Below are positions 1 to 64,000 of a stretch of DNA of 64,000 nt, piece by piece (positions within the stretch are counted from its first letter, which is position 1; each line of letters begins with the position of its first letter). The position numbers and the translations under genes are program-made. Below the pieces are notes generated by a model. That model was not told the DNA's origin, did no database searches, and worked only from the letters and a program-made list of their open reading frames with translations. The stretch comes from Rhodohalobacter sp. SW132 (GTDB taxonomy: Bacteria; Bacteroidota; Rhodothermia; Balneolales; Balneolaceae), in NCBI RefSeq assembly GCF_003390325.1, contig NZ_QUOK01000001.1, positions 682,001-746,000 on the forward strand, given 5' to 3'.

Positions 1-160
1 GCAGGCCAAGAATGTTCAGCAGCGTTGATTTGCCACAACCGGATGGGCCCATAACTGCTATAAATTCACCTTCAGCAACTTCAATCTCCACTTTATTCAG
101 AGCTGTGGTTTCAATTTCTTCGGTTGTATAAAGTTTATTCAGTGCTTCTGTTTTGATCAT
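1..160 (-). CDS. ABC transporter ATP-binding protein (N-terminal part, cut by window edge)
   Basis: Only the first 53 residues are in the window, starting at the ATG complementary to 158-160. The reading opens [11 protein letters not shown] and reaches a complete Walker A motif, GPSGCGKST, at about residues 38-46. This is typical of the LolD/MacB class of ATPases that energise tripartite exporters. It lies downstream of the adaptor gene (290-1546) and the FtsX-type permease gene (1575-4016) on the same strand, so it very probably supplies the ATPase of that exporter. Signature and Walker B motifs lie outside the window. The class is clear; the substrate is unknown. Confidence 0.9.
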
Positions 161-289
161 TTAACGGTACCCGAACTTCAGGATGTGATATTCTGGACAT
201 TAGATTCATTATCAGAATCTTTATCTGATGAATGTGGATAACTTAACGATAATTTAACAACTGGTTCTATTTACTTTTCCGGCAGATGT

Positions 290-1546
290 TCAATTCAGGA
301 TTAGTACTTCTGAATTGCTGAAGGTGTCATACCCGGATGTGATGACTTTGTCGCCGGGGTTCAGGCCTTCCAGAACTTCAAAATATTGCGTATTTCCGCG
401 TCCCAAACGGATCTGCTGCCGGTAGGCACGCTCCCCGGAGTCATCTACCCTGTAAATCCAGCTGCCGCCGGTTTGCTGATAAAATCCGCCCCGGGCAAGA
501 AGCACGGCCTGTGTTTGATCACCGAGTTCAAGCCGGACCCGAACGGATTGTCCCCGACGGATACCCTCCGGGACTTCCCCCGTAAAATCCATATCCACCT
601 GGAAACGTCCATCCTGTATCACAGGGAACAGCCGGGTAATCACCAGGTTATACCGGCTTCCGGCAAACGGAAAACTGCCTTCAAGTCCTGCAGTTACTCT
701 TGAAAGGTAGAACTCGTCGATCTCTACCCGGATTTTAAATCCATCAAGCTGGTCAATTTGCCCCAGTCGTTCTCCCTGCGAAACCGATTGACCCTGGTTC
801 AGTTCAACCGTGGAAAGCTGACCCGATATCGGGGCCGTTACCACAAGATTAGTCAGTATTTGCTGAACACCTTCAAGACTTTGCCACATTCTCTCCTCGG
901 AATTATCCAGCTGCACCAATTGATTCTGCATTTGCAGTGAATCTTTTTGATACGACTCGTAATTCAGTTCATACCTGCGCTGCTGAAACCGGTAGTTGTG
1001 CCGCGTCTCTTCAAATTCTTGTTCAGATATCAGGTTGTTTTCGTAAAGCGCACTGTCTCTCCTAAACCTGGGTTCCAGGAGTGCCATTTGAGTTTCAGCA
1101 TTTGCGAGCTCTTCCCGCAGCCGCAGATGATTTTGCTCGAGATTCAGTCTTGAATTTCGGACGTTATTAATCTGATCATAAATGCCCGCCTCCTGCTGCA
1201 TAACACTGAGCTGAAGATTGGAATTTGAAAGAACAAGCAGCGTATCACCCTGTTCCACCATTTCCCCTGATTCCACCATTACTTCCTGTACAACTCCTCC
1301 CTCCACGGCATCCAAAATGGTTGAACGCAGCGGCTGTACCGTTCCCGAAACTTCAATAAACTCCTGAAATGCACTTTCCGTTACTTCATGGATTAGAATC
1401 TGGTCGGTGTTTACGGTCTCACTGGAACGAGAGTCCAAAAAAAACAGAGTGTATATCACAAAAGCCACGACCAGCAATACTCCGCCAATCAACACAAGTT
1501 TTCCTTTGCTGATCCTCTTTTTTTCTATTTTTCTGTCCATTCCCAT
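290..1546 (-). CDS. HlyD/MacA-type periplasmic adaptor protein
   Basis: Periplasmic membrane-fusion subunit that would couple an inner-membrane ABC exporter to an outer-membrane channel. About 418 residues. One N-terminal membrane anchor (roughly residues 16-36) is followed by a split biotinyl-lipoyl-like domain (IEVSGTVQPL near residue 65 and VVTAPISGQL near 240), a long alpha-helical hairpin between them rich in Gln, Glu and Leu, and a beta-barrel C-terminal part ending LNPGDKVITSGYD. I chose the ATG at 1544-1546 (MGMDRK); a GTG at 1561 would add five residues. It starts about 28 bp after the permease stop and is followed by the ATPase gene, giving the order permease-adaptor-ATPase. No outer-membrane TolC gene is visible here. 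Confidence 0.88.
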   Translation of the reverse strand: MGMDRKIEKKRISKGKLVLIGGVLLVVAFVIYTLFFLDSRSSETVNTDQILIHEVTESAFQEFIEVSGTVQPLRSTILDAVEGGVVQEVMVESGEMVEQGDTLLVLSNSNLQLSVMQQEAGIYDQINNVRNSRLNLEQNHLRLREELANAETQMALLEPRFRRDSALYENNLISEQEFEETRHNYRFQQRRYELNYESYQKDSLQMQNQLVQLDNSEERMWQSLEGVQQILTNLVVTAPISGQLSTVELNQGQSVSQGERLGQIDQLDGFKIRVEIDEFYLSRVTAGLEGSFPFAGSRYNLVITRLFPVIQDGRFQVDMDFTGEVPEGIRRGQSVRVRLELGDQTQAVLLARGGFYQQTGGSWIYRVDDSGERAYRQQIRLGRGNTQYFEVLEGLNPGDKVITSGYDTFSNSEVLILN

Positions 1547-1574
1547 AATTAAAACCTGCACTGCTTAACTTTAA

Positions 1575-4016
1575 CTACTCTCTCCTCAAACTTTCTACGG
1601 GGCTGAGCAGCGATGCCCGTATGGAAAAAGAGCTGATCGCAAAAATACTGATTACTACAGATATTACTGAACTTGCAAAAAATGTAATGCCAAGATACCA
1701 TAAAAGGTTGATCGCGTAGGGAAATTCTTTAAAACCTGTACTTGCCAGAAAATACACAATGGGCAGCGCAATCAAATGAGCTACCACAATCAGTTTAACA
1801 TAATCTTTACTGAGCAGGTAAAAAATCTGTACCGCAGTTGCGCCCATCGCTTTCCGTATACCGATTTCCCGTGTTCGTTTGCTGATGGAATATGATGCAA
1901 GACCAAGAAGACCCAGGCATCCGATCCCCAGTGCTAAAATAGTAAACACACCCATCAGCGTGCTGAACTGCTGCTCTTGCTGGTACATTTCATCAATTTT
2001 ACGGTCGAGGAAAAAAAAGTCGAATGGATGAGTGGGATCCAGATCATCCCAGACCGATTGTATATGAGCCAGGGCATCATCCGGATTGGTGCCGCTGAGC
2101 CGTATTTTTATATAATCGATATTCGAAACGAACTGCACTTCCGATGATGGCAGGTCCAATATCAAAGGCTCAAGATCGTACCGAAGGTGAGCAAAATGAA
2201 AATCGTCCGTCACACCCACCACGCTGCCGGTTTTGCCCGCGAGCTGAAACGTTTTACCCAAAGCTTCTTCCGGCGTACCCCACTCCATGGAATCCACCAT
2301 TGCCCGGTTGATTATCAGGGCGTCCTCAGGATCCGTAGAAAATTCGGTTGAGAAATCCCGGCCTGAAAGCAGGTCAATATCCATCGTTTCCAGGAAATCG
2401 TGTGCCACAAAAAGTTTTGCAATCGAAAACGCCTCTTGTTCGCCATATCCTTCCGGCGCAATTTGATAAGTGTAATAGATATCGGAACCCAATACCGTTT
2501 TTGAGCCGGAAACATTATGAATGCCGCTATGGGTTAACACACGTTCTTTAAATTCATCGTAATACCAGATAGCGAGACTCATTGAAGAAGGGACTACAAT
2601 GACCTGCTCCCGTTCAAACCCCATATCCATCCGCTGCATATGCTGATACTGCAGGTACGCGAGCGACGTTCCAATTAATAAAATAGCGGTAATGGTAAAT
2701 TGAAATATAACCAGTGATTTTCGGAGTTTTCCTCCTTTTTGACCCTGGGTAAACGTCCCCTTTACCGCTTCAATCGGTTTATAACCCGATAAAAATGTGG
2801 CCGGGTAAAATCCCGCAAGCAGTGTAATCCCAGCAATTAAAAGGAGTGCCACCCCGGCAATGGTATATCCGCTGTATGCGGCAATTTCCACCTCTTTACC
2901 CGTAAACATATTGAAATATGGCATCGCTGTGATAACTATAAAAGCACTCAGCAAAACCGCAAAAACGGTGTATATGAGAGATTCGAATAAAAATTGCATT
3001 CTCAGCTGGTACTCATCAGCACCCAGGGTTTTTCTAAGCCCAACTTCTTTTGAGCGTGTTAATGCCCGTGCAGTAGATAAATTGATATAGTTGATACACG
3101 CAATCAGCAAAATAAGCACGGCGATTGCAGAAAAAATTACAATGTACAGAAAGCTGCTGGTTGGCCCTATTTCGTTATCTGCAGCGGAGTGAAGGTAAAT
3201 CTCCTTTAATGGCTGCAGATTTAAAACGACTTCTTCGTTTTCACCAAAAAAAGATGCGTAGTATCGGTCGGAGAAGTCGGAGAGCTGTTCTTCAAGAAAC
3301 TCTTTTTCCGTTCCTGGTACTGCCAGAATATATGTCCAGCTGGAGGCCCACAGCCAGCGTTCGGTAATCTGATCATAATTCCTCCATATATCACGAAGTG
3401 ATTCGAATGAAGCGAGCAAATCGGCCCTGATATGACTCTGCCGCGGCCACTCTTCCATTACACCTGTAACGGTTAGAAAAGTCTGCCCTTCATAGAGTAA
3501 CTGCTGCCCCATTGGATCTTCATCACCAAAATACCGGCTGGCAACTTCCGGGGTGATGACAACACTTCCAGGTTCTGATAATGCAGATTCGGCATTCCCC
3601 CGTATCAACGCAATATCAAACAGGGTAAAGACAGATGGATCCGTAAAAAAGAAATGTTCTTCCCGAAAAAAAAGCTCTCTCTCCCTGTTCCCGATAGATA
3701 CATTTGGAGCTTCCATATCAAAAAAGCGGACGGATTCAGACACATATCCCTGCAGGTCGTTGTCTATCGCGCTTTTGAGTGGAAATGGCGTTGATGCAGA
3801 CTGTGTTTCATCACCGTTGTAATGCGTCGTTTGGGTAACCCTGAAAATGTCGTCGCCTTTGGTGTGATGACGATCAAACCCGGATTCATCCCAAACATAG
3901 ATCGCGATAAACACAAAACACGCAATTCCGATGGCTAAGCCGGCAAGATTGATACAGGTATAGACAGGTTTTTTACGAGCATTTCGAAATAAAATCAGAA
4001 AGTAACTTTTTATCAT
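1575..4016 (-). CDS. MacB-like FtsX-family ABC transporter permease
   Basis: Large permease of about 813 residues with the Bacteroidota-style duplicated FtsX layout. There is an N-terminal transmembrane helix after FRNARKKP (residues about 18-40), a MacB periplasmic core domain and a first FtsX block of three helices (about 285-420). Then follow a second leading helix, a second periplasmic domain and a final FtsX block containing RTREIGIRKAMGA, the usual cytoplasmic coupling signature. The ATG at 4014-4016 (MIKSYF) is preferred over a GTG two codons upstream. It is the first gene of a three-gene minus-strand operon with the adaptor and ATPase. Such exporters move antibiotics, lipoproteins or peptides; nothing here fixes the substrate. 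Confidence 0.9.
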   Translation of the reverse strand: MIKSYFLILFRNARKKPVYTCINLAGLAIGIACFVFIAIYVWDESGFDRHHTKGDDIFRVTQTTHYNGDETQSASTPFPLKSAIDNDLQGYVSESVRFFDMEAPNVSIGNRERELFFREEHFFFTDPSVFTLFDIALIRGNAESALSEPGSVVITPEVASRYFGDEDPMGQQLLYEGQTFLTVTGVMEEWPRQSHIRADLLASFESLRDIWRNYDQITERWLWASSWTYILAVPGTEKEFLEEQLSDFSDRYYASFFGENEEVVLNLQPLKEIYLHSAADNEIGPTSSFLYIVIFSAIAVLILLIACINYINLSTARALTRSKEVGLRKTLGADEYQLRMQFLFESLIYTVFAVLLSAFIVITAMPYFNMFTGKEVEIAAYSGYTIAGVALLLIAGITLLAGFYPATFLSGYKPIEAVKGTFTQGQKGGKLRKSLVIFQFTITAILLIGTSLAYLQYQHMQRMDMGFEREQVIVVPSSMSLAIWYYDEFKERVLTHSGIHNVSGSKTVLGSDIYYTYQIAPEGYGEQEAFSIAKLFVAHDFLETMDIDLLSGRDFSTEFSTDPEDALIINRAMVDSMEWGTPEEALGKTFQLAGKTGSVVGVTDDFHFAHLRYDLEPLILDLPSSEVQFVSNIDYIKIRLSGTNPDDALAHIQSVWDDLDPTHPFDFFFLDRKIDEMYQQEQQFSTLMGVFTILALGIGCLGLLGLASYSISKRTREIGIRKAMGATAVQIFYLLSKDYVKLIVVAHLIALPIVYFLASTGFKEFPYAINLLWYLGITFFASSVISVVISIFAISSFSIRASLLSPVESLRRE

Positions 4017-4239
4017 ACGCACTTTACGACTCGTCTAAAACTGATCTGCAATTAACAAGAGTTTGAAGAAACGACATTGTTACATTTAATCTTAAATATT
4101 AAAATCTTTTAATTAAAATTTCCTTACAGCCTCAAAATCAAGTTGAGCACGAACAGTCAAAATTCTCTGTTAATAAGGCGCTAAATCTCTTTTTTTGATC
4201 CATCCACAGCTTGTATATTTGTTGAAACGAAAAACCCAT

Positions 4240-6579
4240 ATGATTCAGCCAAGTATCAAACTTTCAGTACTTCTTACAACTCATCTGCCGAAAGCAGATC
4301 TGCTCAACATTTTGCACTCTTTGCTCAGAATGTCGTCTGCCAATACAGAAATTATCATCATAGACGACCAAACATCCGCTGAGATCTCCTCTGAAATACA
4401 GCAGATTCTTCAAAATTACGATAATGACCTGGTATTTCTTCTTGAACATGAGAAATCTACAGGCAGAGGAAACTGCCTTAACGAAGCCGTTATGCAGGCT
4501 ACTGGCAAATTCATCTGGGCACCGATTCGCGCCAATCGTTTTAATGTGAATTTGTTTAAACAGGCACTAACCCGATTTTCATCAGACCCTGCGGCTATTT
4601 GGGTGATGGATTTTGATTTGCCATCTTCCACCGAGCGCTGGCTGAAAGAAGTAGAGTTCGGGCATTTTCCGGATGACAGTTGTTTTATCTGGAACCGCTC
4701 TGTTCTGGACGGAGACCAGCTTTTCTTTAACCCGTTCATGACGCACCTCCATGGTGCAGAGCTCGCCATGCGGGTATACGAAAAGCACGTTTGGCACCGT
4801 ACCGATCCCTTTTTCGTAATTGGTCAAAACCAGTTTCTTACGCCGGCCGGAACCAATATTGAAGAATTTTTCAGATCGGCTCATCGACTGGCCAAAACGC
4901 AGGAATCCAGGAAGGCAATTCTTGAGCATCTGTCTTCTGTAGATATTTCACCAGCTTCAAAACAAGACAGTGTTAACCTGCTTACTCAAAGCCGACAACT
5001 GCTGGCACAGGATGATGCAAAAAATGCCCTCGAACTCATCGATGCCTACCTAAAAAAGAATCCTGAAAACTTTGAGGCAGTTCAGGTTAAAATCTCTACA
5101 CTCGAAAAACTTCGCCGGCATGTTGAAGCCGCCGAACTTAAACACGATTTAAAACAGTTTACGAAGAGGCAACTGAATGTTTCTCCCGAGAAAAAGTCTG
5201 ATACACCGCAACTGTCTGATTCTGAAAACCTCGGCAACAATGATCGTGACCCACTGCATGATCATAATCATTCAGAAGTAAGAAACATACCAACCAATGA
5301 GTCCAGTTACAGTATTGTCATACCGACAACCGGAATTGGAAAAATCCATCTTGAACGCACCTTAACATCTCTTGAAAAAGTAGCTTCATCGGCAGAATGT
5401 GAACTTATCATCATAGATAATGCAAGCATTGACGATACTTTCGATTATCTTGAACAATTGGCAGAGTCAAATTTTTTCAACCTGAAAACCATTACCAACT
5501 CTTCCAATGCCGGTTTTGCTGCTTCTGTAAACCAGGGAATCTCCAAAGCAAAAGGAGATTTTATTCTTGTTATGCATAATGATGTTGAGCTGGAGGATGG
5601 CATTCTTGAAACATTATCGGAGGCATTTCAGCAAAGCAGCGATATTGCGCTTGCTGCACCACTTATTAATGATACTGACCTCACAGCCCAGCAGCCTGAA
5701 CAGCAGCCCGGCGAGCAATACGTACAGACCGATACGGTTGACAGCTGCTGCTTTATGGTGAAAAATGGATTTTCATTTCAATTTGACGAGTCTTACGGTC
5801 TCGCTTATTTCGAGATGGACGATTTATGTAAGCAAATCAGAGAGAATGATTACCAAATAGCTGTTGCTTCAGGTGTTACGGTTACGCATCATAAAGGCAC
5901 CACTATCCAAAAAATGGGGTTTACATTAACACCGCCGAGAAAGTGGAAAAACCGTGAAATCTTTCATAAAAAATGGAATCCGGAAAATGAATTTTCAATC
6001 CCTGATCAAGGCACTATAACGGATCGTCTCGAAAGATTAGAGCCCCCTGTAAATCCCGCTGATCCGCCCGACGACTGGGTGCATACTGTACACGATTTTC
6101 TTACCGATGAAATTCGTACACAAATCATCCGGTCTGATCTTACACCGCGCGAACTCTTTACAATTGTACCGGTGCTTCTGATGGCAGATTGCAGAGAGCT
6201 GCTTCGAAATCTTGAAGACAGGCTTGATGATATGGAGCTGCCCGTACCGCTGCTGATGCTTTTTATTCATTTTTATTACGAAAAAAACATCTTTTCAAGA
6301 TGCAGGCATTATCTTGATAAAGCGGGTGACTCCCACCCTGCATTTGACCTGTACAGGCTAAAAATTCATGTTGATGATAAAGAGACAGATGAAGCCTCAA
6401 AACTTCTGACCCGGATGATAGATAAACACCCTGCGAGTGCCGACCTTTTTTCGCTCGCCTCTAAAATCTATTTGCAGGGTGGTGATAAGGATGAAGCAAA
6501 TTCATTTGCCGCAATGGCCAACCAGCTTGATCCCGTGCAATATCCACCCGAGGAAACTGCATTTAAGGTTAAGTTTTAG
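4240..6579 (+). CDS. Glycosyltransferase with two family-2 domains and TPR-like repeats
   Basis: About 779 residues. Two GT2 folds can be seen. The first (about residues 5-200) begins KLSVLLTTHLPK and has an IIIIDDQTS strand. The second (about 365-560) begins SYSIVIPTTG, carries IIIDNASIDDT and has an acidic MHNDVELEDG motif in the DxD position. Between them, and after the second, are TPR-like helical stretches (for example DDAKNALELIDAYLKKNP). The first domain lacks an obvious DxD, so it may bind rather than catalyse. Two starts are possible: TTG at 4195 or ATG at 4240. The ATG gives a compact start just before the GT fold, and neither has a clear Shine-Dalgarno. Probably makes a surface polysaccharide or glycan; acceptor and sugar are unknown. 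Confidence 0.82.
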   Translation: MIQPSIKLSVLLTTHLPKADLLNILHSLLRMSSANTEIIIIDDQTSAEISSEIQQILQNYDNDLVFLLEHEKSTGRGNCLNEAVMQATGKFIWAPIRANRFNVNLFKQALTRFSSDPAAIWVMDFDLPSSTERWLKEVEFGHFPDDSCFIWNRSVLDGDQLFFNPFMTHLHGAELAMRVYEKHVWHRTDPFFVIGQNQFLTPAGTNIEEFFRSAHRLAKTQESRKAILEHLSSVDISPASKQDSVNLLTQSRQLLAQDDAKNALELIDAYLKKNPENFEAVQVKISTLEKLRRHVEAAELKHDLKQFTKRQLNVSPEKKSDTPQLSDSENLGNNDRDPLHDHNHSEVRNIPTNESSYSIVIPTTGIGKIHLERTLTSLEKVASSAECELIIIDNASIDDTFDYLEQLAESNFFNLKTITNSSNAGFAASVNQGISKAKGDFILVMHNDVELEDGILETLSEAFQQSSDIALAAPLINDTDLTAQQPEQQPGEQYVQTDTVDSCCFMVKNGFSFQFDESYGLAYFEMDDLCKQIRENDYQIAVASGVTVTHHKGTTIQKMGFTLTPPRKWKNREIFHKKWNPENEFSIPDQGTITDRLERLEPPVNPADPPDDWVHTVHDFLTDEIRTQIIRSDLTPRELFTIVPVLLMADCRELLRNLEDRLDDMELPVPLLMLFIHFYYEKNIFSRCRHYLDKAGDSHPAFDLYRLKIHVDDKETDEASKLLTRMIDKHPASADLFSLASKIYLQGGDKDEANSFAAMANQLDPVQYPPEETAFKVKF

Positions 6580-6708
6580 CCTTGGTGAACAACGGGTCAA
6601 TTTGCAGAGACTGCCAAATAGAGCATAGTATTGCAAAATAATTTATCCATTTCGTGATTCCGAAACCCGCATCAAGTACTGGATAACACTCTATTTTGAT
6701 GGTCTAAA

Positions 6709-7560
6709 CTACTTCTGCATTTCAGCAATAGAAAGAAGCTGCTTTAAATCAGTGACTTTTCGTTCATAGCCATTTTTGGCATAGCTGTGCATCAGGTTTC
6801 GGATGCAGCGGGTTAGAATATCGGATGTTTCTGCTCTCTCAAGATGTTCGGCCCGGGGCTCAATTCCATTTTTTTTCAGAAAATAGTAACACTGATCGTA
6901 GGTAACAATTGTACCCCCGTCGAAAGGATCAATCAGAATATTTTGCTTGTGCGTCTGGTAGATCAGCATAAAGTGAATCGGCATATTCACACCGTAAAAC
7001 GGTAGATTTAATCTGCGTGCGAGCATCATCACTACCACACTTAACATGATTGGCAACCCTTTTCGCCTGTCAATTACGCGATCGAGAAATGCATTTTCAG
7101 AGTTGTGATAATTTTTGGAATCTCCCCTGAATCGAAGTTCCCGGAATATAAAGTGAAGTAAAATCCGCATTTTTTCATTTAACGAAGGAGTATATGCAAT
7201 ATCTCCGCCTATTTGCCGGGCCATGTCATCCAGTTTTTGTTTATACTCCGAAACCCTGAGTGTGGGGTTGCCAAATCGTGCTAAAACAAAGAGAGCCTCT
7301 TCAAGCGATCGGCGTCCCTGGATGCCGCTTTCAACAAGTGCCGAAAAATCTTCGAGAAGTGCTCCATACGTAATTTTATGGATGATTTCATTAATACTCT
7401 GCCGCTCCGAATCATGCACAGATTCGCTTTTATATTGGTCCAGAAGGGGCACAGCGTGCTCTCCCAGTTCATTCAATCGGTTTTTCACACCGGTCTGAAC
7501 TTCGGGATCAGGATCCTCAAGCAGATAAATAAGTGATTCTATTTCTGATTTGTTTGTCAT
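6709..7560 (-). CDS. SirB1-like transglutaminase-fold protein
   Basis: 283 residues resembling the SirB1/Transglut_core2 (UPF0162) family. The core runs from about residue 130 to 230, with the family phrases LRFRGDSKNYHNSENAFLDR, RRKGLPIMLSVV, MPIHFML and LIDPFDGG. The His of PIHF and the Asp of IDPFDG sit where the fold's His and Asp normally lie, but I see no Cys at the transglutaminase nucleophile position, which is common in this family. An N-terminal HEAT-like segment (residues 1-60) precedes it. Function in cells is unclear. The gene stands alone, convergent with the glycosyltransferase and divergent from arginine deiminase. Confidence 0.78.
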   Translation of the reverse strand: MTNKSEIESLIYLLEDPDPEVQTGVKNRLNELGEHAVPLLDQYKSESVHDSERQSINEIIHKITYGALLEDFSALVESGIQGRRSLEEALFVLARFGNPTLRVSEYKQKLDDMARQIGGDIAYTPSLNEKMRILLHFIFRELRFRGDSKNYHNSENAFLDRVIDRRKGLPIMLSVVVMMLARRLNLPFYGVNMPIHFMLIYQTHKQNILIDPFDGGTIVTYDQCYYFLKKNGIEPRAEHLERAETSDILTRCIRNLMHSYAKNGYERKVTDLKQLLSIAEMQK

Positions 7561-7741
7561 GATTCAAGCAACAATTATTGCAAATAAACTATTCCATCTT
7601 TTTATCAATTATCGGCGAGTTTAACCTAACAATAAAATGAATGATCAATCAACCTGTTATTTGTAGCTTCTGCTTGTCAACTTTCAAAAAGCGGTTTATA
7701 AAGGAGGTACAGAACACGTATATTGTCTGTTTAAATAAACG

Positions 7742-8983
7742 ATGTTACACTACATGCAGATATATATCCCATCTGAAACCGCACCGCTAAAAAAAGTAAT
7801 TGTTCATACACCGGGCCACGAGGTTTCGCTTGTAAACCCCGAACTGAAGGATGAGTTACTTTTTGATGATATTATCTTTGAGGAAGATGCCAGAGAAGAA
7901 CACCTTGATATGCTGAAGGTGTTTCGTGCAGCTATGCCTGATGACGGTGAAATCCATGAAATTACCGATCTGGCTCTATATTGCCTGAAGGATGAATCAA
8001 CCCGTAATTGGTTTGTAAACCAGCTGGTTGAGCAACTCCCCTACGAAAATCTCGCTGTGGTTCAGCATATTCTAAATGATTTGAATCCTAAACAGCTGCT
8101 TCAATTTGTGGTAGAAGGCACGCTGGATAACGAGAATCCGTTTTCTCTGCATCCCGCACCGAATCTTTTGTTTACGCGCGATCTTGCAGCTGTAGTGGGG
8201 CAGCAAATCATCCTTTCAAAAGCCGCCAAAAGAGCACGGGCCCGTGAATCTCTGCTGATGGAACTCATCTTGCTACACCACCCTATATTCACCGGTTCGG
8301 CGGATCACCTGATTTATACCGGTGGAAGCCAGTCTATTGAAGGCGGTGATGTTCTGGTCGTAAACGAAAAAATTGTGCTGATCGGGATGAGTGAACGCAC
8401 ATCATTCAGCGGACTGGTGGGGGTAGCCAATCAGCTCCTAAACGGAAATGTTGAACATGTTCTTGCTGTTGATATCCCTAAAAAACGGTCATCTATGCAC
8501 CTGGATACAATTTTTACCTTTGCAGATGAAAATGAGTGCATTGTTTTTCCTCCTGCCATTGTAGAACAAACAAATAATGTGGTAGAACTCTACCAAAACG
8601 GCCATGATGATGCCATTCTTTCCCGACAACACTCAAGTCTGAAAGGTGCGCTTGAAACACTCACACAAACGTCATTTAATTTTATTCACTGCGGCGGTGA
8701 AAATCGGACCACACAATTTCGGGAGCAGTGGACGGATGGTGCAAACGTTTTTGCTCTCGCGCCAGGAATTATCGTAGGGTATGAGCGAAACACCAAAACA
8801 TTTGAAGCACTCGCTGAAAACGGCTACCGGCTGATGACTCAGTTTGAGTTTATCGAAGAGTTTGCGGATAAACCGTTTGACCATAACGATTCAGGTAAAA
8901 TTGCGATTAGCTTCCAGGGGCACGAGCTTTGCCGGGGACGCGGCGGCGCACGATGCATGACACTCCCAATACTAAGGAATTAA
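7742..8983 (+). CDS. arcA: Arginine deiminase
   Basis: Cytoplasmic enzyme converting L-arginine to citrulline and ammonia. 413 residues, the normal family length. Visible motifs are FTRD at residues 144-147, IEGGDV near 199-204, the catalytic His region MHLDT at 252-256, and the C-terminal GGARCMTLP whose Cys405 is the expected nucleophile. Starts at 7742 and 7754 are both ATG. A perfect AAGGAGGT lies at 7701-7708, about 33 bases too far upstream to serve either start, and no usable start codon lies between. No arcB or arcC neighbour is present; an ornithine carbamoyltransferase gene is 14 kb away in the biosynthetic operon. The gene could feed citrulline or energy metabolism, or release ammonia. 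Confidence 0.93.
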   Translation: MLHYMQIYIPSETAPLKKVIVHTPGHEVSLVNPELKDELLFDDIIFEEDAREEHLDMLKVFRAAMPDDGEIHEITDLALYCLKDESTRNWFVNQLVEQLPYENLAVVQHILNDLNPKQLLQFVVEGTLDNENPFSLHPAPNLLFTRDLAAVVGQQIILSKAAKRARARESLLMELILLHHPIFTGSADHLIYTGGSQSIEGGDVLVVNEKIVLIGMSERTSFSGLVGVANQLLNGNVEHVLAVDIPKKRSSMHLDTIFTFADENECIVFPPAIVEQTNNVVELYQNGHDDAILSRQHSSLKGALETLTQTSFNFIHCGGENRTTQFREQWTDGANVFALAPGIIVGYERNTKTFEALAENGYRLMTQFEFIEEFADKPFDHNDSGKIAISFQGHELCRGRGGARCMTLPILRN

Positions 8984-8998
8984 TTTATACCGACAGAT

Positions 8999-10207
8999 TT
9001 GCCTTATCCCCATTCGAATATTCCGGAAACCGAAACTGAACCGATACCTAAACAGGAAGAGTCCATCAACAGCCCGGGTACCGGTGAGATCATAAAACAC
9101 TCGGCGCTCTTCATTATAACGTTTGCCTGTGTAACCTTTTTCGGAATTTTCTGGGTAGGTCAGGGTGAAAACGCAGAGAGCTACCTCGATATGTGGCCCG
9201 AGGGTGCACTTTTCGCAGCTCTTCTTCTCGGCTTTTTGGCAACCCACGAGTTCGGCCACTATTTCGCCGCAGTATATCATAAAGTTCGGGTATCACTGCC
9301 CTATTTTATTCCCTTACCATTAGGCATCGGTACGATGGGGGCAGTCATAAAAATCAAAGAGCAGATTCATTCCACGAAAAAGTTGTTTGATGTAGGCATC
9401 TCCGGGCCAATTGCTGGTTTCATTGCGTCTCTTTTAATACTCCTTTACGGATTTATCACACTGCCTGACCCATCTTTCATAGAGAATTTCAGCGGCCATG
9501 AGGAGATAACTCAGCATGTAGAACAAACGGGAGCATTTCCTGATGAACCGCCGGCCCCGCCTGAAGGTGCCGGGGTCATTATACTTGGTGACACGATCCT
9601 CTATTCCTTTTTGGCGAGCTTTTTTGATGACGTACCTCCTATGTATGAGATGTATCACTACCCATTTTTGTTTGCCGGATGGCTTGGCCTCTTTTTTACG
9701 GCCCTGAACCTGATGCCCATCGGGCAGCTCGATGGCGGGCATATTCTTTATTCGCTACTCGGGTATAAAAAACATCAAAACGTTGCACGGTGGTGCTTTG
9801 GAGGAATCACGCTGCTTGCGGGTATCGAAGCAATCCCCTTTTTATACCTGCAGTTTTCTGAATGGATTCCCGGCTTTGAAATCAGCTCTACCGTAATATG
9901 GGCGCTTGTTCTGTTTTTCCTGCTTCGTAAAGGTTTTCATGGCGCATATGAATGGATTGCGCCGGTATGGACGTTATCACTTATCGGTTCAGTTGGTTAT
10001 CTTTATTTTCTGGGTGACGGACTTGACCAGGCCGGATCGCTGATATGGGTATTCTGGTCGTTTTTCCTGGTATATTTTGTAAAAATTGAACATCCGCCGG
10101 TAATTTATGAACAGCGTTTGAGTCCGAACCGGCGTCTGTTGGGCTGGATCAGCATGATCGTATTTATCCTCTGCATCAGTCCGTCTCCAATCAGTGTAAT
10201 CAGTTAA
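8999..10207 (+). CDS. Site-2-type membrane metalloprotease (peptidase M50 family)
   Basis: 402-residue multi-pass membrane protein. The zinc-binding HEFGH is at residues 83-87 in a helix, and the second M50 signature NLMPIGQLDGGH lies near residue 240; together these are the hallmark of intramembrane zinc proteases. A proline-rich luminal insertion (PDEPPAPPEG) sits between. The frame is opened only by a TTG at 8999, because an in-frame stop (the arcA stop, 8981-8983) lies 15 bases upstream and the next ATG is at residue 66, past the first helix. So a TTG start is the best reading. It follows arcA by 15 bp and may be cotranscribed with it. Closest in type to plant EGY-like and bacterial M50 proteases of unknown substrate. 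Confidence 0.85.
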   Translation: MPYPHSNIPETETEPIPKQEESINSPGTGEIIKHSALFIITFACVTFFGIFWVGQGENAESYLDMWPEGALFAALLLGFLATHEFGHYFAAVYHKVRVSLPYFIPLPLGIGTMGAVIKIKEQIHSTKKLFDVGISGPIAGFIASLLILLYGFITLPDPSFIENFSGHEEITQHVEQTGAFPDEPPAPPEGAGVIILGDTILYSFLASFFDDVPPMYEMYHYPFLFAGWLGLFFTALNLMPIGQLDGGHILYSLLGYKKHQNVARWCFGGITLLAGIEAIPFLYLQFSEWIPGFEISSTVIWALVLFFLLRKGFHGAYEWIAPVWTLSLIGSVGYLYFLGDGLDQAGSLIWVFWSFFLVYFVKIEHPPVIYEQRLSPNRRLLGWISMIVFILCISPSPISVIS

Positions 10208-10232
10208 TCATTATTTCATTTAAAACATCTCA

Positions 10233-10667
10233 ATGACTCGTATAGCAATTTTTTCCATCCTGGCGATATCTGTAACATTGATCTCATGCGGGAACGATTC
10301 TCCACAGCTCGACTCAGATTTGACGTTAGAACAACAGGTGAATATTCTTATTGAACAAGATGAATATGAAGATGCACTTGACCTTTTAGCGGACGAGGAC
10401 GAAACTGATCCGGTGATAGCCGAACTGTTAGAAAAAACACATCTCAATTACGGACTGCACAGTATGAACACCTTCGACGCCGATGAGATGAGAACCCGAA
10501 TGAATAATGCATTGATGCAATTTGCGGAGGTACTGAGAATCAACCCGCAAAACGCAGTCGCCCGGGAACAAATTGATCAAATTATGGGCGTATACGCTAC
10601 AATGCCGGATCGCGGTCCGGATGATGAAGCGTTAGAAGCACTCAGAGATGTAGGCTACGAATATTAA
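10233..10667 (+). CDS. Small lipoprotein with helical (TPR-like) body
   Basis: 144 residues. The N-terminus MTRIAIFSILAISVTLISCGN is a signal peptide with lipobox LISC, so Cys19 is probably lipidated. The rest is acidic and helical, with a pattern such as EQQVNILIEQDEYEDALDLLADE that resembles one or two TPR units. No catalytic motif is visible and I do not recognise the family. It sits 25 bp after the protease gene and 20 bp before smpB, so it is probably cotranscribed with both. Confidence 0.75.
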   Translation: MTRIAIFSILAISVTLISCGNDSPQLDSDLTLEQQVNILIEQDEYEDALDLLADEDETDPVIAELLEKTHLNYGLHSMNTFDADEMRTRMNNALMQFAEVLRINPQNAVAREQIDQIMGVYATMPDRGPDDEALEALRDVGYEY

Positions 10668-10687
10668 TCCGATGAAAAAGGCATTTT

Positions 10688-11176
10688 ATGGCTAAAAAAA
10701 CGGAGCAGAAAAAAAATCCGCCTCCAAAAATTGAAAACCGCAAAGCCCGGCACGACTATCATATCGATGAAACCTTCGAAGCTGGTCTGGCTTTAAAAGG
10801 AACTGAAGTTAAATCCATTCGTGCGGGAAAAGCGAGCCTGAACGAGGCTTTTGCATACCTTCAAAATGGAGAGGTATGGCTGAAGAATATGTACATCAAA
10901 CCGTACGAATTTGGTTCTCATTACAACCACAATGAGCGCCGCGATCGTAAACTGCTGCTGAATCGGCGGGAAATTCGTGAGATTGACAAATATATCAATC
11001 AAAAAGGTTTTGCACTGATACCGCTGAAACTCTATTTCAAGCGTGGGTACGCAAAATTACTCGTCGGACTTGGAAGAGGAAAGAAGAGTTACGATAAACG
11101 AGATGATATAAAAGAGAAAGATGTACGAAGGGAGCTTGACAGAAAAATTAAGGGGAGCTACTCTGTAAATTTATAA
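10688..11176 (+). CDS. smpB: SsrA-binding protein SmpB
   Basis: tmRNA-binding protein needed for trans-translation, which rescues stalled ribosomes. 162 residues, as expected. Family signatures are NRKARHDYHIDETFEAG, ALKGTEVKSIRAGKASL, the central YKPYEFGSHYNHNERRDRKLLL-like stretch and the basic C-terminal tail beginning YDKRDDIKEKD. The ATG at 10688 has AAAAGG about 8 bases upstream. Transcription ends at the perfect palindromic terminator at 11203-11233. The ssrA gene itself is not in this window. Confidence 0.96.
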   Translation: MAKKTEQKKNPPPKIENRKARHDYHIDETFEAGLALKGTEVKSIRAGKASLNEAFAYLQNGEVWLKNMYIKPYEFGSHYNHNERRDRKLLLNRREIREIDKYINQKGFALIPLKLYFKRGYAKLLVGLGRGKKSYDKRDDIKEKDVRRELDRKIKGSYSVNL

Positions 11177-11202
11177 ACCCGAATTACAACATTGCACAAA
11201 AT

Positions 11203-11233
11203 AAAAAAGCCGCTGAATTCAGCGGCTTTTTTT
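11203..11233. terminator. Bidirectional palindromic terminator between smpB and DUF4168 gene
   Basis: A fully self-complementary stem, centred on GAATTC, with arms AAAAAAGCCGCTGAA and its complement, flanked by an A run on one side and a T run on the other. It therefore works as a rho-independent terminator on both strands, serving the convergent smpB and the 11257-11760 gene. Confidence 0.92.
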
Positions 11234-11256
11234 AATTGAATTTTATATTTCAGCTT

Positions 11257-11760
11257 TTAGCCTTGTGCACTTTCAAGTGCCTGCTGAAGGCGGGTCATGA
11301 GCTCTTGGTCTTGCTGAGCGCCCATCATAATTGCCTGATAACGCTCTACGTTGAGACCGTTCTCTTCAATTTTTTCGATGATTTCTTCTTCAGCTTTCAT
11401 TTGAAGCTCAGAGAGTTTTGGCTGAATGCTCTGAATTTTTTCTCTTTCTTCGTCAGACATTTCAACCTGTTCTGCCATCTGTGGATTCTGCATGGCCATC
11501 ATTAATTGTTGAAAACGCTCAAAAGCGAGTTCTTCTTCCTCAACGAGCTCTTCAACATCTGCCTGAAGCTCAATTTGAATTGGCTCAATTTGCGTGATTG
11601 TTGTAACAAACTGGTTGAGTTCTGTATCACTTACATCATCTGATGACGGCACATCCGGCATCTGCTGTTGTCCCTGGCCCATTTGTCCTTGAGCAAATGC
11701 TGCAGTTGTTGCGAAAAGTGCCGCAAAAAGCAACATAGCTGTGATTTTAAAAATCTTCAT
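11257..11760 (-). CDS. DUF4168 secreted protein
   Basis: 167 residues. A signal peptide of about 23 residues ends in TAAFAQG. A Gln/Met-rich linker is followed by a helical body matching DUF4168: ELNQFVTTITQIEPIQ, then a repeat-like C-terminal part (EENGLNVERYQAIMMGAQQD). Two similar helical segments, each with (F/Y)..(I/L)M.A/G.Q, suggest internal duplication. Periplasmic, function unknown. It is the sole gene between the smpB terminator and rnpB. Confidence 0.8.
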   Translation of the reverse strand: MKIFKITAMLLFAALFATTAAFAQGQMGQGQQQMPDVPSSDDVSDTELNQFVTTITQIEPIQIELQADVEELVEEEELAFERFQQLMMAMQNPQMAEQVEMSDEEREKIQSIQPKLSELQMKAEEEIIEKIEENGLNVERYQAIMMGAQQDQELMTRLQQALESAQG

Positions 11761-11852
11761 TATATCTATCGATTTGATTGTGTGAATTATTCAGTTATGT
11801 AACCAAAGATGGCTTATAATATTGCCACCGCTAATTATTTGTAGTAAAATCA

Positions 11853-11882
11853 CCCTTTTTTGTTCCAATAACAAAAAATGGG
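11853..11882 (-). terminator. Candidate terminator hairpin downstream of rnpB
   Basis: On the minus strand CCC-A-TTTTTTGTT can pair with AACAAAAAAGGG around a loop of about 5 bases, with one bulged A. It lies about 16 bases beyond the 3' end of the RNase P RNA. The following T tract is weak (ATTTTACT), so termination is plausible but unproven. Confidence 0.4.
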
Positions 11883-11897
11883 CAATCTGTCTGATTG

Positions 11898-12288
11898 ATA
11901 TAAAGAATAGACATCTCCTATAAGCCGAATTCTGTATACCGATATTTCGGGATGGCAGCCATTTATCTGGCCCTGACATCACTGGCAGGATCGTAGCGTT
12001 CCACCCGATTGTATTGTGACGAACGGCACACAATCTGCGTGAACTTGCACCCCGTGAGGTTTGCCATGCGCCCGGCATCACTGCAGGGCCGGTGAGCTCT
12101 TACCTCACCTTTTCACCTTTACCCACGCCTGCGGCACGGGAAGTCTGTTTTCTGTGGCACTGGCTGTCTTTCCGGTCTTGAAACCGGAACCCCTTCCTGT
12201 TAGGAAGCACGGTGTTCGTTGGTGTTCGGACTTTCCTCCTTCCGATTGTATCGAAAAGCGGCTGCCCGGAGATGTCTGTTCTTTATAT
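11898..12288 (-). ncRNA. rnpB: RNase P RNA (type A)
   Basis: Catalytic RNA that matures the 5' ends of tRNAs. Conserved elements are clear on the minus strand. The 5' region has GAGGAAAGTCCGAACACC (complement around 12220-12240), and the 3' region has ACAGAATTCGGCTTAT (complement of 11921-11936). The ends pair as P1: AGACATCTCC (12277-12268) with GGAGATGTCT (11918-11909). After one C/A mismatch, ten more pairs follow (12288-12279 with 11907-11898), giving a 21-position terminal helix. Boundaries given here include that extended helix; the mature RNA may start and end inside it. No protein gene overlaps; ORFs across this stretch are chance. Confidence 0.95.
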
Positions 12289-12564
12289 TCTATGATTCTA
12301 TCTTCGGAAGAGTTTTCGAAACTTCGTGTAACTCTGTATCCATATCTGATTGACAGATAACTCCTCCGGTGACTTGAAACTAAATACTAATCTTTGGTTT
12401 AATACAAGTACCAACGTTTTAAGATACGACAATGTTTTGAGATAGACTCTTCAATTTTATTTACAGCCCAAAAGAGACTCACACCAATTAATCGTACATG
12501 TTATGCTGCCTAAAAACCGGATTTCACATCAAACAAGGATGTTGTCCTCAGTTTAGATATCAAG

Positions 12565-13299
12565 TTAGATATCAAGCTGTTTTTTTGCTTCCACAAAAAA
12601 TGATGGATCAACTACTATCCGGCCGCTATTCTCATCGATAATAATTTTATTTTTTCGCCTTACTTCCACCTGCGCCTGTGGTGGCAATGCCATTCCGAGG
12701 GCTGCACCTTTCTCCATGGCAACAACCGCAATTCCATTATTGAGGCCGTCACGTAGCCGGTTGTAGCTGCGAACGTATCGCTTGTCGAGTTTTTGTTCGA
12801 GTTCTTCTCTTTTATCAAGAAGTTTTTTCTCTTCACTTTCAGTGTTTTCCACAACTTTGTCGAGATTTTCCTTTTTCTCTTCGTGGAGTTTCTGTGTGTC
12901 TGTCAGCTTTTTTTCATTGATTTCAATTTCGCCTTCCAGCTCATCCAGCCGTTTATCAATCTCTACAATGCGTTTTTCTGCATTTTCAACATATTGTTTC
13001 TGAGCTTCAATCTCTTTAGTGAGCGCATCGTATTCGCGATTATTGCGAACCGTCATCTGCTGTTCTTCGTATTTTTTATTCTTCTCTTTGGAAGTTTCAA
13101 TACCAAGTTCCAGATCTTTTCTTTCCCCGGTAAGGTTTTTCTTTTCTTCTTCGAGCTGGCTGATTCTGGCTTCGAGACGGTTTATATCAGTTTCTATATC
13201 TAATACTTCTTCCGGAAGATCTCCCCTCAGCTGGTGGATTTCATCAATACGGCTGTCGATATATTGTAAGTTCGCGAGTTGTTGGAGTACCTCTTGCAT
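12565..13299 (-). CDS. Coiled-coil protein of the C4 zinc-ribbon (DUF164) family that lacks the cysteines
   Basis: 244 residues. Residues 10-180 form a long antiparallel coiled coil rich in Glu and Lys. The C-terminal part (GIAVVAMEKGAALGMALPP, then KIIIDENSGRIVV) aligns by pattern with the zinc-ribbon end of the DUF164 family, in which CxxC pairs normally flank the same positions. Here the whole protein contains no cysteine at all, so it cannot bind zinc in the usual way. This degenerate form is, to my knowledge, common in Bacteroidota. It follows the Nif3 gene by 15 bp, a widely conserved pairing. Function unknown; a scaffold or nucleic-acid role is only a guess. Confidence 0.82.
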   Translation of the reverse strand: MQEVLQQLANLQYIDSRIDEIHQLRGDLPEEVLDIETDINRLEARISQLEEEKKNLTGERKDLELGIETSKEKNKKYEEQQMTVRNNREYDALTKEIEAQKQYVENAEKRIVEIDKRLDELEGEIEINEKKLTDTQKLHEEKKENLDKVVENTESEEKKLLDKREELEQKLDKRYVRSYNRLRDGLNNGIAVVAMEKGAALGMALPPQAQVEVRRKNKIIIDENSGRIVVDPSFFVEAKKQLDI

Positions 13300-13314
13300 A
13301 GTAGTGGTAGAAGT

Positions 13315-14367
13315 TTAGATGGTTTTGTTATTAAATTCAGAAACGTAAACTTTCATCGGATTCGTGACCTGCTCAGTTGCTTCAACCTGCAGATGTTCAA
13401 ATGCCTCCGAAAGTTCTTTGCGGATTGCCTCCACTACGGGAAACTCACTTTCGTAATGGCCGGCATCAATCAGCAAAAAGTTATCTTTTTCGGTAAAGTA
13501 TTCGTGGTATTTTATATCGGATGTTACAAAAGCATCGGCCCCGGCTGAAACTGCCCTGCTTTTCAGGGAGATTCCGGCCCCGCCGCAAACAGCTACCCGT
13601 TTAATCCGGGGAGACCCGCCGCTGTACCGTACAGCATCTACATCAAGTGCACGGCAAACCAGGTGTAAAAATTCATCCATGGCGATACCTTCATCCGGGT
13701 AACGCCCGATAACACCCATCCCAAAATTGTCGGATGGTGATGCCATATCCGTCACCTGAAATGCACCGGATTTTAGCAGACCTTCTTTGCGCAGAGCGTT
13801 CTTCAGCTGGCCCACATTGTGACGGTCGATAATCGCTTCAAAACATTTCATTCCATTTTTGCGGCCATCCACTTCATAAAAATAAGCCTCTTCAGCAGAG
13901 AAGTAGTTCAGCAGTTTCAGAACCGCATCGGAGTTTTCAAATACCGTGGTGAGGGATATTTTTTTACTGATGGGGTAATTTTTATCGAGAAACTGAAGGT
14001 TATCGAGGCCAAGATTATTGGCCAGAACAAACGAGACCCCATCAAGGGCAGCATCGAGATTTGTGTGAGCAGTGAGCAGTGCGATGTTGTTCCGAATCAT
14101 TTTATAGATAATCCGGCCCTGCTCATCAGATGGATTGATACTTGAGATATTTTGAAAAATCAGGGGATGATGAGAGACAATCAGCTCGCACTTTTTGTCG
14201 AGCGCTTCATTTACAACCGCCTCGGTAACATCCAGGCAGACCAGAATTCTGGACACCGGCGAAGATGATTCACCTATCAGAAGTCCAACATTGTCGTAAC
14301 TCATCTTTATTTCAGGCGGCGCCCACTGATGTATAAAATCGGTAATATGGCGGACCTGGGTACTCAT
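13315..14367 (-). CDS. Nif3-like dinuclear metal-centre protein with central insertion
   Basis: About 350 residues, the long YqfO form of the family. The N-terminal half has SYDNVGLLIG, the strand LVCLDVTEAVVNEA and the metal-binding SHHPLIF. The C-terminal half has KRVAVCGGAGISL, DAFVTSDIKYHE and the second metal-binding stretch LLIDAGHYESE. Between them (about residues 125-240) sits the PII-like insertion. I used the ATG at 14365-14367 (MSTQVRH), which has a GAGAGGGGGA stretch just upstream; a GTG at 14391 is also open. First gene of a pair with the coiled-coil gene. Some members are proposed GTP cyclohydrolase-like hydrolases, but function is unsettled. Confidence 0.9.
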   Translation of the reverse strand: MSTQVRHITDFIHQWAPPEIKMSYDNVGLLIGESSSPVSRILVCLDVTEAVVNEALDKKCELIVSHHPLIFQNISSINPSDEQGRIIYKMIRNNIALLTAHTNLDAALDGVSFVLANNLGLDNLQFLDKNYPISKKISLTTVFENSDAVLKLLNYFSAEEAYFYEVDGRKNGMKCFEAIIDRHNVGQLKNALRKEGLLKSGAFQVTDMASPSDNFGMGVIGRYPDEGIAMDEFLHLVCRALDVDAVRYSGGSPRIKRVAVCGGAGISLKSRAVSAGADAFVTSDIKYHEYFTEKDNFLLIDAGHYESEFPVVEAIRKELSEAFEHLQVEATEQVTNPMKVYVSEFNNKTI

Positions 14368-14615
14368 CAGATAGTTCCCCCTCTCAAACACTGGTGAGCT
14401 TTGTGTTGAACCAACCGGGAGTTTCGTCCTGTGGATTTTCTTTTTAAAACGAGTTGCTGTTTTGTCATAAGCTTTTTCACAGACCTAAAAATACGATTAT
14501 TTTGTTCCATTGAAAACCTTTTTAATTGTAAATTTGCCTTTTGGTCAAGTTTCCGGAATGTTTACAGCTTCATCTTTCTTACGGTAACTAATTCAAACTC
14601 TATCAATCATAATTT

Positions 14616-15311
14616 ATGGCCATTGCAGAACAATTAGAACAGGTACAGAAACGAATTGCCGATGCGTGCGAAGATTGCGGCAGAGATCCTTCTGAAATAA
14701 CACTGGTTGCTGTAAGTAAAACAAAACCAAACAGCGATATCCTTGAAGCGCGAAAAGCTTCACAAATCCACTTTGGTGAGAATCGTGCCAAAGAGCTTCA
14801 GGATAAAATGGAACAGATTGAAGATGATTCCATCAAGTGGCATTTCATTGGAAACCTGCAGACAAACAAGATAAAATATATGGCAGAGCGTGTGGACTGG
14901 ATTGACTCCATCCATAAAAAGAAGGCGCTGAAGGAGGTTGAAAAAAGAGCATCCGCAATAGAGCGCCACATTAATGTTCTTATCCAGGTTAATATCAGTG
15001 ATGAAGATCAGAAAAGCGGCTGCGATCCGGAAAAACTGGAGGGTATCCTCAAGTATGCACAAGATCTTAAATACACACACGTTCGTGGAGTGATGGGAAT
15101 GGCTACTTTTACAGATGACCTCGATGTGGTTCGAAAGGAGTTTAAAATGCTGAAGAAACTCCGGGATGAACATCTGCATCTCAATGGGGGTGCCGTGGAA
15201 CTGAAAGAGATCTCTATGGGAATGACGAACGATCTTGAAGTGGCAATAGAGGAAGGCTCAACAATGGTGCGTGTTGGAACCGCAATTTTTGGCGAGCGTA
15301 ACTATTCGTAG
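14616..15311 (+). CDS. YggS-family PLP-binding protein
   Basis: 231-residue member of the YggS/PROSC family, which holds pyridoxal phosphate and helps vitamin B6 and amino-acid homeostasis rather than catalysing a known reaction. The PLP lysine is in VAVSKTKP (Lys35). Other family marks are HFGENRAKELQDKM, WHFIGNLQTNK, IQVNISDEDQKSG and the C-terminal SMGMTNDLEVAIEEGSTMVRVG. It begins a same-strand run with two small membrane proteins, DivIVA and a nucleoside phosphorylase. That recalls the ylmE-to-divIVA neighbourhood of Firmicutes division clusters. Confidence 0.94.
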   Translation: MAIAEQLEQVQKRIADACEDCGRDPSEITLVAVSKTKPNSDILEARKASQIHFGENRAKELQDKMEQIEDDSIKWHFIGNLQTNKIKYMAERVDWIDSIHKKKALKEVEKRASAIERHINVLIQVNISDEDQKSGCDPEKLEGILKYAQDLKYTHVRGVMGMATFTDDLDVVRKEFKMLKKLRDEHLHLNGGAVELKEISMGMTNDLEVAIEEGSTMVRVGTAIFGERNYS

Positions 15312-15371
15312 TTCTGTTCGTTAAAAGAGGTGCGTTTTATCTCAATTTTTCTATTTTAAAAAGAAAAGAAT

Positions 15372-15692
15372 ATGTCAGCATGGATTTGGGTTTTAATCCC
15401 TCTTGTTGCGATTATTGGGGGATATATAATCGATTATCAAAAGAACAAACTGAAGTGGCAGAATCAGACCAGCAGTAACGAGTCTGAGCTGGAAGAGTTA
15501 AGAGGCATGGTGAATCAGATGGCCAGGCGCATTGAAAACCTGGAGGCGATCGCTGCAAATGAACCCTCCGATTTTTCATCAGCCAGGAAAAACGATTTTC
15601 ATAAAATTGAAATCGATCCTTATGAGAGTCATGCTGAAGAAAACAGAAAAAATGTTGAACAAATGGCAAAAAAACAGGGAAATAAATCATGA
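15372..15692 (+). CDS. Small membrane protein with coiled coil (paralogue A)
   Basis: 106 residues. One N-terminal transmembrane helix (about residues 4-20) is followed by a short coiled coil with ELEELRGMVNQMARRIENLEAIAA, then a charged tail. The layout resembles phage-shock PspB and similar bitopic proteins, but I cannot assign a family. It shares the NLEAI segment and overall plan with the next gene, so the two look like an ancient duplication. The end overlaps the next start by four bases (ATGA), implying translational coupling. Confidence 0.65.
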   Translation: MSAWIWVLIPLVAIIGGYIIDYQKNKLKWQNQTSSNESELEELRGMVNQMARRIENLEAIAANEPSDFSSARKNDFHKIEIDPYESHAEENRKNVEQMAKKQGNKS

Positions 15693-16051
15693 TGGGTGAA
15701 GATGCTATTATAGTGGCAATTGTTTTTGGAAGCGTACTATCTATTGTATTTTTGGGAGTTCTTGGCTCCATAATAAATAATTGGATCAAACGCGGTTCAA
15801 GCAGTAAAGACATTACAAAAAACAAAGAATTTCTTGCAGCACTTCGGGAATTCAAAGAGAAAACAGACAAACGACTTTCAAACCTGGAGGCGATTGTTTC
15901 GGAAGAACAGCCTGCAGACAGGATGGTAAAAAATCAAAAAAAGGAGAAGGAACCTCAGCGTTCAATTGAGATAGAACTGGATGATGAGCCTGAATCTAAA
16001 TCTGAAAAATCTTCGAATTCGGGTAATCTGCGCAACATGTTAAATCAGTAA
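15689..16051 (+). CDS. Small membrane protein with coiled coil (paralogue B)
   Basis: 120 residues. An N-terminal transmembrane helix (about 5-27, IIVAIVFGSVLSIVFLGVLG) is followed by a predicted coiled coil ending KRLSNLEAIVSEE and a polar, lysine- and glutamate-rich tail. Similar in plan to the preceding protein. Lies 40 bp upstream of the DivIVA gene. An envelope or division role is inferred only from context. Confidence 0.65.
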   Translation: MMGEDAIIVAIVFGSVLSIVFLGVLGSIINNWIKRGSSSKDITKNKEFLAALREFKEKTDKRLSNLEAIVSEEQPADRMVKNQKKEKEPQRSIEIELDDEPESKSEKSSNSGNLRNMLNQ

Positions 16052-16091
16052 CGGTTATCTTTACTAATCTAAAAAAATATCATTCCCCTAT

Positions 16092-16709
16092 ATGAAACTG
16101 ACAGCCCTCGAAATTAAGCAACAACAGTTTGAAAAATCCCTGAGAGGCTACGACGTATCAGAAGTTCAGGCGTATTTGAATCTTGTTGCCAGCGAATGGG
16201 AGCATATGGTCGGTAAAATGCGCGAACTTGAGTCACAGCTCGAAAAAATGGATGAAAAGCTCAAACACTATGAACGTGTGGAGCAAGCGCTGCATGAAAC
16301 CCTGCAAACCGCCAAGGACTCAGCCGAACAAAAGCTTGTTGGAGCCAAAAAGGAGGCGCGTAATATTATTGAGAAGGCTGAAATGGAATCAGATTCAATC
16401 GTGCGGGATGCCAATCAACAGCGTCAGCAGATCCGTCAAAGCATTCTTCGGCTGCTTGACAGGCGTGAAGAGATTATTGGCGGAATGAAATCCTATCTTG
16501 AAATGGCCCAGGAATCACTCAACCACTTTTCCCGTGACGATGCGAGCCTTTTCAGACTGCCAAAAGAAGATTCACGCTCTCAGCAAGATCCGAATTCTTC
16601 GGAAGATCAGCAGGAAGGCCCCTCTGAAAAACGCAGCAAGCAAAAAAAAGAACAGCCAATCCCGCCAGGGTCAGACAACCTGGATGATATTTTAGATGAA
16701 ATCGAATAA
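16092..16709 (+). CDS. DivIVA-domain protein
   Basis: 205 residues. The N-terminus matches the DivIVA membrane-binding domain: MKLTALEIKQQQFEKSLRGY then DVSEVQAYLNLVASEWE. A long coiled coil (about 45-140) and a disordered Ser/Gln/Lys-rich C-terminus follow. DivIVA proteins gather at curved membrane such as poles and septa and position division or envelope machinery. This family is best known from Gram-positives; homologues in the Bacteroidota/Balneolota side are less studied. Placed in an apparent operon behind YggS and two membrane proteins, which could be its membrane partners. Confidence 0.85.
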   Translation: MKLTALEIKQQQFEKSLRGYDVSEVQAYLNLVASEWEHMVGKMRELESQLEKMDEKLKHYERVEQALHETLQTAKDSAEQKLVGAKKEARNIIEKAEMESDSIVRDANQQRQQIRQSILRLLDRREEIIGGMKSYLEMAQESLNHFSRDDASLFRLPKEDSRSQQDPNSSEDQQEGPSEKRSKQKKEQPIPPGSDNLDDILDEIE

Positions 16710-16741
16710 ATTAAAAACAACACCTTATCCCAAGCAGCTAC

Positions 16742-17578
16742 ATGGCATTTGATTCCGTTGAAACGTTCCGCAATAAAAGAAGTGAAGCCCTCAAATTTAT
16801 TCAAAGTAAGACAGAACTCCGGCCCGATTATATGCTTATTCTTGGCACCGGCCTGGGACAGCTTGCTGATGAAATGGAGATTGAAACCAGTATTTCCTAT
16901 GACAAAATTCCGCATTTCCCGGTTTCAACTGTAGAAGGGCACAATGGTAAACTTCTGTTTGGTTCGTTAGGAGGTAAAGATGTAGTAGCCATGCAGGGAC
17001 GTTTTCATTTCTATGAGGGCTACACCATGCAGCAAATCGCATTTCCGGTGCGGGTGCTGAAAGAAAACGGAGCCGGAACGCTTTTTGTGAGCAACGCATG
17101 CGGCGGAATGAATCCAAATTACTCTCGCGGCGATATTATGCTCATTCGCGATCACATCAATATGCTGGGCGACAATCCGCTGATGGGACCGAATGATGAC
17201 GATCTCGGCCCGCGGTTTCCCGATATGAGTGAACCGTACAGCGAACGGCTTATAGACATTGCAAAAAATGTTGCTCTCGAAAGTAATTTACAGATGCACC
17301 AGGGCGTTTACGTAGCACTCAGCGGACCGATGCTGGAAACAAAGTCAGAGTACAGGTTTTTAAGGCTGATTGGCGCTGACGTTGTTGGAATGAGTACAGT
17401 TCCAGAAGTTATCGCCGCCATTCATATGGGAATGGAAGTATTAGGAATATCTGCAATTACAGATGAATGTTTCCCCGATGCATTAAAGCCCGTTAACATG
17501 GAAGAAATTCTTGAAGCGGCAGCAATTGCGGAACCAAAAATGACCCGTGTAATCGTAAATGTGCTTAAGAAACTATAA
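16742..17578 (+). CDS. Purine nucleoside phosphorylase
   Basis: 278-residue trimeric-type (PNP/MTAP family) enzyme splitting purine nucleosides with phosphate. Motifs seen are ILGTGLGQLADEM (phosphate-binding Gly-rich loop, in place of the usual GSGLG), FHFYEGYTMQ, FVSNACGGMN, GPMLETKSEYR, VVGMSTVPEVIAA and the late AITDECFP in the base-specificity region. The Thr for Ser in GTGLG is a conservative change. It follows the DivIVA gene by 32 bp on the same strand and may be cotranscribed. Confidence 0.93.
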   Translation: MAFDSVETFRNKRSEALKFIQSKTELRPDYMLILGTGLGQLADEMEIETSISYDKIPHFPVSTVEGHNGKLLFGSLGGKDVVAMQGRFHFYEGYTMQQIAFPVRVLKENGAGTLFVSNACGGMNPNYSRGDIMLIRDHINMLGDNPLMGPNDDDLGPRFPDMSEPYSERLIDIAKNVALESNLQMHQGVYVALSGPMLETKSEYRFLRLIGADVVGMSTVPEVIAAIHMGMEVLGISAITDECFPDALKPVNMEEILEAAAIAEPKMTRVIVNVLKKL

Positions 17579-17659
17579 TGCAGTGCGCTGTTTTTATAAC
17601 ACGAAAAATAGTACTTTTATCACAAGACAATACTATTAAATCATTAGCACATCAAAAGT

Positions 17660-18436
17660 ATGAGCTTTGACGATTTTGACAGAGATCCTGTCTGGAATGA
17701 ACATCAATGGGAATCTCACCTTAATGAGATAGAAAAACGCAGTGAACAACTGCGTAAATTCATCACATCCGACCCAAACGAAGATGTACCGAGATGGATT
17801 ACGCTTCTTAAAGAGAGTTTTGATGAGATGGATGCCGTAGAGGCTTTTATTGAAGAGGAATTGCTGTTTGATGAAGCTTATTTCCCTGAAGATGAAGATG
17901 ACTGGGAAGACGAGGAGGATGAAGATGATTTTGATGATGATTTCTTCTTCCGGGATGAACTTCCACCCTTTCTTGAAACCGATGACGACGATGATTTCGA
18001 TTACGGAGAGGATTGGAAAGAGCTGAGTGATGACTTTACCTACTCTGATTACGGATCGATCGAAAACCTCAAAGTTTACCGCGACTCTATAGACCTTGCA
18101 GTGGATGTCCTCAAATGGGGTGAATCTATTCCTGCACACTTAATGAATCAGAAGGTGCACGAATTTGTCAGTAATATCCTGAAAATCGGTGCTAAGCTGG
18201 CTGGCGGTTACTCATTCGGATTTGAAAAAGATGTGCTTGGCGGTAATATTGCCTATACCAAAAAAGCTCTGAACAGCTCCAATGACGCCCTGCTCAGGCT
18301 GCAGAACCTCAAGGGAAAATCCTATTTTCAAGGTTCCAGTTATATCGATTTTCATGAACGGCTTTTCGAAATCCGGAACGACATTGGAATCTACGTTCAG
18401 GAACTCAGAGATAAGTTCCGCTACGGAATAGAATAA
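17660..18436 (+). CDS. Unknown acidic protein with helical C-terminal half
   Basis: 258 residues. I do not recognise a family. Residues about 70-130 are an extremely acidic low-complexity stretch (runs of Asp and Glu with Phe and Trp), likely disordered. The C-terminal half looks helical (YRDSIDLAVDVLKWGESIPA, then EKDVLGGNIAYTKKAL). There is no signal peptide or membrane helix, so cytoplasmic. The plus frame is preferred over a long minus-strand overlap because it has a compact ATG start and protein-like composition. Followed by 253 bases with no gene I can identify (18437-18689). Confidence 0.68.
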   Translation: MSFDDFDRDPVWNEHQWESHLNEIEKRSEQLRKFITSDPNEDVPRWITLLKESFDEMDAVEAFIEEELLFDEAYFPEDEDDWEDEEDEDDFDDDFFFRDELPPFLETDDDDDFDYGEDWKELSDDFTYSDYGSIENLKVYRDSIDLAVDVLKWGESIPAHLMNQKVHEFVSNILKIGAKLAGGYSFGFEKDVLGGNIAYTKKALNSSNDALLRLQNLKGKSYFQGSSYIDFHERLFEIRNDIGIYVQELRDKFRYGIE

Positions 18437-18689
18437 CTGCAACTGCCCGACAATCGCCGTATTGGGCCTGAAAAAAAAATCGTTACCTTCTCGCAATAGC
18501 GCTGCGGTGCAACGGTATTTTGAAGGCCTGCTTTTAAATTAAGAGACACACACTTCTTGACTCTGCTGTTTTATAAGAGGCTGCCCAAAAAGAGTTTCTG
18601 CATTTACTCCGCTTAAATAATTTAGAATCTTCTGTTCCGATTACCCCTTAGCGCCGTTGCGTAAGCCCTTACTAAAAGTTGTTATCTAT

Positions 18690-19724
18690 TCATTCCTCAA
18701 TCCAGATTTTCACTTCTTTATTTCCGCGTGAATCTATCGAACCGCGAAACATTCCCGGTGTGTTCATATTCATCACAATATTCCCTTCGCTGTCAACCGC
18801 AATAAATCCTGCTTCATCGGGCTGAAGGCGCTCTTCAAGCAAATAATCTACCGCTTCCTGCAGTGAATACCCCCCAAACTCAACCAGGTTCGCAATTGTA
18901 TTGGCCGATACCTGCTGCATAATTTTTTCACCCCAGCCCGTCGCTGAAACAGCCGCTACATGATTGGCAAATGTTCCCGATCCGATAATCGGCACATCCC
19001 CCACCCGGCCAAACTGTTTGTTTGTCATGCCGCCGGTTGATGTTGCCGCCGCCAGATTTCCATTCATATCCAGAGCCACAGCTCCCACGGTTCCAAATTT
19101 ATCTGCGTTTACAGATTCATAAATCGAACGGTACGTATCGGAATAAAGGTGCGATTGCTCCTGCGCACGCTGCCACTGCTCATACCGGTTTTGTGTGAAA
19201 AAATGATCGTTTTCAACTCGTTGAACATCGGTTTGATCTGCATATTGCTCTGCTCCCTGGCCTGAAAAGAAAATATGGTTCGACTGTTCCATCACAATAC
19301 GTGCGAGAGAAACGGGATTTTTAACGGTTGTTAACCCGGTAAGTGCACCGGCCTCCATGGTGCTGCCGTCCATTATAGCAGCGTCCAGTTCGTGGGTTCC
19401 TTCACTCGTAAAGACCGAACCTCTTCCCGCATTAAACAGCGGGTTATCCTCAAGGTTTTTCACCACCTGCTCCACTGCATCGAGTGCGGAGCCTCCTTCC
19501 CGAAGAACGATCTGACCGGTTCGTACCGCCTGCTCCAGGCCATCGTAATATTGCTGTCTGACAGAATCAGGGAGATCCTGGGAAATCGTGCCCGCTCCGC
19601 CGTGCAGAGCCACAGCCCATTCAACCCGGTCCGTTTGCTGATCGCCTGAGCAGCCGGTAAATATAAAAATGGCCGTCAGAAAAACTGCAGATATTACGAA
19701 AAAAGAGGAGGTGAATTTGTCCAT
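18690..19724 (-). CDS. Isoaspartyl peptidase / plant-type L-asparaginase, lipoprotein
   Basis: 344-residue N-terminal nucleophile hydrolase. A signal peptide with lipobox FTGC (Cys at about residue 25) predicts an outer-membrane or periplasmic lipoprotein. Family marks are ALHGGAGTI, GGSALDAVE, NPLFNAGRGSVFT, LDAAIMDG and the autocleavage site GTVGAVALD, whose Thr212 becomes the nucleophile after self-processing. C-terminal GGMTNKQFGRVGDVPIIGSG forms the substrate site. Processes beta-aspartyl dipeptides and asparagine. Downstream of the slipin terminator, so transcribed on its own. Confidence 0.92.
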   Translation of the reverse strand: MDKFTSSFFVISAVFLTAIFIFTGCSGDQQTDRVEWAVALHGGAGTISQDLPDSVRQQYYDGLEQAVRTGQIVLREGGSALDAVEQVVKNLEDNPLFNAGRGSVFTSEGTHELDAAIMDGSTMEAGALTGLTTVKNPVSLARIVMEQSNHIFFSGQGAEQYADQTDVQRVENDHFFTQNRYEQWQRAQEQSHLYSDTYRSIYESVNADKFGTVGAVALDMNGNLAAATSTGGMTNKQFGRVGDVPIIGSGTFANHVAAVSATGWGEKIMQQVSANTIANLVEFGGYSLQEAVDYLLEERLQPDEAGFIAVDSEGNIVMNMNTPGMFRGSIDSRGNKEVKIWIEE

Positions 19725-19785
19725 CGAAAAGTGATTAATTTAATATTCAAGAACTCAGTGAATGTAAGTGAGAATGGAGTAAAAT

Positions 19786-19816
19786 AAAAAAACCCGGCTG
19801 TATTGGCCGGGTTTTT
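19786..19816 (-). terminator. Terminator of the NfeD-slipin operon
   Basis: Stem CCCGGC / GCCGGG with a 7-base loop, flanked by an A run and a T run on both sides. On the minus strand it ends 26 bases after the slipin stop and before the asparaginase start. Confidence 0.88.
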
Positions 19817-19841
19817 AGAAATAGATTAACGGAGTATGAGG

Positions 19842-20633
19842 TTAATCATCTCTCCTGTCCTTGTTCTTCTTTATTCCGAAAGATTCCAGGAACTCCATTG
19901 GGAATGGAATAAACGTAAAGGTAGAATTCTCCTCACTGATTTCGTTCATCGTTTGCAGGTAGCGAAGCTGCAGTGCGGTTGGCGTTTTTGCGATCATCTC
20001 ACCAGCCTCAACAAGCTTTGCGGCTGCTTCGAACTCACCCTGTGCGTTAATAATCTTCGCACGCCGGTCACGCTCACTCTCAGCCTGACGGGCCATCGCA
20101 CGCTTCATAGACTCGGGGAGGATTACATCACGAACTTCAACAGATACCACTTTGATTCCCCATGGGTCTGTCTGGCGATCGATGATATCCTGGATTTTCT
20201 TGCTGATTTTATCACGTTCGGCAAGAAGCTCATCAAGCTCAAACTGACCTAACACACTACGCAGAGTAGTCTGTGCAAGAAGTGACGTTGCTCCGATATA
20301 CCGCTCAACCTGAATAACGGCTTTTTCAGCGTCTACAACGCGGAAAAATGTAATCGCGTCAACATTAACGGTAACGTTGTCTTTAGTGATAACTTCCTGC
20401 TTGTCCACATTTATTGTAAGTACACGAAGATCAACCCGTTCAATTTTATCAATAAAAGGAATCAGAATAATAAGACCGGGGCCTTTTGTGGCCACAAATT
20501 TACCAAGACGGAAAACGACTCCCCGCTCATACTCGCGAAGGATTTTGAACATCTGTGGCAGAAATACCGACAGAAAGATTACAATCGTAATCAGCCAAAT
20601 AATTAAGTTTGATAGTGCACCTGGATCATCCAT
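19842..20633 (-). CDS. Slipin (stomatin-like SPFH membrane protein)
   Basis: 263 residues. One N-terminal membrane helix (about 9-28) is followed by an SPFH domain. Marks are YERGVVFRLGKFVATKGPG, IDKIERVDLRVLTINVDKQE, VTVNVDAITFFRVVDAEKA, and the helical DPWGIKVVSVEVRDVILPES. The C-terminal helix continues AMARQAESERDRRAKIINAQ. Such proteins oligomerise into membrane-ring scaffolds. The start overlaps the end of the upstream NfeD gene by eight bases, the classical STOPP/NfeD-slipin operon in which the NfeD protease can cleave the slipin partner. Confidence 0.95.
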   Translation of the reverse strand: MDDPGALSNLIIWLITIVIFLSVFLPQMFKILREYERGVVFRLGKFVATKGPGLIILIPFIDKIERVDLRVLTINVDKQEVITKDNVTVNVDAITFFRVVDAEKAVIQVERYIGATSLLAQTTLRSVLGQFELDELLAERDKISKKIQDIIDRQTDPWGIKVVSVEVRDVILPESMKRAMARQAESERDRRAKIINAQGEFEAAAKLVEAGEMIAKTPTALQLRYLQTMNEISEENSTFTFIPFPMEFLESFGIKKNKDRRDD

Positions 20634-21981
20634 TAGATAACTCCTCGTTGTTTTCGGTTTGGTTTGTTTTTGATTTTACAAATACTTTAAGCCCTTCAAA
20701 TTCAACAATAACACACTTGTCGCCTTCCTCGAGTACCTCATCACTTACTGCCCGCCAATACTCACCATTATGGAACACACGCCCTTCCATTTCAGGTGTA
20801 ATCCGGTCGGATACTTCTGCAACACGCCCTACTTCCGACTCAATTCCGGAATATAAACCTCTGAACTGAGCTTTTATGCCGGATGATACGATCCATGCAA
20901 AAAATAAAACCGTTAATAACGTAGCGGGAATTAGCCAATACCAGGACACTTGCATTTCCTCCGGAAGGTCTTGAAATAACATTAATGCACCCAAAAAGAA
21001 AGATACTGCTCCGCCGGCAATCAGCAGACCGAACGCCGGGGTGAACGCTTCAGCCACAAAAAGCAGTATGGCCAGGCCGATCAGCAGAAAACCTGCAATA
21101 TTCACCGGCATGGCAGCCACACCGTAAAGTAATAAAATTAATGCAATTGCACCCGCCATACCCGGCACAATTCCACCGGGGTTTGTAACCTCGCCTATGA
21201 TTCCGTAAATCGCAACCAGCGTGAGGATTAGCATTACTTCGGGGCGAATTAGAAAACTGAAAAAGATTTCGGCAAAATTCTGCGGAATTCTGTTTTGGGC
21301 GGCACCTTCTGTTCTAAGAGTTTCCCCTTCAACCTCCATTCCGTCGATCTCCCGCAAAAGATCTTCCAGGTTATCCGCAATCAAGTCGATCACGTTGATT
21401 TCGAGAGCCTGATCTGCTGTGATCGAGTCACCGTCACGAACTGCTGATTTTGCCCATTCCGCGTTTCTTCCCCTGCGCTCGGCAATCGTTTCAATGTAAC
21501 TCTCAGAAAAGTTGAAAATTTTCTGCTGTGATACGGTATCCATCTCACCGCCGCCCATTGCCACCGGGGAAGCTGCTCCGATATTTGTAGCCGGAGACAT
21601 CGCTGCTATGTGAGCTGCAAGCGTAATAAACGTTCCTGCACTACCGGCATTCGCTCCCTGTGGTGTCACATAAACCACAATCGGATGTGATGAACCCAAA
21701 AGCTCCTGAACAATTTTCTGAGTAGAATCAAGGAGTCCGCCCGGTGTGTCAAGTTCAATCACCAGAAGTTCATCTCCGCGTTCCTGCGATTTTCTAAGTC
21801 CTCTTTGAATATACTGTGCCGTTGTCGGCCCGATTGTACCGGAAACGGATAGGATACTGACGGTGCCGGGTGCCCGATCCGCACTCTGGCTCACTTCATC
21901 ATTATCCTGAAGTACAAAAGCGGTGCCTACCAGAAAAAGTATCGCTGATATAAGGTAGGTTTTATTGATTGATAAACTCAT
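20626..21981 (-). CDS. NfeD-type ClpP-class membrane serine protease
   Basis: 451 residues. Signal/anchor helix (about 8-25), a ClpP-fold domain with DTPGGLLDST and ANAGSAGTFI (Ser114 is the expected nucleophile), several transmembrane helices (about 240-370), and a C-terminal NfeD OB-fold (EGRVFHNGEYWRAVSDEVLE). This is the long NfeD form. Pairs with the slipin gene, with which it overlaps. Its start at 21981 is divergent from the arg leader region, leaving about 255 bases for two outward promoters. Confidence 0.94.
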   Translation of the reverse strand: MSLSINKTYLISAILFLVGTAFVLQDNDEVSQSADRAPGTVSILSVSGTIGPTTAQYIQRGLRKSQERGDELLVIELDTPGGLLDSTQKIVQELLGSSHPIVVYVTPQGANAGSAGTFITLAAHIAAMSPATNIGAASPVAMGGGEMDTVSQQKIFNFSESYIETIAERRGRNAEWAKSAVRDGDSITADQALEINVIDLIADNLEDLLREIDGMEVEGETLRTEGAAQNRIPQNFAEIFFSFLIRPEVMLILTLVAIYGIIGEVTNPGGIVPGMAGAIALILLLYGVAAMPVNIAGFLLIGLAILLFVAEAFTPAFGLLIAGGAVSFFLGALMLFQDLPEEMQVSWYWLIPATLLTVLFFAWIVSSGIKAQFRGLYSGIESEVGRVAEVSDRITPEMEGRVFHNGEYWRAVSDEVLEEGDKCVIVEFEGLKVFVKSKTNQTENNEELSNG

Positions 21982-22196
21982 GTTGCATAATCTAAGGGTG
22001 ATTCAAACCAGGAAATTCTTACACTGTAAGATACTCATAGTATTTCATTTAAAAAGAATTACCGAAACGGTAAGAAATGTATTTCATCTGCATATTTAAA
22101 CTTTTCAGCCAACTGTTCTAACCAATAACAATTACAAATCTCATAAAGTTTGACTGCCGAAACAGGATAAACCATAAAAATGATCTAACCGAAAAT

Positions 22197-22204
22197 TAAA
22201 TTTG
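22197..22204 (+). promoter_or_regulatory. Possible -7 element for the arg leader transcript
   Basis: TAAATTTG fits the TAnnTTTG -7 consensus known for Bacteroidota primary sigma factor. It would place the transcript start near 22211, about 26 bases before the leader-peptide ATG. No good -33 TTTG was found at the expected distance, and an alternative TTGACT at 22150-22155 exists, so this is weak. Confidence 0.3.
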
Positions 22205-22236
22205 GAATTTAAAATCAATAGTCAGATCATTAGAGT

Positions 22237-22302
22237 ATGAATTTTGAAAGACACAGCACACTAATTTTATCTCTCCGCCGTCGCCGCCGCTCAGGCGTGT
22301 GA
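22237..22302 (+). CDS. Arginine leader peptide (putative attenuator of the arg operon)
   Basis: A 21-codon ORF, too short for ordinary gene callers: M-N-F-E-R-H-S-T-L-I-L-S-L, then five consecutive Arg codons (CGC CGT CGC CGC CGC, 22276-22290), then S-G-V and TGA. With the AGA at codon 5, six of 21 codons are Arg. It lies 200 bp upstream of argF with a strong terminator between, and the only other upstream gene is divergent. That arrangement is what ribosome-mediated attenuation uses: scarcity of charged arginyl-tRNA would stall the ribosome in the Arg run. The ORF, codons and hairpins are seen directly; translation and regulation are inference. Confidence 0.78.
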   Translation: MNFERHSTLILSLRRRRRSGV

Positions 22303-22342
22303 AAAAGCTGTGTATACCAACCCACTTTCACAAAAACGCCTG
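22292..22342 (+). promoter_or_regulatory. Putative antiterminator of the arg leader
   Basis: The segment 22292-22304 (CAGGCGTGTGAAA), which starts two bases after the Arg codons and covers the leader stop, can pair with 22326-22342. GTGAAA pairs with TTTCAC, T with A, and CAGGCG with CGCCTG, leaving four As bulged: 13 base pairs. The 3' arm is also part of the 5' arm of the terminator, so the two hairpins exclude each other. A ribosome stalled at the first Arg codons would leave the 5' arm free; one resting at the stop would cover it. Confidence 0.7.
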
Positions 22343-22374
22343 CTTAATTTAAGATTAAGCAGGCGTTTTTTTTT
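22332..22374 (+). terminator. Strong intrinsic terminator (attenuator) ahead of argF
   Basis: A perfect 17-base-pair stem (22332-22348 with 22354-22370; inner part ACGCCTGCTTAAT) around a five-base loop, closed by nine Ts (22366-22374). It lies 66 bases before the argF ATG. No plus-strand gene other than the leader peptide lies upstream of it. Confidence 0.93.
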
Positions 22375-22440
22375 GCCCCATTCTTAATTACGGGCATCAA
22401 TTTTACTTCAAAATTCAACAACCCTCAATTATAGCTTAAT

Positions 22441-23430
22441 ATGTCTAATTTTCTAACTATCTCAGATTATGAGCCGGATGAAATCCAGAACATTCTCGAC
22501 CTGAGCAGTGAGTTGCAAACTGCAGCCGAACCCGTTCTGGCCGGTAAAAATATCGCCTTTGTATTCGAGAAACCCTCCCTGCGAACCAAAGTGGGAACAG
22601 AAGCCGCGATTAATCATCTCGGGGGAAATGTCATCCATATCGATGCCGACATTCTCCTGAGCAGTGGCAAGGCTATTCCATTCACCAGCCGGGAGTCGCT
22701 CAAAGACGCCATGAAAAATGTTTCCCTCTGGTGTGATGCCGTTTTTGCAAGAGTCTATTCACATCAAACGCTCAAAAATATGGCAGGATACAGCTCCATT
22801 CCTATTATCAACGCCTTGTGTGATAAGCACCACCCGATGCAGGCACTGGCCGACCTTCATACACTGCAGCAGCAGTTTGGGAAGGATAAAAAACTGACCC
22901 TTGCATTTGTTGGAGACGCAAATAACGTTGCATTTTCACTCACTGAACTGCTCTTGAAATTCGGTCATACCGTCAATTTTTCCGGCCCTGAACAGTACAG
23001 CTGGACAGATGACAAACTGAGTTACTTTGCCTTGCTTGCGGTTCAGTATGGCGGTGAATTCAATACAGTAACCGAGCCCTCTAAGGCGGTAGAAAACTCC
23101 GATGCCATCTACACAGATACCTTTATCTCGATGGGGGAAGAGCACCTGTATGAAGAGAAAATCAAACATTTTGAACCTTACCAGGTGAATGAAGAGCTTT
23201 TTTCAAAAGCTGGAGAGCACACCGGTTTCATGCATTGTCTGCCGGCACACCGGGGTGTTGAAGTAACCGACGCCGTGATTGACCACCCGAACTCCTGGGT
23301 CTACAAACAGGCTGAAAACCGGATGATCGTGTCGAAAGGAGTTTTCGCCACCCTGCTCGATGGTGAAGGAAAAGCAACCAAAAAGCCTTCGGTGCCGCAT
23401 CTGGATAAAGAATCGGTTAACGGAACCTGA
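22441..23430 (+). CDS. argF: Ornithine carbamoyltransferase
   Basis: 329 residues; makes citrulline from ornithine and carbamoyl phosphate. Carbamoyl-phosphate motif region is FEKPSLRTK (residues 42-50), with Lys in place of the usual final Arg of SxRTR. Further marks are the HPMQALADLHTL stretch (HPxQ), FVGDANNVAFSL, the ornithine-loop ISMGEEHLYEE, and HCLPAHRGVEVTDAVID with the catalytic Cys. The HCLPA and SMG motifs favour true ornithine rather than N-acetyl- or N-succinylornithine carbamoyltransferase, which many Bacteroidota use. First structural gene after the leader and attenuator; argG follows after 109 bp. Confidence 0.9.
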   Translation: MSNFLTISDYEPDEIQNILDLSSELQTAAEPVLAGKNIAFVFEKPSLRTKVGTEAAINHLGGNVIHIDADILLSSGKAIPFTSRESLKDAMKNVSLWCDAVFARVYSHQTLKNMAGYSSIPIINALCDKHHPMQALADLHTLQQQFGKDKKLTLAFVGDANNVAFSLTELLLKFGHTVNFSGPEQYSWTDDKLSYFALLAVQYGGEFNTVTEPSKAVENSDAIYTDTFISMGEEHLYEEKIKHFEPYQVNEELFSKAGEHTGFMHCLPAHRGVEVTDAVIDHPNSWVYKQAENRMIVSKGVFATLLDGEGKATKKPSVPHLDKESVNGT

Positions 23431-23539
23431 CCATGATTCATCAGCAATACCCAACCAATCCAAAACTGCCATAACACCAATCAGTCTACGTCCTGATTGA
23501 TTTCAACCACCCAATTTAAATCTGCCATTAAACACTGCC

Positions 23540-24823
23540 ATGAAAAATCAAACCACCTATAAAAAAGTTGCATCACACGAAGCCGAAAAAGGATCATTTA
23601 ACACCTGTCTTCTTCTTTACTCCGGCGGCCTCGACACCAGTATGATGCTGAAATGGATTCAGGAGGAGTACGATTGTGATGTAATTGCCCTCACCATAAA
23701 TATCGGCCAGACCGCGGACGATCTGGATGCCATTAAAAAGAAAGCCATTGACCTCGGGGCAAAAGACGCGATTGTTTATGATGCCAAAGATGAGTTTGCC
23801 GAATTATGTACGGAAGCCGTAAAAGCCAACGCCGACTACCAGGGCGGATATGCTCTCGGATGCCCGCTCGGCCGTGTGATGATTTCAAAACTTGCCGTTC
23901 AGTTTGCCGCCGAATTTGGGTGTGAAGTAATTGCCCATGGATGCACGGGGAAAGGAAACGACCAGGTTCGATTCGAAAGTTATATCACAACGCTGAATCC
24001 CGAACTGAAAATCATCGCGCCGGTACGGGAATGGAGCATGGGGCGGGATGAACAGATCGCTTACGCCATAAAAAACGGAATTCCTGTTCAGCAGACACAA
24101 ACAAGTCCATATTCATATGATGAAAATATGTGGGCCAACACCGGCGAAGGCGGGGAGATTGAAAACCCGGAGCTGATTCCGCCGCTTGAAAATATCCTGA
24201 AATGGGCCAATACCCCCCAGCAGGCACCAGATGAAGCGGAAACTGTGAAAATTGGGTTTGAAAAAGGGGAGCCGGTATCTCTTGATGGAGTGGAGTATGA
24301 CAAAAAAGAGATCATTCTTCTATTAAATGAAATCGGTGGAAAGCACGCCGTTGGTGTATTTCACCTGATTGAGGACCGGATTGTAGGGCTTAAGGTCAGA
24401 GGCGTATATGAAAATCCGGCAGCTACCATTCTGATTCAGGCTCATAAAAACCTGGAACAGCTCGTGTCCACCCGGGAAGAGAATGAACTGAAAGGGTTTA
24501 TGGACCAAAAATGGGCTTATCTGATCTATGGAGCGAAATATTACGAGCCAGTGGTGGATAATATCCGGGCATTTATCAACGAGCAGAACAAAAAGGTAAC
24601 CGGAGAGGTAACTCTTAAACTCTATAAAGGGAATTGTGATGTGGTTGCGCTCAAATCACCTTACTCACTTTTCGATGAAAACCTTGCTACATTTAATAAA
24701 TCAGCCGCTTTCAACCAGAATGCATCTGCCGGATTTATTGAACTCTGGAACCTGCCGCAGAAAACAGCATATCAGCTGAAACAAACGGTTGAGAAAAGCG
24801 AAGCAGGCAGTTTGCCATCATGA
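23540..24823 (+). CDS. argG: Argininosuccinate synthase
   Basis: 427 residues; joins citrulline and aspartate using ATP. The ATP pyrophosphatase P-loop SGGLDTS is at residues 28-34. Other marks are ALTINIGQ, YALGCPLGRVMISK, AHGCTGKGNDQVRFE, APVREWSMGRDEQI, SPYSYDENMWANTGEGGEIE and EDRIVGLKVRGVYENPAA. All are standard for the enzyme. Middle gene of argF-argG-argH. The 180 bp to argH hold a long dyad repeat. Confidence 0.97.
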   Translation: MKNQTTYKKVASHEAEKGSFNTCLLLYSGGLDTSMMLKWIQEEYDCDVIALTINIGQTADDLDAIKKKAIDLGAKDAIVYDAKDEFAELCTEAVKANADYQGGYALGCPLGRVMISKLAVQFAAEFGCEVIAHGCTGKGNDQVRFESYITTLNPELKIIAPVREWSMGRDEQIAYAIKNGIPVQQTQTSPYSYDENMWANTGEGGEIENPELIPPLENILKWANTPQQAPDEAETVKIGFEKGEPVSLDGVEYDKKEIILLLNEIGGKHAVGVFHLIEDRIVGLKVRGVYENPAATILIQAHKNLEQLVSTREENELKGFMDQKWAYLIYGAKYYEPVVDNIRAFINEQNKKVTGEVTLKLYKGNCDVVALKSPYSLFDENLATFNKSAAFNQNASAGFIELWNLPQKTAYQLKQTVEKSEAGSLPS

Positions 24824-24829
24824 ATGTGT

Positions 24830-24967
24830 AGTGAAAAGGCAAAAGTGAGAAGTGAAAGGCTGTCAATTCCTGAATTAGGTTTTACCTTTGACAGATAGCA
24901 TCCCTTGTTGGATTTGAGAATTTAAATCAGGGACATTTTTCACTTTTGCGTTTTACCTTTTCACTTT
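24830..24967. repeat. Dyad repeat AGTGAAAAGG/CCTTTTCACT between argG and argH
   Basis: Left arm 24830-24857 carries AGTGAAAAGG and CAAAAGTGA. Right arm 24936-24967 carries their complements (CACTTTTGCG, then CCTTTTCACTTT), so a long imperfect hairpin can form around about 80 bases. A related but shorter-looped copy lies at 36988-37064, so this is a dispersed intergenic element of this genome rather than an arg-specific signal. Confidence 0.6.
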
Positions 24968-25004
24968 CCTGAAGACAAAAAATATTAATCTCGAAACAAA
25001 TCGC

Positions 25005-26288
25005 ATGTCCAAACTCTGGCAAAAGAGCTCTACCGATACCGAATCCGAAATCGCAAAAAAGGTTGAGGCGTTTACCGTAGGCAACGATTATCGCCTTGAC
25101 CAGGCCCTTGTACCGTTCGACTTGAAAGCTTCTGCTGTTCACGCACGGGCACTGCATAAAGCGGGAGTTCTCTCTGATGATGAGACGAAAAAACTGACTG
25201 AAACGCTCTCTGAAATAGAACGGGTTTGGAAAAAGGGTGAGTTCAATATTTCTGTGCAGGATGAGGATATGCATACAGCAATTGAGAACTATCTGACGGA
25301 GAAGCTGGGTGACCTCGGCAAAAAAATTCATACCGGGCGATCGCGGAACGACCAGGTGCTCACGGCTATCCGGCTTTTTGAAAACGATGCCCTCCAACGG
25401 ATTTTACCGGAGCTTAATGCACTTTCCGACCAGCTTGTAGAGTTTGGAAAAACGCATAAGCATATCCCAATGCCGGGATTTACACACACACGAAAAGCGA
25501 TGCTCAGCAGTGTTGCCTTGTGGGCCGGAGGATTTGCGGAATTATTAAGAATGCAGCATCATGCATCGTCAGGAGTTGAAGCACTTATTGGCAGATCTCC
25601 GCTCGGCACAGCTGCCGGTTTTGGCACCAGTATTGATATCGACAGGGATGCTGAAGCTGCGGAACTATGTTTTTCTCAGCCGATGATCTGCTCCACTTCA
25701 GCACAACTGAGCCGCGGATGGGTGGAACTTCAGTTCGTGCAGTACCTCTCCGGCATCTCCGCTGTCTTGAACCGGCTCGCATCAGATATCATACAATACA
25801 CCGGTGAAACGACTCCCTATTTTTCACTGGACGATGTTGTTTGCACGGGTTCATCCATCATGCCGCAGAAAAAAAATCCTGATCTTGCGGAACTCATTCG
25901 CGGCAGGCACTCCCTGTTTATGGGTTACGCTGCTACGCTGCAATCGGCAACCACCAATCTAACCAGCGGCTATCACAGAGATCTTCAGCTCACAAAGGAA
26001 CCGGTTTTAAAAGCTGTCACTGATATCGAGGCGTGTATAGAAGCTGCGCAAATTCTCATTAGTTCTTTGAATGTTAATGAAAAAGAGATTACGGAGGCGT
26101 GTACAGTTGAACTGTTTGCTGCAGAAGAAGCGTACAAGCTTGTAAAAGAGAAAAATATCAGTTTCCGGGAAGCGTACAGAATTGTCGCGGAAAATCCTGA
26201 AAATGCCGAAGCCAGCGATCCGGGGCAAAAACTGACCGAATCAACCCATCTCGGATCTACAGGCAACCCAGGACTGGAGAGGGTTTAA
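25005..26288 (+). CDS. argH: Argininosuccinate lyase
   Basis: 427 residues; splits argininosuccinate to arginine and fumarate. Motifs are DEDMHTAIENYLTEKLG, KIHTGRSRNDQVLTAIRL, PGFTHTRKAM, the superfamily signature GSSIMPQKKNP (around residue 285), and TSGYHRDLQLTKEP. All catalytic regions are present. Last gene of the arginine operon; no terminator is obvious after it and the next gene, susC, is 220 bp away. Confidence 0.97.
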   Translation: MSKLWQKSSTDTESEIAKKVEAFTVGNDYRLDQALVPFDLKASAVHARALHKAGVLSDDETKKLTETLSEIERVWKKGEFNISVQDEDMHTAIENYLTEKLGDLGKKIHTGRSRNDQVLTAIRLFENDALQRILPELNALSDQLVEFGKTHKHIPMPGFTHTRKAMLSSVALWAGGFAELLRMQHHASSGVEALIGRSPLGTAAGFGTSIDIDRDAEAAELCFSQPMICSTSAQLSRGWVELQFVQYLSGISAVLNRLASDIIQYTGETTPYFSLDDVVCTGSSIMPQKKNPDLAELIRGRHSLFMGYAATLQSATTNLTSGYHRDLQLTKEPVLKAVTDIEACIEAAQILISSLNVNEKEITEACTVELFAAEEAYKLVKEKNISFREAYRIVAENPENAEASDPGQKLTESTHLGSTGNPGLERV

Positions 26289-26463
26289 AACTATTTACAA
26301 ATCACAATAGTAACACCTAAGCCGTTGAGACACAGAAATTAAATTTATCTTCAACAATATAATTGCCTTAAATAATTAAGTAACTTTATCCATTTCACAT
26401 ATTTTGATTTGTGTTTTTGATTATCTATCCATTCTTTTCAGGTTCAATTATTTGTAAATAGTT
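26289..26463. repeat. 14-bp perfect inverted repeat between argH and susC
   Basis: AACTATTTACAAAT at 26289-26302 and its exact complement at 26450-26463 enclose 147 bases. The left arm touches the argH stop; the right arm ends 45 bases before the SusC ATG. No ORF lies between. It could be a pair of regulator sites for susCD, the ends of a small remnant element, or chance AT-rich pairing. Confidence 0.45.
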
Positions 26464-26508
26464 GAAAACTGTCAGAATTGAATATCACTAACAAAACAAA
26501 TCATATGT

Positions 26509-29500
26509 ATGCTCATCTCTACTAAATTCCTTTTTTTCGCACAACTTCTGTTTCTGTTGACTGCCGGGAATCTCTTCGCTCAGCAAACGATTACCGGAAC
26601 CGTTACAGATGCTGAGGGTGAACCATTAATTGGTGCCACTGTAGTTATTTCAGACAGGCCCGATACCGGAGCTTCGACAGATATTGACGGACGTTTCTCA
26701 TTGTCAGCCGAACCGGGAGATGTTCTTCTCGTAACATTCATCGGCTATAGAACCAGCGAGGTTTTAGTAGACGAACGCACAGAATACGAAATCATCCTTG
26801 AATTGGATGATCAGCTTCTGGGTGAACTCGTGGTTGTTGGTTATGGTATTCAACAACGCAGCGATTTAACAGGGTCAATAGCCAGTATATCCGGTGAACA
26901 GATTCAAAATCAGCCGGTTGCAAGTATCGACGGAGCTCTCCAGGGCCGGGCTTCAGGTGTATTTGTAAGCACGCCATCGGGCACCCCGGGTGCAGGAATT
27001 ACCATGAATATTCGGGGGCAAACATCAATTTCGGGCAGCAGTGAACCGCTTTATGTGATTGATGGCGTACCCATTATTTCCGAAGATCTTTCAGGTTTAT
27101 TTTCTGGAGGCCAGGCCACAAACTCTCTTGCCGATCTGAACCCCAATGACATTGAATCCATCGAAATTTTAAAAGATGCCTCTGCTACGGCAATTTATGG
27201 ATCCCGGGGTGCTAACGGCGTAGTATTGATCTCAACCAAACGTGGACAAGCCGGCCAGTCGAATATCGGGTTCAGTATGTATACCGGTTTTCAGCAGGTC
27301 ACCAATACTATTGACATGCACTCTTCACAGGAATTTCTGGAACTGATGGATGACGCTGCCCGGCAGGATAACAGGGCTCTCGGCACAAATTACCCTGAAA
27401 ACTATGTCTCCTCAATGTGGGGATATCCCGACCCAAGTGATCCGGATATTCAAAATACAGTATGGTATGATGAAATTTTCCGTACTGCAGCCATCTCAAA
27501 TTATGAACTAAACGCATCCGGCGGAACCGAAAGTACACGCTACTTCACATCACTCTCCTATTTCGACCAGGAAGGAACGCAATACGGCACAGGCTTCGAA
27601 AGGATCAGTGCCCGATTAAATCTTGATACTGAAGTAACAGACTGGCTCGATTTTGGCGCAAGCGTAACGCTAAACCGAACACTGCAGGATCGTGTGATAA
27701 ACGACAATTCTCTCTATGGTGTAGTGATCAATACCCTGGCAGGGGATCCCCTTATGCCTGTTTTTGAGGAAGACGGAAGTTACGCCGATCCCTTTGCTTA
27801 TTTCGGGTGGTGGATGCTCGACAATCCGCTGCTCATTGCCAACGAATACCAGCGGTTCACAAACACCACACGCGGTATTGGTTCCATCTTTGGTGTTGCC
27901 AACATCAGTGAAAACCTGTCGCTCAGATCTTCCCTGAATATCGATTATACAAGCCTTGAAGATGAAGCATACACGCCGATCATTTCCCGTGAATCACAGA
28001 ATGCGCAAAGAAACGGTTTTGGAACCTTTGGAACTACACAGGATTTTACCTGGCTGATCGAAAACTACCTCTCCTACGTAAATACGTTCGGAGATCGTCA
28101 TAACTTAAATGGAGTTCTGGGAACTTCGTTTCAGCAATCGAACCGTGACTTCTCATCCATTAACGCCCAGGGCTTCCCAAATGATCAGTTTATAAAACTG
28201 AGCGCCGCATCGCAGGTTACCTCCGCTTCTACCTCAGGTACCAGCTGGGGACTTGCATCCTACTTCTTCCGCGGAAATTATTCATTTGATGACCGCTACC
28301 TTTTCACTGTAACCGGCCGGCTTGATGGTTCATCCAGGTTTGGTGATGATTTCAGATATGGGTTTTTCCCATCCGGATCATTTGCATGGAGAATGTCGAA
28401 CGAAAGTTTTATGCAAAATCAGGACATTTTTTCTGAACTCAAGCCGCGAATTAGCTATGGTATCACCGGTAACCAGGAAGGTATTGGCAACTTTGCTTCC
28501 CGCGGTCTCTACGGAGTTTCAGACTACAGGGCGGAATCAACGCTCGTTCCTACGCAGATGATCAACCCAACGCTCTCCTGGGAAAGCACCAGGCAGATTG
28601 ATGTCGGGATTGATATAGGCCTGTTTGATGATCGCATAAACATGAGTGCAGACTACTTCGTTAAAGATACCGATGATCTGCTTCTCAACCGGCTCGTACC
28701 GGGGATATCAGGGTTTTCATCTGTAACCGATAATATCGGCCGCGTTCAGAACCGCGGGTTCGAATTTGATGTTCGCGGTGTTGTATTTTCCCAGGCTGAT
28801 TTCTCCTGGACTTCCAGTTTCAACATCTCGTTTATCAGAAATGAAGTGAAAGAACTTGAGGTTGATGAGCAGGTTTTGAGTGATTCTCACATTCTTGCCG
28901 AAGGCCACCCGATTGGTACTTTCTACCTGATTGACCACGAAGGTGTAGATCCTGAAACCGGAAATATGCTTTGGATTGACAGAAATGAAGATGGTGTTAT
29001 TGATTCCGATGACCGCTTGATTGTGGGGAATGCTCAGCCTGATTTTTTCGGTGGATTCAGCAACTCATTTGCTTACAGAGGATTTGATCTGAATGTTCTT
29101 TTCCAGTTCACCTACGGAAATGACATTTTCAACCACAGCCGTGCATCTTACGAAAATCTTGGCTGGAGCCGGCTGGGAACCGGAGGCTTTATTCTTCCTG
29201 ACGGTAACAACCACTCCCTTGCCGATAACCGGTGGATGGAACCCGGTGATGAGACCGATATTCCCAGGGCATCTTTAACGAACGACAACTGGAGAGAATA
29301 CTCCTCACGCTGGCTGGAAGATGGCTCCTACCTGCGATTGAAAACATTGACTCTCGGATATAATTTTTCACCGGAAATAACGCAGCGGCTCGGCATGAGT
29401 AATCTGCGAATCTATTTCCAGGGACAGAATCTGCTTACGTTCACAAGCTATACCGGTTTAGATCCCGAGGTAAATCAAAATGCCAGGAATCCGCTGCTGG

Positions 29501-29568
29501 CCGGTTCTGATTTTGGAACCCTGCCGCAATCCCGCACAATCTCATTTGGCATTAACCTGGAATTTTAA
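26509..29568 (+). CDS. SusC/RagA-type TonB-linked outer membrane receptor
   Basis: 1019 residues. Signal peptide of about 24 residues (to LFAQ), a carboxypeptidase-regulatory-like domain (TITGTVTDAEGEPLIGATVV), the TonB plug with SDLTGSIASISGEQI, YVIDGVPI and ILKDASATAIYGSRGANGVV, then a beta-barrel ending ISFGINLEF with the usual C-terminal aromatic. No long N-terminal extension for anti-sigma signalling is visible. With the SusD gene 12 bp downstream it forms a nutrient-import pair. There are no polysaccharide-degrading enzymes or peptidases tightly linked, so the ligand (glycan or peptide) is unclear. Confidence 0.96.
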   Translation: MLISTKFLFFAQLLFLLTAGNLFAQQTITGTVTDAEGEPLIGATVVISDRPDTGASTDIDGRFSLSAEPGDVLLVTFIGYRTSEVLVDERTEYEIILELDDQLLGELVVVGYGIQQRSDLTGSIASISGEQIQNQPVASIDGALQGRASGVFVSTPSGTPGAGITMNIRGQTSISGSSEPLYVIDGVPIISEDLSGLFSGGQATNSLADLNPNDIESIEILKDASATAIYGSRGANGVVLISTKRGQAGQSNIGFSMYTGFQQVTNTIDMHSSQEFLELMDDAARQDNRALGTNYPENYVSSMWGYPDPSDPDIQNTVWYDEIFRTAAISNYELNASGGTESTRYFTSLSYFDQEGTQYGTGFERISARLNLDTEVTDWLDFGASVTLNRTLQDRVINDNSLYGVVINTLAGDPLMPVFEEDGSYADPFAYFGWWMLDNPLLIANEYQRFTNTTRGIGSIFGVANISENLSLRSSLNIDYTSLEDEAYTPIISRESQNAQRNGFGTFGTTQDFTWLIENYLSYVNTFGDRHNLNGVLGTSFQQSNRDFSSINAQGFPNDQFIKLSAASQVTSASTSGTSWGLASYFFRGNYSFDDRYLFTVTGRLDGSSRFGDDFRYGFFPSGSFAWRMSNESFMQNQDIFSELKPRISYGITGNQEGIGNFASRGLYGVSDYRAESTLVPTQMINPTLSWESTRQIDVGIDIGLFDDRINMSADYFVKDTDDLLLNRLVPGISGFSSVTDNIGRVQNRGFEFDVRGVVFSQADFSWTSSFNISFIRNEVKELEVDEQVLSDSHILAEGHPIGTFYLIDHEGVDPETGNMLWIDRNEDGVIDSDDRLIVGNAQPDFFGGFSNSFAYRGFDLNVLFQFTYGNDIFNHSRASYENLGWSRLGTGGFILPDGNNHSLADNRWMEPGDETDIPRASLTNDNWREYSSRWLEDGSYLRLKTLTLGYNFSPEITQRLGMSNLRIYFQGQNLLTFTSYTGLDPEVNQNARNPLLAGSDFGTLPQSRTISFGINLEF

Positions 29569-29580
29569 AAAACCTGATCA

Positions 29581-30930
29581 ATGAAAAATTTATTTAAAAC
29601 AACTTTTTTAGTGCTTCTCATTGCGGGTTTAGCTTCCTGTGATGTTCTCGATACCGAACCGGCTACATCCATTCGTGCTGATGAAGCCCTGGTGGATGGT
29701 TCATCTGCCAATTCAATTTTGAATGGCGCCTACTCACGCATGCAAAACGATAACTATTACGGGGTTGAATACACCCTTAATATCGATCTGATTGCCGATA
29801 ATGCCGTTGAGCAAGGGTTTTTCGATAATCAGCGTGAAATCGATTCAAGACAGGTTCCTATTGACAACAACTGGATTACGTCTGCCTGGCCAAATATCTA
29901 CAGAGTGGTGGCCATTGCCAACCTCTTGATTACGGAAGCGCCTGAACTTGAAGATCCGCTCTTTACAAATCTCGATCAGGTTTTAGGGCAGGCGTATGCC
30001 ATCCGGGCACTTGCTTTATTTGATCTGCTCCGGGTGTATGGATATCACTTCGATACGGATTCAGAATATGGTATTCCCCTGCTTTTGGAACCGATTGAGA
30101 ATAATGATTTCACCAACATCCCAGATCTTGCGAGAAGTACAGTATCAGAAACTTATCTGCAGATTCAGAATGACCTGGATCTGGCCTTATCACTGCTTCA
30201 GAATTACGGCCCTGATAATACTGCCATGGATTACTGGAGTGCTCTCGCACTTAGAGCAAGAGTAAATCTCTACCAGGGAAATTATGATGATGCGTATGAC
30301 GATGCTGATGAGGTAATTACTGAAGGTCCATTTGCGCTGATGGAGGACCTGAACGAACTGTACGGTAATGTCGGCACCTCATCCGAGTCAATTTTTGACC
30401 TCGTTTTCAGTGATCAGGATCAAAGCTCATACTACACATTTCTTATTCAAAGAGATGAATACAATGTGGATCCCAGCCTGTTTGATGCCTTTGAGGAAGA
30501 TGATGTACGAAGTACTTTTGTCAGGCCTTCCGGCTCGGTAATTAAATCGGATAAATATCCTGACCCGACGAACGCCAGTAACGCGAAAATTTTGCGTTTA
30601 TCTGAAATTTACCTGATTCGTTCTGAGGCTGCTGTATTCGCAGAAGACGACCCAAATGCAGGCCTCGATGACCTGAACACGATCCGAAACCGTGCCGGTC
30701 TGGATGATATTGGTCCTTTCAATAATACAGATGAATTTACTGACGCTTTACTCCAGGAGCGCCGTGTGGAACTGCACTTTGAAGGTCACAGATTCTTCGA
30801 TCTCGTACGGTTCGACAGAATTGAGGAGACGCTTGGAATGAGCGAATTCAGAAAAGTTTTCCCAATCTCCCGGAGTGAACTCCAGGTATCGGAAAATATT
30901 CAGCAAAATCCCGGATACGCCACTAATTAA
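29581..30930 (+). CDS. SusD/RagB-type surface lipoprotein
   Basis: 449 residues. Signal peptide with lipobox ASCD (Cys20). Typical SusD pieces are TSIRADEALVDGSSANSILNGAYSRMQ, AIRALALFDLLRVYG, the TPR-bearing middle (LALRARVNLYQGNYDDA) and the C-terminal ILRLSEIYLIRSEAAVFA followed by LLQERRVELHFEGHRFFDLVRF. Binds ligand over the SusC barrel. Ends at the terminator at 30950-30976. Confidence 0.96.
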   Translation: MKNLFKTTFLVLLIAGLASCDVLDTEPATSIRADEALVDGSSANSILNGAYSRMQNDNYYGVEYTLNIDLIADNAVEQGFFDNQREIDSRQVPIDNNWITSAWPNIYRVVAIANLLITEAPELEDPLFTNLDQVLGQAYAIRALALFDLLRVYGYHFDTDSEYGIPLLLEPIENNDFTNIPDLARSTVSETYLQIQNDLDLALSLLQNYGPDNTAMDYWSALALRARVNLYQGNYDDAYDDADEVITEGPFALMEDLNELYGNVGTSSESIFDLVFSDQDQSSYYTFLIQRDEYNVDPSLFDAFEEDDVRSTFVRPSGSVIKSDKYPDPTNASNAKILRLSEIYLIRSEAAVFAEDDPNAGLDDLNTIRNRAGLDDIGPFNNTDEFTDALLQERRVELHFEGHRFFDLVRFDRIEETLGMSEFRKVFPISRSELQVSENIQQNPGYATN

Positions 30931-30949
30931 CTTCTTGTCAGCCAATTTA

Positions 30950-30976
30950 AAAAGCCCTGATATTGTCAGGGCTTTT
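30950..30976 (+). terminator. Terminator after susCD
   Basis: Eleven-base arms AAAAGCCCTGA and its complement around a TATTG loop, ending in TTTT. It separates the SusCD pair from the serine hydrolase gene. Confidence 0.85.
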
Positions 30977-31026
30977 ATTATTTTAAGCTCATTTCGAGTA
31001 TCATTTCAGAAATAACACTCTGGTCA

Positions 31027-31950
31027 ATGAGAATCATAAAACTGTGCATCAGCCTTTTACTGGTCATTATTCTTAGCTCTTGCAGCCATCCGGACGAAAC
31101 GGTTTCTCTGGTTGAGCTACGCGATTCTATAGAATCCATTCTCGATAATGAAGAGGGAACTTATGCGGTTTACTTTTCAGACCTGGATGACTCTCAGATT
31201 GAACTCACCATAAATCCCGACACTCTTTTTCACGCGGCCAGCACGATGAAAACGCCGGTTATGATTGAAGTTTTCCGCCGGGCCGATGCCGGGGAGTTTT
31301 CGGTCTATGATTCAATCCGCATCGATAATCGATTTTACAGTATTGTGGATGGATCGGAATTTTCGCTGGATCTGGATCCTGAAAGCGATGATCCGTTTGA
31401 GAGAATGGAAGGTGAAATGGCGACTATTTATGATCTAACCAACGCAATGATCACCTACAGCAGCAATATCACTACCAACCTGATGATCGATCTTGTGGGA
31501 GCCGAAGAAACAACCCGAACGATGCGTGAACTCGGTGCTGAAAATATCGAGGTGCTTCGCGGTGTTTACGATATGAAAGCGTTTGAACAGAATTTGAGTA
31601 ACAGAACCACTGCAAGGGATCTCGCCATCATATTCCGTAGCATAGCTGACGGTACAGCCGCCGACAGAGAATCCGGACAATTGATGATTGATATTCTTTC
31701 AGACCAGTTTTACAGGGATATCATTCCAAAATATCTTCCCGAAGAACTCATCATTGCCAATAAAACAGGTTCCATTTCCGGGGTTGAGCACGATTCAGGA
31801 ATTGTTTATCTCCCCGATGGCCGGAGTTATCTGCTGATTTATCTTTCGAAGAATGTGCCGGACGACGAACACAGCCGGGATGTTGGCGCCCGCATATCAG
31901 AACTGATTTATGATTTCTATATGGCGAATCCAACAGGAACGGAATTATGA
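31027..31950 (+). CDS. Beta-lactamase-like serine hydrolase, lipoprotein
   Basis: 307 residues with lipobox SSCS. Class A beta-lactamase fold motifs are visible: STMK (Ser72, Lys75) as SxxK; SSN (145-147) in the SDN position, with Ser replacing Asp; and KTG (in IANKTGSISG). The omega-loop glutamate typical of true class A enzymes is not clear, since the segment reads MKAFEQNLSNRTTARDLA. It is probably a relative acting on peptides or cell wall rather than a resistance enzyme; that is an inference. Monocistronic behind the susCD terminator. Confidence 0.78.
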   Translation: MRIIKLCISLLLVIILSSCSHPDETVSLVELRDSIESILDNEEGTYAVYFSDLDDSQIELTINPDTLFHAASTMKTPVMIEVFRRADAGEFSVYDSIRIDNRFYSIVDGSEFSLDLDPESDDPFERMEGEMATIYDLTNAMITYSSNITTNLMIDLVGAEETTRTMRELGAENIEVLRGVYDMKAFEQNLSNRTTARDLAIIFRSIADGTAADRESGQLMIDILSDQFYRDIIPKYLPEELIIANKTGSISGVEHDSGIVYLPDGRSYLLIYLSKNVPDDEHSRDVGARISELIYDFYMANPTGTEL

Positions 31951-32021
31951 TCTGAAACGCTTTTGCATATGGCTAAAAACCGTTTACTTTACAGTTCAGA
32001 TTAATCTAAAAGCAACCTGAT

Positions 32022-32918
32022 ATGGCCCGCTACCTCTCTCTACTATTTATTGTGATTCTGTTTTATGCGTGTACTCCCGCCGGAGAAGAACCCCTCACCG
32101 ACTATCCCAACTCACATCTTCTTCTTTCAGCCGATCAGCTTTCTGAAGATCTGCAGTCGAATAACATACTCTTAATTGATGCTCGCGATGAAATTGAAGA
32201 TGGTGTGATTCCCGGCGCTGTTCATTTCCCCGCTATTTCCAGTCTTACTGATCCCGATCACTCCATTGAACATTTTCTTGTCGGTCCCGATCGTTTCCAG
32301 GAATTGATGCGTGAGCACGGGCTGAATAACGACAGCCGTGTTGTGATTTATGACGGCGGAAACGCACTCGCCTCTGCCCGGCTTTTCTACGCACTCGATT
32401 ATTACGGTTTTTCTAATGCAGCGATTCTGAACGGAGGAATTCAGGGGTGGAATGATCACGGTTTTGAACTTGGTGAATCGCCTGCTTCACCCACTGCCGG
32501 AAATTTTCAGTTTCAAATTCAGGAAGGCCTGGCTTGTGACTTTGAATACATCACAGCAGCAGCGGATGCGGATGACAAAATTGTTTTTGATGCACGCAGC
32601 CGGGATGAGTACACAGGCGAAGATGAACGGGCACAGCTGAGTGGTCATATTCCAAACGCTGTTCACCTGGAATGGAGCAGCGTACTCGAACAAGATGGAA
32701 TTCCCTACTTTTTACCACCCAGTGATATTCAGTCACAGTATACCGCCCTCGGCATCACCCCGGATAAGGAAGTCATTCCCCACTGCCACACCAACGTTCG
32801 CGGTTCACATGCCTATTTTACGCTTCGATTGATGGGTTACGATTCCGTTCGTCCTTATGAAGGGTCATGGTCAGATTACGGAAACCGGGAAGGAGCACCG
32901 ATCAGCCGAGTTAACTGA
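32022..32918 (+). CDS. Tandem-rhodanese sulfurtransferase, lipoprotein
   Basis: 298 residues. Lipobox FYACT predicts an envelope lipoprotein. Two rhodanese domains are seen: the first, inactive, has LIDARDEIEDGVIPGAVHFP; the second has FDARSRDEYTGEDERAQLSGHIPNAVH-type sequence and ends in the active loop HCHTNVRGSH, so the Cys is present. The loop differs from the usual CQTGxRA or CGSGVTA, making the donor (thiosulfate or mercaptopyruvate) unpredictable. Secreted rhodaneses may act in sulfur or redox defence. Confidence 0.85.
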   Translation: MARYLSLLFIVILFYACTPAGEEPLTDYPNSHLLLSADQLSEDLQSNNILLIDARDEIEDGVIPGAVHFPAISSLTDPDHSIEHFLVGPDRFQELMREHGLNNDSRVVIYDGGNALASARLFYALDYYGFSNAAILNGGIQGWNDHGFELGESPASPTAGNFQFQIQEGLACDFEYITAAADADDKIVFDARSRDEYTGEDERAQLSGHIPNAVHLEWSSVLEQDGIPYFLPPSDIQSQYTALGITPDKEVIPHCHTNVRGSHAYFTLRLMGYDSVRPYEGSWSDYGNREGAPISRVN

Positions 32919-32989
32919 TCGTTTCAAATAGCCGATAAAAAGCATACCTAAATTATTAAAAATCGGTTATTTGAAATCACTCCTCATTC

Positions 32990-34252
32990 ATGCAGCGAAA
33001 CTTTTCATTTTTTTTGATACTGCCTGTAATTACTATTCTTTTTTTTGCTGCACCAGACCACCACGCACAGGCGCAACAGGCGGAAGATCCGGATGCTCTT
33101 TTTGAACAAGCCCGGACAGTCGCTTCTGATGGTAATCTGGAGGAAGCGAGAGAACTTGCTTTGCTTATACTATCTGAATTTCCTGAATACCATGATGTAC
33201 GTATATTTTATGCGCGCACACTCGCCTGGGAACAACGTTTTAGTGATTCAAGAACACAGCTTCAAATTGTGCTGCGAGATGAACCGGAACATCCGGAGGC
33301 ACTTTCTGCCCGCGCAGACGTAGAACTTTGGGATGGTAATTTCCGTGCCGGATTAGAGTATGCAAATCGCTCCATTGCTGTGCGTCCTGATCAGGCGGGT
33401 CTGTACGTTCAAAGAGCCCGGATTCTCATCGGATTGAACCGGTTTTCTGCCGCACTCTCTGATCTGGACAGTGCTGAGAATCTGGATGCCGAACATTCCG
33501 AACGGATACAACAACTTCGAAATGAGATACAGCAGGATCAGCATCGAAATATTGCGGTTTTTGGAATGTCATACGATCAGTTTGGGGATGATCTTGATCC
33601 CTATCAACGAATGTATGGCGAGTACCATCGGCTGACTGATTACGGACCTGTAATTGGCAGAATTTCGGTTGTCCACCGTTTTGATATCACGGACTGGCAG
33701 GCTGAAATCGATTCATACCCAATCCTGAGTTCAAACTGGTATGCCTACCTGAATGCCGGACTTTCCGGTGGCGAACTCTTCCCTGAATTTCGCTTTGGTG
33801 CCGAGCTCTACCGTTCACTTCCGCAAACTTTTGAAGGGTCTGCCGGCTTGCGTTACCTCAATTTTCGGGATGATGATGTAATCATAGTAACCGCATCCAT
33901 CAGTAAATACTGGCGAAGCTGGTTTTTTACATTCCAGCCGTTTTTCACACCCGGTGATGCCGGCGTCAACACTGCATTCAACGGTATTGCCAGGAAGTAT
34001 TTTGGAGACCCTCTCTCCTATGCTTCACTTGTTGGAGGGTTTGGATTTTCACCGGATGATCGGCGCATTATTGACGGCACGGCAGCTGAACGCCTGCTAA
34101 AATCGAGGTATTTTGGGGTGGATGCCAATTACCTGGTCCGCAATCGGCTCCAACTTTTTGGAGAAACGAAAGTAACCTTTCAACAATTTCCGTTTCTTAC
34201 AGATTACACAAGGATCATCACATTAGAAACCGGCATCAGATACTCTTTTTAG
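32990..34252 (+). CDS. YaiO-family outer membrane beta-barrel with TPR domain
   Basis: 420 residues. A signal peptide ends near AQAQQ. TPR-like helices follow (residues 30-180: DALFEQARTVASDGNLEEA, AYAR-type repeats). The C-terminal barrel reads as YaiO: VFGMSYDQFGDD, YGEYHRLTDYGPVIGRISVVHRF, alternating strands, ending in TGIRYSF with terminal Phe. Role unknown in most bacteria. The following HD gene starts directly after its stop codon, so the two are likely coupled. Confidence 0.85.
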   Translation: MQRNFSFFLILPVITILFFAAPDHHAQAQQAEDPDALFEQARTVASDGNLEEARELALLILSEFPEYHDVRIFYARTLAWEQRFSDSRTQLQIVLRDEPEHPEALSARADVELWDGNFRAGLEYANRSIAVRPDQAGLYVQRARILIGLNRFSAALSDLDSAENLDAEHSERIQQLRNEIQQDQHRNIAVFGMSYDQFGDDLDPYQRMYGEYHRLTDYGPVIGRISVVHRFDITDWQAEIDSYPILSSNWYAYLNAGLSGGELFPEFRFGAELYRSLPQTFEGSAGLRYLNFRDDDVIIVTASISKYWRSWFFTFQPFFTPGDAGVNTAFNGIARKYFGDPLSYASLVGGFGFSPDDRRIIDGTAAERLLKSRYFGVDANYLVRNRLQLFGETKVTFQQFPFLTDYTRIITLETGIRYSF

Positions 34253-34885
34253 ATGGATCTCAATCAACTCGAAAATTCGTGCAAAACTTTTATTGAAAAA
34301 GATGTCTCGGCAGATGCAGCCCACGATGTTGCTCATATTCAGCGAGTGGTAAACAATTCGAAAATTATTTTAGATCAAACCACCGCAGATCGCCAGATTG
34401 TACTTGCAGCATCCTGGCTGCACGATTGTGTTGCACTGCCTAAAAATCATCCCGATCGAAAAAAATCCTCTCAGTTAGCCGCTGATAAAGCCGGTAAATT
34501 TTTAAAATCGATCTCTTTCCCGCAAGATAAAATTCCGGCTGTTTGTCACGCTATTGAATCCCATAGTTTTTCAGCCGGTATCAAACCACGAACACCGGAA
34601 GCAGAAATTGTTCAGGATGCCGACAGGATTGATGCGCTGGGGGCTATCGGCATTGCCCGCTGTTTCGCAGTCGGGGGGCAGCTTAAAACCTCGCTGTACA
34701 ATCCGGATGACCCATTCTGTGAACAACGCATCCCTGATGACTCAAAATTTACGGTAGACCATTTTTTCACAAAACTTTTCAAGCTGCCCGAGACGATGAA
34801 CACGGAACAAGGCAGGGCACTTGCCCGGGATCGAGCTAAGTACATGGAAAAATATCTGAGTCAATTGTCGGCTGAAATTACCTGA
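34253..34885 (+). CDS. HD-domain phosphohydrolase
   Basis: 210 residues. Metal-binding HD motifs are AHDVAHIQRVV (His), SWLHDCV (His-Asp) and the late VQDADRIDALG (Asp). This is the small YedJ-like HD layout, often acting on nucleotides or as an unspecific phosphatase. The ATG lies immediately after the barrel-gene stop (0 bp gap). No signal peptide, so cytoplasmic. Confidence 0.83.
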   Translation: MDLNQLENSCKTFIEKDVSADAAHDVAHIQRVVNNSKIILDQTTADRQIVLAASWLHDCVALPKNHPDRKKSSQLAADKAGKFLKSISFPQDKIPAVCHAIESHSFSAGIKPRTPEAEIVQDADRIDALGAIGIARCFAVGGQLKTSLYNPDDPFCEQRIPDDSKFTVDHFFTKLFKLPETMNTEQGRALARDRAKYMEKYLSQLSAEIT

Positions 34886-35011
34886 ACAAGTATTTAGTAT
34901 TTCACCAAAAAAAATTTATATCCATCAACTTTTTTTGACACTCATCATGTTCAAATAACGCTTACTGTAGTAGCCCTGCTATATTAAAACACTCAAGAGC
35001 AACTGGTTGCT

Positions 35012-35248
35012 ATGGATGATGATCGGAAAAAACAGTACGAGAAAATTGCAGAGAAAATTTTCTCGAAACCACCTGCTGAAAGACGCAGATATTTAAAAGA
35101 GATAAAAAATAAAGATCTGGAATATTACGAACGTATCGAGTATCTGATTCGGTTTATGACCAGCCGGGAAGAGGATCTGGATGATTACGCTCACACTCAG
35201 ATCAAACGCATGCTTGATGATCTCCACAGTGAAGATGATGATGAATGA
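35012..35248 (+). CDS. Small charged protein of unknown function
   Basis: 78 residues, highly charged and helical: MDDDRKKQYEKIAEKIFSKP, then ERIEYLIRFMTSREEDLDDY and an acidic tail. No membrane segment or cysteine. Composition and codon use are compatible with a real gene, but I recognise no family. It stands alone between the HD gene and a 320-base gap. Confidence 0.55.
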   Translation: MDDDRKKQYEKIAEKIFSKPPAERRRYLKEIKNKDLEYYERIEYLIRFMTSREEDLDDYAHTQIKRMLDDLHSEDDDE

Positions 35249-35515
35249 TCAGGTTATACCTTTTCCCCTAAAAGATTCCAGTTTTAAAAGGTTATGCAGA
35301 AATTCCCAGGGTTGATTCGCGAAGTGTAATAACCATTGTGCTTATCCATTCCCCTTTTCAGTAAGCCTTTCGCATTGAGTGGAGATCTACCCTCTTCTGG
35401 TAACTCCTAAAAATGAGCGGCTTAAAGTCCGAAGTGACTCTTTCTGTGCAGCTTGCCCCAAGAATTCGTGAAGGAAAAATATTAACTGCCCGGGAACAAT
35501 TCTGATCTTTTGACG
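35249..35515. other. Intergenic gap without recognised gene
   Basis: No ORF, tRNA or repeat is recognised in this part of the 321-base gap. Short GC-containing pairs such as TTCTGTGCAGCTTGCCCC are present but form no clear hairpin. The regulator's operator-like dyad follows immediately. Confidence 0.6.
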
Positions 35516-35549
35516 TTCATTTAGTTCATTAATTGTTGAACCTAATGAA
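35516..35549. promoter_or_regulatory. Operator-like dyad upstream of the GbsR-type regulator
   Basis: A symmetric set of four half-sites: TTCAT-4-TTCAT-6-TTGAA-4-ATGAA. The outer pair and the inner pair are each mirrored, with equal 4-base spacing on both sides, so the whole 34-base site is an almost perfect palindrome. It ends 20 bases before the regulator ATG, in the usual place for autoregulation by a winged-helix dimer. Binding by that protein is inferred. Confidence 0.65.
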
Positions 35550-35569
35550 CTTTAGTTTTATCTTTCAGT

Positions 35570-36067
35570 ATGAACAAAAAGAAATTGGAATACATAGAAA
35601 ACACCGGGTTGATGTTCGAGGCTTTTGGCATGACGAGAATGTCCGGCCGTTTTTTCGGATATCTCGTTGTGAACGACAAAGATGCTGCCTCCTTTAATGA
35701 TATTAAAGAAGCACTAAATGCCAGTAAAGGCAGTATCAGCGGAACTTCATCACAACTGCTGAATGCCGGGCTGATCGAGCAGGTTTCACTTCCCGGAGAC
35801 CGTAAAACCTATTACAGGTTGAGTAAAGACAGGGTTGGAAGTATCCTGAAAGCCAGAACTAAATTATTCGAACAATTTGCAAAAACCCTCGTAGAAGGAA
35901 GAAGCCTGAAGAATCGCGAAGATGATGTTTCCGAATGGCTGCTTGAAATTTCAACCTTCTACAGCTGGATTGGTGATCAGATTGATGAGACTCTTGAAGA
36001 GTGGGAAAAGAATAAAAAAGAAATCATAAAAAAGAAGAGGTCTGAATATGAAAAGCGGGAGAAATAA
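35570..36067 (+). CDS. GbsR/MarR-family transcriptional regulator
   Basis: 165 residues. The winged-helix part matches GbsR-like regulators: RMSGRFFGYLVVND, FNDIKEALNASKGSISGTSSQLLNAGLIEQVSLPGD-type sequence and RKTYYRLSKDRVG (wing). A C-terminal helical segment with EWLLEISTFYSWIGDQIDET probably dimerises. In other bacteria this family controls osmoprotectant or membrane genes. First gene of the 35.5-42.2 kb cluster, with an operator-like dyad just upstream; it probably controls the LolA-like, permease and LolD genes. Confidence 0.88.
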   Translation: MNKKKLEYIENTGLMFEAFGMTRMSGRFFGYLVVNDKDAASFNDIKEALNASKGSISGTSSQLLNAGLIEQVSLPGDRKTYYRLSKDRVGSILKARTKLFEQFAKTLVEGRSLKNREDDVSEWLLEISTFYSWIGDQIDETLEEWEKNKKEIIKKKRSEYEKREK

Positions 36068-36173
36068 CGATGCGATTTTTGAGAAATTAGCGATGGTATT
36101 TCGGCAAATGGACCAGAAAATTGACACGTGGGTTCGGCATTTTATCGAGGAGCTCGATAACCAATACAAATAA
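36048..36173 (+). CDS. Possible 41-residue small protein overlapping the regulator end
   Basis: An ATG at 36048, inside the last codons of the regulator and in another frame, opens a 41-codon ORF: MKSGRNNDAIFEKLAMVFRQ, then MDQKIDTWVRHFIEELDNQYK. It looks amphipathic and helical with no membrane span. Overlap by 20 bases suggests translational coupling. Too short to be sure; it may be a peptide partner of the regulator or chance. Confidence 0.42.
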   Translation: MKSGRNNDAIFEKLAMVFRQMDQKIDTWVRHFIEELDNQYK

Positions 36174-36209
36174 TAACCGCGATGTTCTTCCAAATATGGG
36201 GTGAAGGAT

Positions 36210-36989
36210 ATGAAATCAAAGCTGAGAGAATACTACCCGGCATTAATACTACTGTTCATATTTATTACGATAGGGCTCACCATACCCTTTAAGGCAGCAG
36301 CCCAAAATGCCACCGAAATCATTGACCGGATGGAGGAGGTAATGCGCGGTGAATCGAGCGTGGCCGAAATGACCATGACCATTGAACGCCCCCGCTACAC
36401 CCGTGATATCAGCATGAAAGCGTGGTCGCTGGGCGAAGACTTTTCACTTATTCTGATAACCGCTCCTGCCCGTGATCAGGGCACAACCTACCTGAAGCGC
36501 CGGAACGAGATCTGGAACTACGTTCCCAACATCGACCGAACTATAAAGATGCCCCCGTCGATGATGTCCCAGTCGTGGATGGGCTCCGATTTCACCAACG
36601 ATGACCTGGTTCGGGAAAGCTCCACAGTGGATGATTACGAACACAGAATTCTGCGCGAAGAAGAGTACAACGGCCGCGATGCCTGGGTTCTCGAACTCAT
36701 CCCGAAACCCGACACCCCGATAGTCTACGGCAAGGTCCTGATGTGGGTCGATAAGAAGCATTATATCCAGTTAAAAGTAGAGAATTACGATCAGCGTGAT
36801 GAGTTGGCAAATACCATAGAATTTTCGGAAATCGGGGAAATGGGGGGCAGGACATTCCCTGCAAAAATGACGCTCACCCCGGCCGACAAACCAGATCATC
36901 AAACAGTTATGGAATACCGAAACTTGGAATTTGATGTTGATTTGAGTGAATCGTTTTTTACACAGCAGAATATGAGGAGAGTAAGGTGA
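36210..36989 (+). CDS. LolA-like outer membrane lipoprotein-sorting protein (COG2834 type)
   Basis: About 259 residues. A signal peptide ends near KAAAQ. The body has the LolA-like half-barrel pattern of the COG2834 group: IIDRMEEVMRGESSVAEMTM, SLILITAPARDQGTTYLKR, NEIWNYVPNIDRTIKMPPSM and YGKVLMWVDKKHYIQLKVE. Such proteins carry lipids or lipoproteins across the periplasm beside permeases. I prefer ATG at 36210; a GTG at 36201 adds three residues. Followed by a dyad repeat and then the first permease, with LolD and another permease downstream, so it is likely the carrier of that exporter. Confidence 0.85.
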   Translation: MKSKLREYYPALILLFIFITIGLTIPFKAAAQNATEIIDRMEEVMRGESSVAEMTMTIERPRYTRDISMKAWSLGEDFSLILITAPARDQGTTYLKRRNEIWNYVPNIDRTIKMPPSMMSQSWMGSDFTNDDLVRESSTVDDYEHRILREEEYNGRDAWVLELIPKPDTPIVYGKVLMWVDKKHYIQLKVENYDQRDELANTIEFSEIGEMGGRTFPAKMTLTPADKPDHQTVMEYRNLEFDVDLSESFFTQQNMRRVR

Positions 36990-37064
36990 GTGAAAAGTAA
37001 AAACGGAAAAGTGAAAAATTTTATATCGAACATTTTTCACTTTTATCTTTTGCCTTTTCACTTG
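36988..37064. repeat. Dyad repeat AGTGAAAAG...CTTTTCACT between LolA-like and permease genes
   Basis: Left arm has AGTGAAAAG and AAAAGTGAAAAAT; right arm ATTTTTCACTTTT and GCCTTTTCACTT, so a near-complete hairpin of over 25 pairs with mismatches can form. Same family as the element at 24830-24967. Confidence 0.65.
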
Positions 37065-37112
37065 TAAATATGATGACACACTGAAAAACTGCAGCCCTGA
37101 TATACTGAAACC

Positions 37113-38330
37113 ATGTACCTAAAACTAGCCTGGCGAAATATCTGGAGGAACAAGCGGCGGACGCTGATTACCGTCAGTTCGGTGATGTTTGCCGTGGTTT
37201 TTGCCTTGTTCCTGGAGTCGCTCGAGCGGGGTGCGCATGATGTGATGATCGATAACATGACCCGCTTTCACACCGGCTATATCCAGGTACAGGATTACCG
37301 GTTTGAAGATGAGCCTTCTCTCGATAACGCTTTTTATTATGATGATTCTTTGTCAGACCAGGTAACCGGACTTGAACCGGTTGAGTATACCATCCCCCGA
37401 ATTGAAACCTTTATGCTGGCCGCCGGCGCCGAGGTAACGCGTGGGGCTATTGTGATGGGTATTGATGTTGACCGGGAAGACCAGCTTAACGACCTGAAAG
37501 ATCGCCTGACAGAAGGGCGCTTTTTTGAACCGGGTGATGGAACCGCGGTTGTAACCGAAGGATTGGCCAACCGGCTCAACCTTGCTGTGGGAGATTCCCT
37601 GGTTTTGCTCGGTCAGGGCCGGTTTGGGATGACCGCATCCGGGCTGTATGAAATATCCGGACTTCTGCGCCATCCCACCCGTGAGATGAACAACCAGCTT
37701 GTCTATCTCTCGCTGCCCGATGCACAATGGCTTCTCTCTGCAGATGATCACATAACCGCATTGCTTGTTACACCCAACCGCGTACGCGACACCGAATCGA
37801 TTGCCCGCCAACTGAGATCCGAACTTGAAAATGAAGAATTAGCTGTTTTTACATGGCGTGAGCTGATACCGGAATTGGTGGAAGCCCTTGAGTTTGACCA
37901 GGCACAATCACGCCTGATGATGGGAATTCTTTATGTGGTGATCGGTTTTGGCATCTTCGGCACTATCCTGACCATGACCCTTGAAAGGATGAGGGAATTT
38001 GGCATCCTTTTGTCAGTGGGAATGCAGCGCATTAAGCTCGCATTCGTGGTCTTCATCGAAACCTTTTTTATCACCATAATGGGCGTGCTGGCAGGTTATG
38101 CTCTGGGCATTTTCCCCATTCTCTATTTTTATTTCAACCCGATTGAACTGGGAGGTGACATGGAAGAAGTGGTTGCCGAATTTGGTATTGAACCCATCAT
38201 GCCGACTGCTATTGCTCCGGATATTTTTCTCTGGCAGGGGCTGATGGTTTTCATCCTTACAACCATCATCTGTTTATATCCCACAATTAAAATCTTAACC
38301 CTGAAAATTTTGGAAGCGTCACGAGCTTGA
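37113..38330 (+). CDS. FtsX/LolCE-like ABC permease (first of two)
   Basis: 405 residues. LolC/LolE layout: N-terminal helix after YLKLAWRNIWRNKRRTL, a periplasmic domain of about 200 residues, then three helices of the FtsX domain with LERMREFGILLSVGMQRIKL as the coupling segment, ending KILEASRA. Paralogue of the permease at 38844-40061, from which it is separated by the DUF559 cassette. The two with the ATPase at 40198 form a probable complete ABC exporter with heterodimeric permease. Confidence 0.92.
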   Translation: MYLKLAWRNIWRNKRRTLITVSSVMFAVVFALFLESLERGAHDVMIDNMTRFHTGYIQVQDYRFEDEPSLDNAFYYDDSLSDQVTGLEPVEYTIPRIETFMLAAGAEVTRGAIVMGIDVDREDQLNDLKDRLTEGRFFEPGDGTAVVTEGLANRLNLAVGDSLVLLGQGRFGMTASGLYEISGLLRHPTREMNNQLVYLSLPDAQWLLSADDHITALLVTPNRVRDTESIARQLRSELENEELAVFTWRELIPELVEALEFDQAQSRLMMGILYVVIGFGIFGTILTMTLERMREFGILLSVGMQRIKLAFVVFIETFFITIMGVLAGYALGIFPILYFYFNPIELGGDMEEVVAEFGIEPIMPTAIAPDIFLWQGLMVFILTTIICLYPTIKILTLKILEASRA

Positions 38331-38356
38331 TGTTATTAAAGATAAAACCTCGAAAA

Positions 38357-38391
38357 CTCCCCCTTTGAAGGGGGCTGGGGGGATGATCTCC
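38357..38391 (+). repeat. Left palindromic repeat of the DUF559 cassette
   Basis: Palindrome CCCCCTTTGAAGGGGG then CT and GGGGGATGATCTCC. It lies in the 82-base gap between the first permease stop and the DUF559 ATG. Confidence 0.85.
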
Positions 38392-38412
38392 CGAATTTAG
38401 ATTATTGGACAA

Positions 38413-38835
38413 ATGAACAGTTCAAACCTGTATTACAACAAAAAATTAAAAGAATTTGCACGCCGGCTTCGTAAGCAAGCCACTAAGGCTGAAGTGAACC
38501 TATGGAACGAGGTTTTGCGTGGCAGGCAGATGTATGGGTATACATTTTTGCGACAACGTCCTGTTCTGTTTTTCATTGCTGATTTCATGTGTAAAGAATT
38601 GATGCTGATTATTGAAGTTGATGGATATACACACGAGTGGGAGGAACAATGGGTATTGGATCAATCAAGACAGAGTAAACTTGAAGAACTGGGCTTTATC
38701 GTTATTAGATTTACAGATGAGGAGATTTTACATGATATCAGGAATGTAGAAAGGGTCATTGAATCATGGATTGAGGATCATCCCCCTGTCCCCCTTCGAA
38801 GGGGGAACTCGCTGAATTCCTCTTCAACACGCTAA
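38413..38835 (+). CDS. DUF559-domain endonuclease-like protein
   Basis: 140 residues. Vsr-like PD-(D/E)xK fold: KLKEFARRLRKQATKAEVNL, LWNEVLRGRQMYGYTFLRQR, IADF (Asp57), EVDGYTHEW (Glu68, Asp70) and IVIRFTDEEIL. The residues expected at the active site are present. The last 20 or so residues (HPPVPLRRGNSLNSSSTR) are encoded by the right-hand palindromic repeat, so the gene reads out through the repeat. Related genes are common, scattered singletons in many bacterial genomes and of unproven function. It interrupts the permease pair and is not an expected member of the exporter. Confidence 0.85.
   Translation: MNSSNLYYNKKLKEFARRLRKQATKAEVNLWNEVLRGRQMYGYTFLRQRPVLFFIADFMCKELMLIIEVDGYTHEWEEQWVLDQSRQSKLEELGFIVIRFTDEEILHDIRNVERVIESWIEDHPPVPLRRGNSLNSSSTR
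38773..38810 (-). repeat. Right palindromic repeat of the DUF559 cassette
   Basis: Inverse copy of the left unit, overlapping the 3' end of the DUF559 ORF: GATCATCCCCC, spacer TGT, then CCCCCTTCGAAGGGGG-type palindrome. The complement aligns with the left copy over about 35 bases with a few differences. Confidence 0.85.
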
Positions 38836-38843
38836 GCTAAAAT

Positions 38844-40061
38844 ATGAAAATGCTCTTATCCATATCATGGCGAAACATCTGGAGGCATCCGGCGCGGAGC
38901 GGTGTGCTGATCATGGCGATTATTGCGGGGCTTTGGGCCGGAATCCTGGTTTCGGCACTTACCAACGGCTGGATTCATCAGCGTTTTGTGAATATGATCC
39001 AGGAGGAAATCACCCATGCCCAAATTCACCATCCGGAGTATCTTACCGAAAGAGAACCATGGATGTATATTGAAAATCCGGACGATATTTTCACATTCCT
39101 TGATAGGGATGCTCGTGTGAACTCATGGTCGGCCCGCACACTGACTGATGGTATGATACAATCACCGCTTACATCTTCAGGCGTACAGATCCGGGGCGTG
39201 CAAACCGATCGTGAACGTGCAACAACCACCTTCCACGAAAACCTGACAGAGGGTGATTATCTCGACAGTGAACTCCGAAATCCAGTGCTGCTGGGGGAAA
39301 GGCTTGCTGATAAACTCAATGTTGAGGTTGGAAATCGTATCGTACTCACATTCCAGGATCTGGATAATGAGATCACCTCGGGCTCATTTACTATTTCGGG
39401 TCTGTTCCGCACGGCGTCTAATCCGTATGATGAACGGAATGTGTTTGTGCGTAATGAGGATTTACAGGAACTGCTCGGAGATGCAGTCTTCCATGAAATC
39501 GCAGTGATGCTTCAGGATGAAGATCTCAGTGATGCGGTTACCGGCGATATCAACAACGAATTCGAAAATATTACAGCGGAATCCTGGTATGAACTCTCTC
39601 CCGAGCTCCGGTATATCACCGATATGGGTGGCGGACTGATCGTGTACATCATGGCCGTAATTATGCTGGCACTTGCGTTCGGAATTCTCAATACCATGCT
39701 GATGGCCATCTTTGAACGCATGCGCGAACTTGGTATGCTGCTGGCCATCGGGATGAACAAGATGCGGGTATTTTTTATGATCATGCTGGAGTCTGTTATC
39801 CTGACTCTGACCGGGGCGGCCGGCGGGCTGCTTCTGGCCTGGTTAACACTGGAATACCTTGGAGAAAAAGGAATTGATATGACCGCAGTGGGAGGTGAAT
39901 CTATGGCAGAGTTTGGTTACGATGCCGTCGTTTATCCCATCGCCTATACTAATGATTATATCACAACCATAACCCTAGTAGTGATCACCGCACTCCTTGC
40001 TGCTATTTACCCGGCGTTCAAGGCGTTGAGGCTGAATCCGGGGGAGGTGGTAAGGGAGTAA
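38844..40061 (+). CDS. FtsX/LolCE-like ABC permease (second of two)
   Basis: 405 residues, the same length and layout as the first permease. N-terminal KMLLSISWRNIWRHPARSG, periplasmic domain with LLGERLADKLNVEVGNRIVL, then the FtsX block with FERMRELGMLLAIGMNKMRV, ending ALRLNPGEVVRE. Begins 9 bp after the DUF559 stop. Together with the first permease and the LolD-like ATPase it makes a LolCDE-like set. Confidence 0.92.
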   Translation: MKMLLSISWRNIWRHPARSGVLIMAIIAGLWAGILVSALTNGWIHQRFVNMIQEEITHAQIHHPEYLTEREPWMYIENPDDIFTFLDRDARVNSWSARTLTDGMIQSPLTSSGVQIRGVQTDRERATTTFHENLTEGDYLDSELRNPVLLGERLADKLNVEVGNRIVLTFQDLDNEITSGSFTISGLFRTASNPYDERNVFVRNEDLQELLGDAVFHEIAVMLQDEDLSDAVTGDINNEFENITAESWYELSPELRYITDMGGGLIVYIMAVIMLALAFGILNTMLMAIFERMRELGMLLAIGMNKMRVFFMIMLESVILTLTGAAGGLLLAWLTLEYLGEKGIDMTAVGGESMAEFGYDAVVYPIAYTNDYITTITLVVITALLAAIYPAFKALRLNPGEVVRE

Positions 40062-40069
40062 AAGTAGTG

Positions 40070-40191
40070 CAGTTTGTCAGTGTCAACAGTGTGTCAGAAT
40101 CATTTACAGAGCTTCATGACACACTCTAAAATTGATGACACTGGCACACTGATCCCTGACACACTGATAAACTGTTGACACTGTAAAACTG
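40070..40191. repeat. TGACACACTG-rich imperfect dyad between permease and LolD genes
   Basis: Left arm 40070-40097 (CAGTTTGTCAGTGTCAACAG then TGTGTCAG) complements right arm 40156-40191 (CTGACACACTG, ACTGTTGACACTG, AAACTG) with small insertions. The middle carries further TGACACACT units. A short relative (ATGACACACTGAAAAACTG) lies at 37074-37092 just before the first permease. Both end in ACTGAAA(A)CCATG at the following start codon. Confidence 0.55.
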
Positions 40192-40197
40192 AAAACC

Positions 40198-40938
40198 ATG
40201 GCAATCATAGCAACCCACAACCTCTCAAAAGTCTACAATCCTGATACAGTTCCCGTGCATGCGCTTCGTGATGTGAGCCTTGAATTTGAAGAGGGCGAAT
40301 TTACAACGGTGCGTGGACCCTCGGGTTCCGGGAAGACTACACTTTTGAATATGATCGGCGGCCTCGACGTACCCACTGAAGGGTTTGTAGAGATAGACGG
40401 CACACGAATCACCGGTATGAAAGACCGTGAGCTGATTAACTTCCGGCTGAATAATATCGGGTTTGTGTTCCAGGCGTATAACCTGATTCCGGTTTTCACC
40501 GCGTATGAAAACGTATCGTTCATTATGCTTCTTCAAAAGCGCGATAAAGCAGAGATGAAAGAGCGGTCGGAAGAACTGCTGACGGCAATGGGACTTAGTA
40601 AAAAATTCAACTCCCGTCCCAAGCAGCTTTCAGGCGGCGAGCAGCAGCGGGTGGCTGTAGCGCGGGCACTTGCTTCACGGCCAAAGTTTATTCTCGCCGA
40701 TGAACCCACCGCCAACCTCGACACCGACTCCGCCATGAATCTGCTCGACATGATGGAAAAGATGAACCAGGAGGAAAACGTCACCTTTATCTTCTCCACC
40801 CACGACCAGCGCGTGATTGACCGGGCGAGGCGGGTGATTACGATGGTTGATGGCGCGATTGATAAGGATGAGAAGAAGAGTCCCCCTTCGAAGGGGGAAA
40901 GCGAGCGGAGCGAGCAGGGGGATGATTCACTGAGTTAA
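40198..40938 (+). CDS. LolD-like ABC transporter ATPase
   Basis: 246 residues. Walker A GPSGSGKTT at 40-48, Q-loop NIGFVFQAYNLIP, signature LSGGEQQRVAVARA (near 142), Walker B FILADEPTANLD, H-loop STHDQR. All catalytic parts are intact. The last 19 or so residues (KKSPPSKGESERSEQGDDSLS-like) are encoded by the inserted palindromic repeat that begins at 40880, so the natural C-terminus was probably near AIDKDE. Partner of the two FtsX permeases. Confidence 0.93.
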   Translation: MAIIATHNLSKVYNPDTVPVHALRDVSLEFEEGEFTTVRGPSGSGKTTLLNMIGGLDVPTEGFVEIDGTRITGMKDRELINFRLNNIGFVFQAYNLIPVFTAYENVSFIMLLQKRDKAEMKERSEELLTAMGLSKKFNSRPKQLSGGEQQRVAVARALASRPKFILADEPTANLDTDSAMNLLDMMEKMNQEENVTFIFSTHDQRVIDRARRVITMVDGAIDKDEKKSPPSKGESERSEQGDDSLS

Positions 40939-41021
40939 GATACGGCTGAAATATTCATTTTTTAGCTTTGTGTACCCAACTTTTCATCCCCCATTGCCCT
41001 CCACCAGCTGGCGGAGGGACA
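40880..41021. repeat. MITE-like pair of inverted palindromic repeats without a gene
   Basis: Left unit 40880-40927: TCCCCCTTCGAAGGGGGA, a GCGAGCGGAGCGAGC insert, then GGGGGATGATTC. Right unit 40985-41021: TCATCCCCC, a short spacer, then the palindrome CCCTCCACCAGCTGGCGGAGGG. The layout equals that of the DUF559 cassette (palindrome-GGGGGATGA ... TCATCCCCC-palindrome), but only 57 bases lie between. The left unit supplies the 3' end of the LolD gene. Confidence 0.65.
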
Positions 41022-41071
41022 CTCCTGAAGCAGTTAATATCCCGAACTCACATTGAATATTTCTCTCATAA

Positions 41072-42244
41072 ATGAAATACCTAACCCTCATACTAATCCT
41101 CTCCCTCTGGGCCACAACCACACACGCCCAGACCGACAACCTGCGTATCAGCGGATATGTGCAGGGGATGCCCGTTTGGATCCATGCAGATCTGCCAGAA
41201 CCTTTTGATCGCGACTCTTTCTGGGAATACCGCCTGCAGAACAGGCTGAATATTCGGTATGATGTTTCTTCGAGCTTGACGTTTAACTGGCAAATGAGAA
41301 CCCGGTTTTTTGCCGGTGATCTTGTCAGCGACCTGAATGATATTCCGGGATTATCCTATGCAGATCTGATTGATATCGATGATGGTTATGCAGATTTATC
41401 ATGGGTTATCGCAGATCAGGATAACTTTTTGATACACTACATCCCCGACCGCCTGAATCTCGACTGGTACAATGACAACTGGCGGGTAACGGTGGGCCGT
41501 CAGCGAATTAACTGGGGGATCAACATGGTGACCAACCCGAACGACCTGTTCAATATCTACTCATTTTATGAGTTTGATTATCCCGAGCGCCCCGGCGCCG
41601 ATGCTGTCCGAATTCAGCATTTCATCGACTGGGCATCGCGTGTGGAGGTGGCGTTCAGTCCGGCGCGGGAGATGAAAAATTCTGTGGTCGCGGCACTTTA
41701 TGGATTTAATACGAGAAGTTATGATGTGCAATTCATCACCGGCTACTACCGCAACCGGCTGGGGGTGGGCGGGGGCTGGGCCGGCAGTATCCGACAGTCC
41801 GGTTTTAAGGGAGAGGTGATGCTCTTTACGGACCTGGAAGAAAACCTGGCCGGTAATCGCAAATCCAATCTCGTTGTTGCACTTTCCGGGGATCATATGT
41901 TTGATAACAGCCTGTTTCTGGTTGTGGAAGGCCTCTATAACAAGGATGGCGGGCAAGATCAGTTTCAGCTTCTGGGTGAACCATTATCAGCCGACAATCC
42001 CTCCTTTTCACGATTTCAGTTCACTGGGTCAGGGAGTTATCCCTTTTCACCGGTCTGGAACGGAACACTGGCTACAATCTGGTATCCTGATGAACGGGCT
42101 GTTTTCATCTCACCATCGATCACACATTCGCTTACGCAGAATGTAGATGTGAACCTTCTGTCACAGCTGTTTATCGGCAGTGATGATTCCGTGTTTGCCA
42201 ATGCCGGAAGTGTGGTTGCGGGCTCGGTAAAATGGAATTTCTAA
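41072..42244 (+). CDS. Putative outer membrane beta-barrel of the exporter cluster
   Basis: 390 residues. Signal peptide to THAQ; then beta-rich sequence with alternating aromatic residues (NNWRVTVGRQRINWGINMVT, FEFDYPERPGADAVRIQHF) and a terminal SVKWNF with C-terminal Phe, as in outer-membrane barrels. Resembles DUF1302-like porin proteins that accompany LolA-like carriers elsewhere, though the family call is not firm. Follows LolD and probably acts in the outer membrane as the end-point of the lipid or lipoprotein export path. Confidence 0.7.
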   Translation: MKYLTLILILSLWATTTHAQTDNLRISGYVQGMPVWIHADLPEPFDRDSFWEYRLQNRLNIRYDVSSSLTFNWQMRTRFFAGDLVSDLNDIPGLSYADLIDIDDGYADLSWVIADQDNFLIHYIPDRLNLDWYNDNWRVTVGRQRINWGINMVTNPNDLFNIYSFYEFDYPERPGADAVRIQHFIDWASRVEVAFSPAREMKNSVVAALYGFNTRSYDVQFITGYYRNRLGVGGGWAGSIRQSGFKGEVMLFTDLEENLAGNRKSNLVVALSGDHMFDNSLFLVVEGLYNKDGGQDQFQLLGEPLSADNPSFSRFQFTGSGSYPFSPVWNGTLATIWYPDERAVFISPSITHSLTQNVDVNLLSQLFIGSDDSVFANAGSVVAGSVKWNF

Positions 42245-42249
42245 ACGCA

Positions 42250-42702
42250 TTATTTCCCGTTATTCCGTATCTCCCTCTGCCTCATCGGCATACTGTCGAT
42301 CCGTCCAAATAGCTGGTCAATCTCAACAATCTCGACGGCCCGAATTTTTACACCCCCGTCTTTCCCGAGTAAAATAAAAGTGAACGTATCAGATTCATCC
42401 CAGTATCTGTTTCGAAGCCGGTCTGCACTTCTGTCCGTGATTCTTCTCCCATCCAGGTGCGATTCCCCTTCTGTGAAAACCGACACAACCATCAAATCAC
42501 GATCGGCCATTCCGGCCGTTTCAGATTTCAGAAGTTCAGCCTGTCGATGGTAATGCTCATCCGCACTGTCCGTTGCAAAGAGAAGTATCACCCGGTTTTC
42601 CCAGCGGTACTCACTCAGGTTCAAATCAATCGGATCTGTTGTTGATGATGACATCTCAATTGCAGATAATAATAGGATTACGATCAGGGCTGAACTTTTC
42701 AC
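42250..42702 (-). CDS. DUF4174 secreted protein
   Basis: 150 residues with a short signal peptide (SSALIVILLLSAIEMSS) and a thioredoxin-like DUF4174 domain: LNLSEYRWENRVILLFATDS, RDLMVVSVFTEGES and ILLGKDGGVKIR. No CxxC pair. The start is GTG at 42700-42702; no ATG gives a full signal peptide. Convergent with the barrel gene, 5 bp apart. Function unknown. Confidence 0.8.
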   Translation of the reverse strand: MKSSALIVILLLSAIEMSSSTTDPIDLNLSEYRWENRVILLFATDSADEHYHRQAELLKSETAGMADRDLMVVSVFTEGESHLDGRRITDRSADRLRNRYWDESDTFTFILLGKDGGVKIRAVEIVEIDQLFGRIDSMPMRQREIRNNGK

Positions 42703-42758
42703 GGGCCTGTTGGTTTTCCTTCTTCAACCATAACCTATCATAAAACCATTCCTCCTTA

Positions 42759-43217
42759 ATGAAAAACCGGATTTCGATACGAAAAGCAACGGCTGATGAT
42801 GCCGAATCAATTGCAGAGTTTAATATTGCAATGGCGATGGAGACGGAACAGAAGAAGCTCGAAAGAGATGGGATTGAACCCGGAGTAAAAGCGTTGTTTG
42901 ATCACCCCGAATACGGATTTTACCTTGTCGCAGAGTCAGGTGATGAAATAATCGGGTCATTGATGGTTACCAAAGAGTGGAGCGACTGGCGAAACGGACT
43001 CTTCTGGTGGATCCAAAGCGTGTATGTGATTCCGGAATTTCGCAGGCGTGGTGTTTACCGTGCGATGTACGAGAAGGTGAAACAACTGGCGGATCAGGCC
43101 GAAACCGTCTGCGGGTTTCGGCTATATGTTGAAAAAGAGAACACCGTTGCTCAGCAAACGTATCTAAGTCTTGGGATGAAAGAGACGCATTACAAAATGT
43201 TTGAAGAGATCACTTGA
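42759..43217 (+). CDS. GNAT-family N-acetyltransferase
   Basis: 152 residues. GNAT signatures are ISIRKATADDAESIAEFNIA, IIGSLMVTKEW, and the acetyl-CoA loop VYVIPEFRRRGVYRAMYEKV with RRRGVY in the RxxGxG/A position. The tail has VEKENTVAQQTYLSLGM. Substrate unknown. The ATG has CTCCTT just upstream, which is not a Shine-Dalgarno, so initiation may be leaderless or SD-independent. Confidence 0.9.
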   Translation: MKNRISIRKATADDAESIAEFNIAMAMETEQKKLERDGIEPGVKALFDHPEYGFYLVAESGDEIIGSLMVTKEWSDWRNGLFWWIQSVYVIPEFRRRGVYRAMYEKVKQLADQAETVCGFRLYVEKENTVAQQTYLSLGMKETHYKMFEEIT

Positions 43218-43236
43218 ATTATAATCTCCTTTAAAC

Positions 43237-43719
43237 TCAAAAATAGTAACGGATGCCAAATGCGCCGTTGCCCGCAAACTCGGTATCCGGAGTGAGATCC
43301 AGGATCGGTACCGCTTCAACAAAAAGATCGAACGGGCTGTTTTCGAATACGTAATTGAGGCCGAGCGGAATTCTTACACCGGCGGTTGGATCACCTGCAA
43401 ATATCGCCCTGGCTCCAATACCGTAATAAAACCCAAGTTGCCCTCGATTAACATCCCCAAACCAGGAGTGGAACAGGTAATCGGCATGGAGGTGGATCGC
43501 CTCATTTCTGCCGGAAAGTGACCAGGCCGCACCAATATTCAGTGCTGTTCGGCTGCTTGTCCACGCTTTAACAGATAAGCCTGTCGGTTCACCGAACATA
43601 ATGCCAATCCCAACATTCCCGCCGTTTCCAGTATCCGCCTGAGCGTGTGCTGAATTCAACTGCAGAAATGTTAACATGAATGCTAAAGTGAATACTGCGA
43701 GTAGTTTGTTTCTTTTCAT
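43237..43719 (-). CDS. Small outer-membrane-type beta-rich protein
   Basis: About 160 residues. Signal peptide through SAHAQ, then a pattern of short beta strands (NVGIGIMFGEPTGLSVKAWT, GQLGFYYGIGARAIFAGD, RIPLGLNYVFENSPFDLF) ending GNGAFGIRYYF with terminal Phe. Likely a small eight-strand barrel. Start at the ATG 43717-43719 rather than a TTG three codons upstream. Followed by 233 bases with no gene seen (43729-43961). Confidence 0.65.
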   Translation of the reverse strand: MKRNKLLAVFTLAFMLTFLQLNSAHAQADTGNGGNVGIGIMFGEPTGLSVKAWTSSRTALNIGAAWSLSGRNEAIHLHADYLFHSWFGDVNRGQLGFYYGIGARAIFAGDPTAGVRIPLGLNYVFENSPFDLFVEAVPILDLTPDTEFAGNGAFGIRYYF

Positions 43720-43961
43720 TTTTGGCAATTTATTCTTGAATGGATGAATATCGAAATCATCAATTAATTTATATTGTGGATTCGGGAAGCATACTCATCT
43801 AAACCTTCAACTCCTGGCAAACTACTTTGTTTCAACCATTTTAGATATACGGTTATACAGATTATTTGCTCACGAATTCTATCCCTTAAAACCTTACTTC
43901 CGATACCTTAAATTTTTATTTCAAGACTCGTAAAGATTTGGATCGGATTTCATAAAATCGT

Positions 43962-44828
43962 TTACTCTACTTTGTTTTCACTCTTTTTAGAAAAATCATT
44001 TCCCCCAAGAACATCTAATAGGATCGCCTGCTCGATGTAACTCCGTTCTTCAAGTTTAGTGGGAATACGAATCACCAGGTGAATTTCGCCCGGTGCCGGC
44101 ACTGTAATTCGAACCCGTGGCTCCACAGACGGGATATCGAGTCCCTTTTGATCACTGATTTTCTCCATGTATTTCCGGGCTTCCGAAATATACTCTTTGC
44201 TGTGGTCAACTGCAGAATTGTGAAAAGCCTCTTTTGCCTTCATCCAGTCGTCCTCGCGTTTAAACGGAACGGTAAATACATGCAGAACATAATCGTGTGT
44301 AAAACTCTCATTAATCAGTGGCTCCGAAACAAACAGTGCGTTTGGAATAACGGTCATCCGTCCGGTTCTCTGATGTGTGAGCTTTCCCGGACCCACTTCA
44401 AGAATCGTCGTAGCCAGAAGATTCTGATCAATTACATCCCCCCTGAAGTCTTTAATCTGTATTCTGTCACCGATGTTGAATGATCTCGCCCCCGACTTCA
44501 GAACCGACCCGGAGACACAAAGGATCAGCTCTTTGGTAGCAACCACAAGTGCAACTGCAATGGCCACTACCGACAGTGCCAGCGTGCGCAATTCTTCGCC
44601 CCAGATAATGATCAAACCCAGTACAAACAGAAGAATCAACCCGTTTCGGGATTGAACAATCCACTTTCTGCGCAGATCCTGCGATGGTACAGTTCGCCGA
44701 ATGAACCTTCCGGTGACGTAGCGCAATATGGCTACAAGGAGAAACAGAATCACCGTACTGATCAGCAAATTAGCGATCGGGGCTGAGAAGGTGAACGCGT
44801 CAGGATTTATCTCTGATGTACCAAACAT
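43962..44828 (-). CDS. Small-conductance mechanosensitive channel-like protein
   Basis: 288 residues. MscS family: three transmembrane helices (about 20-45, 65-80, 85-105), the pore helix with AIAVALVVATKELILCVSGS, the cytoplasmic beta domain FNIGDRIQIKDFRGDVIDQN and VIPNALFV. Compared with E. coli MscS the Gly/Ala packing of the pore helix is only partly kept. Relieves osmotic stress. Monocistronic; convergent or unlinked with neighbours. Confidence 0.88.
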   Translation of the reverse strand: MFGTSEINPDAFTFSAPIANLLISTVILFLLVAILRYVTGRFIRRTVPSQDLRRKWIVQSRNGLILLFVLGLIIIWGEELRTLALSVVAIAVALVVATKELILCVSGSVLKSGARSFNIGDRIQIKDFRGDVIDQNLLATTILEVGPGKLTHQRTGRMTVIPNALFVSEPLINESFTHDYVLHVFTVPFKREDDWMKAKEAFHNSAVDHSKEYISEARKYMEKISDQKGLDIPSVEPRVRITVPAPGEIHLVIRIPTKLEERSYIEQAILLDVLGGNDFSKKSENKVE

Positions 44829-44870
44829 TTGATATCAACTCTAATTTGATTTAAAAAAGATCGGAAGCTT

Positions 44871-46421
44871 TTACGGCTGTTTTCGGCGGATGATCCCGGA
44901 TGGCAGCTGATCGTTCCGCACACCCTCATCAATTACGGCTGTGCCGTTTACAAACACCCACTCAAATCCCTCGGCATATTGATGAGGATCTTCAAACGTG
45001 GCGTTATCCCATACATTGGCCGGATCAAAAATCAGCAAGTCAGCTGCAAAACCTTCACGAATCAAACCGCGGCGAATGTCTGTTTTTGATGAATCTGTAA
45101 GTCCCAAAGTTTCGGCCGGAAGTCCGCTCATTTTGTAGATCGCTTCTTCGAGCGGCATCAGGTTCTCTTCATTCACATACTGGCGAATAATTCGCGCAAA
45201 ACTTCCATACCCGCGCGGATGACGCATTTCCGGGCCGCCGTCACTGCTTACCATCACGTAGGGATCGGTTAAAAATCGCTTCATCACCTCCTCATTCATC
45301 ACAAAATAGGCAGCGCTTGCACCTTCCGGACCAATATCATCAATCAATACATCCTCAAACGGTTTGTTCAGTTCCTCTGCCACATCGGCCAGGGTTTGAC
45401 CGATCCAGGGTTCCGTGCCAAAGAGTGTAGCTTCAGGGCCGTTTCTGAGATTCACCCGGTTTCTGAGATATTCAGCCAGCTCATCTCTGCGGTTTTCCAC
45501 CACTTCACTGAATTCATTAGGCGGACGCGCCCACTCCGGAAAAATAATGCCGATTGTTGTAAAACTGGCTACGTAGGGATATAGATCCGCCGTGATGGTG
45601 AGCCCTTCATCCCGCGCTTCATTCATCAAGTCAAGTACATCTTCGGCCCGCTGAGGATCATCCGCATATACAATTTTCAGATGGGAAATGTTTAACGGAG
45701 CTCCGGATTCACGCGCAATATTCAAAATTTCGGTTACAGATGATTCAATTCGGTCATCATCCTCACTTCTTACATGCCCCATGATCATTCCCCCGTTTTC
45801 TGCAGCCGTGTTTGCGAGAGCCACCAATTCCGGCATCCCTGCGTAACTTCCGGGTTCAAACTCGAGTCCGTACGAAAGACCGAAAGATCCTGCCCGCATC
45901 GACTCAGAGAGAATTTCTTTCATCCGGCTCAGATATTCATCATTCGGTTCGGAATTGCGGGGTGAATCTGTAAGGTTTCGGAGCGTACTGTGCCCTGTTA
46001 AGTGTATCACACCGGGACCGGTTGATATGTCATCAACTTCTTCCATCCAACCGGCAACATCCTCTCCGCCCAGACTTCTGCCGATGAGCCCAAGCGTGAT
46101 TGTAGTAACGCCCTGGGAAAGAAAATTATCAAACCGCGGTGTTTCCTGCGGCACCCCCCTGGAATGAACGTCCACAAATCCGGGCGAAACCGTACGGCCG
46201 TTAGCATCAATTGTTTGTTTTGCAGTAAAATCACCGGGATCAAAATCCCCAACTTTTTCAATTATGCCATCCTTTACAAGAACATGGCCTGAAAATGCTT
46301 CAGAGCCGCTACCATCGATGATTGATCCGTTTTTTATCAGCAGATCATATTCCTGGCCTGAACAGGAAACAGCAATCCACAGCAGCGGAATCCAAAAAAG
46401 TAAGCGCAGTGATGAGGTCAT
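44871..46421 (-). CDS. D-aminoacylase-like amidohydrolase, lipoprotein (copy 1)
   Basis: 516 residues. Lipobox VSCSG. Amidohydrolase of the N-acyl-D-amino-acid deacylase type: DLLIKNGSIIDGSGSEAF, PGFVDVHSRGVPQ, GHVRSEDDDRIESS, APLNISHLKIV, GLTITADLYPY and SSDGGPEMRHPR. The first metal motif reads HSR instead of HSH, as in copy 2, so one expected His is lost, and the usual metal Cys is absent in both copies. Catalysis is therefore uncertain. Tandem with copy 2, 8 bp downstream of it, and nearly identical to it in the C-terminal half. Confidence 0.85.
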   Translation of the reverse strand: MTSSLRLLFWIPLLWIAVSCSGQEYDLLIKNGSIIDGSGSEAFSGHVLVKDGIIEKVGDFDPGDFTAKQTIDANGRTVSPGFVDVHSRGVPQETPRFDNFLSQGVTTITLGLIGRSLGGEDVAGWMEEVDDISTGPGVIHLTGHSTLRNLTDSPRNSEPNDEYLSRMKEILSESMRAGSFGLSYGLEFEPGSYAGMPELVALANTAAENGGMIMGHVRSEDDDRIESSVTEILNIARESGAPLNISHLKIVYADDPQRAEDVLDLMNEARDEGLTITADLYPYVASFTTIGIIFPEWARPPNEFSEVVENRRDELAEYLRNRVNLRNGPEATLFGTEPWIGQTLADVAEELNKPFEDVLIDDIGPEGASAAYFVMNEEVMKRFLTDPYVMVSSDGGPEMRHPRGYGSFARIIRQYVNEENLMPLEEAIYKMSGLPAETLGLTDSSKTDIRRGLIREGFAADLLIFDPANVWDNATFEDPHQYAEGFEWVFVNGTAVIDEGVRNDQLPSGIIRRKQP

Positions 46422-46429
46422 GATATCTT

Positions 46430-48004
46430 TTAATATGAGTTCGAGCTGATTTTTCGACGAATGACACCTGCAGGCAATGTTTGATTCAGCACACCTTCAT
46501 CAATTACGGCCGTTCCGTTTACAAACACCCACTCAAATCCTTCGGCATATTGATGAGGATCTTCAAACGTGGCGTTATCCCGAACATCGGCCGGATCAAA
46601 AATCAAAAGGTCGGCAGCAAATCCTTCACGAATCAAACCGCGAGGAGTGTCTGTTTTTGAGGTATCCGTCAGACCCAGGGTTTCGGCCGGAAGCCCGCTC
46701 ATTTTGTAGATCGCCTCTTCGAGCGGCATCAGGTTCTCTTCGTTTATATACTGACGAATAATTTTCGCAAAACTTCCATATCCGCGCGGATGGCGCATGG
46801 TTGGGCTGCCATCAGAACTGATCATTACGTGTGGATCAAGCATAAATCGTTTCATTACCTCTTCATCCATCACAAAATAAGCTGCACTTGCGCCGCGCGG
46901 GCCGATGTCGTCAATCAGTACATCTTCGAATGGTTTGTCCAGCTCATCGGCAACTTCAGCGAGTGTCATTCCCGCCCAGGGATCCGTTCCAAAAAGCGTA
47001 GCTTCCGGACCATTTCTGAGATTCACCCGGTTTCTGAGATATTCCGCCAGCTCACCTCTGCGATTCTCTACAACCTCATCAAAATCGTTTGGCGGCAGTG
47101 CCCACTCGGGAAATACAATTGCTATGCCGGTAAAACTTGCTGTATATGGATAAACATCTGCCGTAATTTGGACACCATCCTCGCGCGCTTCGTCCATCAG
47201 AGCCAATACCGATTCAGCCTGTCCGGGATCATCCCCAAATACAATCTTGATGTGGGATGCGTGAACATTTGCACCCGATCCGCGACCCTGGCTGATCAGT
47301 TCCCTTACAGACGCTTCAATTTCATCATCATCTTCGCTGCGCATATGGCTCATCACCAGGGCGCCTGCATCCGCCACCGGTTCAGCAAGCGCAACAAGTT
47401 CATCCATATCCGCAAATGTACCGTGATCGTACTCAAGTCCGGTTGTTAACCCAAAAGCGCCGGCTTCCAGCGCCCGCTGAAGGATCGTCTGCATTTCTTC
47501 GATGTATGAAGAGTCAAGCCCCGTTATTCGCGGCGCATCAACCGCTTGCCGGAGCGAATTGTGGCCGGCAAAGTATACGATATTCGGGCCGGTTCCTGTT
47601 TGATCCACCTCATCCATCCAGGCGTTTACATCATCGAGGCCGGGGCTGCGTCCATCCTGGCCCAGGCTGACGGTTGTAACTCCCATCGAAAGAAAATTAT
47701 CAAAGCGCGGGGTATCAAGCGGATTTCCGTGTGAGTGTGTATCGATAAAACCCGGAGAAACGATTCGTCCATCCGCATCAATCACCGTTGTAACTCTGCT
47801 GCGATCGGGATCAATCTCACCTACTGCTTCAATCACTCCATTATGAACCAGGATATTTCCCTGTGTGATTTCTCCTCCCGTTCCGTCGGCGATAGAGGCG
47901 TTTGTTATTAGCAGATCGTAGGTGCGGTCATCTGCAGAGCCGGTACATGAAATGAGAAGCAGAGAGAGAAAAAGCAGAGCAGATCGCAAAAGATTTTGAA
48001 TCAT
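46430..48004 (-). CDS. D-aminoacylase-like amidohydrolase, lipoprotein (copy 2)
   Basis: About 524 residues from the ATG at 48002-48004 (MIQNLLRSALLFLSLLLISC, lipobox ISC); an upstream start would add 31 residues with no signal function. Shows HSHGNPLDTPRFDNFLS with an intact HxH pair, SHMRSEDDDEIEAS, VHASHIKIVFGDD and DGSPTMRHPRGYGS. Cys normally seen in GNCG is Asp (GQDG). Removes acyl groups from D-amino acids in related proteins, or processes dipeptides. Upstream partner of copy 1; nearly identical long segments at the 3' ends suggest recent duplication or gene conversion. Confidence 0.87.
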   Translation of the reverse strand: MIQNLLRSALLFLSLLLISCTGSADDRTYDLLITNASIADGTGGEITQGNILVHNGVIEAVGEIDPDRSRVTTVIDADGRIVSPGFIDTHSHGNPLDTPRFDNFLSMGVTTVSLGQDGRSPGLDDVNAWMDEVDQTGTGPNIVYFAGHNSLRQAVDAPRITGLDSSYIEEMQTILQRALEAGAFGLTTGLEYDHGTFADMDELVALAEPVADAGALVMSHMRSEDDDEIEASVRELISQGRGSGANVHASHIKIVFGDDPGQAESVLALMDEAREDGVQITADVYPYTASFTGIAIVFPEWALPPNDFDEVVENRRGELAEYLRNRVNLRNGPEATLFGTDPWAGMTLAEVADELDKPFEDVLIDDIGPRGASAAYFVMDEEVMKRFMLDPHVMISSDGSPTMRHPRGYGSFAKIIRQYINEENLMPLEEAIYKMSGLPAETLGLTDTSKTDTPRGLIREGFAADLLIFDPADVRDNATFEDPHQYAEGFEWVFVNGTAVIDEGVLNQTLPAGVIRRKISSNSY

Positions 48005-48135
48005 AATCGGGTAACTGGTTAAAAGTGATCGCTGGCAGGATAATACAGAAGCGGCTGAGCATCTGCAATGATACGGATTGGAAACCATTTTCAACAACGA
48101 GATGATTATTTGGTATATTTGTAAAAAAACAGTCC

Positions 48136-48471
48136 ATGACTGAATCTGAGAAAAACGAGCTCAAGATCCTGATCGGTGAACACATCCACTCGATAAAGGA
48201 AGAGATCATTGAGCTCACGGAATTAACAAAGCCGGTTTCACTGGACGCCTCTATCGGCCGCCTCTCCCGGATGGATGCGATAAACAACAAGGCGATCAAT
48301 GAGAAAGCATTACGCGAGAAAAAACGGACTCTGCAAAAGCTGGAGCGTGCGCAGGAGAGAGATGAAGAAGACAAACTTGGCACCTGCCTGAAGTGCGGAA
48401 ATGAGATCCCGTTCGGGCGGTTAAAAATTATGCCCTATACCACACGGTGCGTTCAGTGCTCGGGGAGATGA
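48136..48471 (+). CDS. DksA/TraR-type zinc-finger protein
   Basis: 111 residues. Coiled-coil N-terminal part and C-terminal zinc ribbon with CLKCG and CVQCSG (two CxxC pairs), typical of TraR/DksA proteins that bind RNA polymerase in the secondary channel. The tip lacks the DxxDxA pattern of true DksA, instead reading NKAINEKALREK, so a YbiI- or TraR-like role is possible. Divergent from the aminoacylase pair. Confidence 0.83.
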   Translation: MTESEKNELKILIGEHIHSIKEEIIELTELTKPVSLDASIGRLSRMDAINNKAINEKALREKKRTLQKLERAQERDEEDKLGTCLKCGNEIPFGRLKIMPYTTRCVQCSGR

Positions 48472-48660
48472 TGGTGCTATAGAGATCGCTGTCAGGTGAT
48501 GGAACCGCAGTGTCGCGGGGCCGCTGATAGAATGAAAACCGTGGTGTCTTTAAAAACTTCAGTTGCAGAAATTGTTCGAGAGCTTAATGCATGCAATTGG
48601 ATTTTTGTGACTTCCGGATGTTTGGGGCCGTAGAAGTAAGAATTCAATGTGATGAAACCA

Positions 48661-48930
48661 TCAACCGGAATTCTTTGAAACGGGTGCTTCTCCATTTTCC
48701 ATCTCCAGGTAGATTCGCTGCTTTACAGCATCACCCACAAACGAGATTCCTGCATTGATCGCCACGAGGCCAAACAACCCGATCCAGAACCAGAGTGCCA
48801 TATGGCCAAGGTCGAACTCTGCCGGGCTATTCCCTTTGATGATTATTGCTTCCCCGATAAAATTGATTCCAAGCCCAACAAGCGTCACACCAATTACCGA
48901 GTGACGCCACCATTTCTTTTTATAGTCCAT
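48661..48930 (-). CDS. Small two-helix membrane protein
   Basis: About 89 residues from the ATG at 48928-48930 (MDYKKKWWRHS); a start 15 codons upstream is also open. Two transmembrane segments (about 10-30 and 40-65) and a charged tail (LEMENGEAPVSKNSG). No motif. Unknown function. The 190 bases before it (48472-48660) hold no gene I can support. Confidence 0.6.
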   Translation of the reverse strand: MDYKKKWWRHSVIGVTLVGLGINFIGEAIIIKGNSPAEFDLGHMALWFWIGLFGLVAINAGISFVGDAVKQRIYLEMENGEAPVSKNSG

Positions 48931-49126
48931 AACTATTTCTGTCAGTTTTGTTGATGAGTTTGCAGTGTGCTGCAAGGTCTTACTGCATATTTACAGAAAC
49001 AGAATCGGTTTTGGACGTGCAATGGTTCCGTTGGTGAAATATTCCGGTTTGGGAGTGTTATGGTTCCAATAATTCCGGATCTGATTTTCTTGAGCACAAA
49101 AAGAAAACCAATTCATATTACCTCAC

Positions 49127-49924
49127 TTATTCGCCAACCTCAGCAATCTCTTGTTCCGGTTTCACAGAGGTGGGGGTAAAGATTTCTGCTACCGCGTCGT
49201 GAAGTTTAACGGCGAGTTCTTTTCGGTCGTCTGACTGAATGGTCTCTTCCCGGAAACGGATGGTGCAGTCGGTTCGCCTGTTTTGTGCAAATTTGACTAC
49301 ATGACTGCCAAACGATTCACGTCCGCCGAAGAAGCAAACGCTATCCACAGCAGGAGGGTCTTTCGGTGCTGTTTCGTAGTGCAGGGAAGCGGCGTAAACC
49401 GGACGGTTGGTTGCCGCAGGATACTGTAGCAGTGACGCGTGGAAATCTTTTACTTCGTATCCGCCGGTAGACGTGCCTTCGGGAAATACAATCAGTCCCT
49501 GGAATTCATTCAGCGAATTTGTGATCAGTTCATTTACTCGTTTTACATCCGTTCGTCGATTTCTATCAACAAAAATCACACCGACAGAATCTACCATCTT
49601 TCCAAGAATCGGCCAGCTCCTCACCTCTTTTTTTGCTACAAACGTACAGCGCAATTGGAGGTAAAGCGGTATGATATCAAGATACCCCATATGGTTACAC
49701 ACTATAAAAAAAGGAGCTTTTGGCGGTTTTCCCTCGGCTTTTACACGAATATTAAATATCAGTGCGGCAGCACGGCTCCAGTTACGCATGAAGAAATTTC
49801 GCCATCTTTCGTAGCGGAAGGGAGTGAGTTTGATCAGTCCGAGAACTATCATGTAAATGGACCAAAATATCAGTGTAAAAACTGTAAGTGTTCCCAATTT
49901 CAGATAAGCGATAACCTTTCTCAT
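49127..49924 (-). CDS. 1-acyl-glycerol-3-phosphate acyltransferase (PlsC-like)
   Basis: 265 residues. N-terminal membrane helix(ces), then the acyltransferase motifs CNHMGYLDI (NHx4D), a VIFVDRNRRTDVK motif and FPEGTSTGG (EGT), plus RPVYAASLHYE. Acylates lysophosphatidate or a related lipid on the cytoplasmic membrane face. Start ATG at 49924. Single gene; followed upstream by a 368-base gap. Confidence 0.9.
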   Translation of the reverse strand: MRKVIAYLKLGTLTVFTLIFWSIYMIVLGLIKLTPFRYERWRNFFMRNWSRAAALIFNIRVKAEGKPPKAPFFIVCNHMGYLDIIPLYLQLRCTFVAKKEVRSWPILGKMVDSVGVIFVDRNRRTDVKRVNELITNSLNEFQGLIVFPEGTSTGGYEVKDFHASLLQYPAATNRPVYAASLHYETAPKDPPAVDSVCFFGGRESFGSHVVKFAQNRRTDCTIRFREETIQSDDRKELAVKLHDAVAEIFTPTSVKPEQEIAEVGE

Positions 49925-50292
49925 AATACAATTCAGAATATTCCTGATTCTCTGTTTCAGCTGTATCCGGCAAATATAGCATATTTAGAGACCGATTGTC
50001 AGCGCTGGTTTACAGGATATCATAGTTGTCCAAAATAATTTTGAAGTTTGCAAAAGCATCTGTTTTAAGAGGATAATGACGGATTATATACCATAAATAA
50101 AATCAATCCTCATCATTCCATCGCAGAGGTTCGCTGATATAATCGCTGAGTTCCGCAGATAGGCTACTGTCCAAATATCGCAGCTCGGCGGAGTACTTTG
50201 CGAATCGCTACCGAGAATAAAAAAATCTAAATCATTTATATCGAAGTATTGCCAGGTTAGATTTCAGCATTTTGGACAGTTGTGACAGGGTA
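49925..50292. other. Intergenic gap with inverted-repeat ends and no gene
   Basis: TGTCCAAAAT at 50027-50036 and its complement ATTTTGGACA at 50269-50278 face each other over about 232 bases. ATCAT flanks both ends (50019-50023 and 50292 region). Between them lie short GCAGA/TCTGC words but no ORF. Could be a decayed insertion element; no transposase remnant is visible. Confidence 0.5.
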
Positions 50293-50964
50293 TCATGGAG
50301 AGTTGAAAACATACATCAGCATGTTCACTCCAAACTGAAGCGCTGCATCTGTGATGTGCTGCGGATTGCTATGCTGATCGTAAGCCCAGCCGTCTGACGG
50401 ATTCGATTCGTATGTGTAGAGCAGCACCATCCGGCCGTTGTGAAAGAGTCCGAATGCCTGGGGCGGAAGCCCGTCGTGTTCGTGAACTTTTGGCGGACGC
50501 CCCTCCGGGAATGAGTAAACATTGCTATAGATGGGGTGATCTGCCGGGAGTTCAATCAGCTCCTCATCCGGGAAAATCCGCTGTAAAATTGGGCGCACAT
50601 ACTCATCCATGCCGTAATCATCATCTACATGCAGAAAACCGCCGTTTTCAAGGTATCGGCGAAGATTTTCCATTTCGGAATCATTCACCGTGATGTTGCC
50701 GTGGCCGGTTATGAATAGAAATGGATAGTTAAAAATATCACGGCTGCCGAGCTGAACATCATCATACCGCGTGCTGATGCTGATGGGATGATTTTCACGG
50801 GCGTAGCGCGCGAGATTGGTAAGTGCTGTAGGTGAGCTATACCAGTCGCCCCCACCACGATACTGAACCCGCGCAATTTTGAAATCGCCGTTATCCTGAG
50901 CTTCAAGAATGGGAACAAGAACAAATGGGAGAAGAAAAACGAGTAGTGCTAAAAGGTTTTTCAC
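50293..50964 (-). CDS. DUF4159 periplasmic protein
   Basis: About 223 residues. The GTG at 50962-50964 gives a clean signal peptide (KNLLALLVFLLPFVLVPILE), better than a TTG eight codons earlier. The body has a GATase-like fold: IARVQYRGGGDWYSSPTALTNL, FLFITGHGNITV, GGFLHVDDDYGMDEYVRP and GWAYDQHSNP. DUF4159 proteins are often linked to MoxR/aerotolerance operons in Bacteroidota, though those genes are not adjacent here. Function unknown. Confidence 0.82.
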   Translation of the reverse strand: MKNLLALLVFLLPFVLVPILEAQDNGDFKIARVQYRGGGDWYSSPTALTNLARYARENHPISISTRYDDVQLGSRDIFNYPFLFITGHGNITVNDSEMENLRRYLENGGFLHVDDDYGMDEYVRPILQRIFPDEELIELPADHPIYSNVYSFPEGRPPKVHEHDGLPPQAFGLFHNGRMVLLYTYESNPSDGWAYDQHSNPQHITDAALQFGVNMLMYVFNSP

Positions 50965-51105
50965 GAACGTCAGGGGGTCAGAAATCAAAATTCAGAGATT
51001 GCTCGGCACTACATTACGTGCCATCCTTTAATATATTATTTTATCACAACAATGAACCGGAAATTGCTATTTCTTCTCTTCTGAAATCTGACTCCTGCAT
51101 TCTGA

Positions 51106-52041
51106 TCACGCAAATTCATCCAGGTCTTTCTTTTTGTTTGCCCCTTTCAGAATGGTATGCGATTCGTCATGCGCTTCGTCCGGTTCCAGGTGGATGGTGA
51201 TGATGGCATCGGTCTTTAAGGAGTCAATCAGTTTTCTTTCAAGGATTGTGGCTTCATCGTGGGCATCTTTCAGGTTGATTTCATCATCAAAAACAAGATG
51301 AAACTCAATCCAGGTAGTGTTGCCGGATGTGCGATGGCGAAGATGGTGCCACCCGTTGGCTTTATCCGGGAGCTGCTCATTCAGTACGCGGGTCAGCGCA
51401 CTATCGGCCGATGGGTTACGGGTATCCATCAGCCCTTTTACCGAGAAGCTGAGCAGTTTGTACGCCTCATACATGATGTATCCGGCAATCAGCAGGCTGA
51501 CAATCACATCAATAAAAAGCCACCCGGTAAAATGTATGATCACAAGCGCTATCACAACACCGCCGCTTGTCCATACATCGGTAAGCGTGTGTTTTCCGTT
51601 ACTGACGGCGATCATGTTATCGTGTTTACGTCCTATCCGCAGGACGTAGCTTCCAAGAACCAGGTTGATCAGCGCAGCCGCTACCAGCAGGATGATACCG
51701 GCGCCCATGTTCACAATTTCGATACCGGTGATCATGCTCTCGAACGCATGGTAGAGAATAGAAAGCCCGGCAACGATGATGATGGCTCCCTCCGCTCCGA
51801 CTGATAAAAACTCCACCCGCTCGTGCCCGTAATGATGGTCTTCATCGGCCGGTTTAATACTCAAATAATACCCATACACCACAAATAATACGGCAAAAAG
51901 ATGAACCACCGATTCGGCAGCATCAGACAACGCCGCAGTGGAATCTGTGATGACAAAAGCTGCAATCTTCAGGGAGAGCGAGAAAAGCGAAACAAACAGG
52001 CTGATAAGCAGTGCTCGTTTTACTTCGTCGAAAGTTGCCAT
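51106..52041 (-). CDS. Cation diffusion facilitator family transporter
   Basis: 311 residues. Six transmembrane helices; metal site residues in TM2 (SDAAESVVHL; Asp at the first position) and TM5 (KHTLTDVWTS, HxxxD). The intervening YGHERVEFLS is the family's second landmark. A C-terminal cytoplasmic ferredoxin-like domain contains WIEFHLVFDDEINLKDAHD and TIHLEPDEAHDES. Exports zinc or related divalent cations by proton exchange. Confidence 0.93.
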   Translation of the reverse strand: MATFDEVKRALLISLFVSLFSLSLKIAAFVITDSTAALSDAAESVVHLFAVLFVVYGYYLSIKPADEDHHYGHERVEFLSVGAEGAIIIVAGLSILYHAFESMITGIEIVNMGAGIILLVAAALINLVLGSYVLRIGRKHDNMIAVSNGKHTLTDVWTSGGVVIALVIIHFTGWLFIDVIVSLLIAGYIMYEAYKLLSFSVKGLMDTRNPSADSALTRVLNEQLPDKANGWHHLRHRTSGNTTWIEFHLVFDDEINLKDAHDEATILERKLIDSLKTDAIITIHLEPDEAHDESHTILKGANKKKDLDEFA

Positions 52042-52130
52042 CGGTTCTGAGAATCTTAGTGGATGAAAAGAAAATAGTACTCAGGCAGACTGTAAATTAC
52101 CAATTTTATTCCGAAATAATGTAAATATCC

Positions 52131-52991
52131 CTACATAATTCCACGGACAGATGCTACGGCTACAACAGCAGCAAGAAGCCAGAGATAATATGAGAAGACA
52201 CGGAACTGTGCTTTGTAGAGCAGGTGAATCACAATTTTGAGGGCAAAAATCCCGACAATTGCAGAAACTATAAACGCGGTGATTAATACGGGGGCAGAGA
52301 GCGTCAGCCCGCCAAGGCTCATCACCTCAATCGTTTGAAGCAGTGATGCGCCCAGAATGGTTGGAATAGCCAGGAAAAAGCTGTATTCAGCCGCCCATTT
52401 ACGCTGCATACCGGCAAAAAGGGCAAACGCGATGGTCATTCCGCTTCGGCTCAGTCCCGGCATCAGGGCAAAAGCCTGTGCGGTTCCAATGATAATCGCC
52501 ATTCCGATACCAATTTGGCGCAGCCCGATTTTCCGTGGCGGCAGTTTATCTGTAAACCAGAGAATCACGCCGGTCGTAGCAAGCGTACCGCTTATGATCA
52601 GCGGATTCGCAAACACCTGCTCGAACATCGCTTTCAATGGGAAGCCGATCGCGCCGGTCATAAATACAGAAAGCAGACCGAGAAACGTAAGTTTGCGGTA
52701 TAACTCGCCAATGGGCGTGCTTTCACCGGTTTTTAGCTCATAAAACCCGGAGAGTGTATTTTGAATGAACTTGGATAGGCTGTCACGAAAAACGTAAGCG
52801 ATGGAGACCAGCGTGCCTACATGCACAATCAGATCAAACAGAATCATCTCCGGCGAATCGGGATCGGGCAACACAACACCGCGGCTGATCAGAAAGTGCT
52901 GAACCAGCGCCAGGTGGCTGGTAGAGCTGACCGGGAAAAACATAAAAATCCCCTGAATGATACCTAATAAAATTGCTACCCAAATGGCCAT
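52131..52991 (-). CDS. uppP: Undecaprenyl-diphosphate phosphatase (UppP/BacA family)
   Basis: 286 residues. Recycles the lipid carrier of peptidoglycan synthesis. Motif 1 reads QGIFMFFPVSSTSHL and motif 2 PGLSRSGMTIAFALFAGM; several transmembrane helices fit. Relative to E. coli UppP (EGLTEFLPVSSTGH), the first Glu is Gln (a known alternative) but the second, Glu21, is Met17 here, while the Ser, His and Arg of the site are retained. This may lower activity or mark a divergent subfamily. No clear second copy of uppP is in the window. Confidence 0.83.
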   Translation of the reverse strand: MAIWVAILLGIIQGIFMFFPVSSTSHLALVQHFLISRGVVLPDPDSPEMILFDLIVHVGTLVSIAYVFRDSLSKFIQNTLSGFYELKTGESTPIGELYRKLTFLGLLSVFMTGAIGFPLKAMFEQVFANPLIISGTLATTGVILWFTDKLPPRKIGLRQIGIGMAIIIGTAQAFALMPGLSRSGMTIAFALFAGMQRKWAAEYSFFLAIPTILGASLLQTIEVMSLGGLTLSAPVLITAFIVSAIVGIFALKIVIHLLYKAQFRVFSYYLWLLAAVVAVASVRGIM

Positions 52992-53165
52992 TTGAAAAAT
53001 AGAATAAAAGAGGATTAACCTGCCTTTTTAAAGGGGAATATGATACGGCTTTTATTATCGTATATAAATTTTAGATTTTAAGTGCTGAGTGAATGAAAAT
53101 AAAGATCTATAGCTGAGTGGTTGTTTTTTTTAACTTGTCAAGATGAATAAACCAAATATGTATTT

Positions 53166-53552
53166 ATGACAGAGGTGCTTCTTGTTGGATTGGGCGGAGC
53201 CATCGGCGCTGTGCTTCGCTACCTCACAGGGCTTGCTGCATTAAAACTTTTCAGTGGGTCTTCTGTCTACACCGGCACTTTATTCGCCAATGTAATCGGA
53301 TGTTTCCTGGCAGGAGTTCTGCTCTCTTTTTTCAGCTTGTCGGTAAATGCCCCGGAAAGTATCGTTCTGTTTTTGACTGTCGGCATCCTGGGATCCTATA
53401 CCACGTTTTCAACATTTGCCCTGGAAAATGGAAAACTTTTATCGGGGCCGGTCTCAAAACTGCTGCTCTACCTTTTCTGGCAGATAGCTGGTGCATTTGG
53501 TGCTCTTGTTACGGGATATGAACTTACCCGTTTGATGCTGGGGGCTGCCTGA
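53166..53552 (+). CDS. crcB: Fluoride channel CrcB/Fluc, subunit 1
   Basis: 128 residues with four transmembrane helices. Fluc signatures are GLGGAIGAVLRYLTG, TLFANVIGCFLAGVL (the Asn of the pore) and GILGSYTTFSTFALEN (TTFSTF, Phe-box). Exports fluoride. Ends overlapping the next crcB start (TGATG). Such pairs form obligate heterodimers in some bacteria. I saw no fluoride riboswitch in the 160 bases upstream. Confidence 0.93.
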   Translation: MTEVLLVGLGGAIGAVLRYLTGLAALKLFSGSSVYTGTLFANVIGCFLAGVLLSFFSLSVNAPESIVLFLTVGILGSYTTFSTFALENGKLLSGPVSKLLLYLFWQIAGAFGALVTGYELTRLMLGAA

Positions 53553-53953
53553 TGAAAAATCTTTTGTCATCAAACGTATTGTGGATTGCACTGGGCGGCG
53601 TTTGCGGAGCGTTACTAAGGCATGCTACGAATACACTTTTCGGCCTTCTTGCTGCGGATTCACACTTCATCACCGCAACAACAATTGAGAACCTACTCGG
53701 CAGTTTTTTGATGGGCGTTTTTTTTACGGTGCTTAGCCGCAATCCTGAAAAAAATATTCGGATAAACCTTTTCCTGCTCACCGGACTGCTTGGCAGCTAT
53801 ACCACCTACTCGGGATTTATGACGGAAGCCTTTGTTTTCTTCGGGGATTCATTCTATCTCTTTGCGGCATATCTTTTTTCTCAAATATTTGCCGGTGTAC
53901 TGTTGCTGGCCGCCGGTGTGAAAATTGCTCAATTCATCAGAAAAGAGAACTAA
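53552..53953 (+). CDS. crcB: Fluoride channel CrcB/Fluc, subunit 2
   Basis: 133 residues, four helices. GGVCGALLRHATN, ENLLGSFLMGVF and GLLGSYTTYSGFMTEA match Fluc with substitutions: TTYSGF for TTFSTF, and Leu for the usual Val after Asn. It begins one base inside the stop of subunit 1. It overlaps the convergent kinase gene by four bases at its end. Likely partner of subunit 1 in a heterodimeric channel. Confidence 0.9.
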   Translation: MKNLLSSNVLWIALGGVCGALLRHATNTLFGLLAADSHFITATTIENLLGSFLMGVFFTVLSRNPEKNIRINLFLLTGLLGSYTTYSGFMTEAFVFFGDSFYLFAAYLFSQIFAGVLLLAAGVKIAQFIRKEN

Positions 53954-55113
53954 AGACTACCGTTCCCCACACCTTTTTTATCTGATTTCTGAAACCAAAG
54001 ACTGAATTCATGCCGGTTCGGATCTTCAGTATAACTATACTCTGCTTCCAGCTGCTTTGACAACACTTCAATGAGATGAAAACCCGCCTCGCTGATATCC
54101 TCACCCTCGATCCGCTCCCGAATCGACTGACCGTTATGCTGAATTGTGAGCAGAATACTCTCTTTATCCGTTGATTCGGTGAGCTCCAGGTGAAACTCCC
54201 CTTTCTCCACCGTTTTAAATCCGTGCTTCACCAGGTGAATGATCACCTCGTTTACAATCAATGAGCAGGGAATCGACTGATTGATACTCAAATCGGCATT
54301 GTCGCATGCAAAGGCAGCATTTACGTTGCTCGATGAATTCAGACTGCTTAGTGAACTAAGAGATACCTTCTCGATACTTTGGCCCAAATTCAGTCTCGAA
54401 AAACTGTCTGACTGGTAAAGCTGCTCATGTACCGTAGCCATACTTGAAATTCGTGCGACGTTCACCAGCAGTTTTCCCTGCACTCCCTCATCCGTTTCCA
54501 TCATCGCCTGCATCTGGATCAGGCTTGATACAACCGCCATGTTATTTTTTACACGATGGTGGATTTCGGCCAGCAACGTGGTTCTCTCTTCGTGCATCCG
54601 GGCGTTGGTGATGGCAATTGCGGCCTGGTTAGCCAGCGCCTGGAAAAGCGGAACTTCTTCCTGCAGATACTGCCCTGCATCCTCCTTGTTTATAGCCTGC
54701 AGAACACCAATCACTTCCTGGGACTGGTTAAGCAGCGGAGCACAAAGTATGTTGCGTGTTATAAAAATTTCCGGGTTAAAATCGCCCCGAAACCGTTCAT
54801 CAGCAGACACGTCATTCACAATTTGCGGTTCCCCGTTTTCGGCAACCCATCCTGCAATTCCTTCTCCCATGGGAAATCGTTTACCGGTGATGGAATCCCC
54901 TGCCGGACCTGTTGGGATGCTTAAAATCATCTCATCAGTAAGTTTATCCGTTAAGAATACTGAGCACGCTTCGCTGTCGGTAATAATTTTGGCCGCATCA
55001 ATAATATTCAAAAGAACTTTATTGATGTCGAGATTGGAATTAATCTGCCCGATCAACCTCAGGAGCAGGTCCAGTTTTTCCTTGTGAAATGATTCTTGAA
55101 TCAGACTATTCAT
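53950..55113 (-). CDS. GAF-domain histidine kinase-like protein (HisKA_2 type, possibly degenerate)
   Basis: 387 residues. N-terminal GAF domain (about 25-170) with SEACSVFLTDKLTDEM, MGEGIAGWVAENGEPQIVND and APLLNQSQEVIGVLQAINK. A HisKA_2 phosphoacceptor region has EIHHRVKNNMAVVSSLIQMQ (His present). The ATPase part is altered: the N-box reads NEVIIHLVKHGF, where the usual second Asn is His, and the G-boxes are weak (QHNGQS, EAGFHLIEVL). It may bind but not hydrolyse ATP, or belong to a signalling-scaffold group. No response regulator is adjacent. Confidence 0.8.
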   Translation of the reverse strand: MNSLIQESFHKEKLDLLLRLIGQINSNLDINKVLLNIIDAAKIITDSEACSVFLTDKLTDEMILSIPTGPAGDSITGKRFPMGEGIAGWVAENGEPQIVNDVSADERFRGDFNPEIFITRNILCAPLLNQSQEVIGVLQAINKEDAGQYLQEEVPLFQALANQAAIAITNARMHEERTTLLAEIHHRVKNNMAVVSSLIQMQAMMETDEGVQGKLLVNVARISSMATVHEQLYQSDSFSRLNLGQSIEKVSLSSLSSLNSSSNVNAAFACDNADLSINQSIPCSLIVNEVIIHLVKHGFKTVEKGEFHLELTESTDKESILLTIQHNGQSIRERIEGEDISEAGFHLIEVLSKQLEAEYSYTEDPNRHEFSLWFQKSDKKGVGNGSL

Positions 55114-55425
55114 ACTTCTTACTGTTATTCGATACCCGTTTCATATAAATGATTGCTTTTCTACGGGTGTAAATGTCTATAATTAGATAATGATCAAAAT
55201 GCAGAAATACCCTCATCTGCTCATTTTTTTATCGGGTCAGAGATAGAACAATCATCGCTTTATTTACCTGATTCTTAAGCATCCGGGCATTTATTAAAAT
55301 AATTTAATGATTGATTTTTACAGATATATCTCGTCTTATCACCTCATATAATTCTTTTGAAATCACGATCAATACGTATATTTATCGACCGTTTACGCTT
55401 TTTACTCAACCCACATCCATTCTTC
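55114..55425. other. Intergenic gap before the S9 peptidase
   Basis: No RNA gene or repeat is recognised. The S9 reading frame is open from 55357 (TTG), but the signal peptide begins at the ATG 55426, so the earlier codons are treated as non-coding. Two outward promoters (kinase and peptidase) are expected here but not resolvable by eye. Confidence 0.5.
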
Positions 55426-57414
55426 ATGCTGAAACCAATTTCTATCACCCGGTTTTTCATCCTTACGATTTCAATTTTACTGCTTAACTCTCTTTCTGAT
55501 GTACACTCCCAGGGACTTTCCCCTGATGATGTGGCATCTATTGAGACGGTTGGAGCTGTTGCAATGAGTCCCGACGGAAACTCGATCGCCTACACACTAA
55601 GTGTACCCAGGACGGAAGATGAGGATATTGGCAGAAATTACTCCGAGCTCTATGTTGTGCCTGCTGATGGCGGAGATCCCGTTCCGGTCATCCAGAAACC
55701 GAACAGCGCCGGTTCACCGCAATGGGGCGCTGACGGACGCCTCTATTTCACCACACGAAATACTGATTATCATAACCAGGTACAGGTTTATTCCGTTAAC
55801 CGGTCAGGCGAGGATTTTCAGCAACACAGCAGTGCGGAACATGGACTCAGCAGTTTTTCCTGGAGTGATAATGGATCGTTTCTTGCCTATACGGCGATGG
55901 ATCCTGTTTCCGATGAGCGGCGCGAAATGGAACAGAGAGGGTATGATATGATTGTGGCCGGGGAAAATCAGCGGTTCATGCGGCTATGGATTCAGCCTCG
56001 AGATGGAGATGCTGAAAAAATTTCTCCGGATGATCTCTACATCTGGGATTTCTCATGGGCACCAAACAGCCGTCAGCTTGCGATCCGGGTGAGTGATGAA
56101 CCCGGTGCCGATATTGAACAGATGTATACTCGCTATGCTGTCATAAACCGCGACGGATCGGATCTGAATGAGATCATGACGGCACCCAAGAAAAAAGCGG
56201 CTATGAGCTGGTCACCTGATGGAAACCGGCTCGCTGTGTTGGCAGGCAGAGTGTATAGCGATCCGCTTCCGCAGCGAATCTGGGTGATGAGCTCAGACGG
56301 CACGGAAGTTGATGACCTCACCCCGGCTGGCTGGGAAGGAACCGTGGAATCGATCTCCTGGCAAAGTAACCGTGCACTGCTTTTTACAGCCGTAGAACGA
56401 TCCAGCACAACCCTGAACCGAATGCGGATCGACCAGCCGGATATGACACGCATTGCAGGAGGTGAAGATGAAATTTTCCGCAGCATCAGCCTCGATGAAC
56501 GAAACCGAACGTTTGCTGCATCTGTGAATACACGCGAACATCCCGGTGAAGTCTATCGCGGAACCATTCAGCGGGGAGAACTCAGCCGGATCACACATCA
56601 CAACGAATGGTTGTCAGATCGGGAATTGGGTGAGCAGAGTTCCATCACATGGCCCGGAGCTGACGGACTGGAGATGGAGGGAATTCTGGTGAAACCGGTG
56701 GGATATGAAGAGGGAACGCGCTATCCGCTGGCGATTTTGCCGCATGGCGGCCCGGAAGGAATCAGTATGAACGGATGGAATACGCGCGCACTTTACCCGA
56801 GTCAGGTGCTCGCAAATGAAGGGTACGTGGTTTTCAAACCGAACTATCGCGGGAGCGGCGGGCGGGGAACCGTCTTTGCTTCGGCAAACCATCGCGACCT
56901 GGGCGGTAAAGAGTTTGATGATGTGCTGCTGGGAATCGAATCCCTCGACGATATGGGACTGATCGATCCGGAAAAAGTTGGTATTTCAGGGACATCCTAC
57001 GGCGGATATTTTGCTGCATGGGCCGCCACCCGGCACAGCGACCGTTTTGCCGCCGGAATTACTTTTGCGGGACTCTCCAACTGGATATCCTTCATGGGCA
57101 CGACGGATATTCCGCACGAAATGAGTGTGGTTCACTGGGATCTCTATTGGTTCGATAATCCAGGCCAGAACTGGGAGCGATCCCCTGTAGCGTGGCTTAA
57201 CCAGGCCGATACTCCGCTACTGGTTGTTCACGGACTTGCTGATGACCGCGTTCACCCCGAGCAGTCGATTCAGCTCCATCAGTTCCTGGAAATGAAGGGA
57301 ATTCCTACCGGGCTTGTGCTCTACCCTCGACAGCCCCACGGCCTCACGGAACGTGCCCATCAGCTCGATTTTATGAACCGTGTGATTGAATGGTTTGATG
57401 AATATGTGAAATAG
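55426..57414 (+). CDS. S9-family prolyl oligopeptidase, exported
   Basis: 662 residues from ATG 55426 (MLKPISITRFFILTISILLL, signal peptide cleaved near DVHSQ). Residues 30-400 form the WD-type beta-propeller (DDVASIETVGAVAMSPDG, and later repeats with MSWSPDGN). The catalytic alpha/beta domain has LPHGGPEG, the nucleophile elbow GTSYGGYFA, Asp in GLADDRVHPE and His in PRQPHGL. Acylaminoacyl- or dipeptidyl-type peptidase acting on periplasmic or outside peptides. Confidence 0.93.
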   Translation: MLKPISITRFFILTISILLLNSLSDVHSQGLSPDDVASIETVGAVAMSPDGNSIAYTLSVPRTEDEDIGRNYSELYVVPADGGDPVPVIQKPNSAGSPQWGADGRLYFTTRNTDYHNQVQVYSVNRSGEDFQQHSSAEHGLSSFSWSDNGSFLAYTAMDPVSDERREMEQRGYDMIVAGENQRFMRLWIQPRDGDAEKISPDDLYIWDFSWAPNSRQLAIRVSDEPGADIEQMYTRYAVINRDGSDLNEIMTAPKKKAAMSWSPDGNRLAVLAGRVYSDPLPQRIWVMSSDGTEVDDLTPAGWEGTVESISWQSNRALLFTAVERSSTTLNRMRIDQPDMTRIAGGEDEIFRSISLDERNRTFAASVNTREHPGEVYRGTIQRGELSRITHHNEWLSDRELGEQSSITWPGADGLEMEGILVKPVGYEEGTRYPLAILPHGGPEGISMNGWNTRALYPSQVLANEGYVVFKPNYRGSGGRGTVFASANHRDLGGKEFDDVLLGIESLDDMGLIDPEKVGISGTSYGGYFAAWAATRHSDRFAAGITFAGLSNWISFMGTTDIPHEMSVVHWDLYWFDNPGQNWERSPVAWLNQADTPLLVVHGLADDRVHPEQSIQLHQFLEMKGIPTGLVLYPRQPHGLTERAHQLDFMNRVIEWFDEYVK

Positions 57415-57417
57415 TAT

Positions 57418-57729
57418 TTAATCATACCTGAAATGCTGGCCGAAACCTGTCAGCCGCAAATGCAGCTTTAGTGGTACATCCACCGGATCTGCTTCTTGAA
57501 ATCCCTTTTGGAGAGGAAATTTCTTAACTAATTCAGCCCAATGAGTTGAGCCATCTGTGATGAAAAATGATCTGTGCAACTGCTGACAACGTACCGGGTT
57601 TTGTAACCACATTTTATTTCCCTTGATTATCAAGGACTTCAGATCAAATGTTAATCCGGGAATATATATCTTTTGGTAAGAATCCGTAGTTGTTGCAATA
57701 ATTAATTCAATCAGGAAATAATTAATCAT
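57418..57729 (-). CDS. Doubtful ORF in the gap between S9 peptidase and GH127 genes
   Basis: A 103-codon ORF with ATG at 57727-57729. The C-terminal 65 residues (MWLQNPVRCQQLHRSFFITD, then GSTHWAELVKKFPL) look more protein-like than the rest and could be a remnant of a mobile or catalytic gene, but I cannot place them. It is squeezed between two plus-strand genes and shares an overlapping start region with GH127. Treat as possible only; otherwise the gap holds nothing recognised. Confidence 0.22.
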   Translation of the reverse strand: MINYFLIELIIATTTDSYQKIYIPGLTFDLKSLIIKGNKMWLQNPVRCQQLHRSFFITDGSTHWAELVKKFPLQKGFQEADPVDVPLKLHLRLTGFGQHFRYD

Positions 57730-60180
57730 ATGCGCAAATTATCGACCGTTTCAAGTTGGTTTCTGAATCCTCAGTGCTGTTTACATGACAGATTGTTCTT
57801 TTCTCCCCGAATCTGGCCGTTGGTACTTTCCATTATCACCGCCGCCCTGTTTTTGTATGGCTGTAACGCCGCTGAGGAGACCCCACGTGAGCTTTCTCCT
57901 TTCCCACTATCGGCTGTAGATTTGATAGATGGACCTTTTTTGCATGCTCAAAACCTGAATGATGATTATGTTCTGGCGCACGATCCGGATCGGTTATTGG
58001 CACCATTTCTGATTGATGCAGGGCTAACTCCAAAAGCATCTCGTTATGGAAACTGGGAGAATACAGGGCTGGACGGACATACGGCCGGGCATTACCTGAC
58101 AACTCTCGCCATGATGGTAGCCGCCTCTGGAAATGAAGAGGCCCGGGATCGTCTCGAATATATGGTAGATCAGCTTGCCATTTGTCAAGCTGAAAACGGT
58201 AACGGCTATGTTGGCGGGATACCGGGCGGGCAGGAAATGTGGGAGGAAATCGCTGCTGGCAACATCAATGCCCAGAGTTTTTCCCTGAACGGCAAATGGG
58301 TACCGTGGTATAATATTCATAAGCTGTATGCCGGTTTACGTGATGCATGGATTTTCACTGAAAACGAACAGGCACTCGAAGTCCTTATCGAGCTTACCGA
58401 CTGGACTGTTGAACTGGTCAGTGATCTTTCAGATAATCAGATCCAGGAAATGTTGATTTCTGAGCACGGCGGAATGAATGAAGTATTTGCTGATGTGTAT
58501 GATATCACCGGGGATGAACGCTATGCGGAACTTGCAAGGCAATTTTCACATCGTGAAATTCTGGACCCTTTATTAAATGAAGAAGACCGGCTTACAGGCC
58601 TGCATGCAAACACGCAGATTCCCAAGGTAATTGGGTTCAAAAGAGTAGCCGAAGTATGTGAAATACCATCATGGGATGATGCCGCTGCCTTCTTCTGGGA
58701 TACAGTGGTTAATCACAGATCCGTGGCTATTGGCGGAAACTCGGTAGCGGAGCACTTTCATCCAAGAGATGATTTTTCTTCGATGCTCGAATCGCGGGAA
58801 GGACCGGAAACCTGCAATACGTACAATATGATGCGCCTTGCACGTCAGTTATATTTCACATCCGGCGATCTGAAATATATTGACTATTACGAGCGCTCAT
58901 TATACAACCACATTCTTTCCTCACAACACCCCGAACACGGGGGGCTGGTTTATTTTTCACCAATGAGGCCGGGACATTACCGGGTATATTCAAACCCGGA
59001 GCATACATTTTGGTGCTGTGTGGGTACCGGAATAGAAAATCATACCAAATATGGTGAATTGGTTTACTCCCATGACGGTGAAAATCTGTTTGTTAACTTG
59101 TTCCTGCCAACCAGGCTCGACTGGGAAGAAAGGGGAGTAACTTTGACTCAGAAAACAGAATTTCCGGAATCGGATGTCACCGCCTTCACACTCAATATGG
59201 AGGAAGATCAAACCTTTGACCTGAATATTCGCCACCCTCAATGGCTGACCTCTGCGGGCATGTCTGTTGAAGTAAATGGTGAAAAATTTTCGGGTGAAAG
59301 TGAACCAGGAAGCTACTTTACAATTGACCACAACTGGCAGGATGGTGATCAAATTGAAGTGCGGATGCCCATGCACACGTACGGAGAGTATTTACCGGAC
59401 GGAAGCCCATATATGGCTATTTTGCACGGCCCAGTAGTTTTGGCAGCCGATGTCGGGTCGGAAGATGTCAGCGGTCTGGTTGCCGATGACAGCAGAATGG
59501 GCCAGGTGGCACCGGGTCTTCTTTATCCGCGTCATCACATGCCAATGCTTGTGATTGATGATGAGCAGTGGACAGACAAATTATCCCGTAATACGGAGTT
59601 GCCACTCAGTTTCGATGTCTCTGAGTTAACCTATCCGCAGGAAGAACTCTCACTGATTCCTTTCTATCGGCTTCATGATGCCAGGTATATCATCTATTGG
59701 CAAACCGGAACTTCTGAGGAAGCAAGGCAAATGCGGGATGAGTTGGCTAAGCAGGAGGATGGCTTCATGGAACTTGAAAATCAAACCATTTCCAGGGTAG
59801 TGCCCGGTCAACAGCAACCGGAGTCGGAGCACAATTTTCAGGGTGAGCAAACCGAGGCAGGGGTTCATCAAAACAGGCACTGGCGCAAATCCGGAGCATG
59901 GTTTTCCTATGATATGCCTGACCCTGAGCATGAAGCCCGTGTTTTACGCCTTACCTACCATGGCGAAGATGAAGATCGCCATTTTGATATTTTACTCAAT
60001 GACAATCACATTGCGGAGGTGCGCCTTGATGGTTCGGAAGGAGATCAGTTCATTGATATCAGCTATTCTCTCCCAACCTGGGTTGTGGAAGGACAGGAAG
60101 ATGGTATCCACACTATTCGATTTGAAGCGAAAGAAAACTCAGAAACAGCACATATTTTTGATGTACGATTAATGCGATGA
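57730..60180 (+). CDS. GH127-family beta-L-arabinofuranosidase-like glycosidase, lipoprotein
   Basis: 816 residues. The N-terminal signal has a long polar lead and lipobox LYGC (Cys45). The catalytic part matches GH127 (DUF1680): SAVDLIDGPFLHAQNLND, GLDGHTAGHYLTTLAMM, VPWYNIHKLYAGLRDA, ESREGPETCNTYNMMRLA and FWCCVGTGIENHTKYGELVY. The Glu and zinc-binding Cys set of that family are present. The C-terminal third, with HFDILLNDNHIAEVRLDG, looks like an appended beta domain. Removes L-arabinofuranose from plant-type glycans. No neighbouring glycan-use genes, so it is a lone enzyme. Confidence 0.93.
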   Translation: MRKLSTVSSWFLNPQCCLHDRLFFSPRIWPLVLSIITAALFLYGCNAAEETPRELSPFPLSAVDLIDGPFLHAQNLNDDYVLAHDPDRLLAPFLIDAGLTPKASRYGNWENTGLDGHTAGHYLTTLAMMVAASGNEEARDRLEYMVDQLAICQAENGNGYVGGIPGGQEMWEEIAAGNINAQSFSLNGKWVPWYNIHKLYAGLRDAWIFTENEQALEVLIELTDWTVELVSDLSDNQIQEMLISEHGGMNEVFADVYDITGDERYAELARQFSHREILDPLLNEEDRLTGLHANTQIPKVIGFKRVAEVCEIPSWDDAAAFFWDTVVNHRSVAIGGNSVAEHFHPRDDFSSMLESREGPETCNTYNMMRLARQLYFTSGDLKYIDYYERSLYNHILSSQHPEHGGLVYFSPMRPGHYRVYSNPEHTFWCCVGTGIENHTKYGELVYSHDGENLFVNLFLPTRLDWEERGVTLTQKTEFPESDVTAFTLNMEEDQTFDLNIRHPQWLTSAGMSVEVNGEKFSGESEPGSYFTIDHNWQDGDQIEVRMPMHTYGEYLPDGSPYMAILHGPVVLAADVGSEDVSGLVADDSRMGQVAPGLLYPRHHMPMLVIDDEQWTDKLSRNTELPLSFDVSELTYPQEELSLIPFYRLHDARYIIYWQTGTSEEARQMRDELAKQEDGFMELENQTISRVVPGQQQPESEHNFQGEQTEAGVHQNRHWRKSGAWFSYDMPDPEHEARVLRLTYHGEDEDRHFDILLNDNHIAEVRLDGSEGDQFIDISYSLPTWVVEGQEDGIHTIRFEAKENSETAHIFDVRLMR

Positions 60181-60323
60181 TACTCTATCGGCGAAATAGG
60201 TACCACCTGTATTTTAAGCTACCGGAGTCAGATTGGTTTTAATAATACTCAAAGAATCGAAAGTAAAACACTTTGGTACGTGAATTCTGTCGCTATTGAG
60301 ATAGTGTTGCCACGCTCTACTTC

Positions 60324-60361
60324 GCTAAAGCTTCGAAGAGTTTATATTCCGTAGCTTTAGC
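60324..60361. repeat. Intergenic hairpin GCTAAAGCT...AGCTTTAGC
   Basis: Nine-base arms GCTAAAGCT (60324-60332) and AGCTTTAGC (60353-60361) around a 20-base loop. It lies in the 242-base gap before the DinB gene. No T-run follows, so it is not a plain terminator; it may be a dispersed repeat. Confidence 0.55.
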
Positions 60362-60422
60362 AAAGGTAGGCATGCTTTTCAACATTAGTGGCTTGACATG
60401 CCAGTAAATTAAATCAGGATTT

Positions 60423-60974
60423 ATGAAAGAGAAAACCCGATTGCTGTTCGATCGCCTGGAAGCGAAACGCGGCCGAATTATCAAACAGTATGGCCGGCTC
60501 ACACCTGCTCAGCTTCAGTTCAAAGCCGACCCTAATGAGTGGAACCTTCTCCAGGTTATGCGCCATCTCGTTACGGCTGAGCAGCAATCGGTTAAGCTTA
60601 TCCTGAGAAAACTTCAACAGCAGGATAAAATTTCCCGAACGGGATTTGGAGCGAAATTTCGCCACCTGGTCCTGAAAATTGCACTTCGTCTTCCATTGAA
60701 ATTTAAAGCTCCAAAAATTGCCGAGGTCCACGAGGAATCACCCGATTTCAACCAGATGAAATCGGAGTGGGAAACTGTTCGAGAAGAGATACTGACAATC
60801 ATTGAGGAATCAACCAGCGAAACCCTTTCAAAAGCACTTTACAGGCATCCAAGAGCCGGTTATCTGAATGTAAAACAAGCACTTGAATTTATGGATGAGC
60901 ATCTGACCCATCATCAAAAACAGATCGACCGATTGGTGGATCAATCAAATAATCTGCCCCATCAGAAATCATAA
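60423..60974 (+). CDS. DinB-superfamily protein
   Basis: 183 residues forming a four-helix bundle. DinB features are DRLEAKRGRIIKQYGRLTPA, WNLLQVMRHLVTAEQQSV (His), then the C-terminal ALEFMDEHLTHHQKQIDRLV with the HxxxH metal pair. These proteins bind a divalent metal and include thiol S-transferases (BstA/YfiT); substrate unknown. The ATG follows a short AT-rich leader. Confidence 0.82.
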   Translation: MKEKTRLLFDRLEAKRGRIIKQYGRLTPAQLQFKADPNEWNLLQVMRHLVTAEQQSVKLILRKLQQQDKISRTGFGAKFRHLVLKIALRLPLKFKAPKIAEVHEESPDFNQMKSEWETVREEILTIIEESTSETLSKALYRHPRAGYLNVKQALEFMDEHLTHHQKQIDRLVDQSNNLPHQKS

Positions 60975-61180
60975 CCGATGAAAACTGTTTCTCAAAAAGC
61001 TGCCGGTAACAATCAATTGATTAAAAAATGTTTGCCGGCTACGGGTTTATTGCATTTCTTTAGGCGATTCATCAGCATAAAATTTTTTTGCTGTGAACGC
61101 ATCAGTCCGTTTTCGATCTGAATAGATATATTCTTCGGCACCGGGCTGTATGACAACCTCCCAACTTTGGTTTTGTACGG

Positions 61181-62731
61181 GTGACCTATTTAGATTTTTC
61201 CATTGTTGCAATTTACCTGATCTACATTCTCTGGAAAGGGCTTCGGCTGCAGGATAGCCAGACGACCACAGATGATTTTTTTCTTGCCGGACGAACACTG
61301 AGCTGGCCGCTGATCGGCTTGTCTCTTTATGCCACCAATATCTCCATCACCACCATTATTGGTCTGAGCAGCAGCGGTTACGAAAATGGAATTTCGGTAT
61401 TCAATTACGAGTGGACCGGCACCATTATGCTGCTCATCTTCGCAGTTTTCATTGTGCCGTATTACCTCAGGCACAAACTCACCACCATGCCGGAATTTCT
61501 GGGTCGCAGGTTCGATAACCGGTCACGCTATTTCTTTTCCGTACTCTCCATAGCCATGAGCATTTTGATTGATATCGCCGGAGCGATTTATGTAGGCAGT
61601 ATTCTGCTGAAGGGAGTTTTTCCGGAGACGGAGTTATACATTTTTATAATTATAACCGCTTTTATTACCGGATTCTACACCATATCCGGCGGACTGAAAG
61701 GGGTCATTATCACCGATTCGATCCAGGCGGTTTTACTCACAATTGGTTCCCTGATTGTGTCTGTTGTAGTATTTCAGCAGGTAGACTCCTGGAGTCAGGT
61801 TCAGGATACGGTAGGCGCGGATTTTTTAAGCCTGATTCAGCCTGCGGATGATCCATACATCCCCTGGCCGACACTCCTCATCAGCTTACCCATTCTGGGA
61901 TTTTATTTTATGTGTTCGAACCAGCACATGGTGCAGCGGGTCCTCGGCGCCCGAACGTTGGATGACGGGCGAAAAGGAGCCATCTTTGCGGGCCTTCTTA
62001 AACTTCCGCTTCTATTCCTGCTCGTTCTGCCGGGAACGCTCGGCATTTTATTAATGCCCGATATCGACAATCCCAACCTGATCTACACCGAATTGATGTA
62101 TGACCTGATTCCAGTCGGTGTATTGGGCATCATCCTCACCGGATTTGTGGCCGCGCTGATGTCGAGCATCGATTCTGCGCTCACGGCATCATCGAGTATC
62201 GCCACGATGGATCTTTACCGAAAATTCAGGCCCGGGGCCACTCAAAAAAACCTGGTGAATACCGGTAAAATCTTTATCCTGATCTCGGTTATCCTGGCAT
62301 CTTTCTGGGCTCCATACATTGACCGATTCCCCACGCTTTGGGAATATCTGCAGGCGGTGCTCTCCTATCTGAGTCCGCCCATTGCGGCCTGCTTTCTGTT
62401 CGGACTGTTTTGGAATAGAGCAACATCCGACGGCGCATTCTATTCATTACTGGGTGGCAGCGGCATGGCGCTTCTGCTGATTCTGAATAACTATTTTTAT
62501 ACGATTCTCTTCCCGATCCACTTCCTCTATTCAGCTACCATCATCTTCCTGTTCAGCAGTATTGTGATGCTGATCGTAAGCCTGGCGAAACCCGAAAAAG
62601 AGGTCTCACCATTTTTTACGGCGTCAAAAGAACGCATTCCTGAAACAGAAGTGTCGTGGTATAAAAATTATCGATTTCACGCCCTGATCGTACTTATTCT
62701 TACGATAGGACTGGTGGCTCTTTTTTGGTAG
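61181..62731 (+). CDS. Sodium/solute symporter (SSS family)
   Basis: 516 residues, about 13-14 transmembrane helices. Family marks are FLAGRTLSWPLIGLSLYATN, TGFYTISGGLKGVIITDSIQ, VAALMSSIDSALTASSSIAT and CFLFGLFWNRATSDGAFYSL. Uses sodium to import a sugar, sialate or similar solute. The start is GTG at 61181 (MTYLDFSIVAI); no ATG gives the first helix. It stands alone; neighbouring genes do not fix the substrate. Confidence 0.92.
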   Translation: MTYLDFSIVAIYLIYILWKGLRLQDSQTTTDDFFLAGRTLSWPLIGLSLYATNISITTIIGLSSSGYENGISVFNYEWTGTIMLLIFAVFIVPYYLRHKLTTMPEFLGRRFDNRSRYFFSVLSIAMSILIDIAGAIYVGSILLKGVFPETELYIFIIITAFITGFYTISGGLKGVIITDSIQAVLLTIGSLIVSVVVFQQVDSWSQVQDTVGADFLSLIQPADDPYIPWPTLLISLPILGFYFMCSNQHMVQRVLGARTLDDGRKGAIFAGLLKLPLLFLLVLPGTLGILLMPDIDNPNLIYTELMYDLIPVGVLGIILTGFVAALMSSIDSALTASSSIATMDLYRKFRPGATQKNLVNTGKIFILISVILASFWAPYIDRFPTLWEYLQAVLSYLSPPIAACFLFGLFWNRATSDGAFYSLLGGSGMALLLILNNYFYTILFPIHFLYSATIIFLFSSIVMLIVSLAKPEKEVSPFFTASKERIPETEVSWYKNYRFHALIVLILTIGLVALFW

Positions 62732-62883
62732 AGTATTGATGTATGATTTGCTTTCAAAAAAATTTGAGCCCATCAATCATTTTACTTTACCTGAACTATC
62801 ATTTATCACAACAAAAAATTACGATCTCTGCCTTAAACTGTTACATTGACTCAAAGTAATTTCAAATTTTCAATCCTCGAAAA

Positions 62884-63870
62884 ATGAACTATCGAACACT
62901 TGGCAAAACCGGCTTTAAAATCTCTGAAATCTCCCTGGGAACCTGGCAGCTTGGCGGAAAGTGGGGAACGGACTTCGATGAAAAAATTGCGGCTGAAACT
63001 CTGGATACGGCGATTGAAGCGGGAGTAAATTTTATCGACACGGCCGATGTGTATAAAGGCACTGAAAGCGAAGTTGCCGTCGGAAAAGCGGTGAAGCGGA
63101 CCGATAAACAAATCCACGTGGCAACAAAATGTGGCCGGCAGATCAATCCCCACATCAATGAAAATTACACTCCGGAAGTTCTCCGGGGATATGTAGAAGA
63201 TTCCCTCCAGCGGATGAATCTCGAAACGATTGACCTGATTCAGCTCCACTGCCCGCCCACCGAGGTGTATTACCGACCTGAGATTTTCGGCGAATTTGAA
63301 AAGCTGAAAGAGGAAGGAAAGATTCAGAATTTGGGAGTGAGTATCGAAAAAGTGGAGGAAGGGATCAAAGCCCTGGAATATGATAATGTGACCTCCATCC
63401 AGGTGATTTATAACATGTTTCGGCAGCGTCCTCATGAAGTGCTTTTCCCGATGGCACAAGAGAAAAATGTGGGTATTATCGTCCGGGTTCCACTGGCGAG
63501 CGGCCTGCTGACCGGTAAGTTTTCGAAGGAAACCACATTTGGTGAAAAGGATCACCGCAACTTCAATCGTGAGGGAAAGTTTTTTGATGTGGGCGAAACC
63601 TTTTCAGGGATTCCATACGAAAAGGGAGTGGAAGCAGTGAATGAGCTGAAAGAAATTCTTCCGGATGATGAAAATCTTGTCCACCTGGCCCTTCGATGGG
63701 TATTGATGAGCGACGAGGTTAGCTGCGTAATTCCCGGCGCATCATCCGTGGATCATGTAAAGTCCAATGCTGAAGCAGCAGAAAAACCGCCGGTTTCTGA
63801 TGAGATCATGAAAGAGATTGATCGGGTGTACAGTGAGCAGATCAAACCGCTTGTGCATCAGCGGTGGTAG
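62884..63870 (+). CDS. Aldo/keto reductase
   Basis: 328 residues. (beta/alpha)8 oxidoreductase: catalytic Asp and Tyr in NFIDTADVYKGTESEVAVGK, Lys in HVATKCGR, His in IQLHCPP. The NADPH region near the C-terminus has VIPGASSVDHVKSNAEA. Closest to the AKR of the general YajO/IolS kind. Substrate unknown. Confidence 0.94.
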   Translation: MNYRTLGKTGFKISEISLGTWQLGGKWGTDFDEKIAAETLDTAIEAGVNFIDTADVYKGTESEVAVGKAVKRTDKQIHVATKCGRQINPHINENYTPEVLRGYVEDSLQRMNLETIDLIQLHCPPTEVYYRPEIFGEFEKLKEEGKIQNLGVSIEKVEEGIKALEYDNVTSIQVIYNMFRQRPHEVLFPMAQEKNVGIIVRVPLASGLLTGKFSKETTFGEKDHRNFNREGKFFDVGETFSGIPYEKGVEAVNELKEILPDDENLVHLALRWVLMSDEVSCVIPGASSVDHVKSNAEAAEKPPVSDEIMKEIDRVYSEQIKPLVHQRW

Positions 63871-63934
63871 CAGGAAGGTTTCCAGGTAAAATATAATCAC
63901 TCCCGGTATAGTCCTGCAATTGCTGCAATTACAA

Positions 63935-64000
63935 TCAATACGTAAAGCCTAATTCATCAAGACCGTTTTGGATATCTTCGTTGCTCATAAAAAGATCCCA
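63935..64000 (-). CDS. Partial CDS, C-terminal end only
   Basis: The minus strand ends in a stop at 63935-63937; the visible tail reads MSNEDIQNGLDELGFTY (or is part of a longer protein continuing beyond the window). Too short to identify. Convergent with the aldo/keto reductase, 64 bp apart. Confidence 0.4.
   Translation of the reverse strand, partial: WDLFMSNEDIQNGLDELGFTY

Follow-up and report, generated by a model that had tools for sequence, protein, structure and literature searches.

An arginine leader peptide and competing hairpins ahead of argFGH in Balneolales: a probable ribosome-mediated transcription attenuator

In model bacteria the arg genes are mostly under the control of the repressor ArgR, and arginine biosynthesis is a textbook case of repressor control, leader-peptide attenuators being the textbook arrangement for Trp, His, Leu, Ile/Val, Thr and Phe. 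What, then, is a short open reading frame (ORF) with a run of arginine codons, followed by competing hairpins, doing in front of the arginine operon of Rhodohalobacter sp. SW132, a bacterium of the order Balneolales? The window analysed here – the whole stretch of 64,000 nucleotides (contig NZ_QUOK01000001.1, positions 682,001 to 746,000) within which coordinates are given below unless another locus is named – was the subject of an earlier note that interpreted this element as a ribosome-mediated attenuator. That interpretation is supported by conservation, covariation, modelled geometry and the absence of ArgR: the leader is very probably a transcription attenuator of the trp/his type, which would sense charged tRNA-Arg and control argFGH.

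The genes downstream of the leader do belong to arginine synthesis, as had been proposed. On the forward strand, argF (ornithine carbamoyltransferase, 22441-23430), argG (argininosuccinate synthase, 23540-24823) and argH (argininosuccinate lyase, 25005-26288) each match an NCBIfam model above cut-off (TIGR00658, TIGR00032 and TIGR00838, respectively). The gene upstream of the leader (20626-21981) lies on the reverse strand, again as described before, and because it is transcribed away, the leader terminator has no other client and can serve only the argF leader. Elsewhere in the window, on the reverse strand, lies a bacterial class A RNase P RNA (11905-12277; Rfam RF00010, 253.6 bits).

The leader ORF (22237-22302, forward strand, ATG to TGA) has 21 codons and encodes MNFERHSTLILSLRRRRRSGV; its five consecutive Arg codons – CGC CGT CGC CGC CGC (22276-22290), the presumed sensing codons – lie, on direct reading, exactly where they had been placed. 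Around and after them, four regions of the same strand can be recognised. Region 1 consists of an outer arm, ACACAGC (22251-22257), identified by folding and pairing counts, whose partner is region 2', GCTGTGT (22307-22313), and of an inner arm formed by the 3' part of the Arg run itself (22285-22288), whose partner is 22294-22297. Region 2 (CAGGCGTGTGAAA, 22292-22304) is the 5' arm of the antiterminator and includes the leader stop codon; as the earlier note had seen, this 13-base arm can pair with region 3 (22326-22342), the contacts being made with TTTCAC (22326-22331) and ACGCCTG (22336-22342) across a 4-nt AAAA bulge. The intrinsic terminator, region 3:4 (22332-22374), has a stem of 18 bp (22332-22349 with 22353-22370, one G-U pair included), a loop of 3 nt (22350-22352) and a run of nine Ts (22366-22374). 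Its position and T run stand as first reported, but the arm it shares with the antiterminator, previously called a 3' arm, forms the 5' side of the terminator stem. Among the T-run hairpins scored in the 64-kb window, this terminator is the strongest, and the folding energy of the whole 138-nt leader is -46.5 kcal/mol, which lies at z = -6.8 relative to dinucleotide shuffles. The 1:2 protector hairpin – 22285-22288 with 22294-22297, plus the outer helix – was absent from the earlier description, and it completes the four-region design of the trp and his leaders.

Failure to find the Arg run or the hairpins conserved in relatives had been named as a refutation; the comparison gave the opposite result. 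An argF orthologue is present in 37 of the 129 Balneolales genomes searched (the relatives include Balneolaceae metagenome-assembled genomes, or MAGs, and Rhodohalobacter sulfatireducens), the rest of the class adding none, and 33 of these 37 loci have a complete upstream region and so form the assessable set. The Arg leader and the terminator are kept in all 33; the culturable R. sulfatireducens is among the carriers (loci L180 and L050). Three to five consecutive Arg codons are found in 32; in the remaining leader, L053 (MKFNSNYITTALSNRRSLFRV), the run has eroded to RR plus a later Arg (RR..R), with arms and terminator kept. On two truncated contigs the terminator is still visible, and the leader belonging to one of them was found on another contig. 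An Arg-run ORF followed by a terminator thus characterises 32 of 33 argF upstream regions, against 1 of 3300 dinucleotide-shuffled ones, and the pair occurs in none of 16 outgroup argF genes, which come from other parts of the phylum and show 38-41% identity. These leaders are phylogenetically related; at less than 72% identity, eight independent ones are left. Before argB or hisG of the relatives, no convincing leader was found.

Within the leader ORF, conservation acts on the amino acid rather than on the RNA, since the Arg residues persist across codon switches: one group has CGC CGT CGC CGC and another CGG CGG CGG CGG. The frame from the start codon to the Arg run contains no stop in any of the 33 leaders, against 48 and 18 stops in the other two frames. 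Apart from the Arg run, the conserved residues are those dictated by region 2.

These observations bear on the strongest of the rival explanations, namely that the leader encodes an arrest peptide, so that nascent poly-Arg – or the peptide together with free arginine or ornithine – stalls the ribosome, and not a lack of charged tRNA-Arg. Poly-Arg is basic, many relatives have RRRRP, and leaders linked to arginine or ornithine are known, an example being orf34/speF of Salmonella (PMC6386406). Yet beyond the Arg run conservation is poor, save for residues that region 2 imposes, and the run itself holds three to five Arg codons and is preceded by 11 to 26 codons; the conserved peptide N-terminal to the stall site that marks the SpeFL/TnaC type was not found among the argF leaders. 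Moreover, arrest by high arginine would turn biosynthesis on when it is unneeded. We therefore regard an arrest peptide as improbable.

The competing helices were examined by covariation in the 22 main-family leaders, the named structures being counted on the cleaner alignment (A2). The cells of the antiterminator are paired in 85.6% of cases, against 33-55% with the partner slid; its covariation exceeds that of all 500 of 500 shuffles, and that of the terminator is stronger still. Among the eight most different leaders, the antiterminator arms pair at -18.2 kcal/mol with their own partners and at -13.0 kcal/mol when swapped, swapped arms being as good as own ones in 1 of 20000 permutations and, without the common GGGC/GCCC core, in 0 of 20000. 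For the outer helix of the protector, 73 of 20000 permutations were as good across families in the same eight leaders, and within the main family its covariation showed no excess over shuffles. On these respective results, helices 2:3 and 3:4 are well supported by sequence comparison and helix 1:2 moderately so. RNAalifold, run on the mixed alignment A1, found the terminator as the sole structure, since it cannot predict two competing structures at once and a few rows of A1 are misaligned.

The spacing of these elements is equally regular: counted from the opening base of the first Arg codon, the region 2 core begins to pair after 15-20 nt, mostly 17, in all 33 leaders. The consequences were modelled by a sweep – assuming a footprint and equilibrium folding of the free RNA – in which a ribosome is moved codon by codon and the capacity of the free RNA to tie up the 5' arm of the terminator is measured. 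Over the 33 leaders, an A site at Arg codon 1 gives a median gain of -10.7 kcal/mol; the preceding codon gives -8.6 and the following one -8.9, and from Arg codon 4 onward the gain is about zero. At positions further upstream it amounts to about -2 to -4 kcal/mol, a weak gain that arises because the protector holds region 2. In every leader, the sweep thus makes the antiterminator available only around Arg codons 1-2, and changing the footprint by 3 nt either way shifts the peak by no more than one codon. With no ribosome at all, region 1 sequesters region 2 and the terminator forms in the folds of all 33 leaders. As controls, three Escherichia coli leaders were run through the same script, and each peaked where its regulatory codons lie: trpL peaks at Trp10-Trp11 (plus Arg12), thrL along its Thr/Ile run and hisL at His9-His14. 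The logic borrowed from trp and his in the earlier note – a ribosome stalled at the first Arg codons frees the arm, one at the stop covers it – is therefore what the modelling of 33 leaders fits.

Could the element be a constitutive terminator preceded by a small peptide with a function of its own and without arginine regulation? Trans-acting leader peptides do exist, such as peTrpL of Sinorhizobium meliloti (PMC7298713). This reading, which we consider very improbable, would leave unexplained a covarying antiterminator that shares an arm with the terminator, its constant spacing from the Arg run and why the arrangement is confined to arginine operons. It is just as improbable that a DNA-binding arginine repressor, or a different RNA element (a T-box or riboswitch), controls the site: ArgR control is usual for arg genes in model bacteria, but searches with TIGR01529 and PF02863, whose positive controls – Bacteroides among them – matched, found ArgR neither in the window's genome nor in any of 127 Balneolales genomes, and no Rfam family reaches its gathering score at the leader site, where the best sub-threshold matches are terminator-like. 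The order seems to have lost the usual arginine repressor.

For a ribosome-mediated attenuator, the following course of events may be proposed. As RNA polymerase proceeds through the leader, a ribosome would follow, translating the 21-codon ORF of a transcript that is probably leaderless or nearly so. When arginine is sufficient, the ribosome would pass the Arg codons and reach the stop inside region 2; with region 2 covered, region 3 would pair with region 4 and transcription would end at 22366-22374. When Arg-tRNA is short, the ribosome would halt at Arg codon 1 or 2, masking region 1 and leaving region 2, whose first paired base lies about 16-17 nt downstream, free for region 3; with 2:3 paired, the terminator could not form and argFGH would be transcribed. 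If no ribosome loads, region 1 would hold region 2 and the terminator would form. The anatomy of the leader, its conservation, covariation and geometry, and the lack of ArgR come from sequence and comparison; translation of the ORF, the stalling, the position of the transcript start and the direction of the response are what we infer.

The start of the transcript is suggested by its surroundings. A TTG at 22202-22204 (forward strand), 35 nt before the leader ATG, lies in a putative -33/-35 promoter element (TTTGGAA); a TTG starting at -37 to -35 of the leader start is found in 28 of the 33 leaders, against a mean of 4 and a maximum of 10 in shuffles. An xAnnTT box is likewise present in most relatives, at -13 to -11 relative to the leader start, the corresponding putative -7/-10 box of the window's species (GATCATTA, 22225-22232, forward strand) being weak. 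The sigma-A box of Flavobacterium, TAnnTTTG, occupies positions -12 to -5 relative to the start (PMC9723704); applied here, that spacing would put the start of the leader transcript at the ATG or about 1 nt before it. Shine-Dalgarno-like sequences are nearly absent before the 33 leader ORFs. By analogy, the argF leader transcript is probably leaderless or nearly so, and a similar case is the ilvBNC attenuator of Corynebacterium glutamicum: its transcript begins 1 nt away from the start codon of the leader, and it has no ribosome binding site and three competing hairpins, although it serves branched-chain amino acids in an actinobacterium (PMC11857589).

By every feature computed or modelled, the argFGH leader belongs to the trp/his class of ribosome-mediated attenuators. 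There is a short ORF in which the amino acid that the operon makes has several codons, an intrinsic terminator between this ORF and the first gene, an antiterminator that shares an arm with the terminator and is kept by covariation, a 1:2 protector with which the untranslated leader would terminate (as in the folds of 33 of 33 leaders), and – by modelling – a stall position that frees region 2 and a stop position that covers it. Among the closest systems is E. coli trpL, with its four regions, stall codons so placed that region 2 is freed only by a ribosome on them, terminator sharing region 3 and the same sweep profile; the argF leader differs from it in having Arg and not Trp codons, in preceding argFGH and not trp genes, in its phylum, and in its putative leaderless start without a Shine-Dalgarno site. 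The hisL leader of E. coli and Salmonella likewise has a run of cognate codons in a short ORF, then competing hairpins, but for another amino acid, in another organism and with another sequence.

Among systems that involve arginine, Salmonella orf34-speF also senses it through consecutive Arg codons in a leader ORF, but it precedes a polyamine gene and works through Rho, RNase G and translation, with no intrinsic terminator/antiterminator pair (PMC6386406). At carA of Pseudomonas aeruginosa, a leader peptide stands before an arginine-linked gene and attenuation has been proposed; there, however, the genes are carAB, pyrimidine control is reported as possibly by attenuation and arginine control as separate, and the system is unrelated to argFGH (PMC4997734). 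The leader peptide rbfL of Staphylococcus aureus senses arginine limitation too, but it blocks translation of a biofilm regulator and does not act on transcription termination (PMC13009471). For a flavobacterium, hints that leader peptides attenuate amino-acid operons have been mentioned in a general way (PMC9723704). No earlier description of a leader-peptide terminator for arginine biosynthesis was found in the open full-text literature, subscription papers falling mostly outside that scope, and neither the terminator survey of Naville and Gautheret nor an actinobacterial survey names an arginine attenuator. What makes the argFGH attenuator notable is that a repressor classically governs its pathway and that this repressor is lacking here.

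Is argFGH alone in this respect within the order? In genomes without this argF, weak covariance-model matches led to leaders before argG and trpE; most of these matches were rejected as plain terminators. In families f2, f3 and f5, and in one f4 genus, argG is the first gene of an operon that includes a carbamoyltransferase of the N-acetylornithine type, and before argG of such operons lie leaders, for example MISHNPYHLRTSIRRRFRRRITAGTCEDCV and MINQTTNIFRIENRRRRIRRRLPVGICEDCV, each with a terminator (loci L244, L245, L246, L248, L249, L251, L253, L254 and L274, and the weaker L252). Nine of ten are Arg-rich (RRRxRRR or RRRR), the tenth having RRVR. Leaders with CEDCV at their end contain GAAGATT in these codons, and this can pair with AATCTTC of the terminator; the antiterminator logic thus recurs. 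The sweep over the argG leaders has a wider, thrL-like profile, and in most of them, L254 being the exception, it drops to near zero at the stop. Balneolaceae with another type of argG have no Arg leader within the 8 kb examined.

In two genomes, a WWW leader ORF of the MIFTNAHINNTWWWSIR type precedes trpE, with a terminator 8 nt before the gene (L220, 296-425; L222, 293-423); both read as Trp attenuators. Since WWW leaders precede trpE in these two genomes, leader-peptide attenuation is probably in wider use in Balneolales. We lean, with some reserve, towards the broader view that in this order such attenuation replaced ArgR as the main arginine-specific control and arose at least twice in different designs: a compact, probably leaderless four-region leader at argFGH, and at argG of the non-orthologous acetylornithine-type operon an RRRxRRR leader with an antiterminator of the GAAGATT:AATCTTC type.

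A complete and strongly conserved argFGH attenuator where ArgR is undetectable suggests that the arginine pathway can run on tRNA charging alone. The 33 leaders and the two designs offer an unusually clean comparative set on attenuator evolution, the argFGH leader is a ready-made candidate arginine sensor, and its probable leaderless start raises the question of what coordinates ribosome loading with transcription where no Shine-Dalgarno site is present.

Homologues of argF that are 54-58% identical to the Balneolales gene occur in MAGs of Candidatus Peregrinibacteria, Uhrbacteria and Gracilibacteria (L191, L193, L194, L195 and L196), probably by horizontal transfer; three of them have argF directly 3' of argG, and an Arg leader looked for beside argF was not found. 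In one Balneolales genome (G085), where argF and argG were not found, an orphan, decaying Arg leader with its terminator (L094, 1501-1637) is a relic left after the loss of these genes. Finally, in Cytophagaceae bacterium ECT2AJA-110-C (CP030886), a leader-like ORF, MTNSYNNIVNIRRSYRRYRRS, lies upstream of argF-argG (L198, 1268-1333); the terminator there is weak, and a long helix pairs the start of the ORF with the region after its stop at -21.7 kcal/mol.
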